Source: Nitrospira sp.
Lineage (GTDB): Bacteria; Nitrospirota; Nitrospiria; Nitrospirales; Nitrospiraceae
NCBI GenBank assembly: GCA_022842445.1
Contig: JALHPO010000003.1
Location: 271,203-335,202 of the forward strand
Reading direction: 5' to 3'
Length of the DNA: 64,000 bases
This document shows positions 1 through 64,000 of the stretch, in pieces. The notes under the pieces are model-generated. The model did no database searches and was not told the DNA's origin. It saw only the letters and a list, made by a program, of their open reading frames with translations. Both the position numbers and the translations under genes were made by a program. The stretch's first letter is position 1; each line of letters begins with the position of its first letter.

Positions 1-1904
1 GTGGCCAGCACGAGATGGATGCCAGATGCCCGCGCCATCTGCGCGAGCCGTGCAATTTTGTCCTCCACGTCCTTGGGAGCCACCATCATCAAATCAGCTA
101 ATTCATCGATCATCACCACGATATAGGGCAGCGGCTCCGGCGGCGTCGGGGCAGGCCGCATGCAGCCAGGCTCACCCTCGGCAACGGCCGTCTCACCGGC
201 AGACAGCCGTTGCTCTTCTGAAAGAAACTGCATCGGCAGTTCCTGCTGCTCGACGAGCGGCACGGTCCGATCGGCAAATGCCTCGTGCAAACCGGCAACT
301 TTTCGATTATACGAATCAACATTCCGCACACCGGCCTCTGCCAAGAGCTTGTAGCGTCGTTCCATCTCAGCCACGACCCACCCCAGCCCCTTGGCCGCCG
401 ACTTGGGGTCCGTGATCACAGGCCGCAAGAGATGAGGGATGCCCTCGTACGACTGAAATTCCAGCATCTTCGGGTCGATGAGTAACAGCTTGACCTCGCT
501 CGGCTTTGCGGAAAAGAGAATGCTTAACAGCATCGTATTAAGGCTGACGCTCTTGCCGGCCCCGGTCGCGCCTGCAACGAGAAGATGCGGCATGGTTTTG
601 AGATCTGCGGTGACCGGTGCGCCGAAAATATCCTTCCCCAATGCCAGCGTCAGTCGTGAACGGGCCCGCGTGAAGGTCTCGCTCATCAAGACTTCCTTAA
701 GAGACACCGTTTCACGGAAACGATTCGGCACCTCGATACCCACCACCGACTTACCGGGCAACGGTGCAACGATGCGGAGACTCACGGCTTTGAGCGCCAG
801 CGCTAAATCGTCGGCAAGACTGACGATGCGCGCCACCTTAGTGCCGGGCGCCGGTTCAAACTCATACATCGTCACCACCGGACCCGGTCGCACTTCTGTC
901 ACCCTGCCGTCAATGCCGAAACTGGCCAGAGCCTTTGATAGGACCTCCGACTGAGCCTTCAGCTCCTCATCGTCCATGCGGCTTATGGGACCAGAGGGAT
1001 CGCTGAGTATGGCTTCGGCATCAGGCAAGCGGTACTCACCAGCCTCAACCGGTGCAGCCACAATTTCCGGCTCGAGTTCTTCTTCCTCCACCGCAGCGGA
1101 CGGAGGCATGATAGCCTGCTGAATAACGGGCGGTGCTGAAACAAAGACCGGCTCTCTCTCTTCTTCCGGCTCAGCGCTCGGATCCGTGTCCCTACCGGCC
1201 TGAATCCGTTTGGGCCTCTTCGTCGGCTCACTCCGTTTACTACTCTCTTCCGGTTCCTCCGCCGAGCGCTCCGGAATCGCCGCGGCCAACCGTTCTCGGA
1301 GCCCGGCCCAACGTTGTGGTATTCGACGAACCGCTTCCCCGATCGACAACGGGGTGGTAAACAAGAGGGAGACAAGAAATCCTGCGATAATGAGAATGTG
1401 CGCGCCGGTGCCGGCAAACACAGCCCGAAGCCCATCCCCAACTAATTGGCCCACCGCTCCGCCAGGCATACCACGAGAAATCATTCCACTCGCCAATGTC
1501 GGAATTGCCGTCGTTTCAAGATGAAGAAATGCACTCAGAAAGAACACAGCAGCCAGGGAGCTCCCGGCCGTCCTGATGCGGATACTGGCGGGGGTCTGCG
1601 AGAAACAGCGAATTCCAAGCCGGCCCAACAAGAGGGGAAATAGATAGGCCGCCCCGCCAATCAGGTAAAATAACCCGCCAGCCAAAAGTGCGCCGAAGGA
1701 ACCGATGAGATTGCGTGGCGGTCTGGACGCCGGATCCCCCGCTGCGACGGTTTGTGCCTCACCCGGTACGAACGAGAGGAGACTCAGCAGCATCAGCAGG
1801 CTGATCGCAATCAAGACCACGCCGATCACTTCGCGCTGAAGATGAGAAGGCGGAGAAGGGGCCTGGCGGGCTTCACGCCGCTTGACCGAGGCAGTAACAC
1901 CCAT
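1..1904 (-). CDS. ftsK: DNA translocase FtsK/SpoIIIE (partial, 3' end beyond left edge)
   Basis: Reverse strand reads VVMIDELADLMMVAPKDVEDKIARLAQMARASGIHLVLA at 1-120 and MGVTASVKRREARQ... followed by hydrophobic segments from 1904; absent from the ORF track because it runs off the window. Confidence 0.9.
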   Translation of the reverse strand, partial: MGVTASVKRREARQAPSPPSHLQREVIGVVLIAISLLMLLSLLSFVPGEAQTVAAGDPASRPPRNLIGSFGALLAGGLFYLIGGAAYLFPLLLGRLGIRCFSQTPASIRIRTAGSSLAAVFFLSAFLHLETTAIPTLASGMISRGMPGGAVGQLVGDGLRAVFAGTGAHILIIAGFLVSLLFTTPLSIGEAVRRIPQRWAGLRERLAAAIPERSAEEPEESSKRSEPTKRPKRIQAGRDTDPSAEPEEEREPVFVSAPPVIQQAIMPPSAAVEEEELEPEIVAAPVEAGEYRLPDAEAILSDPSGPISRMDDEELKAQSEVLSKALASFGIDGRVTEVRPGPVVTMYEFEPAPGTKVARIVSLADDLALALKAVSLRIVAPLPGKSVVGIEVPNRFRETVSLKEVLMSETFTRARSRLTLALGKDIFGAPVTADLKTMPHLLVAGATGAGKSVSLNTMLLSILFSAKPSEVKLLLIDPKMLEFQSYEGIPHLLRPVITDPKSAAKGLGWVVAEMERRYKLLAEAGVRNVDSYNRKVAGLHEAFADRTVPLVEQQELPMQFLSEEQRLSAGETAVAEGEPGCMRPAPTPPEPLPYIVVMIDELADLMMVAPKDVEDKIARLAQMARASGIHLVLA

Positions 1905-2013
1905 ACCGCGGATGCTAACACAGGGGAAAAGTCATTTCAAACAAGGAGGGTCCGATTACGAAAAGAACCGGCCGACGATTTGAGCAGGATCCTTCGTCAC
2001 TAATGGCTACAGG

Positions 2014-2685
2014 CTACGAGGAGACGGGAGGCGAGGTATGGCGGATGATCTTTCCTTCAACGAGGTATACCACTAATTCGGCAATGTTCGTGGCATGATC
2101 AGCCACTCGCTCGATGTACTTGGCGATGAAGCTCAAGCGAATCGCGCGTGAGATCGTATGGGGGTCCTCGATCATGAAGGACAATAGCTCTCGAAATATC
2201 TGTTCCATCAGTTCATCCACGAGATCATCGTGCGCGAGTACCTTTCTGGCCAATGCCGAGTCGTCTTTGACGAAGGCGTCGATACTCTCCTTCACCATAA
2301 TCCGAGCTAAGTTCCCCATCCGCGGGATGTCGATATAGGGTTTGAGTTGCGGCTCTTCGTTCAACTCGATCGTCCGCTCGCAGACATTTTCGGCCAGGTC
2401 GCTGATACGCTCGAGTTCGGTGGAGATCTTCATCCCCGTCGTCACCAGCCGCAAATCTCTTGCGGCTGGCTGATGCAGCGCCAGCAACCGGATGCAATCT
2501 TCGTCGATCTCCACATCCAGCGCGTTTACCTCGTGATCCCGTTCGATAACACGGTAGGCCAAGGCCGAATCGCGCTTCACCAGCGCAGCCAAGGCCTTAT
2601 CGATCTGGTCTTCAGCCAGGCTGGCCATGTGCACAAGTTTAGTCTTCAGCTCGGCGAGTTCTTCGTCTAAGTGGCGGTGTGACAT
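2014..2685 (-). CDS. phoU: Phosphate signalling protein PhoU
   Basis: 223 aa PhoU-like helical protein directly after pstB. Confidence 0.95.
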   Translation of the reverse strand: MSHRHLDEELAELKTKLVHMASLAEDQIDKALAALVKRDSALAYRVIERDHEVNALDVEIDEDCIRLLALHQPAARDLRLVTTGMKISTELERISDLAENVCERTIELNEEPQLKPYIDIPRMGNLARIMVKESIDAFVKDDSALARKVLAHDDLVDELMEQIFRELLSFMIEDPHTISRAIRLSFIAKYIERVADHATNIAELVVYLVEGKIIRHTSPPVSS

Positions 2686-2690
2686 CGCGT

Positions 2691-3560
2691 CTACCCGAAT
2701 CGTCCGGTGATATAGTCTTCCGTCTGTTTTTTTGCGGGCGTGGTGAACATCTGTTTCGTAAGACCGAATTCCACCAGTTCACCGAGATACATGAAGGCCG
2801 TCCAATCGGAAACCCGTGCCGCTTGCTGCATATTATGTGTCACAATAATGACCGTCAGCTCTTGCTTCAAGGAAAAAAGCAATTCTTCAATCTTTGCGGT
2901 GGCCACAGGATCCAACGCCGAGCAGGGCTCATCCATCAGCAAGACATCCGGCTTGACTGCAAGCGCGCGGGCGATGCACAGCCGCTGTTGCTGGCCTCCT
3001 GACAGACCGAACGCACTGGCATGAAGACGATCCTTCACTTCATCCCACAATCCGGCGCCTTTGAGCCCTTGCTCAACAATTTGATCCAGCTGAGTGCGCT
3101 GCCGCATACCGTGAAGGCGCGGCCCATAGGCCACATTCTCATAGATCGATTTGGGAAACGGGTTCGACTTTTGGAATACCATCCCCACGCGCTTTCTCAG
3201 ATCGGTCACATCCACATCGGGACCTAGAATATTGACCCCGTCGATCAGGACCGTTCCCTCCAAACGAGCGCCTTCGATCAGATCGTTCAGACGGTTGAGA
3301 CAACGCAGCAAGGTAGATTTCCCACAACCGGACGGCCCAATGAACGACGTGACCTGATTTTTTATGATCTGCGCATTAATATTGAAGAGCGACTGGTGCG
3401 CACCATAATAGAAATTGATCTGATTCAAGCTGAGCTTGGCCTCTTGAATACCGGCATTCTTGTCAGGCGGCTGCGCATGCCGGTTCGGCCCATCAGGGAC
3501 CTGTGAATGGAGTGTCGGCGCTGACGATGGCTCGTGTGCCGACAGAGGAGACGGATACAT
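2691..3560 (-). CDS. pstB: Phosphate ABC transporter ATP-binding protein PstB
   Basis: Walker [10 protein letters not shown], signature [16 protein letters not shown], Walker [14 protein letters not shown]. Confidence 0.97.
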
Positions 3561-3568
3561 GGGATCTC

Positions 3569-5203
3569 CTATAAAACTGAACCGGCGTACTTCTTACGCA
3601 AGTGATTGCGAAGAACGATCGCAGTTAAATTCAAAAGAATCACGACCGTAATAAGGACCAACGTTGTGATATAGACCATCGGCTTGGCAGCTTCTACATT
3701 TGGGGACTGAAAGCCGACATCGTAAATGTGAAACCCCAGATGCATAAACTTTCGATCGAAGTGAAAAAACGGCCAGGAACCGTCCAGGGGAAGCGCAGGC
3801 GCTAACTTCACGACTCCCGTAAGCATGAGCGGCGCCACCTCGCCCGCAGCGCGGGCCATTGCCAGAATCAATCCGGTCAGAATGCCGGGCAGCGCAGAGG
3901 GTATCACGACCTTGAGCATTGTTTCCAACTTGGTTGCGCCAAGCGCCAACGATCCTTCCCGAAACTCGCGCGGCACGGCCGCCAGTCCCTCTTCGGTCGA
4001 GACAATGACCACCGGAACCGTGAGCAGAGCCAGCGTCAACGAAGCCCAGAGAATTCCACCGGTCCCGAAGGTCGGCGTCGGAAGTCGCTCCGGGTAAAAC
4101 AATGTATCGAGAGTTCCGCCGATCGCATAAATAAAAAACCCCAACCCGAAGACACCGAATACGATGGAGGGTACGCCGGCGAGATTATTGACGGCAATTC
4201 TCACCAGGCGGACCATAGCCCCTTGGCGGGCATATTCGCGAAGATACAGCGCGGCGAGTACCCCGAATGGAACGACAGCGAGACTCATAATGATGACCAT
4301 CAACACAGTCCCGAAAATGGCCGGAAAAATGCCGCCCTCGGTATTGGCTTCTCGCGGTTCAGTGCTGAGGGCAGCCCATACGTTCACAAGATAAATCCAG
4401 CTTTTCTGCCACACACCCATTTCATTCGGGCGCAAGGCGCGAACAATCTGCCCGACCGCGATCTGCTTTTCCCGCCCATTCGCATCCACCATGACGACGG
4501 AGTATTCATCAAACCGTGCGCGCAAGGTTTCCAATTCTGCTGTTTTTTCACGATACCGAGTTTCAGTGTCGGCAACCTGGGCCTTCATTTCAGACGAAAC
4601 GGGCGAGGCAGGGTGTTCCATTTCGATCGCGCGGATCTTCAGCCTCAACCGTTCGATATCCGCATTGATGGCGCCGATCTCGAATTGCTCAATCTGCTTG
4701 ATCTGTCTGTGGAGGTCGTCAGCGCTGCTGATCAATGGGCCCAAGGCTGTCCAGCCTGCTTCATTCCCTTCTGCCAGGAGCTTCTCCCCGCTATAGACCG
4801 CTTGAATCCTGGCATACATGTTGCCCCATTCACGACGCTCTAGCAGGACGACATCAGCCGGATAAGCCTGCGACACGATTTGATCGTCGTTGACCCATTT
4901 GAAATCAAGCCCGGACAAGTCGCGATTGCCGATCTTGACTCGAACACGGCTTTTTCCTTCAGGCCGATCCGGCGTGATCGTACGCGGGATGACTTCACGC
5001 CCCGCCAATTGCCCCATGACATGCTGCCCGTCTTTGAGGGTGAGGTCGACGATGTCAGAAATCCAAAAGTACCCCAATCCGTTGATCATGATCAGCAGCA
5101 ACAACCCGAATACCATGAGCAACGACAGCGACACCCCGGCGGCGCAGCCCCAAATAAAGACATTCCCGGTCGCGAGCATCTGTTTGAATGGAGTACGCAT
5201 CAA
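3569..5203 (-). CDS. pstA: Phosphate ABC transporter permease PstA, long form with inserted coiled-coil region
   Basis: 544 aa; C-terminal permease domain; ATGA overlap with pstC. Confidence 0.93.
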
Positions 5204-7488
5204 TACTGGCTATATTTGGTACGCAACCGTTGCCGGATCATCTCCGCAACGGTATTGATCAGAAATGTAAATGCGAATAACACCAAGGCCGCCAAAAACA
5301 GGGTGCGGTACAGGGTGCCACCATGGGGCGCCTCTGGAATCTCTACCGCGATATTGGCTGACAGCGTGCGAAAACCGTTGAACACACTCCACTCCATGAT
5401 CGGGGTGTTCCCTGTCGCCATGAGCACGATCATGGTTTCACCGATCGCCCGGCCAAACCCGATCATCAGCGCGGAAAAGATCCCCGGGCTGGCCGAGACA
5501 AGCACCAGTTTGACCAAGGTCTGCCAGCGGGTGGCTCCCAGGGCGAGAGACCCGGCGATCAAATGTCGCGGGACATTGGTCAACGCCTCCTCGGAAATAC
5601 TGTAAATGATCGGCACGATCGCAAAACCCATTGCGAATCCGACCACGAGGGCATTGCGCTGATCGTATCGGAGCCCCCAATGGGTCGCAAACCAGGTCTT
5701 GTAGCTGCCGCCGAAGAGAAGTGACTCCACCGGTTGATTCAAGGCCAGACAAGCCCAGACGACCCCGATGATGACAGGAATCAGGATGAACGCCTCCATC
5801 CCGGGACGCAAACGGCGCGTGACTGTTGCCGGGAAATACTGCCACAGCACCGAAGTGACAATGACGCCGGCTGGCACTGCTATCATCATGGCCACCATCG
5901 CGGGAAAGATCCGTTCAAGCATCGGAGCGATCCACAAACCGGCCAAAAATCCAAGAATGACTGTGGGAAGCGCGGCCATAATCTCGATGGTCGGCTTGAT
6001 CTTGGCACGAAGATGCGGGGCCATGAACATCGCCGTATAGATGGCGCCTAACAGGGCCAGGGGCACCGCGACCAGCATGGCGTAGAAGGTTCCCTTGAGC
6101 GTACCGAAGATCAGCGGCATGAGACCGAACTTCGCTTCGAAGTCGTCGGCACCGCTGGAGGATTGCCAGACATGTTCCGGTCTGTCATAGCCCTCGTACC
6201 ACACAGGGGCAAGCAATGTCGCAACTGTCGTTTCCGGATGGGGATTGCGAATTGCATAGGTCCGCAGTTCTCCCTGATCGGAAAGGATAACCGCGCCATC
6301 GGCCTTGGGAGAAAACGCAAGAGCACGAATCGCCTGGCCATCGCCCGACAATTTCAACACCGTCTGCGAGGAAGTCGCGTAGTGGACAAAAAGATTGCCC
6401 TGCGCGTCGCCGGTGATAAATCCCTTGTTGCGAAGCGAGGGGGAAATGCCTGTCACAGAAGCAGGATGTGTGTCCAATCGATGAATCAGACGAAAGCGTG
6501 TCACTGAACTTTCTTGAGCCTCACGCACCGGCATCCATACCGACACCTCACCTGCGCCGCTGCCGATCACCAGTGATCGATCTCCTATCAAATAAGACAG
6601 GGCAGTGACTGCGGTGCCGGCTGGAGCCACCGGGATAGTTTCGGAGAGACTCGGCTGAACGCCCTCCCGTAGCTCGTAGCGATACAGCTTCCCGCCAACC
6701 GTGCCGACCGACAGTGTTTCGCCCCGGCTGTCAAAGATGAACGATGTCACGGACTCATTCCCATGATTCGTCAGAGCAACGGGCGAAGAACCCAATGCCC
6801 CGGCTGTGTACCAGAGCCGCCCTTGATCCGTAAGGGCCGCCGTCAGTGGCCCTTGATCCGTCGGCTGGTAGGCCAGGCGAAGAATGCGCTCGGTGGCAGG
6901 GGTCGCCTGCATCGGAGATCCAATCGTGATCGTCGGCGTGATCCGGCGCTCTCCTTGATCAAAACCGGACGTAAATTCGATCGTCACCGGAATGAGGCGG
7001 CCGTCCTTCGTCGCAAAGGCGAAACGATGGCCGCTCCCCGCTGCGCGAGCGATGGACACGATGTACGCATCGGCGAGACCTGCCGGAAGTTCCACAGCGA
7101 TAGGCGCGCCGGATTGCGCGTTAAAAAAACGAATCTGCCGCTCGGCCCCTCCACTGAGCAGATAGATGATCTCTTGATATTCATCCAACCCGACCAGGCT
7201 GGATTGCGAAGGCTCCCCGCGATCAAGATCGCCGGCAAAGTGCCCGCTCTGCGTCCCATGAGGAGAAAGAAACAGGGGAACCACTTCTTTGACCAAGAAC
7301 ACGAACATGCCGATGATGCTCAGGATGACTGCGGCCCCGCCCAGTGTGACGATGATTTGGGCAAGTCGATCGAAGGCTCGACGCCGCAGGGCACTTGTCG
7401 AGCGTTTCAACGGCAACTGGGGGGGCGTATCGTCATACGCCCCCCCAGAGGGAGAGAGATCTAGAACGTGATCGGAGTCGCTATTCAA
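5200..7488 (-). CDS. pstC: Phosphate ABC transporter permease PstC, long form with WD40-like periplasmic insert
   Basis: 762 aa; permease domain at C-terminus, propeller-like repeats in the middle. Confidence 0.93.
7417..7448 (-). promoter_or_regulatory. Perfect 14-bp stem / 4-nt loop hairpin in the 5' coding region of pstC, about 32 nt after the pstS stop
   Basis: CTGGGGGGGCGTAT-cgtc-ATACGCCCCCCCAG read directly. Confidence 0.85.
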
Positions 7489-8479
7489 GCTTCGGCAGTT
7501 CTTTCTCGATCGTGCTGGTGTTCAACGGGAAAAATCCATCCTTGATCACGACCTGCTGTCCTTCTTTGCTATAGATGAACTTGATGAACTCCTTGACGAT
7601 CGGATCGAGTGGCTTATTGGGCGCCTTGTTCACATACAGGTAGAGATGCCGCCAAAGCGGGTAGGACCCATTATCCGCGTTCTGTTGAGTGGCCTCTTTA
7701 AATGGCATGCCATCTTTTTCGGCGAGAGGGACCGGCCGCACGTTCGAGGTGAGATACCCGATGCCACTGTAGCCAATACCGGCTTGATCTTCGCTCACAC
7801 TTTGGACCACAGAAGCGGACCCGGGCTGTTCCTTGACTTCATCCTTGAAATCCCCGTTCTTGAGGGCATGCTCCTTGAAAAATCCGTAGGTGCCGGAGGC
7901 TGAGTTCCGGCCATAGATGCTGATGGGATTGCCGCCCAATTCACCATCCACACCGGCCTGATTCCATGACTGAATATTTTCCTTATAGCCGACACGTCGG
8001 CTCTTGGAAAAAATCGCATCGACTTGTCCCATCGTGAGTCCCTGGACAGGGTTGTCCTTATTGACATAGACGGCAAGCGCGTCGATAGCGACCGGGATTG
8101 CGGTGGGTTTGTATCTGAATTTTCTTTCGAAGGCATCGATCTCAGTATTTTTCATCGTGCGAGACATCGGCCCGAGCTGCGCCGTGCCTTCGATCAAGGC
8201 CGGAGGTGCGGTGCTCGATCCCTTGCCTTCGATCTGGATTTTGACATTCGGGTACTGTTTGCGAAACCCTTCGGCCCAAAGCGTCATCAGATTGTTGAGT
8301 GTGTCCGAACCAATGCTATTGAGATTGCCGGATACTCCACTGACCTTGACGTAGCCTTTCAAGGTTGGATCAAGCGTAATCGGGGTCTCGGCATAGGCAG
8401 ATGGGAGTCCCGTAGCAAGAGCCCCAAGAAGGGCGACGCAACCTAGATTGGACCTGGCAGCTGATATGTTCATTGACAC
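7481..8479 (-). CDS. pstS: Phosphate-binding protein PstS
   Basis: Signal peptide, [16 protein letters not shown]..., [15 protein letters not shown]; first gene of pst operon; overlaps pstC by 8 nt. Confidence 0.95.
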
Positions 8480-8519
8480 TCCTTTCCCAAGTTCCTCATC
8501 GTAAGAATGACCGCATCCT

Positions 8520-8557
8520 ATTACCAGAGCGTTACGCCAATGTTACATCGGTGTTAC
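8520..8557 (-). promoter_or_regulatory. Candidate tandem Pho box upstream of pstS
   Basis: ATTAC/GTTAC units start at 8520, 8531, 8542, 8553, exactly 11 bp apart; ~41-78 bp upstream of the pstS start codon. Confidence 0.65.
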
Positions 8558-8635
8558 GCCGAGCTAATTCCAGGACTTTCCCATGCCTTCTGGTAAAGAA
8601 GACAGGCTTCGCCTCTTCCGTTACATCGATCACCG

Positions 8636-9979
8636 CTAAAAATTCCACTGCAACTGCGTACGGACAATATCCCCCTCCCGGATTGCATAGGGCGCGGTCT
8701 GCGTATCGGTGCGTCTGCTCCTGGCGTAGGCAATCGTGAGCTCCAGGGCCTTGCCGAATTGCCACTCAGCCCCGACTTCCCATTCCCGAACGACATTGAA
8801 TGGTGAATTGGTGCGATGCTTCTTTCCGCCGCTATACTCCTGGTAACGTACATAGGGGATCACGCTGGTCAACCACGGCTGATTCACGTCCCACTTATAC
8901 ATTCCCTGGACGTAGCCGCCCTGGACGTTCCCCTCTTCCACGCGTGTTTGGGTCGCGTTCAACTGAGGACCATGGCCCCAGTTCCACTCAGCTTGAAACC
9001 CGATCGGTTGAGGAAACAGCACAAAATGTACCCCGACTCGCTCGTCGAGAATATTCCCGTTATTTTCGCGTAAGGGAGTCCCTGGGAGACCGGTCGCTGA
9101 GACAGTCCCAACATTGAACGTCCCACGGTACGCATCCACTCCAAACTGGATAATCTGCCCGTATGGCAGTTCCATGGGATAGGTCGCATGCAGGACGATA
9201 TGCTTGTTGTCATTGCGTTCCGAGACATTGAGAGTCTGACCGTTATAGACGCCGACGCCTAAGAGGCCGTAGTCTCCAGACCCCTTGAGACCCGAATCGA
9301 TCAGCCTTCTGAATAATTTCCTGGTCTCATTCGGCGTGTAATAGACGAAGAAGCCGAGGTCGCGCTCGCCATTCGCCGAGCTGTTGATTCCGTCGCTTCG
9401 GTCGAAGGCAAGCCGCTGTTGACTGGACTGAAGGTTTTCGAACCCAAACGGAACTTTAGATTGCCCGACTCGAACACGTAAATCCTTTTCTTCAAAGAAC
9501 AGGAAGGGCACGGGCATAAAAACATCGGCATACGCATCACGAAGCTGGACAAAGTTATTGCTCTGATCTCCCGTCGTGCCAGGAACAGATCCTGCGAATT
9601 CCGGCTGAATATAGAAGGACAGCCAATCCGTCACATCGCCAGAAATGACGAGGCGAACACGGCGGAATGCAAAGCCGGTATTATCCCGAATGGTGTTATC
9701 GTACTCACTCCGTATCGATTTATCTCCGGGAAGATAGCTATAGCGGGCTTGCACATAACCTCGTAAACTGATCTTGTCGTACCATCTTTTGATCGCCGAC
9801 CGTTGTTGAACGATCGCGTCTTCTCTTTCATGCTCGGCTTTGAGCTTGAGCCATTCCTCTTTCGTAATCTGGCCCTTTTCGTATAGGAGATCCTCGACGC
9901 TCGCTTGAGCCGGACTGGCCAGAACCATCAACCCAAGACCGATCACACATGCTGTCATTGCTAACCGCCATCGCTTCAT
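8636..9979 (-). CDS. OprP/OprO-type phosphate-selective porin
   Basis: 447 aa with signal peptide, beta-rich, C-terminal ...LQWNF; next to pst operon. Confidence 0.85.
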   Translation of the reverse strand: MKRWRLAMTACVIGLGLMVLASPAQASVEDLLYEKGQITKEEWLKLKAEHEREDAIVQQRSAIKRWYDKISLRGYVQARYSYLPGDKSIRSEYDNTIRDNTGFAFRRVRLVISGDVTDWLSFYIQPEFAGSVPGTTGDQSNNFVQLRDAYADVFMPVPFLFFEEKDLRVRVGQSKVPFGFENLQSSQQRLAFDRSDGINSSANGERDLGFFVYYTPNETRKLFRRLIDSGLKGSGDYGLLGVGVYNGQTLNVSERNDNKHIVLHATYPMELPYGQIIQFGVDAYRGTFNVGTVSATGLPGTPLRENNGNILDERVGVHFVLFPQPIGFQAEWNWGHGPQLNATQTRVEEGNVQGGYVQGMYKWDVNQPWLTSVIPYVRYQEYSGGKKHRTNSPFNVVREWEVGAEWQFGKALELTIAYARSRRTDTQTAPYAIREGDIVRTQLQWNF

Positions 9980-10061
9980 TTAACTACCTCCTCAATAAAG
10001 AACCTATACCGTTCCTGCCCTATTAACTGTGGCGAGGATAGTTACGAAGAATTAAGGTGGT

Positions 10062-10088
10062 GCTATCGGCGGGTTACGGAAATGTTAA
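10062..10088 (-). promoter_or_regulatory. Possible degenerate Pho box upstream of porin gene
   Basis: GCTAT/GTTAC/GTTAA at 10062, 10073, 10084 (11-bp spacing). Confidence 0.35.
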
Positions 10089-10579
10089 ATGTCGTTGTGC
10101 TAGCCTGCATGCTGTGGGCTTCGAGAAATTCGGCTACTGAGATGATGAGTGGACCATTACATTCTAACGAGCCTGGTTATGCCGAGCCTCCTCTGTGGTC
10201 AATTGGGCTGGCGGTAGCCGTCATACTGGGCACTCCTCTTGTGTTGTACTCCCTCGCCCCAACCGGTCCGCTTCGCGAAGGTGACACGGCATTTTCTGAC
10301 GGCCAACAACGCGTGCACCTCACGACTCACACCGCAGAACCGCGTCTACAGCCAGGAGACACCTGCCTGCTCGACCCCAATAGCCCTCTGATCATCGTTC
10401 ACACTCCGAATGGCCAACCGGACGGTTCGATTACCGTGCTGGTACAGGGCAATCCGGCGACAGAATGGCCTTTCTGTCCGCTGCATGCAGAGGTCTTGAT
10501 GAAGGCGCACCAACTATTCCAGAAGCCTGCGCTCCTGACGGAGATCCAGAGGATGCTGGTCGGATTATTGAGTCGATAA
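10082..10579 (+). CDS. Hypothetical protein with one TM segment
   Basis: 165 aa ORF, start uncertain; C-terminal HAEVLMKAHQLFQKPALLTEIQRML. Confidence 0.6.
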   Translation: MLNVVVLACMLWASRNSATEMMSGPLHSNEPGYAEPPLWSIGLAVAVILGTPLVLYSLAPTGPLREGDTAFSDGQQRVHLTTHTAEPRLQPGDTCLLDPNSPLIIVHTPNGQPDGSITVLVQGNPATEWPFCPLHAEVLMKAHQLFQKPALLTEIQRMLVGLLSR

Positions 10580-10589
10580 CGGAGGACGG

Positions 10590-11147
10590 CTAGACTTTCA
10601 ACCGTGAGGTAAACTTCTGCCGGAACTTTGCAACCTTAGGACCGACGACGAACTGACAGTAGCCCTGGAGGGGATTTCGAGCAAAATACTCTTGATGATA
10701 GGCTTCAGCTTCGTACCATTGCGCGGCCGGCACAACCTCAGTAACGATGGGAGCAGGATACAACTGTTCCTCTTCCAACTTTTTGATCAGTGTGTCGGCG
10801 ATTTGGCACTGAACGGGCGTGTGATAAAAGATCGCCGAGCGGTATTGAGTCCCGATATCGTTGCCTTGACGATTACGCGTGGTGGGATCGTGGATCAGGA
10901 AGAAGATTTCAAGCAGCTCACCATACGAGATGACCTGCGGATCGAAGGTGATTCGAACTGCTTCCGCATGACCGGTACGGCCGCTACAGACCGCTTCATA
11001 CGAGGGATTGTCGACAACACCGCCCATATACCCTGATTCGACGGATTCAACCCCCCGAACCTGGTCGTAGACTGCCTCAAGACACCAAAAGCAACCGCCT
11101 GCAACAGTGCCGACCTCCCGTTCGAGTTGAGCCGATGGCATCACCAT
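10590..11147 (-). CDS. msrA: Peptide methionine sulfoxide reductase A
   Basis: GCFWCLEAVYDQVRGVESVESGYMGG. Confidence 0.96.
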   Translation of the reverse strand: MVMPSAQLEREVGTVAGGCFWCLEAVYDQVRGVESVESGYMGGVVDNPSYEAVCSGRTGHAEAVRITFDPQVISYGELLEIFFLIHDPTTRNRQGNDIGTQYRSAIFYHTPVQCQIADTLIKKLEEEQLYPAPIVTEVVPAAQWYEAEAYHQEYFARNPLQGYCQFVVGPKVAKFRQKFTSRLKV

Positions 11148-11185
11148 TCTCCTCGCACCATCTACGTCCTACTCTAGGCGACGAA

Positions 11186-11347
11186 TTACTCGTCCTCTTC
11201 TTCCTCGATATCCTCAATCCCCTCATAACTCATCTCTGGAAATGCGGCCGCTGCCTTTTCGCAGGCCGTTTCGACCATTTCTTCAGCATCTTCTGCCGAA
11301 TCCGCGTCTACCAAAAACTTCACCGTAATTGCATACCGTTGTTCCAC
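11186..11347 (-). CDS. Small acidic hypothetical protein
   Basis: VEQRYAITVKFLVDADSAEDAEEMVETACEKA... from a GTG start. Confidence 0.6.
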   Translation of the reverse strand: MEQRYAITVKFLVDADSAEDAEEMVETACEKAAAAFPEMSYEGIEDIEEEEDE

Positions 11348-11608
11348 CGCTAACTCCTTTCTCTGCCTGCTTCCCCGGAATCGCTCAGGCGAATATTCCG
11401 AGCGTCTTTGTAAAGTCTCATCGTGAATGAAGGCACCCACGCAGGTGACTCTGTCATGGAGCGCCGTACTTTCTGACAGATGCAACCGCTGTGTCAACTA
11501 TGGCAAACAGAAAGTGGATCAAGGAAGCAATCGGAGCGGTATGAATCTCCGTCGAGAGCACGGACTCAGTGGAAAGGCGGCGAGGCGGTTACGGGAACGG
11601 ACGAACGA

Positions 11609-12016
11609 TTATTCCTCACATTCTAGATCTTTGAGGATGGCCTCGATCTTTGAGACCTCTTTTGGAGAAATCCGTGTAAAGGCAAGCCCGAAGGTATTGC
11701 CTTCAACCCAGCGGACCGTGGCTTCATCGATCCGTAGCGGCCAATCGAATCCGGGCACATGGAGGCGACATTCGAATGTCGCCCCTTGCACAACCTTCAT
11801 GTCGCTTTCAATCTTGCACCCGCCGGAGGAAATGTCGAGCGTCCGGCCTTGCCCCTCTTTATTCTGGCCGGAAAAACTACTGCGGAATTGGGTTGTGAAA
11901 CGTGGCTGAATACGCCGCTCATGCGACGATGACTTGGCAGGAACCTGCTCGACAGCCTCAGACTTGAAGAGGGAGCTGAGTTTTCTTAGCGCGTGTGCCG
12001 CCATCTCTCCCTCCAT
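11609..12016 (-). CDS. PilZ-domain protein
   Basis: ERRIQPRF...TLDISSGGCKIES. Confidence 0.85.
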   Translation of the reverse strand: MEGEMAAHALRKLSSLFKSEAVEQVPAKSSSHERRIQPRFTTQFRSSFSGQNKEGQGRTLDISSGGCKIESDMKVVQGATFECRLHVPGFDWPLRIDEATVRWVEGNTFGLAFTRISPKEVSKIEAILKDLECEE

Positions 12017-12120
12017 GCTCCGAATACGCTATCGAAACGGATCGGCAGACCTCTCTCCAATCGTTGTCCCCGAGAGAAGTCTACCGAAACAATTGCAACA
12101 ACCATCACGTGCGATGCTGC

Positions 12121-12738
12121 TCACTTCTTAATGTTGAGCAACATATGCCCGCGACGGTTCTGTTGATAGCACGATTCATCGTGATCGGAACAGAAGGGCC
12201 GTTCCTTGCCGAAGGACACGATCGCAACCTGTTTCTCGCTCACACCTGACTCAATAAGGTAACTACGGGCGGCCTTAGCCCGTTTGTCGCCCAGCACCAA
12301 ATTATAATCGCTGGTGCCTCGCTCATCACAATGCCCTTCGACCCGCATGACGGCCCCCGGATGTTCCTTGAGGTAGGCGGCGTCATGATTGAGCGCCTCC
12401 ATTGCAGCATCTGCCACAGCCCATTGGTCGTATCCGAAGAACACATCCTGAAGGCCTGCCTCCATCGCCGCTTTTTCCGCTGCTTTCTCTTCTTTGGTGA
12501 GTTCGACCCGCCGTTGAGCGTTTCGATTCATCGACGTGGAAAATCCCCCTTGCCCCAGACGCTCTTCGGATGGATTCTTGGAGAAACCACTCAACTCGCC
12601 GCTGGAACCGCCACGAGAGATTTTGGGGATATCCCCGTCACCGTCGGACTGGAGCCACTTCGTCCCGCACCCTTGACTCGACAGGACAATAATCCCCATG
12701 ATGACCATGGCTCCGGACTTCGCAATCATTCTATTCAT
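12121..12738 (-). CDS. pal: Peptidoglycan-associated lipoprotein (OmpA family)
   Basis: VEGHCDERGTSDYNLVLGDKRAKAARSYLIESGV...QNRRGHMLL. Confidence 0.93.
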   Translation of the reverse strand: MNRMIAKSGAMVIMGIIVLSSQGCGTKWLQSDGDGDIPKISRGGSSGELSGFSKNPSEERLGQGGFSTSMNRNAQRRVELTKEEKAAEKAAMEAGLQDVFFGYDQWAVADAAMEALNHDAAYLKEHPGAVMRVEGHCDERGTSDYNLVLGDKRAKAARSYLIESGVSEKQVAIVSFGKERPFCSDHDESCYQQNRRGHMLLNIKK

Positions 12739-13153
12739 GACTTCTCTCCTCTGAATGAAGTGATCAACTAGCCGTTCAATTTGTTCACGAGCCTGCGACC
12801 TCTATGATCGGCACTTCGCGCGCCCCCAGAGGACACAACAAATATAGCACCGATGCTGAAATCCGCCTGATCCGGTGGATTCTCTATGCACGAACGGAGC
12901 AACCCCGTAGTTTCAACGACTTACGAGGTTGCCACAACAGGGGGGGGGAGTGTGTGTGATGAGGTCGTGCCCATCGTATCGTTTTCACGGGTCAAACGAT
13001 GGTACAGGCTGGCTCAGAAAAATACGAAGAACTCTACAGCAGCGGCCTTCCTGAAGAATACGCAAGACAGCAGCGCGTGCGAGAACATGAGCGCACAGCC
13101 GCCAAAGAAGAAACCGCAAGGCATCGCCCCAAAAACGTCACGATCGACAATAT

Positions 13154-13288
13154 TCAATGGCTGGCGATTCGCTTCCGGTCAGACCAACGGATCGGTTGCA
13201 AGACAGTTCCCAATGCCGCGATTGCGCAAATGAACAGCAGCATCGCCAGAACAACCATCAAAAAAAATCCTGCTTTCATGTCGTGCAT
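13154..13288 (-). CDS. Possible 44-aa single-TM protein
   Basis: MHDMKAGFFLMVVLAMLLFICAIAALGTVLQPIRWSDRKRIASH; below ORF-track size cutoff. Confidence 0.4.
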   Translation of the reverse strand: MHDMKAGFFLMVVLAMLLFICAIAALGTVLQPIRWSDRKRIASH

Positions 13289-13548
13289 CACAGGGATCAT
13301 ACCGCCTCCCTCCTCTTGCTCGACTCACCCACTCCGCTAAACTGAGCCTGGAAACTATCTCGGCAGATGCCTCTGCCCACTAAACGCCTTTGCTTGAGTG
13401 TACACCTAGAATGTACCTCGTACCGAACAAAAGGTCTATGCCGCTTTGGAGGAGGAACCCCGTTACAATAGGGGCAGGAAGATCTTTCGGGACCTAGAGC
13501 CAGATCACAGATAACTCATTGATACCATGGCATAAATTGAATTCATCC

Positions 13549-13627
<79 letters not shown>

Positions 13628-13696
13628 ACGATATGCTATAATATCAACAACTTATGTCTTTATATAGCTGTATAAAAGTATTATAATCCGAAATAA

Positions 13697-14887
13697 TTGC
13701 GTCACGTGCAGCGCACTATGAGTAACGAGATTATCAAACTTCGTGATGGACGACTGCACATTTTTAAACAACCTGGTTGCCAGAATTACTTTTACCGCTT
13801 CTTTGACAACGGAAAGTACATTACCCGAACAGCGCAGACTAGCAATCTTTCTCTTGCCAAATCAACCGCAGAGAAAGCCTATGACTCCTACCGCTTCAAC
13901 AATCTAAAGCCCGATGGCAAATTCAGTCGCTCCTGGGATGACGCAGAGAAAGGTGTCCTGGCTTCTCTTTCTCTTGAGGAGGAAACGCGGGCATCACGAC
14001 TGAAAACTTACAAGATCAAACTCGGCGTGTTGAGAAAGTTTTTTGGGTCAATGCCGTTGCAGCAGATCAACAAGACAAAAACTATCGAAGAGTACGTGAA
14101 GTGGCGACGGACGGAATATCGGACGCATGTCCATCATGAGGTCGTCACCAACAAGACGCTGCGGCGTGACTTTGATGTGCTACGAGCGGTTCTCAAGTAT
14201 GCGCTACGTGAAGGATGGATTGAAAAGTTGTGTCAGTTGCCGATGTTGAGTGTTACTCCAAAGGCAGGTGGGTGGTTTACGCTGGCAGAATGGAAGCATT
14301 TACAAAAAGTTGCCCGCGAATGGATCGAGCGATCACCAAACGACAAAGAACGCGGGCTCCGAGAATATATTTACGACTACATGATGTTTCTTGTCCACAC
14401 GGGGTTGCGTGTCGATGAAGCCTTTCACGTTCACTATCGAGACATTTCACCCGATGAGAAAGATCCACGGTTCTGCTACATCACGGTTCACGGCGGCAAA
14501 CTCGCATATACCATGAAACCGACTGAGTGTATTGGACTGGTGGGGGCTGTCAGTGCCATCGAGCGACGAAAGAAGGCAAACCCAGAACACAAGCCGAACG
14601 ATTTGCTGTTCCCCTACAATCCGCGAGTGAAATTACATGAATTGCTGGTTGCTGCTGGTCTGGAAAGAGACGAACGAGGAGAGCGACGAACCGCAAAGAA
14701 CTTCCGTCACACCTTCATCATGCTCAGATTGCTCCAAGGGGTCGATGTGTACAAATTGGCAAAGAACTGTCGAACCAGCGTCTCTCAAATCGAGCGCCAC
14801 TATGGTTCCTATATCAGTGCTCGCATGAGTCGAGATGAATTGACTAAGTTCAGCACCCCACCACGCGAGAAAGGAACAACAAGATGA
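13697..14887 (+). CDS. Tyrosine recombinase/phage-type integrase
   Basis: 396 aa; HTGLRVDEAFHVHYRDI, FRHTFIMLRLLQGVDVYKLAKNCRTSVSQIERHYGSY catalytic motifs. Confidence 0.93.
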   Translation: MRHVQRTMSNEIIKLRDGRLHIFKQPGCQNYFYRFFDNGKYITRTAQTSNLSLAKSTAEKAYDSYRFNNLKPDGKFSRSWDDAEKGVLASLSLEEETRASRLKTYKIKLGVLRKFFGSMPLQQINKTKTIEEYVKWRRTEYRTHVHHEVVTNKTLRRDFDVLRAVLKYALREGWIEKLCQLPMLSVTPKAGGWFTLAEWKHLQKVAREWIERSPNDKERGLREYIYDYMMFLVHTGLRVDEAFHVHYRDISPDEKDPRFCYITVHGGKLAYTMKPTECIGLVGAVSAIERRKKANPEHKPNDLLFPYNPRVKLHELLVAAGLERDERGERRTAKNFRHTFIMLRLLQGVDVYKLAKNCRTSVSQIERHYGSYISARMSRDELTKFSTPPREKGTTR

Positions 14888-15474
14888 CAAAGCGAGTTGC
14901 AATCTACGGGCGAGTCTCAACGTCGGGGCAATCAACGGATATCCAAATTCAGGAATGCCGTCAGTATGCAGGACGCTGCGGCTATGAAGTTGTCGCAGAA
15001 TACACCGACACGATCTCAGGCACCACGAGTAAAGATGACCGCGAGGCACTGACTCGGTTATTGAACGATGCGTTTGCCAGGAAATTTGATACCGTGGTCG
15101 TTTTCTCGATAGATCGCGTAGGGCGCAGCCTGAAACATTGCTTAGACATTTTAGAATCACTCAAAGCACATCGCTGCGATTTCATTTCTATCAAGCAACA
15201 GATCGACACCAGTTCTCCCACAGGGCAATTGATCTTCAACATTTTCGCGTGTCTGGCGAACTACGAACGGACCATGATTCTTGAACGAACAGCATTGGGA
15301 CGTGAGAGAGCGAAGGCACGGGGCGTAAAATTCGGGCGACCCTCGAAGATGAACTCCTCAGTCGCGGAAGCTGTGCGTTTACTCCGAGAGAAGGGGGCTG
15401 GGATCAAGGAGATTGCCAAATCCTTAGAAATCGGTGTTGGCTCCGTCTATAAAGCCCTCAAGAGTGCTGCCTGA
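14884..15474 (+). CDS. Serine recombinase (resolvase/invertase family)
   Basis: VAIYGRVSTSGQSTDIQIQEC...FSIDRVGRSLKH...ANYERTMILERTALGRERAKARGVKFGRP + C-terminal HTH; ATGA overlap with integrase. Confidence 0.95.
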   Translation: MTKRVAIYGRVSTSGQSTDIQIQECRQYAGRCGYEVVAEYTDTISGTTSKDDREALTRLLNDAFARKFDTVVVFSIDRVGRSLKHCLDILESLKAHRCDFISIKQQIDTSSPTGQLIFNIFACLANYERTMILERTALGRERAKARGVKFGRPSKMNSSVAEAVRLLREKGAGIKEIAKSLEIGVGSVYKALKSAA

Positions 15475-15569
15475 GGGGTCAGAACGGGGTTCCAAAGTCG
15501 TTCAACGATGCATCCAGACTCCATCTAGTCTTGACACTCTCCCACGAACAACCTAGCCTTTGCCCGACC

Positions 15570-15926
15570 ATGGCTGATCCACTCGACCCCCAGGACGTTG
15601 CCACTATCGAAAAGCTCGCTGCGTCTGGGCTATGGGAACAGGCGGGACTGGTCGAAGCACTGCGGCTCAAGGAGGGACTCGGAAAGCAGGAGATCCTCGA
15701 TGCCCTCGCAGCATTACGCCGAGAAAATCCAGAGGTCGCGCAAACCCAGGAACACTTCCCGGAATCCTCACCCGTGACCGAGATCGAGCGGGAACTTATT
15801 GAGGATATTTTGACGCTGTTCGATGAACAGGGGCTCACCAGAGAGCAAACTCTCCCCCTGTTGGGACAGGTGACGGTCTTGCTTGACCTGGTCAAGCAGA
15901 GGCAGGCTCACAGGAATTCGCAGTAG
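15570..15926 (+). CDS. Hypothetical protein
   Basis: MADPLDPQDVATIEKLAASGLWEQAGLVEALRLKEGLGKQEIL...; no family recognised. Confidence 0.5.
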   Translation: MADPLDPQDVATIEKLAASGLWEQAGLVEALRLKEGLGKQEILDALAALRRENPEVAQTQEHFPESSPVTEIERELIEDILTLFDEQGLTREQTLPLLGQVTVLLDLVKQRQAHRNSQ

Positions 15927-16339
15927 AGGCTGGATACCTTCCCACGGTTGGTCTTGCGCCCTCTTTGCCTCGCTCCTAGAATACGCTTCCCAAAGAGGTT
16001 CCGATGTCTTTCTCTATTCGACCCTACCGTCGCTTCCCTGTGCAATGTTCTGTCATCTATCAGACTGGTCCATTCCAAGGACGGGGCACGGTGTGAAACC
16101 ATGCGGTATGAGATTGTCGATTCTCCAATGCTTTACCTCTGAGGCAAGGATAAACCTGTTCGTTCACAATCTCGCCCCCCTAATCAGCAAAGTATATTTA
16201 TTGCTGAAGCAACGGTGTGATGGGTAGAAGGGAATGAGTATCGGGGCAAAACGAGAAGCCTCGATCGTTATGCCTATGCCAATGTGAGGCTGGAAAATTA
16301 CATCAAACGAATGGTGCAGATTCATCAAGAGAATACCAG

Positions 16340-17035
16340 ATGCTAAAGAAGTTTAGGTCCTTTCTTAGAGAGAAGACATGGGAGTATGTATTCTCCAAAG
16401 CTGTTTGGAGTTGGTTCCTTGGAACTGGTGTCCTTCAAGCCATTCATCCGTGTGAAAACTTTCGTCTATTTCAATACCTTGTTGACTCCTATCAGAAGTG
16501 CTCATCAGTAATATGTTACTTGCGCCAACTTTTGCCTTGTGATGGCGCAAAATCGTATTTCCTCCTCCTCAAATCCGAGGAAACATGGCTCGCCATACTG
16601 TTCATTGCATACATTCCTGCTCTAAACAAAAGAACCGGAAGAACCTATCTTTTTTGGGGAGGTTGGTTGAGTGACATGTTCGTCGCAGCTTCCAGTTGTG
16701 CATTCTTCTTGAGTCTAGGCTATGTGATTAGTGACTGGCAGGCGAATATTCCATTGGCATACGGCAGTCTAATTCTGTTCTCAGTATTTACTTTCGCCAG
16801 TGACCTCAACTTGAGAACCGATAACAAAGACGCTAATACGGCATGTTTTATTTTTTCGGCTTTAATGGGAGGTACGGTTTCATACTTTGAAGGTTCTTGG
16901 TTTCTCAGTGCTCTCGCGCTGGGCTCACTCTACTGCATAATGGCGATCTCCTACATAGACCAATACCGAAATCCTTTTTATAAATTACCGCCGGGCTGGA
17001 AACCATCATTCCCATTAAACAGTCGAAAGCCGTAG
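16340..17035 (+). CDS. Hypothetical multi-pass membrane protein
   Basis: 231 aa with several hydrophobic segments. Confidence 0.6.
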   Translation: MLKKFRSFLREKTWEYVFSKAVWSWFLGTGVLQAIHPCENFRLFQYLVDSYQKCSSVICYLRQLLPCDGAKSYFLLLKSEETWLAILFIAYIPALNKRTGRTYLFWGGWLSDMFVAASSCAFFLSLGYVISDWQANIPLAYGSLILFSVFTFASDLNLRTDNKDANTACFIFSALMGGTVSYFEGSWFLSALALGSLYCIMAISYIDQYRNPFYKLPPGWKPSFPLNSRKP

Positions 17036-17086
17036 GCAAGCGACATTAGAGTGGGAAGGAATAGTAAACAGGAAGCGACATAAGTA

Positions 17087-17434
17087 ATGTCTTTAAGGAT
17101 TCAATATACTACGGGAACGAAAATGGTCCAATTCTCAATGACTATAATTTTGATGTTCCAAACGGCTATTCGGTTTGTATTGGGAAAAACGACGCTGGGA
17201 AATCGCACCTACTGCAACTCATTTGCAGGGAACTTTTCCGTTCGGGATCAACCACCCGCTTGAACATCGCAAGTTCACAATTGCTGAACTCAAGCAAATC
17301 ACCTCGCTCCCTGATGACGTTTAGTTCAGCGACACATGGGAACAACGAGCCGAAAGAATCGGGCGAATGGTGCCACCACTTCTCACAAAGGCGGTCGCAC
17401 AGGCTGTCTATGAGAAAGTGTTGAAACTAGACTA
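17087..17434 (+). pseudogene. Truncated/frameshifted AAA ATPase remnant
   Basis: Frame 17089 reads YYGNENGPILNDYNFDVPNGYSVCIGKNDAGKSHLLQLICREL (Walker A); the ATG at 17087 is in a different frame; no intact ORF follows. Confidence 0.6.
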
Positions 17435-17572
17435 ATTCAGATGATTCTATTTGCCTCGTGACTTGATGAAGAAATTGTAGTTGCCTATATTTCCTCTTGC
17501 TACTCGACCGACAATTCAGCAGCATATACGGACCGCTTCGTAGCGTAAGTCACCTTATGAAGTGAGGCATCA

Positions 17573-18448
17573 ATGGCAGCCACCGACGGGCTCCTTTTTA
17601 TAGACACCACTCAATATCTCAATTTCTACCAAGTTATAAAAGCCAAGAAGTTGCTCAACCTTCTGATCGAACAGAAGGCACAGGTCTTTGTCACTATCCA
17701 AATTGCTGAAGAAGTAGCACGGAATAAGTTGCGAATAGCGGAAAGGTTTCTGGCTGGACATTTCAAAATGCTAGATGTGAACAAATTCAATGTTCCAGAC
17801 CATCTTTTTGACGTATCAGCTTCTACTGCTCAAAAACTGCACCAACTGCTCGATCCAATTGTTCCTCAAATAAATGAAATAAAAGAGACCCTGAAGAACG
17901 CCACTCTTGAGACTCTCGACAGAATCAGCCGTTCGGAGGATGAGGTTACGAAGGCTCTGAATGAAGTATTCCGCAATGCAGTCAGGGAGACAGCAGATGA
18001 ACTGGAGCGGGCTAAGACACGCAAGGAAAGAGGCAAGCCACCAGGTAAGCAAGCAGACCCCCTGGGAGACCAGCTTACTTGGGAGCAGTTGCTAGCCCAA
18101 TGCAAATCACATAACAAGAAAAGGGTTTGGATTATCAGTAGTGATGAAGATTATTACACGAAGCATGATGGCAACCTGTTTTTGAATCCGGTCCTCCGTC
18201 AGGAACTAATGGAGATTGCCGGAACCGAAGCATTCTGCTTTGATAACCTTGACAAGGGCATCAACGACTTCGTGGATAAGATGGGAGTCACAACTGACAA
18301 GCTACCTACCCGCGAGGAATCGAAAGCGATTCAAGATGAACTCGATTCCTTGTCTTCTTATTCTGGGGTACATGCAAGCACAACGGCAGAACTCTCGATA
18401 ACAGGTTACCCTCCTGTCCTGTCGGTGCGTGTCAGCGACACGGTCTAA
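17573..18448 (+). CDS. PIN-like domain protein (DUF4935-type)
   Basis: FIDTTQYLNFYQ...GDQLTWEQLL...VWIISSDEDYYTK...LNPVLRQEL. Confidence 0.75.
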   Translation: MAATDGLLFIDTTQYLNFYQVIKAKKLLNLLIEQKAQVFVTIQIAEEVARNKLRIAERFLAGHFKMLDVNKFNVPDHLFDVSASTAQKLHQLLDPIVPQINEIKETLKNATLETLDRISRSEDEVTKALNEVFRNAVRETADELERAKTRKERGKPPGKQADPLGDQLTWEQLLAQCKSHNKKRVWIISSDEDYYTKHDGNLFLNPVLRQELMEIAGTEAFCFDNLDKGINDFVDKMGVTTDKLPTREESKAIQDELDSLSSYSGVHASTTAELSITGYPPVLSVRVSDTV

Positions 18449-18599
18449 GGGTCTGTCGCGGTTTCACTCGTTCCCTTTATCGATTTTCACACACTCAAGC
18501 AGCATATTTTGGAACTGCTTTTTGAATTGTAGGGTGAGGACTACATTCTTCGAGTAGGCACCCAAGCTAATCCGCTACGATCAGGAGGTTTCTGTTGCA

Positions 18600-19517
18600 A
18601 TGGTTAAGCCAGCTTCAGAATGGACAGAGCAAGATTTACTTTCCCTTATTACAAATGGCGTCGAGGAAAGTAGCGATCTCGAATACAAGCGTAGTGCTGC
18701 ACTGACGGATACCGAGGGTGTGAAGAATGAGATTAGCAAAGATGTTTCATCTCTTGCGAACTCAAATGGTGGGACGATTATTTACGGAATGATCGAGGAA
18801 CAGCATCTTCCTCGGCAGTTAGACGGTATTGATCCTGCCAGGATCACCAAAGAGTGGCTTGAACAAGTTATCAATGGGCGCATTCGCCCTCGGCTGAATG
18901 GTCTGCATATTAACCCCGTCCCTCTAACAACTTCGGCGGTAGGCAAGGTGGTCTACGTCATCAGTGTCCCCCAAAGCGGTACTGCCCATCAGGCAGGGAG
19001 CAAGAGGTACTACAAACGGTTCAATTTTGAATCCGTTCCGATGGAGGATTATGAGATTCGTGACATTATGAATCGCACGAAACATCCTCTTATCGTGCCG
19101 CAATTTTCAAAGAGATTCATTGATCGTCAAGGAGGAGTGCTTGAATATGCCTTGAACATCCATCTTGTGAACAAAGGCTCAGTATCCGCGCATGACCTTA
19201 AGGTCGTGCTTTCTGTACCAAGACAAACATCGAAAGCCGTGAAAGGTTTCAAGCAACATATGATAGAGATTCCTTCACATCTATTTGGTAATCAGTGGTT
19301 GGAAAACTCTTTGAGTGTGAGCAATCAGGTCATTTTCCCTGAGGATGAATGGGAGGTTACTGGAAAGGATCGTGAATTCGTTCTCATCATAGACTCGCGG
19401 TATATCGATCGTGATGAAATGAGAGTTCCCATTCTGTTCTGGAAGACCTATGCGGACGATATGCCACCACAGTCTGGGCAGGTGAGGCTTGGGGAAATAC
19501 CAGATATAGCTGTGTAG
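18600..19517 (+). CDS. AlbA_2/Schlafen-type putative nucleic-acid-binding protein
   Basis: ESSDLEYKRSAA...NEISKDVSSLANSNGGTIIYGMIE... typical AlbA_2 N-terminus. Confidence 0.8.
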   Translation: MVKPASEWTEQDLLSLITNGVEESSDLEYKRSAALTDTEGVKNEISKDVSSLANSNGGTIIYGMIEEQHLPRQLDGIDPARITKEWLEQVINGRIRPRLNGLHINPVPLTTSAVGKVVYVISVPQSGTAHQAGSKRYYKRFNFESVPMEDYEIRDIMNRTKHPLIVPQFSKRFIDRQGGVLEYALNIHLVNKGSVSAHDLKVVLSVPRQTSKAVKGFKQHMIEIPSHLFGNQWLENSLSVSNQVIFPEDEWEVTGKDREFVLIIDSRYIDRDEMRVPILFWKTYADDMPPQSGQVRLGEIPDIAV

Positions 19518-19530
19518 GATTTTCTGGATT

Positions 19531-20184
19531 ATGTCCTCTACTTTAGGGGAGTCTAAGAAGGTACTAGCTGCCTTATTTGTTGTTGATATGGGCAACTACG
19601 ATCGAAACTCTCTTTCCCTACCTGAAACTTTACTAAGCCTTCGTAAAGCGACTCAGGATGTTGAGTTTGTGGGTTATCACAGGCGGCGATCAGGGAACTT
19701 TGTCTTTGTCGATAGTGGAGATAGCTCTCTCGGCACGGCACAACTCATCGGTCAGCGGGTCACACAGCTTCCATGTCTGGTCCGTCGTTACGCTGACTTG
19801 AGAAATGTGAGGCAGGCTGTTCCATCGAAGGCATACACTACTCCACAAGGATCAATTGAAATTGCTACATCAAATGGTCCTCGAAAAATAATCTGGGTAG
19901 GACTCTCTGAGGATGTTCAACAACTCGCACAATTTACGGGATCACTCAACTCCCGAGTCTCTGTTTGTGGGTGGACGAGTGTTCGAGATGTTCTGTGCTT
20001 CTATGATCGACCATCTTCTGGTGGAAATGTGGGGCAGGTTACCAGAGCGATCGAAAAGTCTCTCCGACAGCGCGGCATGAATGATCATATCGTTGCTACA
20101 GGTCGTGCTCTCTCAGTCCTTGGCGATCTCTTGGAAGGGAAAGGTATCACCTGGGTTGCTGGTTTCGATCCAGTAGGTAGCTGA
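19531..20184 (+). CDS. Hypothetical protein (distantly DUF1697-like?)
   Basis: 217 aa; SGNFVFVDS...VRRYADLRNVRQAVP resembles the DUF1697 pattern weakly. Confidence 0.5.
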   Translation: MSSTLGESKKVLAALFVVDMGNYDRNSLSLPETLLSLRKATQDVEFVGYHRRRSGNFVFVDSGDSSLGTAQLIGQRVTQLPCLVRRYADLRNVRQAVPSKAYTTPQGSIEIATSNGPRKIIWVGLSEDVQQLAQFTGSLNSRVSVCGWTSVRDVLCFYDRPSSGGNVGQVTRAIEKSLRQRGMNDHIVATGRALSVLGDLLEGKGITWVAGFDPVGS

Positions 20185-20216
20185 CTGGGAATGGGCACCT
20201 GACTGTACCTGCCCTA

Positions 20217-20438
20217 TCAATCCTGGCACCCATCCTCTTCTTTTTGGAATACCATCCAGATTTTCCCTTGTTCCTCACGGTTCACCATGAAGTCCACTGT
20301 ATTGTCTGACCAATTTCCCAGATCACTTTTGAGTTCTGCCATAAGCCACGACAAATGTGTGATCCGTGGCTCCTGCTGATCTGTTGGGGCTTCGGGGCTC
20401 TCCACCGTCACAATATCCAGGCGCATAGGGCTGTTCAC
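20217..20438 (-). CDS. Small hypothetical protein, operon gene 5
   Basis: 73 aa, ATGA overlap with upstream ORF. Confidence 0.6.
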   Translation of the reverse strand: MNSPMRLDIVTVESPEAPTDQQEPRITHLSWLMAELKSDLGNWSDNTVDFMVNREEQGKIWMVFQKEEDGCQD

Positions 20439-20638
20439 GGCTCCGTCTCCTCTGCTGGCTTGAACTTCACTGAGATGCTGTCGGGTTCAGGTGCATCCAA
20501 GGTCACTTCTGCAACCCATCCGTCCGAATAATTGGCTTCAATCACACGAAGAAGATCACGGACCGTCACCACCAGGACTTCCTGATATTCCGGCACCTGG
20601 GGTTGGCGAATGAATTGCTGGAGGGACATGATTTTCAT
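20435..20638 (-). CDS. Small hypothetical protein, operon gene 4
   Basis: 67 aa, ATGA overlaps at both ends. Confidence 0.6.
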   Translation of the reverse strand: MKIMSLQQFIRQPQVPEYQEVLVVTVRDLLRVIEANYSDGWVAEVTLDAPEPDSISVKFKPAEETEP

Positions 20639-20829
20639 GATTCCTCCCCCTCCAAGACCACAATGATGGCGTTTTTGATTCGTTTATTGCGGCGTAGAGT
20701 GGTTTGAACATCCTTCGCAAAGACGTTCAGGGTTTTCGTGAGGATCGTGGGCTGTAGATCAGGTGACACTTGTTGTTCCAGTAGAGCATTCTGTCGGATG
20801 CGTTTGATCTCTTGGGGTAGTAGTTTCAT
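20635..20829 (-). CDS. Small hypothetical protein, operon gene 3
   Basis: MKLLPQEIKRIRQNALLEQQ..., 64 aa; ATG at 20829 chosen over the long ORF-track start because of ATGA coupling. Confidence 0.6.
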   Translation of the reverse strand: MKLLPQEIKRIRQNALLEQQVSPDLQPTILTKTLNVFAKDVQTTLRRNKRIKNAIIVVLEGEES

Positions 20830-21116
20830 GGTTGCTTCCTTTCTGTCGTCGTACAGGCATTCGTCTGTGGATGCGGGGTGAATGAATTCGCGGTCTTGTT
20901 GATCGCACTGTTCCACTTGTTCACTTGAAGCAAGATCGTCAAGGCTTCGACATTGTCGGCGACAACGGTTGCGGAAATGCTGTGTACCTGGGGCGCGGTG
21001 AGTTCGTCCAGAAGTTCCGACGCACTCAATTCCATTCCTTCGTGGAGGGTCTGCTTGGATTTCTTGATGGTAAATGGTGAGGATCGGGTTTTGAGGCATT
21101 CTTGGAATGTCGGCAT
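20826..21116 (-). CDS. Small hypothetical protein, operon gene 2
   Basis: 96 aa; ATGA overlap with gene 3. Confidence 0.6.
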   Translation of the reverse strand: MPTFQECLKTRSSPFTIKKSKQTLHEGMELSASELLDELTAPQVHSISATVVADNVEALTILLQVNKWNSAINKTANSFTPHPQTNACTTTERKQP

Positions 21117-21130
21117 GGTGTGTCCTTTCG

Positions 21131-21325
21131 TTATAGGTTTTGAATGTTGGGGAGTCTCTTGCGGTAGAAATCCAGAATAGCAGGGCGCTCGACCAGGCGA
21201 ATGATCTCGGCGTGGCGAAGCATGGCTTGGCGGATGAATTGACTGCGCGACACATAAATCTCCTCACAGAGCCTATCGGTTTCTTCCAAGAGTTTGGTGG
21301 GGATTCTGAGTAGAATACTCGGCAT
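21131..21325 (-). CDS. Ribbon-helix-helix (CopG/Arc-like) protein, operon gene 1
   Basis: MPSILLRIPTKLLEETDRLCEEIYVSRSQFIRQAMLRHAE. Confidence 0.75.
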   Translation of the reverse strand: MPSILLRIPTKLLEETDRLCEEIYVSRSQFIRQAMLRHAEIIRLVERPAILDFYRKRLPNIQNL

Positions 21326-21640
21326 ATAAACGGTGTCCTCAATTGCGCATATCGTTTGTATTTAGGTTTCTCGGCATCTCAGGTGCCTGAAGACCTGGTG
21401 TTCGCGGTATTCGCTTTGTGAAGGTAGGCTTCATTCAGTGGAGTTCGGTCTGGGTGTTTAGGAAGCGGTAACAATTTTCTCACGATGATCGTGATACCCA
21501 AGACCTGGAGTGTTCCGTGCCTTCACGGAATTCTAGATTTCATGGCTACAGACGTGATGTTCTGGGACGATGGGTCTGCTGAACGCCAGGGTTCTTGGGC
21601 GATATCAAACGCCTATAAATATTCGCAGGGAGATGACGCC

Positions 21641-22705
21641 ATGGAACAGAAAGCAATCAGTCTGCAAGACCTTCGTAGGCGGTCAACAAAGGAGATTGAA
21701 CGGCTACGGAAAGTAACGTCGTTCAAGGTCGGCGACTGGAAACGAACGCGATTGGAGAAAGCACTCGGTAAACGATTGGCAACAGCCACTTTGCTGGATG
21801 ATGGTACGCACCAGGAACACACGGAACTCATGGTTCGGCGATTCCAGAAACACTGGGGCGCTCTCACGAAGGACGAAGCCACAGAGCGGCTCAGATTTCT
21901 CACGATACTGGACAGATTAGTAGAGGTCGATGCCGACGCAATGGTGGACGCCTGTGACCATCTGATGGTGTGGATCAAACATGCACTCAACACCGAATTG
22001 CGCCACATCGGGATTATTGGCTGTGTGGAAATGGAAATTGTGAACCTCAGTCACAGTGAGAAGAAAACCATGGGGTCAAAGAAGATTACTCATGCACTAC
22101 GTGGTTCACGGGCAACGTCGTCACTCTCGATCCCTTCACTGGACGAGAATGAACATCGCAAACTGAATGTCTTGCGGGCGATGCGAGATCACGTGGCTCC
22201 CAACACCCTCTGGAGTCCAACTGACAACACGAAGAGTTGGGTCTTGATACATTTTCACGGTGTGGTTCATCTCGGCGGGACGGCTGACGAGATTGATACC
22301 CTTCATGAGCGGGTTGCCAAGAAACTCAGGCGACATTGGAATCTTCCTTATGCCGTGGAACTGAAGAAAACATTTGATAAACAACAGTCACGGACAAAGT
22401 TTGCGAAAATCGCTGATTACATCACGAAATGTGGCAACGAGCGGTTGCGGTATGAGACTCGGTTTGGTCGCGGTATGTCTCAGATCGATGTGACTGAACG
22501 CGCCATGTGGAAGCAGGGGTACCGCGGTATTGACGAAGTGGAGGGAGAAGAGAGTGCGATGGAGGATAGCGTCGGATTGACTCTGGGTGAAGTCGAAGCG
22601 TTAGGCAAAGCGATTGATCGCCTGATGAAACGGAACCGTCGCAGGGATGGGTATGTGCTGCAAATCGGTCGTTTCAACGGTCTCTCTCGGCAGTATTCCC
22701 GCTGA
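21641..22705 (+). CDS. Candidate HUH endonuclease (replication initiator/relaxase-like)
   Basis: WVLIHFHGVVHL (HUH at 22250-22258) and ADYITK (YxxK at 22418-22429). Confidence 0.6.
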   Translation: MEQKAISLQDLRRRSTKEIERLRKVTSFKVGDWKRTRLEKALGKRLATATLLDDGTHQEHTELMVRRFQKHWGALTKDEATERLRFLTILDRLVEVDADAMVDACDHLMVWIKHALNTELRHIGIIGCVEMEIVNLSHSEKKTMGSKKITHALRGSRATSSLSIPSLDENEHRKLNVLRAMRDHVAPNTLWSPTDNTKSWVLIHFHGVVHLGGTADEIDTLHERVAKKLRRHWNLPYAVELKKTFDKQQSRTKFAKIADYITKCGNERLRYETRFGRGMSQIDVTERAMWKQGYRGIDEVEGEESAMEDSVGLTLGEVEALGKAIDRLMKRNRRRDGYVLQIGRFNGLSRQYSR

Positions 22706-22999
22706 ATTACTCATACACTACGTGCGGATCAACCCAGTTCAGAGTATGGTCCAAATAGGGACAACGGTTCTGGTGGAATCAGGGGTTTCTGGCGAGTCCC
22801 AGTGTCTGGAAGGTGGTAAATCAGTAGACTGCCGTGAGTTCAACAAGTCGGTAGCGAGCGACCTGTAAAATCTCAATGAAATCAATCGATTGCTGTTGAG
22901 TGTGAATTTTATGAAAAAGTGCAATAAATTCATGTGCTTGCGTGACGTGGATACTTGATGGGGGATTAGCTTTTAGAATGTTTTGAATTTCAGCAATCC

Positions 23000-24271
23000 C
23001 TAAACTTCCCTGATACAAGATGCTTCCCTAAGCCATCGGAAGATCCATCCGTCTGGCTTGGCTAGTTCCACTTCCTGAGCGAACTTGATTAATCGCTTTT
23101 TGGAGTAGACTTTACCGCCTAAACTCCCATGCCGAGCATCTGAACTATCCTTTTCTAGAACCTTGAGCTTTGGAATGGTGCTTAGTATTGTTGCAGCACT
23201 CTTAATCAAGCTATCGATCCGCCACCCTTGGATTAAAGCACGGTTAGTCGAACTCTTTATTTCTTTGGGGTTCAGAACATCATAGATCTGATTGATCGAT
23301 AGGTCGTGCTTATAATGTCCCAAGTTTATAGTGCCCACCTTGTTTTTCACTAAAGCCCAAACCTTGCTGTTAAATTCAGCCTCAATCGCTTTTTGACAAG
23401 CGACAGGAATGCACCAAAAGAAACTATCTCTCAGAGCGGGCGTTCTCATAAAGACCACGGCATCAACGAGTGCACTCCACGCCTCATCACACAGCTTGTT
23501 CCGCAAGCTGTTGTTTTGAGGATGTAGCCATTCTTCAGCCTGTAACCTTTCTTCTCGAATATTGACCCCAGCCCTTAATCGATCAACCTCAAACTTGGCA
23601 TTCTCTAAATCATTGACGGTCTCGCGTAACTCATTCTTCAGAAGAACTACCACTTCGGGCAAATCTATGGTTGTAACCTCGCCACTGTCTCGCGTGATGG
23701 TTTCAGCAAGTATTTGCGTCGCACATCGGAATAATTCACCATCGACCTCACTCGTTGAGCAGAATCTCCTAACATCAGCAAAGAGATCCCGCACCCGACT
23801 ATACTCGCCAAGATCGCTATACACATCCATCATCTCAAGCAAGTAATCATAGCCAAGTCCGCAATCATCCTTGTGAGCTTCGATATCCAATGCCTCATAC
23901 ACGGCGGCGGCGTGGTGGAGTTGACCACGTTCTTGGTACCACCGTGCAATAGCCCATGTTGCGAGGGTCGTCATCCCTACCTTCTTCTCTTCCAGAAAGT
24001 CACTCCATGACTTCATTCTCGTCTCTGGCGACACGGATCGAGAGGTGAAGGATAACCGTTCCATGAGGTCGTCACATTCACGGGGAAGGCAGTCCTCGGA
24101 CAAATCTTCAAGGATCTGCTTCAGCACGTTCAGAATTTGGTCGTCTCCCTGCGCACTTGCTATATCAGATAGACCTATTCGGGGCGGGGGGAACTGACCC
24201 GTCTGTATTAAATCCAAAATATTCAGAACAGTATATTGCCGATCCTCTTCTTCGCCAGCCATAATACCCAC
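23000..24271 (-). CDS. Uncharacterised helical/TPR-like protein downstream of mrr
   Basis: 423 aa; GTG start directly follows the mrr stop. Confidence 0.7.
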   Translation of the reverse strand: MGIMAGEEEDRQYTVLNILDLIQTGQFPPPRIGLSDIASAQGDDQILNVLKQILEDLSEDCLPRECDDLMERLSFTSRSVSPETRMKSWSDFLEEKKVGMTTLATWAIARWYQERGQLHHAAAVYEALDIEAHKDDCGLGYDYLLEMMDVYSDLGEYSRVRDLFADVRRFCSTSEVDGELFRCATQILAETITRDSGEVTTIDLPEVVVLLKNELRETVNDLENAKFEVDRLRAGVNIREERLQAEEWLHPQNNSLRNKLCDEAWSALVDAVVFMRTPALRDSFFWCIPVACQKAIEAEFNSKVWALVKNKVGTINLGHYKHDLSINQIYDVLNPKEIKSSTNRALIQGWRIDSLIKSAATILSTIPKLKVLEKDSSDARHGSLGGKVYSKKRLIKFAQEVELAKPDGWIFRWLREASCIREV

Positions 24272-25170
24272 CTAATCTTCTGCAAAATAATCGGAGTCGA
24301 TCCGTTTTACTTGGAAAGTTGCTGTTGTGGTCGTCCCCAATCCGTGATCGATCATCAATTCAGCGAGCATACGTCCATCGATCAGAATAACCTTGGGGTC
24401 GATTGTCTCAACATAATTCTTGGCGTCCTCCGAAAACTTGCCCGTGGTGATGAACACACCTTTCTTGGCTCGCTTGCCATGGAGGGCTCCGACAAACTTT
24501 TGAACTTCAGGTCTACCGACTGTGCCTTCCCAACGCTTCGCTTGCAGGTAAACCAAATCCAGTCCAAGGCGATCTTCCTTGATAATACCGTCGATTCCTT
24601 CATCTCCTGTGCCACCAATAGATTTTCCTGCATCAGCGCGTGACCCTCCATACCCCATGGCGACCATCAGATCAACGACTAATCGTTCAAAAAACTGAGG
24701 CGAATTGCTCGCAATGCGTTGCACGACCTGACTGGCGAGATCACCTCGAATGCTCTCATAGGATTTCTGAAGCGTTTCCTCTGGCGTCTCCTTGGAGGGT
24801 TCTTGTTCTTCTTCCTTGGGGGATTTTGCTTTATGGAACTCAAGAAACTCTGGATATTGATTGAGGATTCTTATGTCGATTCGCTTGTGACCTGCCTTGT
24901 GTAGGTCCATACCCCGTTGAGTAATGCGAAACATACTACGCCGTGGTGACTCCAAGACTTTCGCCTGGATGAAATAACTCTTCGCCCACGCCACTCGATT
25001 TTCAAATTTCGTCTGAATTCCGCTTGGAAGAGGCTCTTTCAAGTCCGCTTCGGGCAACGCCATAACCTTGGCGATCACCTCTCTCGCTTCCTGGATGGAA
25101 TGCTCTTTCCCGTCTGCGGCAAGATCAAGCAGCGGCTTGAAGAAACTCTGAAAGTCCGGAACTGCCATCG
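24272..25170 (-). CDS. mrr: Mrr-type restriction endonuclease (type IV)
   Basis: FFERLVVDLMVAMGYGG...GTGDEGIDGIIKEDRLGLDLVYLQAKRWEGTVGRPEVQKFVGAL. Confidence 0.93.
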
Positions 25171-25459
25171 GGTGATTCCTTTCCCAAGAGCGAGAAGAAA
25201 TGTTGCACCACACGACCTTCCTGTAGGAACTGCGGGAGTGTGCCCCCGCTTGTGGAAAAGGTCAAATTAAACTTGGACCAGATTCGCGGCATCTATTATT
25301 GGGTACATGGGCTGGTCGTTATGGATGATTACGAAGCGTCTGTGTGGATATTGCGAGCGAGGTGAGGGCGTCATTGACAACAAGGAACCCTTCGACAATG
25401 ACTCTCACTTTCCCGAGGCAATTGACGTGAGTAGCCAGCTTGGTATTGTATTGGGTTTG

Positions 25460-25978
25460 TCAGGCTCGGTTGTTCCAATGACACTCAGTAATTTCCCAAC
25501 CTTCAGCGAACAGCCGAAGAACAACCCATTTCGTGGCGCTCATTGGTGGGCTAGAGGGGGCTTTCAATGGGTCTCTCCCAGAACATACTAGACGGATCGT
25601 TCTAATGCTGGAACCCTGATGCGTCAAACTCTTTTTTATGGCAGCAGTTGGCTTCCCCTGATTACCGTTGTGTTTGGGAGCCCGATTGATGTGCGTTGCC
25701 ACGTCAAGAAGTATTGCCTCCGCTAGTTCGGCATACGACTTTTGTCGAGTTTTCGATTTTATCTTGGTTTCTATCAAGGCAATAACGCCATCAATTGGGC
25801 GAGCCGCCCACGGCTTTCTCATATGATCAGCGAACCGTTGCAGCACGTTTCCCTCGCCCAGATACGATGGAACTACCTTTGCCTTACCACTCCACAAGAC
25901 ATATACGCCGATTTCATCATAGATATCAGTCAACGTAATCTCAGATAGACGAATGAAGTGAAGTTTTATCGTGAGCAT
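25460..25978 (-). CDS. GIY-YIG-like nuclease-domain protein
   Basis: GVYVLWSGKAKVVPSYLGEGNVLQRFADHM. Confidence 0.65.
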   Translation of the reverse strand: MLTIKLHFIRLSEITLTDIYDEIGVYVLWSGKAKVVPSYLGEGNVLQRFADHMRKPWAARPIDGVIALIETKIKSKTRQKSYAELAEAILLDVATHINRAPKHNGNQGKPTAAIKKSLTHQGSSIRTIRLVCSGRDPLKAPSSPPMSATKWVVLRLFAEGWEITECHWNNRA

Positions 25979-26347
25979 GTTTGTACCATCCAGGAAGCCC
26001 AAGCAGCAGAACTGCTAATCTCGTTCGTAAGAGTATGTCCCCAAGAGAGATGGGGCAAATCATTTCGCTTCTTCTGTGGGTATGCGGTGGAGATCACTTC
26101 AGATTGAAGGACACTGAACGACTAATTGGGCAGGATGGCTTCGCGGCGCCTTGAGGGGAATGCGCAGGTCGCCAGGGATGATTTCGAAGAACGTCGGCGT
26201 GTCTACTGCGAGCGTGGCGTAGTTGCTATACGAGACTGTGAGAGGGGCTATCGTCAGACAACTATCCCAATCTTTTAAGACTGGCGTCATTCAAGGATTA
26301 GTGGTAAGTACGCCTCCCATACAAGCATCTAGGAAGGGAGGCTGATA

Positions 26348-27196
26348 ATGGGATCTGCTTTTAATGCTCTGCACAAATTTGTATTCCAGGCAAAGAATGG
26401 TGCGTATTCCGTTATCACTTCAAAAGATGAAGCCAAGAAGGGACAAATCACACTGACTGGATATGAGACTAAACTTGTAGAAGATTATTTTGGGAAGGAG
26501 AAGATTCATAAAGGATCTGCCAAATCCGACCCCGCCAAGTCCACAAAAGCATTTTTTATTTATAACAAGAAATCTGAAGGTCAACTTAAGCTAACTTATC
26601 CGAAGCCAAACAAAGAGGAACTACGCTTATACATGAACGCTCATCAGGGGTTTCGCCCTGAGGCGGGTGACATATGGTTTGTATACAAACCTGAGGACCA
26701 ACATAAGCCACTTGTAGTTGGTTCAATGAAACCTGGTGAATGGGAATCACTCGGGTCAAAAGATGAGGGCGATGAGGAGTATCAAGGCATCATAAATTCA
26801 CCGCCCGCAGCGGCTCCCCCTAAAACTAAAACCACCACTGGGTATGAGAGGAAGAGAGAGATAGCTTTAGGTAAAATGAAACAAGCATCTTATAGGTGCC
26901 AAGCAGACGATACTCACATAACTTTTATATCCCCCGTTACAGGAAATAACTTTGTAGAGCCACATCACCTTATTCCGATGAAAGCACAATCCGATTTCAC
27001 CAATAGTCTCGATGTAAAAGAAAACATTGTTGTGCTGTGCCCAAATTGCCACAGAAAGATTCATTTAGCTGGGCACAGTGAAAAGGAAGAAATGCTGAAT
27101 TACTTTTACCAAGATTTGTCCGCTGGTCTACAAAAGCAGGGACTAGAGATAACATTTGACGGGCTGAAGACCTATTACAACCTCCTCAAGACATAA
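26348..27196 (+). CDS. HNH restriction endonuclease
   Basis: EPHHLIPM...LDVKENIVVLCPNCHRKIH. Confidence 0.82.
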   Translation: MGSAFNALHKFVFQAKNGAYSVITSKDEAKKGQITLTGYETKLVEDYFGKEKIHKGSAKSDPAKSTKAFFIYNKKSEGQLKLTYPKPNKEELRLYMNAHQGFRPEAGDIWFVYKPEDQHKPLVVGSMKPGEWESLGSKDEGDEEYQGIINSPPAAAPPKTKTTTGYERKREIALGKMKQASYRCQADDTHITFISPVTGNNFVEPHHLIPMKAQSDFTNSLDVKENIVVLCPNCHRKIHLAGHSEKEEMLNYFYQDLSAGLQKQGLEITFDGLKTYYNLLKT

Positions 27197-27199
27197 GAA

Positions 27200-27622
27200 A
27201 TGGACATTGTAGATAAGGACAAGCGAAGTCTAATTATGTCGCGTATCAGAGGAACTGATACCGCTCCAGAGAAGACGGTCCGATCAATTTTGCACCGCTT
27301 GGGGTTCAGGTATAGGCTCCATGTGAAAGACCTTCCCGGCAAGCCAGATATAGTAATGCGTAAATACACGACCGCAATATTCGTTCACGGCTGCTTCTGG
27401 CATCAGCATAAGGATTGTATAGATGGGGCGTTACCCAAGAGCAATACAGCATTTTGGAAAGGTAAGTTGAATGGTAACGTGGAAAGGGATCTGAAGAATC
27501 TGGCGCTTCTTCGCAATGGAGGATGGAAAGTTTGTGTTGTATGGGAATGTGAGTTGAAAGACAGGGGGAGGTTGACTCAAAAACTTAAAGATCTATTTAG
27601 GGCTAAGCTTTCGACCAGCTAG
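27200..27622 (+). CDS. vsr: Very short patch repair endonuclease Vsr
   Basis: RSLIMSRIRGTDTAPEKTVRSILHRLGFRYRLHVKDLPGKPDIV...IFVHGCFWHQH. Confidence 0.96.
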   Translation: MDIVDKDKRSLIMSRIRGTDTAPEKTVRSILHRLGFRYRLHVKDLPGKPDIVMRKYTTAIFVHGCFWHQHKDCIDGALPKSNTAFWKGKLNGNVERDLKNLALLRNGGWKVCVVWECELKDRGRLTQKLKDLFRAKLSTS

Positions 27623-28891
27623 GCTTTTCCCAAAACGAGCCGCAAGCAGCTTCGCTATCTTGGTTACTACCGGAACGACAACGGAATTGCCAAACTGCTT
27701 GTAAGCGGGAGTGTCCGTGTCTGGCAATCTAAACTCCTCCGGGAATCCTAGTAATCGCGCACATTCTCTTGGTGTCAACTTACGCGGGTTTTTACCCTTC
27801 TGTGGAATCAGACATTCTTTTCCATCCTTCCCATAGCGGGCGACCAAAGTATTGGAGGGCTTGTCAAGGATTGCCGTGTGAGCGGTAAAGCCTGTACCCC
27901 TCGCCAAGTTTCTCTCGGTTCGCCTTTGATGCCCGAGCCACAGGCGGCGCGATATTGTATAGGAACGCGGTGGCTCCGGTTCCAGAATCGACCTTAATGG
28001 CAACGGATTACCCTTGAATTCAGGAATGTCGAATTCCTTTTCCCCATGCAAAGCGACCATAAAGCACCGTGCCCTATTTTGAGGAACAACCGTCTTTGCA
28101 TTAATAATCTTGTATGAAAAGGAATAGCCGAGGTCTCTGACCGTCTGCTCAATTACGGAGAAGGTTTTCCCCTTATCATGGAGGACCAGATTTTTTACAT
28201 TTTCCAATATCATGACCGCGGGTTTCTTGACTGCCGCGACCCTCACAATATTGAAGAATAGAGTGCCTTGTGTTTCGCAAGCAAATCCGTGCTTAAGACC
28301 AATAGAGTTTCTGGCTGAAACTCCAGCACGACTAAACGGCTGACAAGGAAAGCCAGCGCAAAGAATGTCGTGATTGGGAATAAAGTCACGGACTTGATCG
28401 TCAGCTAGGTGTTCGCCACTAAAAATATTAATGTCACCAAAAGGGAACTCTCCAAAGTTTCGATAATAGGTTTCCTTGGCGGATTTATCCCATTCGCTTG
28501 AGAAAACGCATTGTCCTCCGACAGATTGGAGGGCTAAGCGGAACCCTCCTATTCCGGCAAATAAGTCTATAAATCGGAAAGAGCCGACACTGGTGGGAGG
28601 AAAGGGAATGCGTTCGTAGAGTATAAAGAGTTCATGTCGCCCATCGACAAGCTTAGTTGATTCTCTGCGTCTGCCCAATGCGGGATAGGACTGCTCAAAT
28701 AGTCTTGCCACCCATTTGTCTCGAAGTTCTTTGTCACCGAATAACGGTATGGTTAATGGATGCTGGAGCCAACTACTGATAGATGCATTCCTTTCGGAAT
28801 GATGCGCGAGCGGATGACCTAGTTCTCTTGTCAAAATCTTCAATGCCGTAACAGCCTCGTCGAAATGAATCTGTCTGATAGTTGACTTCAC
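27593..28891 (-). CDS. dcm: DNA (cytosine-5-)-methyltransferase
   Basis: FIDLFAGIGGFRLAL, GFPCQPFSRAG, VMILENVKNL, YKQFGNSVVVPV. Confidence 0.96.
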   Translation of the reverse strand: MKSTIRQIHFDEAVTALKILTRELGHPLAHHSERNASISSWLQHPLTIPLFGDKELRDKWVARLFEQSYPALGRRRESTKLVDGRHELFILYERIPFPPTSVGSFRFIDLFAGIGGFRLALQSVGGQCVFSSEWDKSAKETYYRNFGEFPFGDINIFSGEHLADDQVRDFIPNHDILCAGFPCQPFSRAGVSARNSIGLKHGFACETQGTLFFNIVRVAAVKKPAVMILENVKNLVLHDKGKTFSVIEQTVRDLGYSFSYKIINAKTVVPQNRARCFMVALHGEKEFDIPEFKGNPLPLRSILEPEPPRSYTISRRLWLGHQRRTERNLARGTGFTAHTAILDKPSNTLVARYGKDGKECLIPQKGKNPRKLTPRECARLLGFPEEFRLPDTDTPAYKQFGNSVVVPVVTKIAKLLAARFGKSLAGRKLSPK

Positions 28892-29084
28892 TCTGCTATC
28901 TCTTGGCTTATAAGATTAAGCTGCCTGTCTAATCGTAGACATTCTGCCGTTTGTTGGCAATGGCGTCGTGATGCAAGTTATTCTTCATAGAACATAACTG
29001 TCTTCCCTCACCAGGATACTGTCCTGTTTGCGGTGGCGCATTGGAAGAGAAAGCGAGTATAAGCAGGTAAGTTTTTAGTGTAGT

Positions 29085-29327
29085 TCATGCTCGTCTTTCT
29101 GCTTTGGCGACCGCGTATCGTGCCAAGTCACAGATGGATGCCCCGCTGAGTTCTCCGTTATCCTCCAAGTCATCGTCTCCGAGTAAATCCACCATCGATT
29201 TCAAGGCGACATAGAGGATTGGCGCTGCTTCTTTATCACTGTCCCCGATCAAGTCAAGCATTGCTTTCAGCGCCTCGTGAAGGACGGGGGCGGCTTCTTT
29301 GTCTATATCTGCATCCAGTTGCTCCAT
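29085..29327 (-). CDS. Small acidic protein with two internal repeats
   Basis: DKEAAPVLHEALKAMLDLIGDS / DKEAAPILYVALKSMVDLLGDD. Confidence 0.6.
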   Translation of the reverse strand: MEQLDADIDKEAAPVLHEALKAMLDLIGDSDKEAAPILYVALKSMVDLLGDDDLEDNGELSGASICDLARYAVAKAERRA

Positions 29328-29660
29328 GACGTACCTCCCAAAGATTTTGCGATGCTAACACTACCCCCCCCACCATGCAATCTGCCTTGCCCCACCAGAA
29401 TAGTGCCTTGTTCGCGGCACCAAGCTGTCTCAATCAACGACTGAAAGTTTGACAGAGAGAAATGAAGGAAAGTTCTCTTCGTGTAGAGGGAGATGAAAGA
29501 CGAGCCAGAGAAACCCAAGGGAGAGCAGTCTTATGTAGTTTGGGGAGAAAATGAGGGGAAAAAAGAACGGATACTTACATAACCGAGTTACATAAAATAT
29601 TTGGTCGTACTGAATACATGATTATTATCAATAAGTTGTTGAGTATTTTCAAATATTTTG

Positions 29661-29678
29661 ACTGAGCTACGGGCGCAC
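29661..29678. repeat. att-like direct repeat, right copy
   Basis: actgagctacgggcgcac, a copy of the tRNA-Arg 5' end. Confidence 0.9.
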
Positions 29679-29751
29679 GTGTGCTACATGAATCATGTTA
29701 TGCGAAGGCTTGTCAAGAATACGATCCGATACCACAGGCAGCACTCACGGG

Positions 29752-30252
29752 TTACAGCCGGGCAAGAATTTCGTCTGCAATCTGCACGATCGGCCGCCCA
29801 TCGGTTGCAATGACATGATCAGCCGCAGCCTCATACTTCGGGGTTCGCTCACGCAAAACATCCTGCACTTCGTCGATGAACGACTTGGTGCCCGTCAGTG
29901 AAGGGCGTTGCGTATCTCGTCCGATGCGTTTCATGATTGTTTCCACCGAGGCCGTCAGCCAGAAAATGGTGCCTGCAGTTTTCAGCCTGTCGACATTTTC
30001 CGGTCGAAGGATTGCACCTCCCCCTGTATCGATAACCAGTCCATCCTCATGTGCCATATCCCGGCAAACCTGAGATTCAAGATCACGAAAATAGTCCCAC
30101 CCATGCTGCGCGACAATCTCAGGTATGCTCTGACCGGCTCGTTTCACAACCTCCGCATCAGTCGATACCATGGTTCGGCCAAGGCGCGAGGCCACCATCT
30201 TCCCTACGGTGCTCTTCCCGGTCCCACGGTACCCGATGAGCACGACGTTCAT
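29752..30252 (-). CDS. aroK: Shikimate kinase
   Basis: VVLIGYRGTGKSTVGKMVA...VIDTGGGAIL. Confidence 0.95.
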   Translation of the reverse strand: MNVVLIGYRGTGKSTVGKMVASRLGRTMVSTDAEVVKRAGQSIPEIVAQHGWDYFRDLESQVCRDMAHEDGLVIDTGGGAILRPENVDRLKTAGTIFWLTASVETIMKRIGRDTQRPSLTGTKSFIDEVQDVLRERTPKYEAAADHVIATDGRPIVQIADEILARL

Positions 30253-31121
30253 TGGAAGCGAGACTCCAGCACGGCACGCATCACGTCAACCGGAGCGGGC
30301 CTGTTCGTCCACAGTTCAAACTGGGTCACCGCCTGGTGGAGAAACATTTCGAGGCCAGGAATCGTCTTGCACCCGGCGCCCTTGGCTTCCATGAGCAATC
30401 GCGTTGCCCTTGGATTGTAGACAATGTCCATAACAGCAAGGTCTGGATGAAACAGCGAGGCCGGCACGCAGGTCGCGTCGACCTTGGGAGACATACCGAC
30501 AGGGGTGCAGTGAATCAGGATCTGCGCGTCAGGTACCGTCCGGCCAAGAGTGCTGTCGTCGAGAAAGGCATCCTCAATGGCCACATTCGACTTGGACCGG
30601 AGATCGCTTGCCAATGCCGTACGTTCTTTGTCATCGACTCCGAGCAGGGTCAACTTCTCTGCTCCGGAATCCGCCGCCAGTGCGAACGCGATAGCCCGCG
30701 CGGCACCTCCTGATCCCAGCATAACGATGCGCCGGCCCGTGAGCTTGATCCCGCCCTCACGCAACGCCCGCAAGGCGCCCGTGGCGTCGGTATTGTAGCC
30801 GATCAGCCGACCGTTCTCAGCCACGATAGTATTGATCGCGCCGATGTGCTGCGCCGTCGGTTCCAGATCGTCCAGAAACGGGACCGCAGATACCTTGTGC
30901 GGGATAGTCACACTGGCACCGCGAAAGTTCCCCAACGCGCGGAGGCCCTGGATCGCTTCTCCAATCATCACCACTTTCCACGCCAGATATACACAGTCAA
31001 TGCCAAGCGCCTGAAAGGCCGCATTGTGGATGGCTGGAGAGAGCGAATGCTCGACAGGATTTCCGATAACCCCACAAAACTGAGTGTGAGCGCCAATATC
31101 CATCTGCTTCATGTCACACAC
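30249..31121 (-). CDS. aroE: Shikimate dehydrogenase
   Basis: FCGVIGNPVEHSLSPAIHNAAF, ATGA overlap with aroK. Confidence 0.96.
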   Translation of the reverse strand: MCDMKQMDIGAHTQFCGVIGNPVEHSLSPAIHNAAFQALGIDCVYLAWKVVMIGEAIQGLRALGNFRGASVTIPHKVSAVPFLDDLEPTAQHIGAINTIVAENGRLIGYNTDATGALRALREGGIKLTGRRIVMLGSGGAARAIAFALAADSGAEKLTLLGVDDKERTALASDLRSKSNVAIEDAFLDDSTLGRTVPDAQILIHCTPVGMSPKVDATCVPASLFHPDLAVMDIVYNPRATRLLMEAKGAGCKTIPGLEMFLHQAVTQFELWTNRPAPVDVMRAVLESRFQ

Positions 31122-31140
31122 CCTACTGGGAAGCTTTGAA

Positions 31141-31911
31141 CTACCCCTTATAGACGGTCATCCCTCCATCGATCGTGAACGTTCCGCCGGTCACCCATGT
31201 CGCTTCATCGGATGCCAGGTACAACACCATGCCGGCGACCTCCTCGGGAGTCCCCGCACGACGAATGGCATACTGGGCAAGAATCGACTGAAGCATCTCC
31301 GGGTTTGCCATAAGCGGTGCCGCCATTGGTGTATCGATCAGAGCGGGATTCACGACGTTGCAGCGAATCCCGTCTTTGGCGTAATCGATGGCAACTGCTC
31401 GAGTAAGCGCATCGAGACCACCTTTTGAGGCGGAATAGGCGGATAACCCTGGAATACCGACCACACTGGCGACAGATGAGATGTTCACAATGGAACCGCA
31501 TCCTTGTGTCAGCATCTGAGGAACAACGGCCCTCGTCATTCGGAACACGCCGGTGAGATTGATGTCGAAGATCTTGTCCCACGTTGCATCATCGATTTCA
31601 TGCAATCGCTTGCCGAAGTCGCCGATCCCGGCATTGTTGACCAATACGTCAATCCGGCCGAAGCTGTCGAGGGTTTTCCGGACAACGTCCTGGGCATGCA
31701 CCTCATCCGTCACGGAACCGGAAACAGCCAGGGCTCTCCCATTGCTCTGCCGAACGATCTTCACCACCCGGTCCAATTCCTGTTGGCGGCGTCCAGTGAC
31801 AACCACCGACGCGCCTTCCAGGGCAAAACGCTTGGCCACCGCCTCTCCAATCCCGGCATTCCCCCCCGTAATGACAGCAACTTTTCCTTCAAGCCGCTTC
31901 ATTCCAGTCAA
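31141..31911 (-). CDS. SDR-family oxidoreductase
   Basis: GKVAVITGGNAGIGEAVA...NNAGIGD...YSASKGGLDALTRA. Confidence 0.94.
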   Translation of the reverse strand: MTGMKRLEGKVAVITGGNAGIGEAVAKRFALEGASVVVTGRRQQELDRVVKIVRQSNGRALAVSGSVTDEVHAQDVVRKTLDSFGRIDVLVNNAGIGDFGKRLHEIDDATWDKIFDINLTGVFRMTRAVVPQMLTQGCGSIVNISSVASVVGIPGLSAYSASKGGLDALTRAVAIDYAKDGIRCNVVNPALIDTPMAAPLMANPEMLQSILAQYAIRRAGTPEEVAGMVLYLASDEATWVTGGTFTIDGGMTVYKG

Positions 31912-32774
31912 CCCCTTTCTTCACTCTCCAGCCTTGTGCCGAAAGTGTCGTCGCCTATTTCCCGCCCCTGGCCTGCAGTCAGCAAACCCGGTTCCACTTT
32001 CCTTGCCACCGTGAGAAAGCCCGAATGGGCAACCATGCGGTGATCGGGCCGCACACTTCGACCTTGAACCGACCAGGTCCTCAGCAACGTCTCAAATGTT
32101 TCCACCATGGCAAAGACTGCCGTACGCTCAAGTGCCTCGACCGTTTGCATAACTTGAGGAACAGTGGGAACGAAACTCACATAGATCCCGCCGGACCGAA
32201 GAGCACTGGCGGCATGAGGAATCACCTGCCATGGCTCCGGAAGATCGAGGACCACGCGATCGAACGGGATGCCATCATCAAGCAACTCAATACCCTCATA
32301 GGCATTCTTGCGCAATGACACCAGGTTGGAGACAGGCCCCATATAGCGTTCGATGTTGAGCAACGCAGTGCGCGCAAAGTCGTCCCGCACGTCATAGGTC
32401 ACCACCAAGCCTCTTAGCCCGACGGCGCGCAATAGTGCCATGGTCAGAGCCCCTGACCCGGTTCCGGCCTCAAATACCCGAGCCCCCGGATAGACATCCG
32501 CCCACATCGGAATAAGCGCAAGATCCTTTGGGTAAAGCACTTGCGCGCCACGTGGCATCTTGAGCACATAGTCCCCAAACGTCGGCCTGATCGCCAACAT
32601 CTTCTTCCCGCGGGACAACGTCACCATGGTCGCATCAAGGCGTCCTATAAGCGCATCGTGTGCGATAGTCTGCCCACTGAATTGATATATTTCCCCGGCC
32701 TTCAGTGTCAGCGCATAGTGACGCCCCTTCTGATCGACGAGATGAATCCGTTCACCATTGGCAAGCTGCAACAT
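31908..32774 (-). CDS. trmI: tRNA (adenine-N1)-methyltransferase, TrmI-like
   Basis: PRGAQVLYPKDLALIPMWADVYPGARVFEAGTGSGALTMALLRAVG. Confidence 0.9.
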   Translation of the reverse strand: MLQLANGERIHLVDQKGRHYALTLKAGEIYQFSGQTIAHDALIGRLDATMVTLSRGKKMLAIRPTFGDYVLKMPRGAQVLYPKDLALIPMWADVYPGARVFEAGTGSGALTMALLRAVGLRGLVVTYDVRDDFARTALLNIERYMGPVSNLVSLRKNAYEGIELLDDGIPFDRVVLDLPEPWQVIPHAASALRSGGIYVSFVPTVPQVMQTVEALERTAVFAMVETFETLLRTWSVQGRSVRPDHRMVAHSGFLTVARKVEPGLLTAGQGREIGDDTFGTRLESEERG

Positions 32775-32981
32775 GGCGGCATTCTAGGGGGTTCATTCTG
32801 TGGTTTGCAACCGAGCCCCCGTCCTTCGGCCAGATGTTTCATGACCGTTCGTCGAGGAATTATATGGAGAGACAAAGCCTGAAAACCAACCGTCCATCGC
32901 ACGCAGTCGGATCAGGATATCAAGCATTGGTCATCTTGATCCCGCGCCCGGTCCCGCACCATAAGCCATACGCCCTGGACT

Positions 32982-33039
32982 TTATAACCGGATGATATCT
33001 CAGTTGGTAGATCCACTGATGAATCATGCCGGTTAATAA
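32982..33039. ncRNA. Possible structured RNA element with tRNA-D-arm-like hairpin
   Basis: TTATAACCGGATGAT pairs with ATCATgCCGGTTaATAA, enclosing ATCT-CAGTTGGT-AGAT. Confidence 0.35.
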
Positions 33040-33191
33040 GCCGTCACTCGGATGGTGTGGCGATTCAGCCCTAGGACTGTAGGCAATTCTGCATAGTTGC
33101 CGCACAACTGAGACAGAACGGTCTCCTCTTCTTCATTAAGCCTCTCTAATAGTCTTGCAATTTCGAGGTGATCGCACCGACCCGTTCTCAT
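33033..33191 (-). CDS. Possible small protein
   Basis: MRTGRCDHLEIARLLERLNEEEETVLSQLCGNYAELPTVLGLNRHTIRVTAY; protein-like composition only. Confidence 0.3.
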   Translation of the reverse strand: MRTGRCDHLEIARLLERLNEEEETVLSQLCGNYAELPTVLGLNRHTIRVTAY

Positions 33192-33304
33192 CTTCAATCC
33201 AGCACTCCTTTTGCTTGATAGAGCGATACACAAAGGAGCAGCCAGAATGAATCCTCTTGCTTCCATCACGCTCTAACAGAAGTAGACGGATCGGCAACCA
33301 CAAG

Positions 33305-34579
33305 ATGAAAGGTGATGCCATGCATGATGAAGGACTTCGGACGGCGGATGAAGTTGACAGCAAGGAGACTGTCGATACCGACGTGGACGCGGATGACCAG
33401 CAGGCAAGCGGCTTGCTTGGGGTGATCGGCCGTAACGACACACAGAGAGCCGCTCAAGAGGAACAATCTGCACCAGCCATGCGTACGAGCCATGGTGCAA
33501 GTCCGTTCTTATTGGAGTCCCTGTACTTCCGCTCGTTCGGTCAGAGGGAGCTGCTCACACGCGAAGAAGAAGTGGCTGTTGCAAAGCAGGTCGATCAGGG
33601 CACACGTCGAATTCGAGTTGCCTTGCGCCATGTCCTCAAGATACTCGCCCGCTCGAAACACACGCCGGCTTTGTCAGACTCCGTCAAAAACCTTCAACTC
33701 ATCAAGCAACTAAGCGGACTCTCAGCCAAGGCGCTGGATGATGTGGAGCAGACGCTCCTTGCCATACTGAAACCGCCGGTTCGCACGATGAAACCTGCCG
33801 CCACGACGGGAAAACGGCTGAAGGTCCTGCTCGACGAAATTCGGTCCGCGCGAGTCGTCCTCGAACGAGGCAAAGACGAACTGGTGCGGCGAAACCTGCG
33901 ATTGGTGGTTGATGTTGCGAAACACTATACCGGCCGAGGGCTCGCCTTGCTCGACCTCGTCCAAGAAGGCAACATCGGCCTGATGAAAGCCGCCGAACGC
34001 TACCAGTACCGAAAAGGGTTCAAGTTCAGCACCTATGCCACGTGGTGGATTAGGCAAGGTATTACGCGGGCTATTGCGGATCAATCACGAACCATCCGCA
34101 TTCCGGTCCACCAGACCGAAGCCTCCCATCGCATTGTTCGGGTGACGCGCCGCCTTGGACAGCAGTTCGGACGTCCTGCTCGCATAGAAGAGATCGCCCA
34201 CGTGCTTCGCATGAGACCCGATCGGCTCCATGACACTGTTCAGGCATTCCAAGAACCAGTGGCGCTGGAAACGCCGATTGGCGATGGGGAGACGCAGTTC
34301 GGGGACATGATTCCGGATCAACTCGCAGTGCCCCCCGATGCCCACGTACACCGAACTGAGATGACGACGCAGTTGGATCGAATTCTCGGAATTCTCACAC
34401 CGAGGGAACAAACAGTAATCCGCCTCCGCTTCGGGATTGGTTACGAGGAGGCTCGCACCTTGGAACAAGTCGGCCAGAACCTGTCGGTCACGCGCGAGCG
34501 CATCCGCCAAATCGAGGCGAAGGCGCTCAAAAAGCTCAAGACGCCTGAAATCCGTGAACTCTTCGCTGCCATCAAGTAA
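33305..34579 (+). CDS. RNA polymerase sigma-70 family factor (RpoD/RpoS-like)
   Basis: NLRLVVDVAKHYTGRGLALLDLVQEGNIGLMKAAERYQYRKGFKFSTYATWWIRQGITRAI; region 4 HTH. Confidence 0.95.
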   Translation: MKGDAMHDEGLRTADEVDSKETVDTDVDADDQQASGLLGVIGRNDTQRAAQEEQSAPAMRTSHGASPFLLESLYFRSFGQRELLTREEEVAVAKQVDQGTRRIRVALRHVLKILARSKHTPALSDSVKNLQLIKQLSGLSAKALDDVEQTLLAILKPPVRTMKPAATTGKRLKVLLDEIRSARVVLERGKDELVRRNLRLVVDVAKHYTGRGLALLDLVQEGNIGLMKAAERYQYRKGFKFSTYATWWIRQGITRAIADQSRTIRIPVHQTEASHRIVRVTRRLGQQFGRPARIEEIAHVLRMRPDRLHDTVQAFQEPVALETPIGDGETQFGDMIPDQLAVPPDAHVHRTEMTTQLDRILGILTPREQTVIRLRFGIGYEEARTLEQVGQNLSVTRERIRQIEAKALKKLKTPEIRELFAAIK

Positions 34580-34601
34580 GCACTCTGGTTATTCGCAAAC
34601 C

Positions 34602-34629
34602 CGCAGGCCGGGCGAATGCCCGGCCTGCG
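34602..34629 (+). terminator. Perfect 12-bp stem hairpin after the sigma factor gene
   Basis: CGCAGGCCGGGC-gaat-GCCCGGCCTGCG, 22 nt after the stop; no clear U-tract. Confidence 0.6.
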
Positions 34630-34750
34630 AGATCCCGCTTTCCCCCCGATAACAAGTTATGCGACAATGTTTCCTCTATGGATGTGCGCGACATCGCCAC
34701 AAGAGACTCTCTCCTTACCACACATCGCTTATTCCGATGCCTAGAAACCT

Positions 34751-35572
34751 ATGCAGACCGCCCTTTATTCCAAAGATAAATCAGTGACTGAGTTCTGTGC
34801 CTTGGAGCGTCCGGTCCGCGCAACGGATCCTGTGTTTCCAACTGCCACCGCTGGATCACTCCTTGTCTTCCCCACACCCGTCCCCTATTCCGTTGCATGG
34901 GACCTACAGTCACGCCTCCACCATGAGCGCCTCTCTGATGTGAGACCGGATACAGTCGTCATCCTTGAACACCAGCCTGTCTATACACTCGGACGCAGCA
35001 CCCAGGCATCCGATTGGGGCGGGGATGAAACCCTCTTGCGCGTCAATGGAACGGCATTGCATCGGGTGAATCGCGGAGGATCAGCCACCTACCATGGCCC
35101 CGGACAAATCGTCGTGTATCCGATCCTCAAGTTGGCTCAGCACGCTCCAGGCCCGAGACGACTCGTCCAGCTGCTTGAAGACGTGATCATTCGCCTGCTG
35201 AAACACTGGGATATCGACGGCCATCGAATCGAGAAGAGGCCGGGGATCTGGGTGCTGACGCCTCAACCGGCAAAGATCGCGTCTATCGGAATCCGCATTG
35301 AACGAGGCATTACCCTGCACGGATTTGCGCTCAACGTCGATATGGACCTGACGCCCTTTCAACGGATCCGTCCATGCGGATTTGCCGATTGCCTGGTCAG
35401 CTCCATGAACGCGCTCTGCAGCAAGACCGTCCCTCTCGATGAGGTCAAGTCTGATCTTGCCCGGATATTCGGTGAGGTGTTTTCGATTGAGTGGACCAGC
35501 GTAGCAACGCATCCCGGCACACGCGTTACTGCAGCCGATGAGTTCGTGCCGATCAACCGATTCAACCTGTAA
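34751..35572 (+). CDS. lipB: Octanoyltransferase LipB
   Basis: VVILEHQPVYTLGRST...VNRGGSATYHGPGQIVVYPIL. Confidence 0.95.
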   Translation: MQTALYSKDKSVTEFCALERPVRATDPVFPTATAGSLLVFPTPVPYSVAWDLQSRLHHERLSDVRPDTVVILEHQPVYTLGRSTQASDWGGDETLLRVNGTALHRVNRGGSATYHGPGQIVVYPILKLAQHAPGPRRLVQLLEDVIIRLLKHWDIDGHRIEKRPGIWVLTPQPAKIASIGIRIERGITLHGFALNVDMDLTPFQRIRPCGFADCLVSSMNALCSKTVPLDEVKSDLARIFGEVFSIEWTSVATHPGTRVTAADEFVPINRFNL

Positions 35573-35586
35573 CGGATCGAGAGCTT

Positions 35587-36843
35587 ATGCAGGAGCTTGA
35601 CACCCACACCTTTCGTTTGGCAGTTGCGCAATTCGATCGAGCGGCTGAGGCGATGCAGTTGGACCCGAACCTGCGTGAACGGTTGAAGCTGCCCCAACGT
35701 TCGCTCATCGTCAGCCTGCCGGTGCGCATGGATGATGGACGGGTGGAAGTCTTTACCGGCTATCGGGTGCAACACGACTCCTCGCGCGGCCCCTGCAAAG
35801 GAGGCATTCGGTATCATCAGGACGTGAGCCTCGGAGAGGTTTCGGCCCTTGCAATGTGGATGACGTGGAAATGCGCCTTGGCGGGCTTGCCCTATGGCGG
35901 AGCAAAAGGCGGCATTCAGGTTTCTCCGAAGAAGTTATCCCCCGCTGAATTACAGCGACTCACTCGGCGCTATGCCGCTGAAATTTTCCCCCTCATCGGC
36001 CCCGACAAAGACGTGCCCGCCCCCGACGTGGGAACCGACGCGCAAGTCATGTCATGGATCATGGATACCTATAGCCAACAGGTCGGCTATGCGGTTCCAG
36101 GCGTGGTGACCGGCAAACCGCTCTCGCTTGGCGGCAGCCTCGGGCGCGAAGAAGCCACCGGACGAGGGGTCGTCTATGTCACACTGGAAGCGCTCCGCCA
36201 CCTCAAGCTATCGATCGAGAATTCGACGGTAGCCATCCAAGGCTTCGGGAATGTCGGTTCCCACACCGCGCTCATCATGCAGCAAGAAGGCGCGCGAGTC
36301 GTCGCCATCAGCGATGTGACCGGGGGCATCTACAATGCCAAGGGGCTGGACATCCCTGAACTGATCAGGCGTTACCGGAACTCAGGACAATCGCTCGCTG
36401 ACACGAAGATGGGGGAGTTCATTACGAACGAAGAATTACTGCAGCTAGACTGTACGGTACTCGTTCCCGCAGCCCTCTCGGAGCAGATTACTGAAACCAA
36501 TGCCGACCGCCTTCGCTGTCGCATTCTATCGGAAGGGGCAAACGGCCCTACGACCCTGGAAGCCGACCGCATACTCGTAGAGAAAGGCATTTTTATTATT
36601 CCTGATATTCTGGCAAATTCAGGCGGGGTGATCGTGTCTTATTTCGAATGGGTGCAAGATCTTCAACGATTCTTTTGGAGCGCGAGCGATATTCAGCAGC
36701 GGTTGCACAATATCATCACGTCGGCCTTTCATCGTACTCTTCAGTTCTCAAACGAACGACGCACATCGATGCGCATGGCAGCGCTCATGAGCGGAATCGA
36801 TCAAGTCGCCCAAGCGCATCTCCAACGCGGACTCTATCCGTAA
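35587..36843 (+). CDS. Glu/Leu/Phe/Val dehydrogenase
   Basis: GPCKGGIRYHQDVSLGEVSALAMWMTWKCALAGLPYGGAKGGI. Confidence 0.96.
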   Translation: MQELDTHTFRLAVAQFDRAAEAMQLDPNLRERLKLPQRSLIVSLPVRMDDGRVEVFTGYRVQHDSSRGPCKGGIRYHQDVSLGEVSALAMWMTWKCALAGLPYGGAKGGIQVSPKKLSPAELQRLTRRYAAEIFPLIGPDKDVPAPDVGTDAQVMSWIMDTYSQQVGYAVPGVVTGKPLSLGGSLGREEATGRGVVYVTLEALRHLKLSIENSTVAIQGFGNVGSHTALIMQQEGARVVAISDVTGGIYNAKGLDIPELIRRYRNSGQSLADTKMGEFITNEELLQLDCTVLVPAALSEQITETNADRLRCRILSEGANGPTTLEADRILVEKGIFIIPDILANSGGVIVSYFEWVQDLQRFFWSASDIQQRLHNIITSAFHRTLQFSNERRTSMRMAALMSGIDQVAQAHLQRGLYP

Positions 36844-36944
36844 CGGAGCGGTAGACAGTGGCACGAGACGAAGTATCAACAGCGTGGAAACACCATTGTG
36901 GTGTGGGCTGGCCCCATTTCTCAAGCCCACACCAAGGCCAGTTG

Positions 36945-37151
36945 ATGACCCTCGATACTGTCATCAGCGGGTGTGTGGTGTTCTTTCTGGACAGTCCAGA
37001 AGGACTCGACCACCAACGGATGGCCCTTGTGCGAGACTGTTTGGACGAGCTGACCGAGCTGACTGCAGAACTGGATGCAGACTCCCAGACTTACTTTCTC
37101 CGCCTGCGACAGCTCGGAGAAATGCTGCTGACCACAACACCACAGCCATAA
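36945..37151 (+). CDS. Small hypothetical protein
   Basis: MTLDTVISGCVVFFLDSPEGLDHQRMALVRDCLDELTELTAEL. Confidence 0.4.
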   Translation: MTLDTVISGCVVFFLDSPEGLDHQRMALVRDCLDELTELTAELDADSQTYFLRLRQLGEMLLTTTPQP

Positions 37152-37179
37152 TCGCAGTTCAGGAGTAAAGGAGAAGAGA

Positions 37180-37713
37180 ATGGGGAAGTATCGTGCGGCA
37201 CTCATATTGGTCTTGGCTGTTGTAGCCCCCCTCGCCAGCCTTATCCCTTCGGCTCACGCCGAACCGTATGAGCTGAGTAAGCACGACATAACAGAGTCCG
37301 CATCGATTTCGAGCGCCGCCATCTCACTCTTCGGCATCAAACTCGGTGACTCAGAGACCGCCGCCATCGAGACCCTGGTCAACGGATCAATACCGGGTGT
37401 CAAGGCCGAGCAGGAAGCGGCCTTCATCTTCCTGCTCGATCAACGAAAACCAACCGGCCCCATGGCCGGCGTGCGCATCCAGGATGGGAAAGTCGATCTG
37501 ATTTTTATCAACAACCGATTCGCGCACAAGACCAGAGGCATATTCCGCAACGTACTGAACAGCGAGAGCCCGGATGACATCCGTAAATTGCTGGGCAAGG
37601 AAGACTACGGCGATGAAAACGTGCTGGGCGCCGTCATGGCCTATGATAAGCAGGGCTTTCAGGTGAACTATCTGGGGAAAGACATCAACATCGAATTCGT
37701 CCTGCCGCGTTAA
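37180..37713 (+). CDS. Secreted hypothetical protein
   Basis: 177 aa with signal peptide ending SAHA. Confidence 0.75.
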   Translation: MGKYRAALILVLAVVAPLASLIPSAHAEPYELSKHDITESASISSAAISLFGIKLGDSETAAIETLVNGSIPGVKAEQEAAFIFLLDQRKPTGPMAGVRIQDGKVDLIFINNRFAHKTRGIFRNVLNSESPDDIRKLLGKEDYGDENVLGAVMAYDKQGFQVNYLGKDINIEFVLPR

Positions 37714-37786
37714 CTCACCGTACCCCCCACACTCGGCGACCCCACCCCCTCGGATGGAGTCGCTCGAACGTGCGGAGTTCCGCTGT

Positions 37787-38170
37787 TCAGTACATAGTGC
37801 TACCCGATGCTGACACGCCAGAGTTTTCTCCGGTTGCCGCCTTCGAACGCCCTTTTGCGCTGATTCGATCACGAATCTTGTCATAGATGCCATTCGATAC
37901 AACCTTGCGGGCTTTCAATTCATCAACGGACGAGTACGGCCGGCCCTCCACAATCTTCTTCGCGTGCGCGGCCCCTACGCCTGGGAGTGACTTCAGGTCC
38001 GTGAGCGTGGCCGAATTGATATCGATCAACTTCATGTCACCGCTGCTTGCCCCCCCAGCCTTTACGGTTTCTGATTGGGGCAGTAGCTTCGGCGGCGTGC
38101 CAGCTGTGGCGGTTGAAGTCAGGGCGAGCAGGGCGATTGAAAGGGCCAGGAATCGGACAGAGTAGTTCAT
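37787..38170 (-). CDS. Helix-hairpin-helix (ComEA-like) protein
   Basis: IDINSATLTDLKSLPGVGAAHAKKIVEGRPYSSVDELKA with signal peptide. Confidence 0.9.
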   Translation of the reverse strand: MNYSVRFLALSIALLALTSTATAGTPPKLLPQSETVKAGGASSGDMKLIDINSATLTDLKSLPGVGAAHAKKIVEGRPYSSVDELKARKVVSNGIYDKIRDRISAKGRSKAATGENSGVSASGSTMY

Positions 38171-38499
38171 GGCATTCCTCCTTGATTGCAAAAACCGTTG
38201 GATAGTTGTGTGGATCTCAACCGTGCGCCTCGGTTGCTGGTGATCCGTTTCTTGCCGGCCCTAGCCTTACTGCGAGATTCGTTCCACTATCGAAGACAAG
38301 GGAAAACCAGATGATTGACCGATTTGGCTAGTCCGAGCCGTATCTCGCAGGAGGGGTTCGTATCGGGAGGGATACACCCAAGGCTGATTGGATGGATCAG
38401 GTGGAGGAAAATAGAACCGGTTACTGCACCCTCTCACTCGCGCGTAACCCGCAGTCGACCAGGCACTTGGCGATGACCGACGGGCAGTTGGTTAAGGAT

Positions 38500-38763
38500 T
38501 CAACGCCTGACTCCATCTATTGCCCCTCCTTTATTTGACCTTGGGAGATGACGTCCTCGACCACGCAGTTTATCCACCAACCTCCACATGTGGGCGATGC
38601 CCTCATTTGGGTGAGTACTCCTTCCGGCCGGATGGTCGCGCTTCCTGGAAAGCCTCCAACTCGGTAAGCGCATCGAGATCTTTGGGGCGGCTGGCATTGC
38701 ATCTTTGAGAATGGACACAACCTGCGTCTCGGTGAACTTCGACTGGCACATGGGGACCTCCAT
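38500..38763 (-). pseudogene. IS3-type transposase OrfA remnant
   Basis: CQSKFTETQVVSILKDA start followed by degraded sequence. Confidence 0.55.
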
Positions 38764-39027
38764 CTCGGGTGGCTATTCTGCCAGAAAGTTCTTCTTCTGA
38801 CCTGTCTACTTTTCGGGGGAGCTTACGCCGTTGGGCCGGGGCTGCCCGGTAATAGACGGTCTGGATAGGGGACTATGCTGGTCTGGTTACGTCCCGATGG
38901 TCAATCCCGTGGTTCTCAGACGCAGAGATGGGCGGTGCAACGAAGGAGGCGAAGGAGCCGGCGGACTTCAGACCACCGCCGTAACACCCAACCGTCTATC
39001 GGATGACAGAAAACGGCCGGAGATGGG

Positions 39028-39966
39028 CTACTGAGTGGTTTCCGAGAGTTTCAGGCCGTAGTCGATGAGGCTTTTGGCGGTGTTCCAGCGGCGCTTGGAG
39101 TTGAGAATGACGAGCAACAGATCGCTCCCGTTGTGAGAGACTTTGGCGATCAAACATCGTCCGGCTTTTGACGTAAATCCTGTCTTTACCCCCTCGACGC
39201 CGGGGATGCGCCCCAACAGACGATTGGTGTTGTGCAGCAGATAGGGCCGATGGCCGCTCACGGGCGTGATCATCTCCCGTTCTTCACGGACAAGTTCACG
39301 GAACACCGGATTCTGCATCGCCGCTTCACTAAGCCGAGCCAGATCCTCAGCTGTTGAATAGTGCTCCGCTCCATCGAATCCACACCCATTGCTGAAATGG
39401 GTGTCATTCAGCCCGAGCTCAAACGCCTTGGCATTCATCAGCGCAACAAACTGTGGCTCATCGCCGCCGACATGTTCGACGGCCGCCAGACACGCATCAT
39501 TTGCAGACACAATCAGCATCGCCTTGAGCAGATCTCCCAAACGAAACACCTCACCGGTTTTCAATCGTAAATGCGTCTTGGGCGCGCGCGCGGCATTCTT
39601 GCTGATCGTAGCCTGTTCATCCAAATGCCCTCGCTCGAGAATGACTAGCGCCGACATGATTTTCGTCAAGCTCGCCGGCGACATCCGTTTCTCAGACTCA
39701 TACTCGTAGAGAACACGGCCAGAGCGAAGCTCCTTCAGCAGCACGCTATGGGCTGGGACGGTTCTCCAGGGCAGCGCCCTATCCGACATACCAGGATCCT
39801 GAACCGTCTCTCCATTATGCCGGTTGTGATGTACGGCTTTCGCAGACACGGTGGATGGAGATCCAGCCACCAAGCATGCACACAGCAGTATCCCGACTCC
39901 GCATGACCCAAAGAAGTGACACGCAGACCATGGCATTCTGTAATACTGGCTTGGATTACTCTGCAT
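39028..39966 (-). CDS. D-alanyl-D-alanine carboxypeptidase (PBP5/6-like)
   Basis: SPASLTKIMSALVIL, SANDACLAAVEHVGG, GVKTGFTSKAGRCLIA. Confidence 0.94.
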   Translation of the reverse strand: MQSNPSQYYRMPWSACHFFGSCGVGILLCACLVAGSPSTVSAKAVHHNRHNGETVQDPGMSDRALPWRTVPAHSVLLKELRSGRVLYEYESEKRMSPASLTKIMSALVILERGHLDEQATISKNAARAPKTHLRLKTGEVFRLGDLLKAMLIVSANDACLAAVEHVGGDEPQFVALMNAKAFELGLNDTHFSNGCGFDGAEHYSTAEDLARLSEAAMQNPVFRELVREEREMITPVSGHRPYLLHNTNRLLGRIPGVEGVKTGFTSKAGRCLIAKVSHNGSDLLLVILNSKRRWNTAKSLIDYGLKLSETTQ

Positions 39967-39984
39967 AACGATGAACGCCGCCCT

Positions 39985-40173
39985 TTACAGTGAGAACGTC
40001 TCCCGCACCTTATCACCTTTCAGTCCACTATCAATCACTTTATGAAAAAACCGGAGCAGGTCGGCCAGATCAATCCAGAATCCGCAGTTGAGGCAACGGG
40101 CATAGATTCGCCTGTTGATGAGGGTATAGTGCCGTTCGACCATCATAAACCCCTTGCACTTGAGACACTGCAT
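39985..40173 (-). CDS. Small zinc-ribbon protein
   Basis: MQCLKCKGFMMVERHYTLINRRIYARCLNCGFWID. Confidence 0.7.
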   Translation of the reverse strand: MQCLKCKGFMMVERHYTLINRRIYARCLNCGFWIDLADLLRFFHKVIDSGLKGDKVRETFSL

Positions 40174-40193
40174 ACATGCCCTGTTCTTTCTGC

Positions 40194-40400
40194 TTATCGA
40201 AGGCGGTTCATCACCAGCGCCACACATCCGGCGAGCAATCCGCCGCCGATGAGCGTGGTGCCGAAATAGACGAAGACATTGGTATCCCCGGCCGGCTGAG
40301 TCCCCTCCCACAAGTCGCGCACACCGCCCTGGACCATGAGGACCGACAAGGTCATCAGCGCCCCCATAAGAAACCACCATGCAAAGGATCGAAGCGCCAT
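40194..40400 (-). CDS. Small membrane protein
   Basis: 68 aa, two hydrophobic segments. Confidence 0.55.
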   Translation of the reverse strand: MALRSFAWWFLMGALMTLSVLMVQGGVRDLWEGTQPAGDTNVFVYFGTTLIGGGLLAGCVALVMNRLR

Positions 40401-40535
40401 TGTTAGTCTCGCATCGTGTACGGGAACTTGCTTGTGGCCACTCTAGCGAAGGGCCCCAGGGCTGTCAAGAATTGCAGCCATTGCTCTAACACTTCTGAGC
40501 CGCCACCGCCCCCTGCAGTGTTCCAAGCTGCAATC

Positions 40536-41858
40536 CTACTCTTTCGCATCCGGTTTCAGAGCCGTTTTCACGCCACGATGAAGAAAGATGGAGACACTGC
40601 CGCTTCCGTTGTCGGCAATGACCAGGCCCGGCTCTTCCGTCCCCGTGGTCGTTACACGAAAAGAAGAGATGGCGAAAGGGCCGGCCTTCGTCCGGTAATT
40701 TCGAGGCGGGTAGTGGAACGTCCCATCCCCTTTCCCAAACAAAATCGACAAATCACTCGATTGGAGATTGACGATAGCCACATCCATCCAGCGGTCTCCG
40801 TTGAAATCCCGTGCCAGCCCGAAATTAGGCCCCGCATTGGCGCCGGAATCCTTTCCGGGGCGAAATGTGGCATTGCCGTTGCCGAGCAGCGTCGTGAAAC
40901 TGTCTCGTTCCCCATTGATCACTAACAGATCACTGTTCTGATCGTTGTCGAAATCTGCCAAGCTGACTCCCAGCGGCCGCTTTCCCGCCGAATAGTCCTT
41001 GGGGCCGCGAAACGAGCCATCGCCATTACCCAGCCAAATCGACACTGCATTCGACATAGGCCCTCCGTTCGTCACAACCAAATCCAGCCTCCCATCCCGA
41101 TCGAGATCGGACAGGGCCACAGAAGTTGGAGTGTCACCGTACTCATATTGGGCACCATGCCGAAACTCCCCCGTCCCCGTACCCAGGAAAATTTTGACCT
41201 TGTCGTTACGAAGCGCCACGACCAAGTCAGAATGACGGTCGCCATTCACATCGCCGATCGCCAATGCGACCGGGGTCCGATACACCGGATAGTGGGGCCC
41301 TTCGGCAAATTTCCCATTCCCATGTCCGAGCAAGATCGCGATTTCGTCCCCGCCCGGACAGGCCAACGCCACATCGGCATGCCCATCATGATTAAAGTCA
41401 TCCATCGCAAGCGCACGCGGCTCCTGACAGACATGCACTTGCACTTGATCCTGAAACGTTCCGTCGCCGTTACCTAATAGGACTGAAAGCGTGTTGCTTG
41501 CGATATTCGTGGTAACCAGATCAGTGAGGGAATCGTGATTGAGATCACCGGTTGTAATGGTAGTGGGATTCTTGCCGACCTTATAGCTGGCAAAGTAATA
41601 AAAGAGGTCCGGAGGATTATACGGTTCGGTTTTGGAGCAGGCGATGACACCGCCCACTACCAAACAGACCGACAGGATCCCGAGCACATGCGTTCTGGAA
41701 TGGGATTCTCTGAATATTGACACACCCACGCTGTCTTCCTGTATCGACAAAGACGTACCGATAGGCCTATTGCCGCACTGCCCAGAATGCCCAGTATACA
41801 GAGGCGTTCTTTTCTCTGGCAATGTTGCAGAACATATACAGGAACCTTTGAATTTCAC
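40536..41858 (-). CDS. FG-GAP/VCBS-repeat putative lipoprotein
   Basis: Repeats such as GDLNHDSLTDLVTTN...LLGNGDGTF; lipobox-like VIACSK; start uncertain. Confidence 0.88.
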   Translation of the reverse strand: MKFKGSCICSATLPEKRTPLYTGHSGQCGNRPIGTSLSIQEDSVGVSIFRESHSRTHVLGILSVCLVVGGVIACSKTEPYNPPDLFYYFASYKVGKNPTTITTGDLNHDSLTDLVTTNIASNTLSVLLGNGDGTFQDQVQVHVCQEPRALAMDDFNHDGHADVALACPGGDEIAILLGHGNGKFAEGPHYPVYRTPVALAIGDVNGDRHSDLVVALRNDKVKIFLGTGTGEFRHGAQYEYGDTPTSVALSDLDRDGRLDLVVTNGGPMSNAVSIWLGNGDGSFRGPKDYSAGKRPLGVSLADFDNDQNSDLLVINGERDSFTTLLGNGNATFRPGKDSGANAGPNFGLARDFNGDRWMDVAIVNLQSSDLSILFGKGDGTFHYPPRNYRTKAGPFAISSFRVTTTGTEEPGLVIADNGSGSVSIFLHRGVKTALKPDAKE

Positions 41859-41904
41859 TCTCTGCTTGCGCTAGAATGCATCCTCTTTTTTGAGGAGGGC
41901 TCCA

Positions 41905-42225
41905 ATGAGTAAGATTGTGAACGTTGATATCACGATGTACGGAATTGCTGAAGTGCTGCACTGGTGCCATACTCGCAATAAGGGGCGCGTCGGAGGTGTG
42001 GACACGGCCGGCTTCGAGAAGATGAAGGCCTACTTGGCTGAAAAACCCCAATCGGGTGATTACTTTACGCTGGACCAATTCTGGAAGAAAAAAGTGACGC
42101 TCCCGTTGACCGAGGAAGAAGTGGAAACGATCGACCGCTGCCTCTACGACATCCCGAACTTCGACAACGATCCCTTGCCGCAAATTCGTCACAAGTTCTG
42201 GCCTCAGGAGAAAGCAGCTCACTGA
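41905..42225 (+). CDS. Hypothetical protein
   Basis: MSKIVNVDITMYGIAEVLHWCHTRNKGRVGG... Confidence 0.65.
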   Translation: MSKIVNVDITMYGIAEVLHWCHTRNKGRVGGVDTAGFEKMKAYLAEKPQSGDYFTLDQFWKKKVTLPLTEEEVETIDRCLYDIPNFDNDPLPQIRHKFWPQEKAAH

Positions 42226-42412
42226 CGATCGTACTCATCTGCGCTTCGCAATGAGTACCGCGTGAGTTGCAAGGCTGGATCGGCCCGTTGTGGATGGAGA
42301 GGGGTGAGCTATGTCTTGTCACTCACCACGCAGCACTCATAACTGAAAACAGAACGGCGGTCGGCTTGAAGAGAGGGACGAGCAGAGAAGAAGCACATCA
42401 CAATAATGCGGG

Positions 42413-43414
42413 TCACAGAGAGCCTTCGCCCTTCAGATACTTGCGAAATCGATCCATTAACTCAGCTCCCAATGTGCCGCCCTCGGGCTTCTTCGTCGCA
42501 GGGTTGGCAAAGTGGCTGCGAATTTCCTGAAGACGTTTTTCCGCTTGATCGTTTCCTTGCAGCCGCTTGGTTTTCTCGAGCGCAGTCCCGAACGCATCGA
42601 ACGTTAACTCCTGATACCCGAACGAACGAATGCGCTTGACTGCTTTCATCATCGCTTGATTTCTAAATTTCGTGAGATTTTCCTCGTCGATTTGGGATAG
42701 CCCGAGCTTCCGCGCCCTCCGCTCCGCAGCCTTTCGAATCCCGCTTCGCACAAATTCAGGAGCCGTTTGCAGCCGCTTCCAGGCTTCGTCAGTCCAGGCA
42801 ACACGCTCGTGGGGCGTCTCCCACAACTCACGAAGGACGGCTTCATCGATGCGGACAAGGCGCTTCTGCTTGGCCAGATCCTCGGCATCCCGTTTCATCA
42901 TGTCGGTGACGAAGTCCAGCGCGATGGACGGCGATTGTTTGATTTTCTCCTGAAGCTGCGCCAATGCGCCTTCCGTCCATTCCATCGGAGATCCGGCGGC
43001 TTCTTGAAGATCACCGAGCGCTTCCACCTTCTCGTAGAGCTCGATATTCACTTCGAGATGGCCCCGCTCTTTCGCGACCTCCTCAGCAATTTGTTTAATC
43101 ATGGCCCGCATGAACTCAGGAACGTTTGCGAGGCGCTCCTTGGCGGCCGCGGTCCACGGCAGGTGTCCCTGCGCCATATCCTCGGCAGCCGCCGCCAGCT
43201 CGGATTCTCCGCCCATGCCGCCCATCATCTGCCCCTTGAATCGATCCAGAATCTCCTCCGTAATCTCTTCATAGCCCAGCTCCCGCGCCTTTTTCTCGGC
43301 TACACGGCGGACCATGCCACGCAGGAATATGGGCGCACGTTCCATACGCTTGAGTGCGCCGGCAGTCCAGCGAAGTTCTGTTGCGGCGGATTCCGGTGAA
43401 TCTGAAGTCGGCAT
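42413..43414 (-). CDS. Protein with about four PCP_red-like domains
   Basis: Repeats such as WTAGALKRMERAPIFLRGMVRRVAEKKARELGYEEITEEIL. Confidence 0.75.
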   Translation of the reverse strand: MPTSDSPESAATELRWTAGALKRMERAPIFLRGMVRRVAEKKARELGYEEITEEILDRFKGQMMGGMGGESELAAAAEDMAQGHLPWTAAAKERLANVPEFMRAMIKQIAEEVAKERGHLEVNIELYEKVEALGDLQEAAGSPMEWTEGALAQLQEKIKQSPSIALDFVTDMMKRDAEDLAKQKRLVRIDEAVLRELWETPHERVAWTDEAWKRLQTAPEFVRSGIRKAAERRARKLGLSQIDEENLTKFRNQAMMKAVKRIRSFGYQELTFDAFGTALEKTKRLQGNDQAEKRLQEIRSHFANPATKKPEGGTLGAELMDRFRKYLKGEGSL

Positions 43415-43433
43415 GACGATCCTTTTCAAAGGG

Positions 43434-43712
43434 CTATTGATTCAACAGCTCTTTCAATTCCTTGCCGGCCTTGAAGAACGGCACTCGCTTGGCCGGCACA
43501 GCCACCGTCGCCCCGGTCTTCGGATTACGGCCTTCCTTCATGCGGCGCGCCCGCAGACGGAAACTGCCGAATCCGCGAATCTCCGTCTTATCGCCGTTTT
43601 TCAACGAATCCCTCACACAGTCAAAAATCGTGTTGACGACCACCTCGGCTTGCCGTTTCGTCAACGTCGTGACTTGCTCGGAAACCCGCTCAATGATCTG
43701 CGCCTTCGTCAT
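43434..43712 (-). CDS. IHF/HU family DNA-binding protein
   Basis: MTKAQIIERVSEQV...GFGSFRLRARRMKEGRNPKTG. Confidence 0.95.
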   Translation of the reverse strand: MTKAQIIERVSEQVTTLTKRQAEVVVNTIFDCVRDSLKNGDKTEIRGFGSFRLRARRMKEGRNPKTGATVAVPAKRVPFFKAGKELKELLNQ

Positions 43713-43780
43713 GCCTTGCTCCCTTCGCTCCGTTGATCCAAGCTCATTTCCTTGGAACCTGCCGGCACACACTGCCGCCG

Positions 43781-44683
43781 CTAAAAGGCCATCAGATACT
43801 TCATGCTCACACCCGGATGAAAGTCCAGCTTGGGAAACAGCCCTGCAAACTGGGACTCCAGCAAGTCGCGAACGGAAAAACGCCGGCGCGGCTCGACGAC
43901 TTTCGGTTCGCCTTCGATACCGACGATATCCGCAGCCAATTGAATGGCGTCGTCCAAGTTACCAAGCTCATCGACAAGCTTCGCCTCCTTCGCTTGACGT
44001 CCCGTGAAAATTCGTCCATCCGCCAACGCCTGGGCCTCGGCCAGCTCCATCGCCCGCCCTTCCGCCACCGCCTCGATGAATTGCTTGTGCACATCGTCCA
44101 TGACGGCTTGCATCAAGCCCCGCTCTTCCTCGCTCATCTTGCGGAGCGGAGACCCGACATCCTTGAATTTCCCGCTCTTGATGACCACGCCCTCGATGCC
44201 GATCTTTTGAAGCAACCCCTCGACGTTGGCCGTCTCCATGATGACGCCGATACTACCGGTCAGCGTCCCGGGATTCGCGACGATCCGATCCGTGGCCGCG
44301 GCAATATAATAGCCTCCGGAAGCCGCGACGTTCCCCATTGAGGCAATCACTGTTTTACTGGTTTTGCTCCGAACCTGTCTGACTGCATCGTAAATTTCTT
44401 GCGATGGCACGACTCCGCCGCCGGGACTGTCGATGCGCAGCACGATTGCCTTGACGGAAGGATTCTCGCTGAACCGCTTCAACTCTCCAACCGTCACCTG
44501 CGAATCCATGATCACCCCTTCAATACGGATCACGGCGATCCGGTCCCCGGACGACAAATCGAGATCCGGAAACAAGACATTCAGTAGAACCATCACCCCA
44601 AGTCCGGCCGCCAGCACCCAGAACAGAGTGCGTAACGGCCGGCGCTTGGGAGCGCTCTCTTCCCTGATCAATTCATCCGCCAT
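43781..44683 (-). CDS. sppA: Signal peptide peptidase SppA
   Basis: RIDSPGGGVVPSQEIYDAV...ASMGNVAASGGYYIA. Confidence 0.95.
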   Translation of the reverse strand: MADELIREESAPKRRPLRTLFWVLAAGLGVMVLLNVLFPDLDLSSGDRIAVIRIEGVIMDSQVTVGELKRFSENPSVKAIVLRIDSPGGGVVPSQEIYDAVRQVRSKTSKTVIASMGNVAASGGYYIAAATDRIVANPGTLTGSIGVIMETANVEGLLQKIGIEGVVIKSGKFKDVGSPLRKMSEEERGLMQAVMDDVHKQFIEAVAEGRAMELAEAQALADGRIFTGRQAKEAKLVDELGNLDDAIQLAADIVGIEGEPKVVEPRRRFSVRDLLESQFAGLFPKLDFHPGVSMKYLMAF

Positions 44684-44725
44684 GATACGTCACCCGCTTC
44701 AAGATCAGCGTCAATGGGTTCGGGC

Positions 44726-46435
44726 TTAGTCGTCCGACTGCGATCGCTTCCGGTTCTGCTTGGCCGCACGACCAAAGCTTTGGTCCGGAACCCCCTGCGA
44801 GGAATGATATTCGTCTACCTGTTTGCGATCAGAATCCAGCTGATGGTCGCGAAGGCTGAGCGCGATCTTGCGTTCTTCCCGATCAACCTTAATGATCTTG
44901 GCGGTCACGCTGTCTTGAAGCTTGAACTTCTCTTCAAGTTTGGCTTGCGGCTCAACGCCGGTCTCACTAATGTGGATCAACCCTTCGACTCCGCCCTCCA
45001 GCTCAATAAAAATTCCAAAATCAGCGATCTTGCTGATTTTGCCGGCGACCGAGTCACCAACATGGTATTGCGCAGGGATCGCATCTTCCCACGGATCACG
45101 GATCAGCTGTTTATACCCCAGCGACAACCGTTCTTTCTCCTTGTCGATGCGCAACACAATGGCTTCAACCTTCTGCGCCTTTTTGAAGAGTTCAGAAGGA
45201 TGCTTGATATGTTTCGTCCATGACATGTCTGAAATATGGATCAGCCCGTCGATGCCTTCTTCGAGTCCGATGAAAGCCCCGAAATCGGTCAGGCTCTTCA
45301 CCTTCCCTTCGATGCGTGTCCCGATGGGGTACTTGCTTTCAATCATGTCCCAAGGATTAGGGGCCGTCTGCTTCATCCCGAGCGAGATTTTCCGGCTCGC
45401 CGGATCGACGTTCAACACCGCCGCTTCCACCTGATCGCCCACCGCCACCACTCTCGACGGATGCCGCACCTCATGGGTCCAGGACATTTCCGAAACGTGG
45501 ACCAGACCTTCAACGCCCGGCTCAAGTTCGACAAATGCTCCATAATCCGTGAGACTGACAACGCGTCCGCGCACCCTCGTGCCGATCGGATACTTGCCCG
45601 CAACGTTGGTCCAGGGGTCCGCACTTTTCTGCTTGAGTCCCAACGAGATGCGGCCTGTTTCCCGATCGTACTTCAATACCGTCACTTCAACCTTATCGCC
45701 GACGGTAAACAATTCGGAGGGATGCCCCACGCGCCCCCAGGACATATCCGTGATATGCAGCAACCCGTCGATGCCGCCAAGGTCAATGAAAGACCCATAG
45801 TCCGTAATGTTCTTGACCGTGCCCTGAATGAGCTGCCCCTCCTTGAGGTTGGCCAGCGTGGTCTGCCGCTTCTTGTCTCTGGTTTCCTCCAGGAGAACCC
45901 GGCGGGACACAACGACATTGCCTCGGCGGTGATTGATCTTGATGATCTTCAGAGGGAAGGTCTTGCCGACAAGCCCGTCGAGATCGCGCACAGGATGGAG
46001 ATCGATTTGGGAGCCCGGCAGAAACGCTTTGACCCCGATATCCACCATCATCCCGCCCTTGATGCGCGAGATGATCTTACCCTCGATGCTCTTTTCGTCC
46101 TTGTAGAGTTTTTCCAGCTCTTCCCAAATCTTCATCTTGTCCGCTTTTTCTTTGGACAAAACAAGATTGCCGTCCGAATCTTCACATTCTTCGATGTAGA
46201 CTTGGAGTCGATCGCCGACCTTGAGATTTTGAAGTTCTTCGGCCGAGAACTGATCGCCCAGAATCACCCCTTCCGATTTGTAACCGATATCGACGACCAC
46301 CTTGTCCTTGGTGAGCGCCACCACACGGCCCTCGGTAATCGTTCCCTCTTCGAGGTTCCGGAATGTTTCTTCGTACAACGCGGCTAACGTCTCGCGGTCT
46401 AACTGCACTTCACTGTCTTTGGACACTGTACTCAT
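44726..46435 (-). CDS. rpsA: 30S ribosomal protein S1
   Basis: Six S1 domains in 569 aa. Confidence 0.97.
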   Translation of the reverse strand: MSTVSKDSEVQLDRETLAALYEETFRNLEEGTITEGRVVALTKDKVVVDIGYKSEGVILGDQFSAEELQNLKVGDRLQVYIEECEDSDGNLVLSKEKADKMKIWEELEKLYKDEKSIEGKIISRIKGGMMVDIGVKAFLPGSQIDLHPVRDLDGLVGKTFPLKIIKINHRRGNVVVSRRVLLEETRDKKRQTTLANLKEGQLIQGTVKNITDYGSFIDLGGIDGLLHITDMSWGRVGHPSELFTVGDKVEVTVLKYDRETGRISLGLKQKSADPWTNVAGKYPIGTRVRGRVVSLTDYGAFVELEPGVEGLVHVSEMSWTHEVRHPSRVVAVGDQVEAAVLNVDPASRKISLGMKQTAPNPWDMIESKYPIGTRIEGKVKSLTDFGAFIGLEEGIDGLIHISDMSWTKHIKHPSELFKKAQKVEAIVLRIDKEKERLSLGYKQLIRDPWEDAIPAQYHVGDSVAGKISKIADFGIFIELEGGVEGLIHISETGVEPQAKLEEKFKLQDSVTAKIIKVDREERKIALSLRDHQLDSDRKQVDEYHSSQGVPDQSFGRAAKQNRKRSQSDD

Positions 46436-46492
46436 TGTAAACGTCCTACCCTTCCGACTCGCGTCGGGTGCTGATGGTGAATGCCACCGGGC

Positions 46493-47185
46493 TCACTCAG
46501 CGTTGCGAGCACCGGCGATCGGTCCCTGCGGTGTTGCCTGCGGCTGGTCCTCTTTCCCTGCGGGAGGAGGCACGTCACCCAGCACTGCAATCTGTTCAAT
46601 CACCGTCCGGCTGACCAGCTGATAAAACTGTTTGGTCTCAGCTTTCTCTTTCCGCTCTCCTGCTTCAAATGTAATCGGAGCTCCGAATCGCACGGTAATT
46701 TGGCGCCATCGAGGCCACCGGGCTCCGGTCGGCAGCACATCGAATGTCCCTTTCAGATAGGCCGGAACCACCGGGCATCCTGTCTGTGAAACAATCACCC
46801 CGATGCCGGCCTTGGGCGGCTTGAGATGCCCATCCCGGCTTCGCCCGCCTTCCGGGAAAATGACCACCACTTTGCCGTCTCGAATCAAACTGATGGCCTT
46901 TCCGAACGCCTCTCGATCCAGCCGGCCCATCCGTACGGGAATCCACCCCAGCGACTGCAGAATTCCATTCAGCACCGGAATGGGAAACAGATCGTTGCGC
47001 CCAAGATACCAGGCCCTCCGGTTCATCCCGCAACCGAGCATCGGAATGTCCAGGTAGCTGGCATGATTCGCAGCAACCAGCACTCCTCCCGTGGCGGGAA
47101 TCTGCCCTATGACCCGATATCGAAACCATAGTATGCCGATCGCCCTTGCCAGAATCCAGAGAATACCGTACGCGATGTTTGTCAC
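46493..47185 (-). CDS. plsC: 1-acyl-glycerol-3-phosphate acyltransferase
   Basis: ANHASYLDIPML...FPEGGRSRDG. Confidence 0.93.
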   Translation of the reverse strand: MTNIAYGILWILARAIGILWFRYRVIGQIPATGGVLVAANHASYLDIPMLGCGMNRRAWYLGRNDLFPIPVLNGILQSLGWIPVRMGRLDREAFGKAISLIRDGKVVVIFPEGGRSRDGHLKPPKAGIGVIVSQTGCPVVPAYLKGTFDVLPTGARWPRWRQITVRFGAPITFEAGERKEKAETKQFYQLVSRTVIEQIAVLGDVPPPAGKEDQPQATPQGPIAGARNAE

Positions 47186-47841
47186 AACGCAGCCGAGACC
47201 GCTGCCATCATCTGTTCCACCACCTGATCGACATTGAGCGCTGACGTGTCGATGGGCCTTGCATCGGCGGCGGGAATCAGCGGCGCAATTGAACGGTTCC
47301 GATCCCGCATATCTCGACCCGAGAGATCCTGATAGGTCTCTTCAATCGCTCTCCCGTGGCCTGCAGCAACCAGCTCACGATGGCGGCGCTCCGCTCGTAC
47401 AGTCGCATCCGCCTCCAAGAAAAATTTCAGCGGAGCGGAGGGGAACACCTTCGTGCCAACATCGCGTCCTTCTGCGACGACCGAGCCCCGCTGCCCGATT
47501 TGGCGTTGGATCGGCAGCAACCACTCTCGAACCGCCGGAATAGCAGATACGATGGACGCCGCCCCCGTCACCTCCGGGGTGCGAAGCTCGCCGGTGACCT
47601 CATGCCCATCAACGAGGACCTGCATTGCGCCGTTGTGACACTGCATATGCACCGAGGTGCTGTCGAGCAGTGCCGTCACTTGTTCATGGTCCGTCGGCTG
47701 CACTTTCGATTGAAGCACCTTCCACGCAATGGCACGATACAGTGCGCCGGTATCGAGATAGAGATACCCGAGCCGGGCTGCCAGCAACTTGGCCACCGTG
47801 CTCTTGCCCACTCCAGCCGGCCCGTCAATCGCGATGATCAC
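47182..47841 (-). CDS. cmk: Cytidylate kinase
   Basis: IIAIDGPAGVGKSTVAKLLAARLGYLYLDTGALYRA. Confidence 0.97.
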   Translation of the reverse strand: MIIAIDGPAGVGKSTVAKLLAARLGYLYLDTGALYRAIAWKVLQSKVQPTDHEQVTALLDSTSVHMQCHNGAMQVLVDGHEVTGELRTPEVTGAASIVSAIPAVREWLLPIQRQIGQRGSVVAEGRDVGTKVFPSAPLKFFLEADATVRAERRHRELVAAGHGRAIEETYQDLSGRDMRDRNRSIAPLIPAADARPIDTSALNVDQVVEQMMAAVSAAL

Positions 47842-47885
47842 GCAACGCCCCCATCCACATCATGGTGCCTTCAAGACAGAAGGCG

Positions 47886-49223
47886 TTACCGCCCTCTCGC
47901 CTCATGCGTCAACAATTCGGAAAGCACGGCCTCGAACTTCGGGAAAGAGGTTTCCACGCAGCCACAGTCGGCAATCGTCATGCTGGTGGCAGCAGTCAAC
48001 CCTCCAATGGCCAACGACATCGCGACCCGATGATCTCCATGGCTTTTCGCCCTGCCGGCGGCGCTCAGGCGGCCGTTCTCTCCGGCTCTACCAAGCCCAC
48101 GAATAACCATACCGTCCGGCTTTTCAGTAATCTGCGCCCCCATATCCCTCAGTTCGGCGCTCATCGTTGCAATGCGGTCGCTTTCCTTGACCCGCAACTC
48201 TTCCGCCCCGGAAATAACGGTGTCACCCTCCGCGACCGCTGCGGCCACACAGAGGATAGGGAACTCATCGATCGTTTGCGGAATAAGTTCGGGGCCGATT
48301 TCGATGCCTTTGAGTAAAGCGGACTTGACCCGCAGATCAGCCACCGGTTCTCCCGCTTCCTCTCGTTGACCGAGGATCTGGATATCGGCGCCCATCCGGT
48401 TCATGACATCGATCAATCCGGTCCTGGTCGGATTGATACCGACGTTCCGGATCATGATATCCGAACCGGCCACGATCGTGGCGCCGACGATAAAAAATGC
48501 GGCGGCTGAAAAGTCTCCGGGAACGACGACACGGCGCCCGGCCCATCCAACAGCAGGCCGCCCCTGCATGATCAACTCACCGCTGTCGCGCGCGAGGGAA
48601 ATTCCAAAAAACTGAAACATGCGTTCGGTATGGTCGCGCGAGAGCCGCGGCTCCCGCACCCTGGTCGTCCCTTCCGCAAACAACGCAGCAAGCAAGAGTG
48701 ACGATTTGATCTGCGCACTGGCAACCGGCGAACGATACTCGATACCATGAAGCCGCTTACCCGTAAGAGCCAACGGAGCCAGTTCTCCACCCTTGCGTCC
48801 TGCGATGACCGCCCCCATCTCACGCAAGGGTTTCACCACCCGCCCCATAGGACGTCGGCGAATCGACTCGTCGCCGGTCAGCACAGTGAAGAAATCCTGG
48901 CCGGCCAGCAGCCCCGACAGCAGCCTGATGCCCGTGCCTGAGTTGCCGCAGTCGATCGGCCCATTCGGCTCACTCAGCCCCCACAACCCTTTGCCGTGCA
49001 CGGTCAAGAGATCGGGAGTCTCATCGATCCGGATACCGAGCGACTGAAGAGCCCGCATCGTATTCAGGCAATCTTCACCCCGACAATAGGCCGACACCGT
49101 ACTCATTCCTTCCGCCAGGGCTGTCAGGATGATGGCACGATGGGTAACGGATTTGTCTCCTGGAACCAGGATCGTTCCCTGGAGTGGCCGGCCTGGATTG
49201 ATGGTGAACGTCGTCATGGTCAC
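47886..49223 (-). CDS. aroA: 3-phosphoshikimate 1-carboxyvinyltransferase
   Basis: PGDKSVTHRAIIL...GNSGTGIRLLSG. Confidence 0.97.
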   Translation of the reverse strand: MTMTTFTINPGRPLQGTILVPGDKSVTHRAIILTALAEGMSTVSAYCRGEDCLNTMRALQSLGIRIDETPDLLTVHGKGLWGLSEPNGPIDCGNSGTGIRLLSGLLAGQDFFTVLTGDESIRRRPMGRVVKPLREMGAVIAGRKGGELAPLALTGKRLHGIEYRSPVASAQIKSSLLLAALFAEGTTRVREPRLSRDHTERMFQFFGISLARDSGELIMQGRPAVGWAGRRVVVPGDFSAAAFFIVGATIVAGSDIMIRNVGINPTRTGLIDVMNRMGADIQILGQREEAGEPVADLRVKSALLKGIEIGPELIPQTIDEFPILCVAAAVAEGDTVISGAEELRVKESDRIATMSAELRDMGAQITEKPDGMVIRGLGRAGENGRLSAAGRAKSHGDHRVAMSLAIGGLTAATSMTIADCGCVETSFPKFEAVLSELLTHEARGR

Positions 49224-49224
49224 G

Positions 49225-50118
49225 TCACGCTTTGACCGGAGCAGGCACGCTCAATTTCTCACGCTCGCCTTTTGCCCGTTCGAGCGCCTTTTCTATTCCG
49301 GCCGCATCGCCGGTCTTGATCAGCCGCTTGAGATCTTCCAACGCCCTTTGATACTCGTCGATGTAGGACACCAGATTATCTCGATTCCACAAGAAAATAT
49401 CGCGCCACATCTCCGGTGAACTGGCGGCGATTCTGGTCGTATCCCGCAACCCCCCGCCGGAGTGGCCGGCAAGATCCAAGGCGGACAGCCTGTGATCGCG
49501 AAGATCCGCCAACGCGTTCATCAGCGCAAAGGCGGCGATATGAGGCAGGTGGCTGACGGCGCCGAGAATCTGATCGTGCAAATGGGGGTCCATGGTCAAC
49601 ACGATCGACCCGGTTTCTTCCCATAATTGTTTGGTTCGTTCCAGCGCCTGCGGATCGGTCCGCTTCGTCGGCGTCACAATACACCGCGCGCCTTTGAATA
49701 GCTGATCGGATCCGGCAGCCACTCCGGTCTTTTCCTTTCCCGCGATAGGGTGCGCCCCGACAAAATGCACACCCGCCGGCATGGCCGCTTCCGACTGCTC
49801 AACCAGCGTTCCTTTTACACTTCCGACATCGCTCACAATCGCTCCGGGCGCCAGACAGTGCGCCCATTCTTTGAGATGGCGGTCGTAGGTGTCGACAGGA
49901 GTCGCCAGAACCACAAGATCCGCCCCCTGCACACCTTCTTTCGGATCGGCCACATACCGATCGATCGCTCCCAATTCAACGGCGGTCTTGAGATTTTCCA
50001 CACGCCGGCCAATGCCCACGATGTGGTCCGCCAAAGCTTTGCGCCGGAGAATCATCCCCAGCGATCCGCCGATCAACCCCACACCGATGATTGCGACCTG
50101 CTTGAAATGAACCGTCAT
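49225..50118 (-). CDS. tyrA: Prephenate dehydrogenase
   Basis: VAIIGVGLIGGSLGMILRRK...VGAHPIAGKEKTGVAAG. Confidence 0.94.
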   Translation of the reverse strand: MTVHFKQVAIIGVGLIGGSLGMILRRKALADHIVGIGRRVENLKTAVELGAIDRYVADPKEGVQGADLVVLATPVDTYDRHLKEWAHCLAPGAIVSDVGSVKGTLVEQSEAAMPAGVHFVGAHPIAGKEKTGVAAGSDQLFKGARCIVTPTKRTDPQALERTKQLWEETGSIVLTMDPHLHDQILGAVSHLPHIAAFALMNALADLRDHRLSALDLAGHSGGGLRDTTRIAASSPEMWRDIFLWNRDNLVSYIDEYQRALEDLKRLIKTGDAAGIEKALERAKGEREKLSVPAPVKA

Positions 50119-50128
50119 AGGTATCCGG

Positions 50129-51142
50129 CTAAATTTCCCGCCCCACGGCCTTCGCGATAAGCCCGAGATCACGCATCAGCGCCTTGAACTTCGAGGGCTT
50201 GATCGATTCTTCTCCGTCGCAGAGCGCGCACTCGGGGTTTGAATGGACCTCGATGAGCAGGCCGTCAGCGCCGGCCGCAACCGCCGCTTTGGACATGGGC
50301 GCGACGAGATCCCACTTCCCCGTAGCATGGCTGGGGTCCACGATGACGGGGAGGTGCGACAGTTCCTTCAACGTCGGGATGGCCGCAAGATCGAGCGTGT
50401 TGCGATACTGGGTTTCAAAGGTGCGGATGCCCCGCTCACAGAGCATGACATTACGATTCCCCCGCGACATGATGTACTCCGCAGACAGAAGAAATTCCTT
50501 GATGGTCGCCGACAGTCCTCGCTTCAACAGCACCGGCTTGTCGTATGCCCCGACTTCCTTCAGCAGCTCGAAGTTCTGCATATTCCTCGCGCCGATTTGA
50601 ATGATGTCCGCCTTTTCAAGAAAGAGTTCGATATCTCGCGTGTCCAGGATTTCGCTGACCACCGGCAGCCCGGTTTGCTTTTTCGCTTCGACCAGGTAAT
50701 CCAGCCCTTCGCGTCCCAAGCCCTGGAAGGAATAGGGCGAGGTCCTGGGCTTGTACGCGCCCCCGCGAAGAATTGCGGCGCCGGAAGCTTTCACCTCATG
50801 CGCGATCCCGACAGTGAGCTCAAGCCGTTCGACCGCGCAGGGCCCCGCCATGATGGCCAACTTCTGGCCGCCGATCTTCACCCCGCCGACATCAATGATA
50901 GTCCCTTCCTTCTTGAACTCGCGGCTCACCAGTTTCCATGGAGCCAGGATCGGCAACACGCTCTCCACGCCGGGAAGCGCCGTCAGCGGCTGATTGTGAA
51001 GAATCCGGTCATCTCCAATGACACCGATAATGGTGCGCTCCTGGCCGGTCGAAATCTGCGACTTCAGGCCGAGATCACGCAGCCGGTCGATAATATGATC
51101 GACCTCGCTCTCGGACGCCTCTGGTTTCAATACGATAATCAT
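50129..51142 (-). CDS. aroF: 3-deoxy-7-phosphoheptulonate synthase
   Basis: [46 protein letters not shown]. Confidence 0.96.
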
Positions 51143-51163
51143 GGTTCCCTCGCTGTGCTGTTC

Positions 51164-52240
51164 CTACAACAGGACTTTACCGAGCGCATGGAGGAAGGCG
51201 GCATTTTCTTCAGCTTGCCCGATGGTGACTCGGAGCATAGTCCCCTGAATATGCCGCACGATGATCCCTTCACGGAGCAACGATTCGAACACCTGCCGCC
51301 CGTCCCGTTTAACATCGAAGTAGATAAAATTTGCTTCGCTTGGAATCGGGTGAAAACCAAGCCCCTTCAGTCCCTGTCCGACTTGCTCCATCCCCGCAGC
51401 ATTGACGGCCCGGCTCTTGGCCAGATGCTCATCGTCCCCCAACGCGGCCAGCGCCGCCCGCTGAGCCAGGCTATTTGCGTTGAAGGGAGGCCGCACCCGA
51501 TTGAGCACATCGTTAATCTCAGGAGTGGTGATGCCATACCCAATCCGCAATCCCGCCAACCCATAGATTTTGGAAAACGTCCTGAGCACAATTGCCTGTC
51601 GCCCCTCTTTCACATACGCGATCGTGTCGGGAAATTGAGGATGACGGACATATTCGAAGTAGGCTTCGTCGAACACGACGATCACATCCCTGGGCACCTC
51701 AGCCATAAGCCGGCTGATCGCCTCGGCCGGCACCATCGTCCCCGTCGGGTTGTTGGGATTGCAGATGATGAGCAGCCTGGTCCGTGGGGTGATGGCTCGA
51801 ACCATAGCGTCCAGATCGTGCGTCCAATTGACGAGAGGAACCATGACCGCCTTCCCGTGCGCAGCGGTCACCTCCATCTTGTAGATAACGAACGTATGAT
51901 CAGCCATGACGGCTTCGTCGCCGGGAGCCAGGAATGCCCTGGCCAGTAGTCCGAGAATCTCATCAGACCCATTGCCTAACACAATCTCATCGATCGAGAC
52001 CTTCCACCGCTCAGCAATGGCCTGCCTGATCCGATAGCCGCCCCCGTCCGGATAACGATGGAGGGTATTGAATTCTCCGGCAAGCGCCGCCACGGCCTTG
52101 GGCGAAGGCCCCAGCGGATTTTCATTGGAGGCCAGCTTGATCACCCGGGTGAGTCCAAGTTCCCGCTGCAACTCGTCGATCGGTTTCCCGGGGACATAGG
52201 GACTGAGCGAGAGGATATCTGGATGGATGTGGAGCGCCAT
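51164..52240 (-). CDS. hisC: Histidinol-phosphate aminotransferase
   Basis: KLASNENPLGPSPKA...CNPNNPTGT...RTFSKIYGLAGLRIGYG. Confidence 0.95.
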   Translation of the reverse strand: MALHIHPDILSLSPYVPGKPIDELQRELGLTRVIKLASNENPLGPSPKAVAALAGEFNTLHRYPDGGGYRIRQAIAERWKVSIDEIVLGNGSDEILGLLARAFLAPGDEAVMADHTFVIYKMEVTAAHGKAVMVPLVNWTHDLDAMVRAITPRTRLLIICNPNNPTGTMVPAEAISRLMAEVPRDVIVVFDEAYFEYVRHPQFPDTIAYVKEGRQAIVLRTFSKIYGLAGLRIGYGITTPEINDVLNRVRPPFNANSLAQRAALAALGDDEHLAKSRAVNAAGMEQVGQGLKGLGFHPIPSEANFIYFDVKRDGRQVFESLLREGIIVRHIQGTMLRVTIGQAEENAAFLHALGKVLL

Positions 52241-52248
52241 GGGTCTAA

Positions 52249-53325
52249 CTAACTGTAGATAGGATAAGAACCCAAAATTTTCATAAAGAGACAGCGGCCC
52301 TTCACTTCTTCAACCGCCCTGCTGACCCGTTCCTCCGTGATGTGCCCCTCGACATCGACGAAAAAGATGTATTCCCAGGCCTTCCGCTGCGAGGGCCTGG
52401 ATTCGATCTTGGTCATGCTGATGCCATGCGACGCAAAGGGGCGCAGCAAATCGTAGAGAGCGCCGACCTTATCCTTGATAGACAACATCAGCGACGTCTT
52501 GTCTTTCCCTGTCCGCTCCGACGGTTTCTGAGACAGCACCAGAAATCTGGTCACATTGTTCAAGTTATCTTCGATGCGAGGCTTGATGACTTTCAGCCCG
52601 TACAATTGGCCCGCTAGCTCAGAGGCAATCGCAGCCGACGACGGCTCATCAATGCAGAGTTCGGCTGCCCGCGCCGTGCTGGCCACTTCCATTGCCGGCA
52701 CATGCGGAAGGTGGGTTTCCAGCCAATTCCGGCATTGCGCGATCGCATGCGGGTGAGAATACACTTTCTTCACCTCTTCGATCAGACCGGACTTCGACAG
52801 CAAGTGATGTGAGACCTCCTGGAGAACCTCGCCGTAGATCAGCAAATTCGAGTCAATGAACATGTCGAGCGTATGGTTCACCACGCCTTCCGTCGTGTTT
52901 TCGATCGGCACCACGCCGAAATTAGCCCGCCCCCGTTCAACCTCGCTGAACACTTCCTTGATGCTATGGACCGGCACATACTGAGCCGAAGAGCCGAACT
53001 TCTGCATGCAGGCCATATGGGTAAATGTGGCTCGTGGCCCCAGATAAGCCACTTTCTGCGGTGCTTCCAAAGATAAGGAGGCGGACATGATCTCTCGATA
53101 GACCGATCGAATGGCTTCGCTGGGGAACGGACCCGTGTTGAGCCTGGTCAGCCGTTCGATAATGGCCGTTTCCCGTCCTTGGGTATGCAGATTGGCCGCC
53201 GCATCCTTTTCCTTCTTGATTTTTCCGATCTCGATCACGCTCTTGGAGCGCTCGTTCAGCAGACGGATGATTTCATCGTCGATCCGATCGATTTCTTGAC
53301 GATATTCGAGCATGTCTTTGGGCAT
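52249..53325 (-). CDS. pheA: Bifunctional chorismate mutase/prephenate dehydratase
   Basis: YRQEIDRIDDEIIRLLNERSK...YLGPRATFTHMA...IEDNLNNVTRFLVL. Confidence 0.96.
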   Translation of the reverse strand: MPKDMLEYRQEIDRIDDEIIRLLNERSKSVIEIGKIKKEKDAAANLHTQGRETAIIERLTRLNTGPFPSEAIRSVYREIMSASLSLEAPQKVAYLGPRATFTHMACMQKFGSSAQYVPVHSIKEVFSEVERGRANFGVVPIENTTEGVVNHTLDMFIDSNLLIYGEVLQEVSHHLLSKSGLIEEVKKVYSHPHAIAQCRNWLETHLPHVPAMEVASTARAAELCIDEPSSAAIASELAGQLYGLKVIKPRIEDNLNNVTRFLVLSQKPSERTGKDKTSLMLSIKDKVGALYDLLRPFASHGISMTKIESRPSQRKAWEYIFFVDVEGHITEERVSRAVEEVKGRCLFMKILGSYPIYS

Positions 53326-53506
53326 AGAGAGTACGCCTCGGACTTGAAGCCTAAAGAACCCGATAGGCAAAAGCCCCAACTGGGCAAGTGGTGAAGTTTA
53401 CAGGAACTCTCAAATATTTTGCAAGGATCGCCCGGTGGTTTCGGGGAAGGCAAACTGAACGTTCGAGACACTGGCAGTTTCATCTGGCGCTACGATCGTA
53501 GCCGGA

Positions 53507-54511
53507 CTATATGAGCACGGTGGGCGGTTTCTTGAAATGGTCGAACGTCAACTTCGTCACCTGCCGACCCCGACCAGTCCGATCCAAGAAACCGGCCTGA
53601 ATCAAGTACGGCTCATAGACGTCTTCGAGCGTACCTTTGTCTTCCTGCACCGCCGCAGCCAAAGCTTCCACGCCGACAGGACCGCCATTGAACTTATCGA
53701 TGATCGTGAGAAGGATCTTGCGATCCATCTCATCAAAACCGGCCTCATCGATACCTATCCAGGCCAAACCGTCCTGGGCGACCTGCTTGGTGATATGCCC
53801 ATCGGCTTTGATTTGCGCATAGTCCCTGAGCCGCTTAATCAATCGATTGACGATCCGTGGCGTTCCACGCGCCCGGCGTGAAATCTCCGCCGCCCCTTCT
53901 TGGTCGATCCCGACTCCCAAGACCTCCGCGGACCGGGTCACGATAGCCTCCAGCTGAGGTGGCGAATAGAATTCAAGCCGATACACCAGGCCGAACCGGT
54001 CCCGGAGGGGTGACGTCAGAGCACCAGCCCTTGTCGTTGCGCCCACAAGCGTAAACCGCGGCAGGTCAAGCTTGACCGTTCTAATCGTTGGCCCTTGACC
54101 GATGACCAGATCCAGCTGGTAATCCTCCATCGCGGGATAGAGGGCCTCCTCCACGGAAGCCGGCAGACGATGGATCTCATCAATGAACAGCACATCATGT
54201 TCCTGCAGGTTGGTGAGAATCGCCGCAAGATCGCCGGCATGGGCTAACACCAGACCGGAGGTCGAACGCAAGGACGCCCCCATCTCCCTGGCAATAATAT
54301 GGGCGATTGTGGTCTTCCCGAGTCCCGGCGGTCCATAGAAGATTGCATGGTCGAGGGATTCGCTCCGCCGCTTGGCCGCTTCGATGCACACTCGAAGCGA
54401 CTCCTTCATTTTCTCCTGCCCGATATAGGCGTCAAGCGTCTGAGGGCGCAGGACATTCTCCAAGCCTCGCTCGTCATCCATCGCTCGATTCGTCATGAGT
54501 CGTTCTGTCAT
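53507..54511 (-). CDS. ruvB: Holliday junction DNA helicase RuvB
   Basis: [19 protein letters not shown]...[20 protein letters not shown] at 54511 preferred. Confidence 0.97.
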
Positions 54512-54527
54512 CGTGCCGCTCGCAGGA

Positions 54528-55019
54528 TTATTTGTTATCAGGTATGTGCTGATACTTGGGAGGAGGCGGCAAGGCTCCCTGCCCTGGTGTCGCTGTACTG
54601 CCGCAATCGGGCGGACAGGTTTTGTACCCTTGAGCCGGGTCGGGCAGGTTCTGCTCCATTTTCCCCAACTGACATTGTGAGAATCGCCCGCCATCCTTGT
54701 TGCCGCAACGCGCAGGGACCGAAGACCCGCCGATTTCATTGTAGCCTTCAGGACAGGAGCCGCACACGCCCAGCATGTTCGCCCCCAGCGGCACACATTG
54801 CACCAGAGTCGGATCGCCCTCTTTGCAAATTTCCGGCGATTGCGTGACCCCGGTGGTGGCATATCCCTCCGGACAAGATCCGCAGGTCATTCTTATGCTC
54901 TTGGGTTCCGCCGCTCCTTCGGCAAACCCCGTGCCCGGGAAGGCTCCGAAAATCAGAGACACTCCCATGCAGGTCATGGCCGCAAACCTACTGATCGCGC
55001 CCGCTTTGTCTATGCGCAT
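54528..55019 (-). CDS. Secreted Cys-rich hypothetical protein
   Basis: Signal peptide and two CGSCPEGY repeats; between ruvA and ruvB. Confidence 0.7.
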
Positions 55020-55021
55020 GT

Positions 55022-55630
55022 TTACCCCCTTGCAAGCTCCTTGAGCCCTTCGCGAATCAGATTCTTCAGGACAACGGGACCTGTGTCTCCCTTCGTGACT
55101 CGCCGCAAGGCTTCTTTGGCATCTTGCGGTCGATACCCCAAATTCACCAATGCGGACAGCGCATCTTCAAAAGGACCATCGAGTCCGGCCCCTTCAGATG
55201 CAGAGACCTGAACAGTGGCCGGTTGAATCTTGCCTACCTTGTCCTTGAGTTCTAGCGCGATACGGCTTGCGGACTTTTTCCCGATACCTGGCACCGTCGA
55301 GAGCTTGTCAATGTCTTCGGCTTGAACCGCACGAACCAGTTCCGTGACCGGCAAGCTGGACAGAGCACTGAGCGCCAGCTTCGGACCAATGCCGGACACG
55401 GTCGTCAGCAACAGAAAGAGCTCTTTTTCACTGTGTGACAGAAATCCGAACAGCTGGATGGCATCTTCCCGAAGATGCGTATGGATATTCAGTGCGGTGA
55501 CTTCGTCAAGATTCGGAAGAGCGTAATAGGTGCTCAGAGGGATATGAACTTCGTACCCGACCCCCTGCACATCAAGCGTGAGGTGGGTCGGCGCTTTGAA
55601 TGCCAACCGCCCCGTGAGAAAGGCGATCAT
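55022..55630 (-). CDS. ruvA: Holliday junction protein RuvA
   Basis: MIAFLTGRLAFKAPTHLTLDVQGVGYEVHIPLSTYYALP...TVSGIGPKLALSALS. Confidence 0.96.
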   Translation of the reverse strand: MIAFLTGRLAFKAPTHLTLDVQGVGYEVHIPLSTYYALPNLDEVTALNIHTHLREDAIQLFGFLSHSEKELFLLLTTVSGIGPKLALSALSSLPVTELVRAVQAEDIDKLSTVPGIGKKSASRIALELKDKVGKIQPATVQVSASEGAGLDGPFEDALSALVNLGYRPQDAKEALRRVTKGDTGPVVLKNLIREGLKELARG

Positions 55631-55678
55631 CTCGTCTCGTCACTCTGGTGGGAATGCGGAACCCGATCGGCGGCCCTG

Positions 55679-56434
55679 TCACCCTGCTGCGACAGCAACC
55701 TTCTCCATCACTTCGTCCGGGATATCAAAATTGGCATGGACTTTCTGAACGTCGTCATGCTCATCCATGATTTCCATCAATTTGAGCATCTGTTCAGCGG
55801 GCTTCTCTTCCAGGCGCACGGTATTCTGCGGAATATACGTGATTTCAGCAAGCACTGTTTCGATCTTCGCGTCTACAAGCGCTTTTTTTACGGCTTCAAA
55901 ATCGTGAGGGCTGGTGATGACCTCAAAGCTTTTGGTGCCGACTTTGACATCTTCTGCGCCGGCATCGAGCGCCAGGGAGAGGAGCGTGTCCTCGTCGACC
56001 TTGCCCTTCTCAATCGCGATCAGCCCCTTCTTGTGAAACTGCCAGGCTACGGCGCCGGCTTCGGCCATATTCGCGTGATTCTTGGTGAGCAGGCTGCGTA
56101 TCTCGGCGACTGTTCGATTCCGGTTGTCGCTCGTGATTTCGAGCAGCAGCGCCGTCCCTCCGGGCCCATACCCTTCCAGAGAAAATTCTTCGTACGTGAC
56201 ACCCGGGAGTTCCCCGGTCCCCCGCTGAATAGCTTTCTTCAGGGTATCGCCGGGCATATTCGCTTCCTTGGCCTTGGCAATGGCCAGCCGAAGACGTGGA
56301 TTCCCGTCCGGATCGCCGCCTGAACGGGCCGCGATCGTGACCTCGCGAATGATTCTCGTGAAGACCTTTCCGCGCTTGGCGTCCTGGGCCCCCTTGTGCC
56401 GCTTGATAGTCGCCCAATGGCTATGCCCGCCCAT
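55679..56434 (-). CDS. yebC: YebC/PmpR family regulator
   Basis: MGGHSHWATIKRHKGAQDAKRGKVFTRIIREVTIAAR. Confidence 0.97.
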   Translation of the reverse strand: MGGHSHWATIKRHKGAQDAKRGKVFTRIIREVTIAARSGGDPDGNPRLRLAIAKAKEANMPGDTLKKAIQRGTGELPGVTYEEFSLEGYGPGGTALLLEITSDNRNRTVAEIRSLLTKNHANMAEAGAVAWQFHKKGLIAIEKGKVDEDTLLSLALDAGAEDVKVGTKSFEVITSPHDFEAVKKALVDAKIETVLAEITYIPQNTVRLEEKPAEQMLKLMEIMDEHDDVQKVHANFDIPDEVMEKVAVAAG

Positions 56435-56704
56435 GGATCCCTCCTCAGTGCCGGCCTGTCTATTCCGCCAACTTAAGGATAACGACGAATCGGATTCACC
56501 TCTGGGTGTAGACCTAGCACAGGCCTCAGAAAGGTGTCAATTACGCAAGATCCTGACAGCGCCCGCCTATTCAAAACACACCAGAAGCTGTTGCGCAGAT
56601 ACATCCAATGGAGCGGCGAACGACCCAATGGCCAGAACAAGGAGAACGAACGCGTACCACCACCGTTTCATACAAGAATCATCCATAGATAACCCAGACA
56701 ATGG

Positions 56705-56736
56705 AAAGGCCCATCCGGATCGCCGGATAGGCCTTT
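56705..56736 (-). terminator. Terminator-like hairpin
   Basis: AAAGGCCcATCCGGatcgCCGGATaGGCCTTT, 25 nt past the stop of 56762-57499. Confidence 0.65.
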
Positions 56737-56761
56737 GAATAATCTGCTATGAACCAGTTCC

Positions 56762-57499
56762 TCACATGAACTTCAGAAACTTGTCTTTGGCTTCATCCAT
56801 CACCTGAGCGGTGATCGTCGACACCCCTCGCTCCTTGGCCATCCGTTCGACCTCTTTCCGGGCCATGGGGCGGATGAAATCCGGAATATTTTCCAGACGC
56901 TGTTCAGCTTCGCGCGACCAGGCCATGCCGTTCGCCGTGTCATTTTTTGAGTCATCCATCACTTGCAGGGTAATGGTCTTGAAGCCCTGTTTGCGGGCAT
57001 AGGTTTCTACGCTGCCCTGCACCATCGGCTTCACAAACGCAGGCAGGCGGTCGAGTTTTTCCTGAGCGTCCGGCGTCCAGGTGAAATCGGACGGGGAAGA
57101 CCCGCCGTCGGCCGGTTTGCCTGAGCTCGTGAGGCCCATCTCGGCCACCATAGCGGAGAACGGACAGCCGCTCGCTTTTTCAGGCGCCTTGGCGGGCGCT
57201 GTAGAGGAAGCAGCCACAGCCGGCGTCGATGCCACCGGTTGAGTTGCAGGGGACGCAGTTTGACCATTTCCGGCGAGTGTGCGCAATCCCTCCATCGACG
57301 CGTCCGGCGCGGACTTCGGGCTCAGCTTCAACCCTAAGGCATTCATCATACTGGTCTCGCCCGTATTGGTGACCATCGAAAACTTCGCATTGCAGGACGG
57401 ACAGCCGAAGAAGACACCGAGGGAGCCCTCAGCGGGTTTTTCGACCTTCTCGAGGCTCATGTAGGTTTCGCAGTTGAGACAGACAAATTTCATGTTCAC
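56762..57499 (-). CDS. Zinc-ribbon protein with two PCP_red-like domains
   Basis: CLNCETY...CPSCNAKF; FTWTPDAQEKLDRLPAFVKPMVQGSVETYARKQGFKTIT and a second copy. Confidence 0.75.
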   Translation of the reverse strand: MNMKFVCLNCETYMSLEKVEKPAEGSLGVFFGCPSCNAKFSMVTNTGETSMMNALGLKLSPKSAPDASMEGLRTLAGNGQTASPATQPVASTPAVAASSTAPAKAPEKASGCPFSAMVAEMGLTSSGKPADGGSSPSDFTWTPDAQEKLDRLPAFVKPMVQGSVETYARKQGFKTITLQVMDDSKNDTANGMAWSREAEQRLENIPDFIRPMARKEVERMAKERGVSTITAQVMDEAKDKFLKFM

Positions 57500-57660
57500 T
57501 CCTCTCGCAACAGCCTGAAGACGGCTGTCGGATCCTCATTGCAGAACCATTAAGAGGCTACGGTATCACGCGCATTTCAAATGAGTCAAACCGCCGGTGA
57601 GCGCCGCCCTCCGACTCACGCAGAACACGACCGACGCTCCAAATCGAACGAGAATACCGG

Positions 57661-59505
57661 CTAAATGGAATACTGGAATGTCGGCTTGGACCCGATGGCC
57701 TCGGCTAGTACGCCGCGACGTTTCAGTTCGTCCATAACCCGCTTGACCGCCAGATCGACATCCATTGGGCCGCTCAACACCACATCAGTGTTGGGAGGAA
57801 GCTCCTCGTCTGTCTTGCACATATGGACGGCAATGACCGGCGCGGGATGGACCAGCGTCCGAATCGGCTGCACGGCATCCCGATAGGCCAGTCCGAACGG
57901 ATTCGTGGTGGAGACGACGATCAGCCCCGTATCGATCAGCACCCGCGCGACTTCGCCATACCGGCGGGCCATCTCCGCGGTCTGGCCCCGTTCTTCCTCG
58001 CTCAAATCGGCATCGAGGCCGCGGCGCAGGTTTTCGCCGTCCAAGAGGTAGGCATGGCGCCCATCCGCCACGAGACGTCCTTCCAGCTTTCTCGCCAAGA
58101 ATGATTTTCCGGTATGCCGCCCCCCGGTAAACAGTACCACTGCCGCCCGATGGCCATACTGTTTGGCGCGATCTTCGATGCCGACCTCGCCTTTCACCCA
58201 GGCGAAGTCCCGGCGCCGCGCTTCTTCCCGCAAGAATTCCTGCTCGTCGCGCACCAGTTCCGTAATGATGCCGCCCCCGGCGATATCGTACTCGTCGACG
58301 AGGACAAACCGGCCGGTGGCTTCAAACGACGAGGAGAGGTCGAACGCCAGCGGCATCTTCGTGCGCACGGTCAATTCTGCCACTTGATTCTTGCCGACCG
58401 TATTACTGCCCTGCTGTTGGGCCAAATCCATCGTGTCGATGATGCGATGGATGGCCGCGACTTCGCAGTCCACCTCTTTGGTCGCCACGCGAAGCAGGTA
58501 CTTGCGCCCCTTTTCAAGAGCCCTCTTCCCCAGCCAAAACACATTCGCGCGAAACGCCGTCGACACCGACGGCAGTTGCTCCTGGTGCGACGCGATTTCG
58601 CCGCGCTCCACGAAAATCTGCTCGTCCAACGTGATGCCGATCGACTGACCCGCCTCGCCCATCATGGGCTGCGGCTCGATATTGAAGGCTTCGACAGACT
58701 TGACGTTGGCCCGCTTGTTCGACGGCGAAAAGACGAGATGGTCCCCGACCTTCACGCGGCCCGCCGTAATGCGGCCGGTGATGATGCGGCGCGCGTCGAA
58801 CTTGTACACGTCCTGCACCGGCAGCCTGAGCGGCTGCTCCGACCGGGCCGCTTCTTTCTTAAACAGGCTCAACGTATCCAACACCGTCGGTCCGGTGTAC
58901 CAGGACATGGCCTCGCTGCGATTGGCGATATTGTCCCCGAGCTTGGCGCTGACAGGAATAAAGTGCGTCGGGGCGGCCTTGAACTGCCCCAGGAATTCCC
59001 GATACTCCTTCTCGATCCCGTTGAACACATCCTGCCGATAGCCGATTAAATCCATCTTATTGACGACAACGGCGAACTGCCGGACGCCCAGCAAGGACAG
59101 CAGGTAGCCGTGTTTCTTCGACTGTTCTTTCACGCCTTCCAACGCATCGATCAGCAAAATCGCCGCCTCGGCGCGCGCGGCGCCGGAGATCATATTTTTG
59201 AGAAATTCTTTGTGGCCCGGCGCATCGATGATGATGAATTGGCGTCCTTTCCAGATGAAGAACGTGCGAGCCGTATCGATCGTGATGCCCTGCTCCTGCT
59301 CTTCCAGAAACGCATCGAACAGAAACGCATACTCAAATTCTTTTCCCTGCTGCCGACAAATCGCCTGCACCTTTTCGAGCTTGCCGTCCGGCAACGAGCC
59401 GGTATCGGCATAAAGCCGCCCCAGCAACGTAGACTTGCCGTGATCCACATGGCCCACGATCACGATGTTCAGACTCTCAGAAGGTTTGCTGACCACCATA
59501 TTCAT
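57661..59505 (-). CDS. cysN: Bifunctional sulfate adenylyltransferase subunit 1/APS kinase
   Basis: [14 protein letters not shown]...DAPGHKEF...NKMD plus C-terminal [20 protein letters not shown]. Confidence 0.95.
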
Positions 59506-59604
59506 TGCTTCACTCCTCAGAATGCTCGAACGGGCTGACCAGCAAAACCGCAGGTGTGACTTGCGCGACTCGCCCCTCGCGCTTATCCCGCCGGTCTCGC
59601 AGTT

Positions 59605-60402
59605 TCACATGTACCCGTCTTTCCGCAACATCTCCATGCCGCGGCCTTCATCTTGCGCGCGGCCCGACCGCTCCGCCACCGTCGTGTGGCGAAGCTCTTC
59701 GATAATGTCGTCCACAGATTTCGCCGTCGACTTGATCGGCGTCGTACAGGGGGCACAGCCCAGGCTTCGATAGCGGGTGCCGTCGCCCTTGTCGAGATAG
59801 AGATCGATGAACGGAATGTTTTCGAGCTTGATGTATTCCCAAATATTGATTTCAGTCCAATCCAGCAGCGGATGGATACGGATGTGCGTGCCCGGAGGGA
59901 ACGTCGTCTTATACTGATCCCAGAGTTCCGGCGGCTGATCACGAAAATCCCAATCCCCATGCTTGTCACGGGGAGAGAAATAGCGTTCTTTCGCCCTCGT
60001 CCCTTCTTCGTCCGCCCGCACCCCCAGAATGACGCCCGTGTACCCTTTATGTTCCAACAATTGTTTCAGCCCATTTGTCTTCAGCGCGGTACAGCACACG
60101 ACGCGGCCCAGGGTGTGATTCATGCCGGCGGCCAGCGCCTCTTTGTTTTGACCGACGACCAAATCCAGCCCCCATTCACGAGCCAGCCTGTCGCGGTACT
60201 CGATCATGGCCGGAATCTTGTAGCTCGTATCGACGTGGAGCAACGGGAACGGCACGTGGCCGAAGAACGCCTTCCGGGCCAGCCATAACAGCACGGTGGA
60301 ATCTTTGCCCATCGACCAGAGCATGCCGAGATGGTCGAAATGCTTGTAGGCCTCCCTCAAGATATAGACACTTTGATCTTCGAGTTGCCGGAGATGTTTC
60401 AT
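59605..60402 (-). CDS. cysD: Sulfate adenylyltransferase subunit 2
   Basis: [20 protein letters not shown]...ENIPFIDLY. Confidence 0.96.
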
Positions 60403-60459
60403 GATTGCACTCTTTGGTTTTCGGTGTTCAGTTCACAGATTCGACTCATCACTCATTGC

Positions 60460-61509
60460 TTATACCTTGGCCGCAGCTACCGGTTCCTGCACCAGCTCAT
60501 CCAGCTTACGCGCCGCCGCACCCTCTTCGATCGCCAACCGCGCCGTGAGATAGCCGGCGGCAAGCGAGTCGCTTTTCCCCGCCGCATAGAGCACCATCGC
60601 AGCATTCATGAGCACCCAATCTCTTGGCCCGCCCTGCGTCTTATTCTGAAGAATCCTCCGGAGCAGGTCCGCTTCCTTATCCCGCTGTGCCGGAGGAAAC
60701 CCCGCCATCTCTCGCGTCGAGCCTGACGGCACGCCAAAATCCTTCGGGGCCACGCCCAGCGGCGCGATACGCTCATTCCGTAATTCGAGCACTCGCGTGA
60801 CCGCCGAAAGAGACAATTCGGGATCACCCTCGACGCCACGAATCACCAGCCCGCGCGGACAACCGAGCATGCGCAAGGCTTCGACCGTTTTCTCAAAGTG
60901 CGGCGGATGCGACAATCCGACCACCTGAGAGGCGGCTCGAGCCGGATTCAGCAGCCTCGCAATCGGATGAAACACATTTCTGACTCCAAGCTCCTGACGC
61001 ATTTCCAAAAATCGATAGACCGGGGGGTGGTAGAGGCCGATATCCAAATAGGCAAAGCCCTTTCTATTCAGTTCCTCGGTCGCCATCCTGGGCTCAAAGT
61101 CGATGGGAATGCCCAGCGCCTTGAGTACCCCGGCGCTGCCGGGCCGTCCAGGCACACCGTCATATCCATGCATCAGCACCGTGGCCCCGGCCGACGCCGC
61201 AACGATCGACGCGGCGATCAACGCATGGAACGTATCCTGTTTGCCGGCATAACTGGGGATATCGACCAAGGCGGCATCCCGCGACACAGCAAGCGGCGGC
61301 ACATATTGCCGGGCGGCAGCGGCCATGGCGGCCAATTCCGTAACCGACTCCGACTTGAACCGCATGGCGATCAAGAACGCCCCCACCTGCGCCGGGGTCG
61401 CGGCCCCTTCGATCAACGCCTTGATGGCCTGCTTGGACTCTTCCCACGTCAAATCCTTGGATACTTTGGGGCCCTTCGCAATTTTGGCAATGATGTCTTG
61501 AATGGGCAT
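60460..61509 (-). CDS. TrpD-like (anthranilate phosphoribosyltransferase family) protein
   Basis: DLTWEESKQAIKALIEGAATPAQVGAFLIAMRFKSESVTELAAM...HGYDGVPGRPGSAGVLKALG. Confidence 0.85.
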   Translation of the reverse strand: MPIQDIIAKIAKGPKVSKDLTWEESKQAIKALIEGAATPAQVGAFLIAMRFKSESVTELAAMAAAARQYVPPLAVSRDAALVDIPSYAGKQDTFHALIAASIVAASAGATVLMHGYDGVPGRPGSAGVLKALGIPIDFEPRMATEELNRKGFAYLDIGLYHPPVYRFLEMRQELGVRNVFHPIARLLNPARAASQVVGLSHPPHFEKTVEALRMLGCPRGLVIRGVEGDPELSLSAVTRVLELRNERIAPLGVAPKDFGVPSGSTREMAGFPPAQRDKEADLLRRILQNKTQGGPRDWVLMNAAMVLYAAGKSDSLAAGYLTARLAIEEGAAARKLDELVQEPVAAAKV

Positions 61510-61511
61510 TG

Positions 61512-62246
61512 TTACGCCTTGTGCAACCCGCACTCCGTCTTGGTGAAGTTTTTCCAGCGGCCAGCTCGTGGATCGTCGCCGTCTGCAACCGGTGCAGTGC
61601 AATGGGTACAACCGATACTGGGATAATTCCGATCGTGCAGCGGATTATAGGGAACTTCATAGACCTTGATGTAGGTCCAGACATCAGTCCACGTCCAGCG
61701 CGCCAGGGGATTCACTTTCACAAGACCAAACTTGCCGTCCCACTCAATCAACCCGGCGTCGGCCCTGGAGGGGGCTTGGTCGCGCCGGATGCCGGTGATC
61801 CAGGCTTCGTACCCTTGTAACACACGGGTCAACGGCTCGACCTTCCGTAATTGGCAGCAGCGGTCGGGCTCTTTCGTCCACAAGGCATCGCCGTATTGGG
61901 CCGCCTGACGTTCCGGCGTGAGCAGTGAGGTGACTTGTATCACCTGTGTCGGCTTCAAGTGATAGCGCTCGATGATGCGGTCTCTTGTCGCATACGTCTC
62001 CGCAAACAAAAAGTCCGTATCCAGGTAGAACAGGGGTACGGACGGGTCCAGGCGATGAATCATATCGACCAAGACGACATCTTCCGCACCGAAGCTGCAT
62101 GCAAGGATAAGCCTGCCCGCATAGCGCGGGAGCACAGCCGCCAACACATCCTGGGGCTGCTGTGATTCGAGTGAATCACTCCATCCCTTGAGATCGGCCT
62201 TGCGGTCGGCCATCGACCCGGCTCCGTCGTGTGACACCATCATCAC
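61512..62246 (-). CDS. cysH: Phosphoadenylyl/adenylyl-sulfate reductase
   Basis: ACSFGAEDVVLVDMIHRLDPSVPLFYLDTDFLFAETY...GCTHCTAPV. Confidence 0.95.
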   Translation of the reverse strand: MMMVSHDGAGSMADRKADLKGWSDSLESQQPQDVLAAVLPRYAGRLILACSFGAEDVVLVDMIHRLDPSVPLFYLDTDFLFAETYATRDRIIERYHLKPTQVIQVTSLLTPERQAAQYGDALWTKEPDRCCQLRKVEPLTRVLQGYEAWITGIRRDQAPSRADAGLIEWDGKFGLVKVNPLARWTWTDVWTYIKVYEVPYNPLHDRNYPSIGCTHCTAPVADGDDPRAGRWKNFTKTECGLHKA

Positions 62247-62258
62247 CCTGACTTCCTC

Positions 62259-64000
62259 TTACTCACCGACCTTCTCGACCAGTACTCGATAATGACTCGC
62301 TTCCGATTCCAGCGCCTCTTGGAGCAACACTTTGTGGCCATCGTTCTTGAGGCTCATCGGCACATTCTTGATCGGCTCACCCGCATCCAGCCAGACTTCC
62401 AGCTGCTCGCCGGCATCCATCATTTCCAATTTCAGCTTCGTCTTCACGTAATTGAGCGGACAGGCCACGCCACGCAGGTCGTACACCGGCGCGCCGGCCT
62501 GAGCCGGAACAGCCGTGGTCACCTCGGCTGGCGCCGGCGGGGCCGGCGCTTGTACTTCCTGCACCGGGGCCAATTTCAGATCCTTGCCCATCTGTTCGGT
62601 CGCCGCCCGACAGGCATCGACGAATCCCTTTGCAAAGGCCATCTTTTCGCGCGCCGATTGCTCCGTCGTCTCCTTCGGACCGAGATCACCAACGGTCTGA
62701 TTCAAATTCCTGTAGATCGGAGACACCATGCCCTTTTGGGCAATCCGGCTGTCGAATTCAATGAAGGTTTCGGAATCGGTCGATGGCTCAAGCCCCTCCG
62801 TCACCAGCAATGCTTTGGCCGCCGCCAGCACCGCACGGTACGACTTGTTCACGGAGACGGAATACTGGTGATTGTCCACCAGGAGTTTCGCCTGGTAGAG
62901 CTCCTGATCGGCTTCGAGAATGCCGTTTTCGATCATTTCAAGGGCACCTCCGGCGCATTCGCCCGGCCCAAGATCTTCGAGAATAAACTCGTCTTCCCCC
63001 TCCCAATCATAATAATAGGTCGAGTCCTCCTCATAGGCCGGAACGATCGTGTAGGGGATCAATTCATCCTTCAATTTGTTTTTCCCCACACGGACGATGA
63101 AGCCCGGAAGGCCTTCGTTCGCCAGGCGGTCGCGGCGATAGACATCGATTAAATGAGTGAGCGCAGCCGGCACCGCTTTGGCCGGCAGTTTGACCGTCAT
63201 CTGGCCGATACGGGGCGTGCCGTTGACGGAACCGCCCAGATGCAATTCATAGTGCGGGGCGACATGGTTCCCCAGGCGTTTGCCGACCCCGTGCAGGCCG
63301 ATCGTAGAAATGTGGTGCTGCGCGCAGGAATTGTGGCAACCGCTGATTTTCACATCGACGCCCGCCAGGTCCTCCGGCACCCGGCCTGCCGGAAACACCT
63401 CGGCCAGCGCACGTGCCAGTCCCTTGGAGGATGTAATGCCCAATCCGCAAGTATCGGTGCCGGGACAGGCAATAATATCCTCGACCAATTCGGCTCCCGG
63501 GTCGGCCAAGCCGTGCAGGGACAGATCGTCGTAGAGAGCCTCGACCTGACTCTCGGGAATCCATCGGATTACGAGATTCTGATTGATCGTGGTCCGGAGA
63601 TTGCCATTGGAATAGCGCTCCGCAAGATCCGCCACAACGAGCAGCTGCTCCGACGTAATGTCGCCCATGAACAATTTGACGGCTGCAGTGGCGTATCCAG
63701 CTTGCTTTTGCGGCACCACGTTTGTCCGTTTCCACATCTGAAACGGTGTCTCATGCCCGATGTGACCGGCATGTCCATTTCCATTCGTTGCAGCAGGGCT
63801 CGATCCGCTTTTAGCCGGCATGATCAGCGCCGTCGGTTCATCCTGATGTTGGAGGAGCCGAATCCCCTGATCCTTGGGAAGACTGTGACCCATCGAGGCA
63901 TAGGCCGCTTCCCATCGACGCTTGAATTCCTCGAACCCCAATTTATCGATGACGAACTTCAGACGGGCCTTATTCCGGTTCTTCCGATTACCCAACGTAT
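62259..64000 (-). CDS. Nitrite/sulfite reductase with C-terminal TusA-like domain (partial, 5' end beyond right edge)
   Basis: CPGTDTCGLGITSSKGLA...SGCHNSCAQHH siroheme motifs; C-terminal VYDLRGVACPLNYVKTKLKLE; the ORF-track start is an internal TTG. Confidence 0.92.
   Translation of the reverse strand, partial: TLGNRKNRNKARLKFVIDKLGFEEFKRRWEAAYASMGHSLPKDQGIRLLQHQDEPTALIMPAKSGSSPAATNGNGHAGHIGHETPFQMWKRTNVVPQKQAGYATAAVKLFMGDITSEQLLVVADLAERYSNGNLRTTINQNLVIRWIPESQVEALYDDLSLHGLADPGAELVEDIIACPGTDTCGLGITSSKGLARALAEVFPAGRVPEDLAGVDVKISGCHNSCAQHHISTIGLHGVGKRLGNHVAPHYELHLGGSVNGTPRIGQMTVKLPAKAVPAALTHLIDVYRRDRLANEGLPGFIVRVGKNKLKDELIPYTIVPAYEEDSTYYYDWEGEDEFILEDLGPGECAGGALEMIENGILEADQELYQAKLLVDNHQYSVSVNKSYRAVLAAAKALLVTEGLEPSTDSETFIEFDSRIAQKGMVSPIYRNLNQTVGDLGPKETTEQSAREKMAFAKGFVDACRAATEQMGKDLKLAPVQEVQAPAPPAPAEVTTAVPAQAGAPVYDLRGVACPLNYVKTKLKLEMMDAGEQLEVWLDAGEPIKNVPMSLKNDGHKVLLQEALESEASHYRVLVEKVGE

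Follow-up and report, generated by a model that had tools for sequence, protein, structure and literature searches.

Nearly all mobile elements that target tRNA genes insert on the 3' side and leave the host promoter in place, and a tyrosine recombinase with a tRNA gene at the element border is also found in the tycheposons, where recombinase and site define the family. In a review of the field, recombinant tRNA genes of bacteria are described as retaining their original promoter with very few exceptions, and in archaea the pTN3-like elements integrate through the 5' half of the tRNA gene, which puts the tRNA under the integrase promoter (PMC8371274). Among the tDNA islands compiled in Islander, 159 of 3919 carry a 5' tDNA fragment, and the crossovers fall into classes at the anticodon loop and at the T loop or T-acceptor junction (PMC4383910). 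Upstream regions can also be exchanged at protein genes; for example, the insertion of dusA-associated islands replaces the region upstream of the gene, with promoter-like sites present both before and after insertion (PMC4482086). In ICEKp1-type elements, the element can draw on a host tRNA promoter while integrated and on a different one once excised (PMC13023037). A further solution is that of Fionnbharth, whose tRNA-dependent lysogeny relies on a complete tRNA gene that the phage carries together with a promoter for it (PMC10865867).

The locus considered here lies in a window of 64,000 nucleotides of a Nitrospira genome (a draft assembly of 32 contigs), in which an element is inserted at the 5' end of tRNA-Arg(TCG) (Table 1). 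Like the Islander islands with a 5' fragment, it combines a tyrosine integrase, an intact tRNA gene and a displaced 5' fragment upstream, with the island between them; in the terms of the Islander definition, the intact tRNA gene and its cognate fragment flank the island, the integrase gene lies inside the interval, the 5' fragment is upstream of the tRNA gene and in the same orientation, and the length of 16.0 kb falls within 2–200 kb. Unlike the Islander subsites (anticodon loop, T loop, T-acceptor junction), the core shared by the window element and its sisters is tRNA positions 1–12. As in the pTN3-like elements, attB lies in the 5' half of the tRNA gene and the rebuilt tRNA is parted from its original promoter, but there the integrase gene is split and its promoter drives the tRNA, whereas the window element has an unbroken integrase gene that diverges from the tRNA. 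The dusA islands likewise swap an upstream region by inserting at the 5' end of a gene, although their target is a protein gene and their integrase family is a different one. In ICEKp1-type elements, in contrast, integration is on the 3' side, the tRNA retains its promoter and the integrase gene is downstream of the tRNA. Like Fionnbharth, the element must safeguard the supply of the tRNA that it targets; unlike that phage, it holds no copy of its own of the disrupted tRNA, and an ARAGORN scan inside the element found no tRNA gene. What is new here is a 5'-end variant from bacteria in which the integrase gene points away from the tRNA and crossover takes place in the acceptor/D-arm segment; 5'-end tDNA islands were already known.

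Table 1. Features of the element and of its insertion site, in window coordinates.
Feature	Position	Strand	Remarks
tRNA-Arg(TCG)	13549..13625	minus	reconstituted; single copy in genome
Attachment core, left copy	13610..13627	minus	tRNA positions -2 to 16; identical to 29661-29678
Integrative element body	13626..29660		16.0 kb; defence-type cargo
Divergent region	13626..13717		92 bp, AT-rich (67%); tRNA to integrase ATG
Left arm repeat	13644..13655	plus	TCAACAACTTAT; adjoins TATTAT
Tyrosine integrase	13718..14887	plus	389 aa
Serine resolvase	14884..15474	plus	overlaps integrase gene
PIN domain gene	17573-18448		element cargo
Schlafen-like gene	18600-19517		element cargo
Mrr	24272-25213		Mrr-like type IV restriction enzyme; element cargo
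HNH gene	26348-27196		element cargo
Vsr gene	27200-27622		element cargo
C5-methyltransferase	27593-28891		element cargo
Most distal predicted ORF	29085..29327	minus	80 aa, no family; downstream of stranded promoter
Right arm repeat	29631..29642	minus	mirror of left; ~18 nt from core
Attachment core, right copy	29661..29678	minus	tRNA 5' fragment left at original site
Ancestral tRNA-Arg promoter	29677..29716	minus	TTGACA (29716-29711) and TGnTT region; stranded, pointing into element
aroK (shikimate kinase)	29752..30252	minus	original upstream neighbour of tRNA

Our best explanation, which we hold with good confidence, is that an element integrating at the 5' end displaced the ancestral tRNA promoter and that the element side now drives the tRNA. 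The tyrosine integrase would recombine at the tRNA 5' end, within positions 1–12, and not on the usual 3' side. Comparison shows that insertion into an aroK–promoter–tRNA-Arg(TCG) arrangement rebuilt a complete tRNA beside the integrase gene, stranded a 16-nt tRNA stub and the original promoter at the far end, and left the tRNA with a 92-bp AT-rich region, divergent to the integrase gene, in exchange for a promoter that elsewhere in the genus is invariant.

The junctions themselves are plain. At the empty sites of relatives, tRNA-Arg(TCG) comes immediately after aroK; in the window it is the far junction, with its 16-nt tRNA copy, that adjoins aroK. There, GCGCCCGTAGCTCAGT at 29676-29661 is an exact copy of tRNA positions 1–16, and the identity extends 2 nt further upstream of tRNA position 1. 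A sequence-only reading of this DNA had described TTGACA at 29716-29711 on the minus strand, with the tRNA 5' end repeated after a spacer of ~33 nt, and had proposed that the insertion separates the tRNA from its ancestral promoter. The arrangement is as described, with 34 nt (29710-29677) between TTGACA and GCGCCCGTAGCTCAGT, and empty sites, sister elements and relics together make a strong case for the proposed separation. A second copy of tRNA-Arg(TCG), which that reading had proposed looking for, was sought in the genome, and the gene is single-copy; another Arg tRNA of the same genome is Arg(ACG).

How general is the displaced promoter? Among 79 Nitrospira genomes, the exact tRNA-Arg(TCG) sequence occurs in 68, one copy each, and a perfect TTGACA stands 32–36 nt upstream of it in 62 of the 68, which is to say at 62 of 62 uninterrupted loci. 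The six loci that lack it are those of the window genome, of G005, where a sister element sits at the tRNA, of G012, G017 and G085, where integrase remnants of a decayed element adjoin the tRNA, and of G022, where there is a contig break: one contig begins one base ahead of the tRNA (start of L203), and the aroK contig (L202) stops exactly where the core GCGCCCGTAGCTCAGT ends. Since TTGACA is found genus-wide and is missing only together with an element, a relic or a contig break, we identify the TTGACA at 29716-29711 as the displaced ancestral promoter. Across 41 upstream sequences that differ from one another, TTGACA never varies and a TGnTT block, beginning 15 nt after it, hardly does, which suggests a promoter of the extended -10 type for tRNA-Arg(TCG) across the genus. 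Of the earlier description of a perfect -35 with a weak -10, the first half stands, but the second is too simple, given an almost invariant block that resembles an extended -10. The ancestral promoter has a sigma-70 score of 7.64, a value that 4% of its shuffles reach, and from its conservation and position we infer that the right-junction sequence is an active promoter. Separately, the aroK site of two genomes (L010 in G015 and L021 in G014) is occupied by another tRNA body whose anticodon is TCG (GGACTTCGGATCC) and which follows a TTGACA region of the same type; it is perhaps a replaced or converted tRNA gene. The break in G022 has the pattern expected for the presence of an element or for a mixed population.

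The element is not alone in its choice of site. Among named records, the nearest integrases are all from Nitrospira; at tRNA-Ala(CGC) (L090, a Nitrospira lenta record, and L091) and at tRNA-Lys(TTT) (L092/G087) the integrase gene starts near the tRNA 5' end and reads away from it, and the integrases at these two tRNA types are 45–57% identical. Both junctions were found for sisters at tRNA-Arg (G005), tRNA-Ala (L090, L091) and tRNA-Lys (G087), and the far junctions of the tRNA-Ala and tRNA-Lys elements carry the matching tRNA 5' fragments. The sisters at tRNA-Ala and tRNA-Lys measure 6.1, 7.1 and about 15.9 kb beside the 16.0 kb of the window element, and all that is common to the cores of the four elements is tRNA positions 1–12 (acceptor 5' strand to D-stem). 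The recurrence of this layout bears on the trivial possibility that the element was misjoined to the tRNA locus during assembly. The genome is, after all, a draft of 32 contigs, and an att repeat can break an assembly, as in G022; against this, the same junction design occurs independently in G005, L090, L091, G087 and the relics, and a mirrored arm repeat spans the predicted attP, so that we consider an artefact extremely improbable.

Several further observations belong to the element and its relatives. The G+C content of the element interval is below that of the flanks. The cargo between 23000 and 28891 of the window is of the defence type, and the Mrr-like enzyme has an unknown partner upstream. 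A small ORF on the minus strand (21134-21361) has relatives (30–56%) in all three sister elements and is a candidate for a conserved element gene. The resolvase partner of the integrase is found at 84–85% identity in the sister elements of L091 and G087. A 205-aa protein with an HAHLL-type motif is 74% identical between L091 (4763-5380, minus) and L200 (11013-11624, plus); a PHROGs search with it gave no match, and it is possibly related to replication or transfer. Integrases at 35% identity or less (from Alphaproteobacteria, Acidobacteria and others) lie at tRNA 3' ends or just upstream of the 5' ends of tRNA-Leu and tRNA-Ser. At L103, L112, L146, L156, L164, L165, L166 and L167 (about 9.4–11.4 kb), such a distant integrase stands alone between a tRNA 5' fragment and an intact tRNA; these units of ~1.4–1.5 kb, at tRNA-Leu(CAA) or tRNA-Ser, have the integrase pointing toward the tRNA and resemble 5'-end insertions made up of an integrase only. 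Searched by sequence against the PDB, the window integrase gave no useful match, and the exact attL/attP sequence had no match in viral contigs.

The arm repeat deserves separate mention. It is a 12-nt inverted repeat between the element ends that arose in 0 of 200 shuffles, and related motifs occur in three sister elements. The motif was taken from the window element and then scanned in the sisters, with five hits, a count that overstates their independence because one of them lies in the G005 left end, which is near-identical to that of the window element. TCAACAACTTAT is probably an arm-type binding site of the integrase.

From where, then, is the tRNA transcribed? A single-copy tRNA, a gap of 92 bp and survival alongside decayed elements together point to element DNA as the source of the transcription signals, and a replacement promoter from the element is therefore likely by necessity of the layout; the 92-bp region must hold the present promoter of the tRNA unless an antisense promoter lies inside the integrase gene. 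In our preferred reading, the 92-bp region, or antisense DNA just past it, would drive the tRNA. The sequence-only reading had gone further and pointed to TATTAT (13643-13638, minus strand), 12 nt ahead of tRNA position 1, as part of an element-supplied promoter. The box is where it was said to be, and a specific replacement promoter, TATATA-17-TATTAT, maintained by the element, can be entertained as a tentative possibility: TATTAT is at the right distance from the tRNA and identical in the sister element of G005, and the absolute score of the pair, 6.68, exceeds the median of 4.5 for host tRNA upstream regions. Although this is the best sigma-70-like site in the 92 bp, same-composition shuffles have a mean of 7.00 and reach 6.68 in 54% of cases; moreover, the box is not retained in the relic and in the Ala and Lys elements, and its conservation may be explained by the adjoining arm repeat. 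An element-supplied promoter in general is thus likely by layout, but TATTAT as its -10 finds no support beyond base composition and has the arm motif beside it.

Neither is a recognisably strong tRNA promoter to be found in the elements generally: by sigma-70 scoring, element-side upstream regions came out above their shuffles in 0 of the 8 cases scored, and we rejected that candidate. A consensus promoter scan found 19 sites against 18.7 expected, a count at chance level that tells nothing either way. Between the window element and that of G005, the 40 tRNA-proximal nt are 97% identical while the integrase gene is 81% identical, and these 40 nt are thus constrained; integrase binding at the arm site alone could explain such constraint in live elements. 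The same stretch bears on where an alternative start might lie. Given 92 bp that are without a strong site, the tRNA might be made by read-through or from an antisense promoter within the gene for the integrase or the resolvase, but near the tRNA no predicted gene reads toward it, and the constraint between the two elements is strongest precisely in the 40 tRNA-proximal nt; we regard an origin beyond the 92-bp region as quite unlikely.

The decayed elements show what becomes of the arrangement with time. In G012, G017 and G085, broken integrase remnants still flank the tRNA on its element side. Next to aroK, the promoter and a degraded tRNA stub survive in G085 and G030; in G017 a stub survives, and TTGACA has become GTGACA. 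In the relic genomes aroK and the tRNA are on separate contigs, and in G012 both are far from contig ends. G012 and G017 have an internal deletion in common and probably represent a single event. With relic remnants by the tRNA and an orphan promoter or stub at aroK, the promoter swap has been long-lasting at least once, and the decayed-element genomes suggest that it can turn permanent. In these relics, in which binding by the integrase has ceased to matter, the element-side stretch adjoining the tRNA is 65% conserved as against 80% for the dead integrase gene (G085 being misaligned near the tRNA in the five-way alignment, its proximal identities are left out). We had considered relic conservation as proof of selection on the promoter, and rejected it on this ground; together with the chance-level score, a stretch that falls below a dead gene in conservation gives no indication that any one promoter sequence is under selection.

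The relics also speak to whether the tRNA is expressed at all. No recognisable promoter stands beside it, and other Arg tRNAs, such as Arg(ACG) in the window genome and the tRNA-Arg(CCG) found in G012, could read its codons, so that tRNA-Arg(TCG) might be little or not expressed during integration, a state that the relic lineages would tolerate. Yet the tRNA is exactly conserved in G012, G017 and G085 despite the integrase pseudogene, which argues that it is under selection and presumably expressed, and we judge silence of the gene to be highly unlikely. An argument for expression from essentiality was rejected in turn, because of Arg(CCG) in G012, and for the same reason tRNA-Arg(TCG) may not be strictly essential.

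Turning to the far end, the sequence-only reading had also suggested that the old promoter may read into the right end of the element. In 4 of 4 elements, the far-end gene is read from the junction inward, which is also the way the stranded promoter points; were orientations random, this would happen by chance 1 time in 16. The far-end gene of L091 resembles an excisionase or regulator. Inward-facing far-end genes are weak evidence compatible with promoter capture, and it is possible that the stranded promoter reads into the right end and may feed the distal element genes.

That the element regulates the tRNA is conjecture. An integrase bound to the arm site, beside the putative -10, could interfere with a tRNA promoter there. 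The most far-reaching version is a reciprocal promoter exchange, in which an integrase-divergent promoter overlapped by arm sites would control the single-copy tRNA and the captured host promoter would drive the distal genes, so that the supply of the tRNA would be tied to what the integrase does and losing the element would carry a cost; taken as a whole, we think this scenario unlikely.

The arrangement is a rare one, since elements of this sort mostly enter the opposite end of the tRNA gene and spare the promoter, and here an integrase subfamily does the reverse repeatedly, within a single genus of bacteria and at tRNA genes of three types. With its empty, filled and decayed sites, the genus Nitrospira shows, in the manner of a natural experiment, how a tRNA gene gets by after losing a promoter that elsewhere in the genus never varies. 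As such, these loci bear on whether mobile elements can durably control a translation gene.
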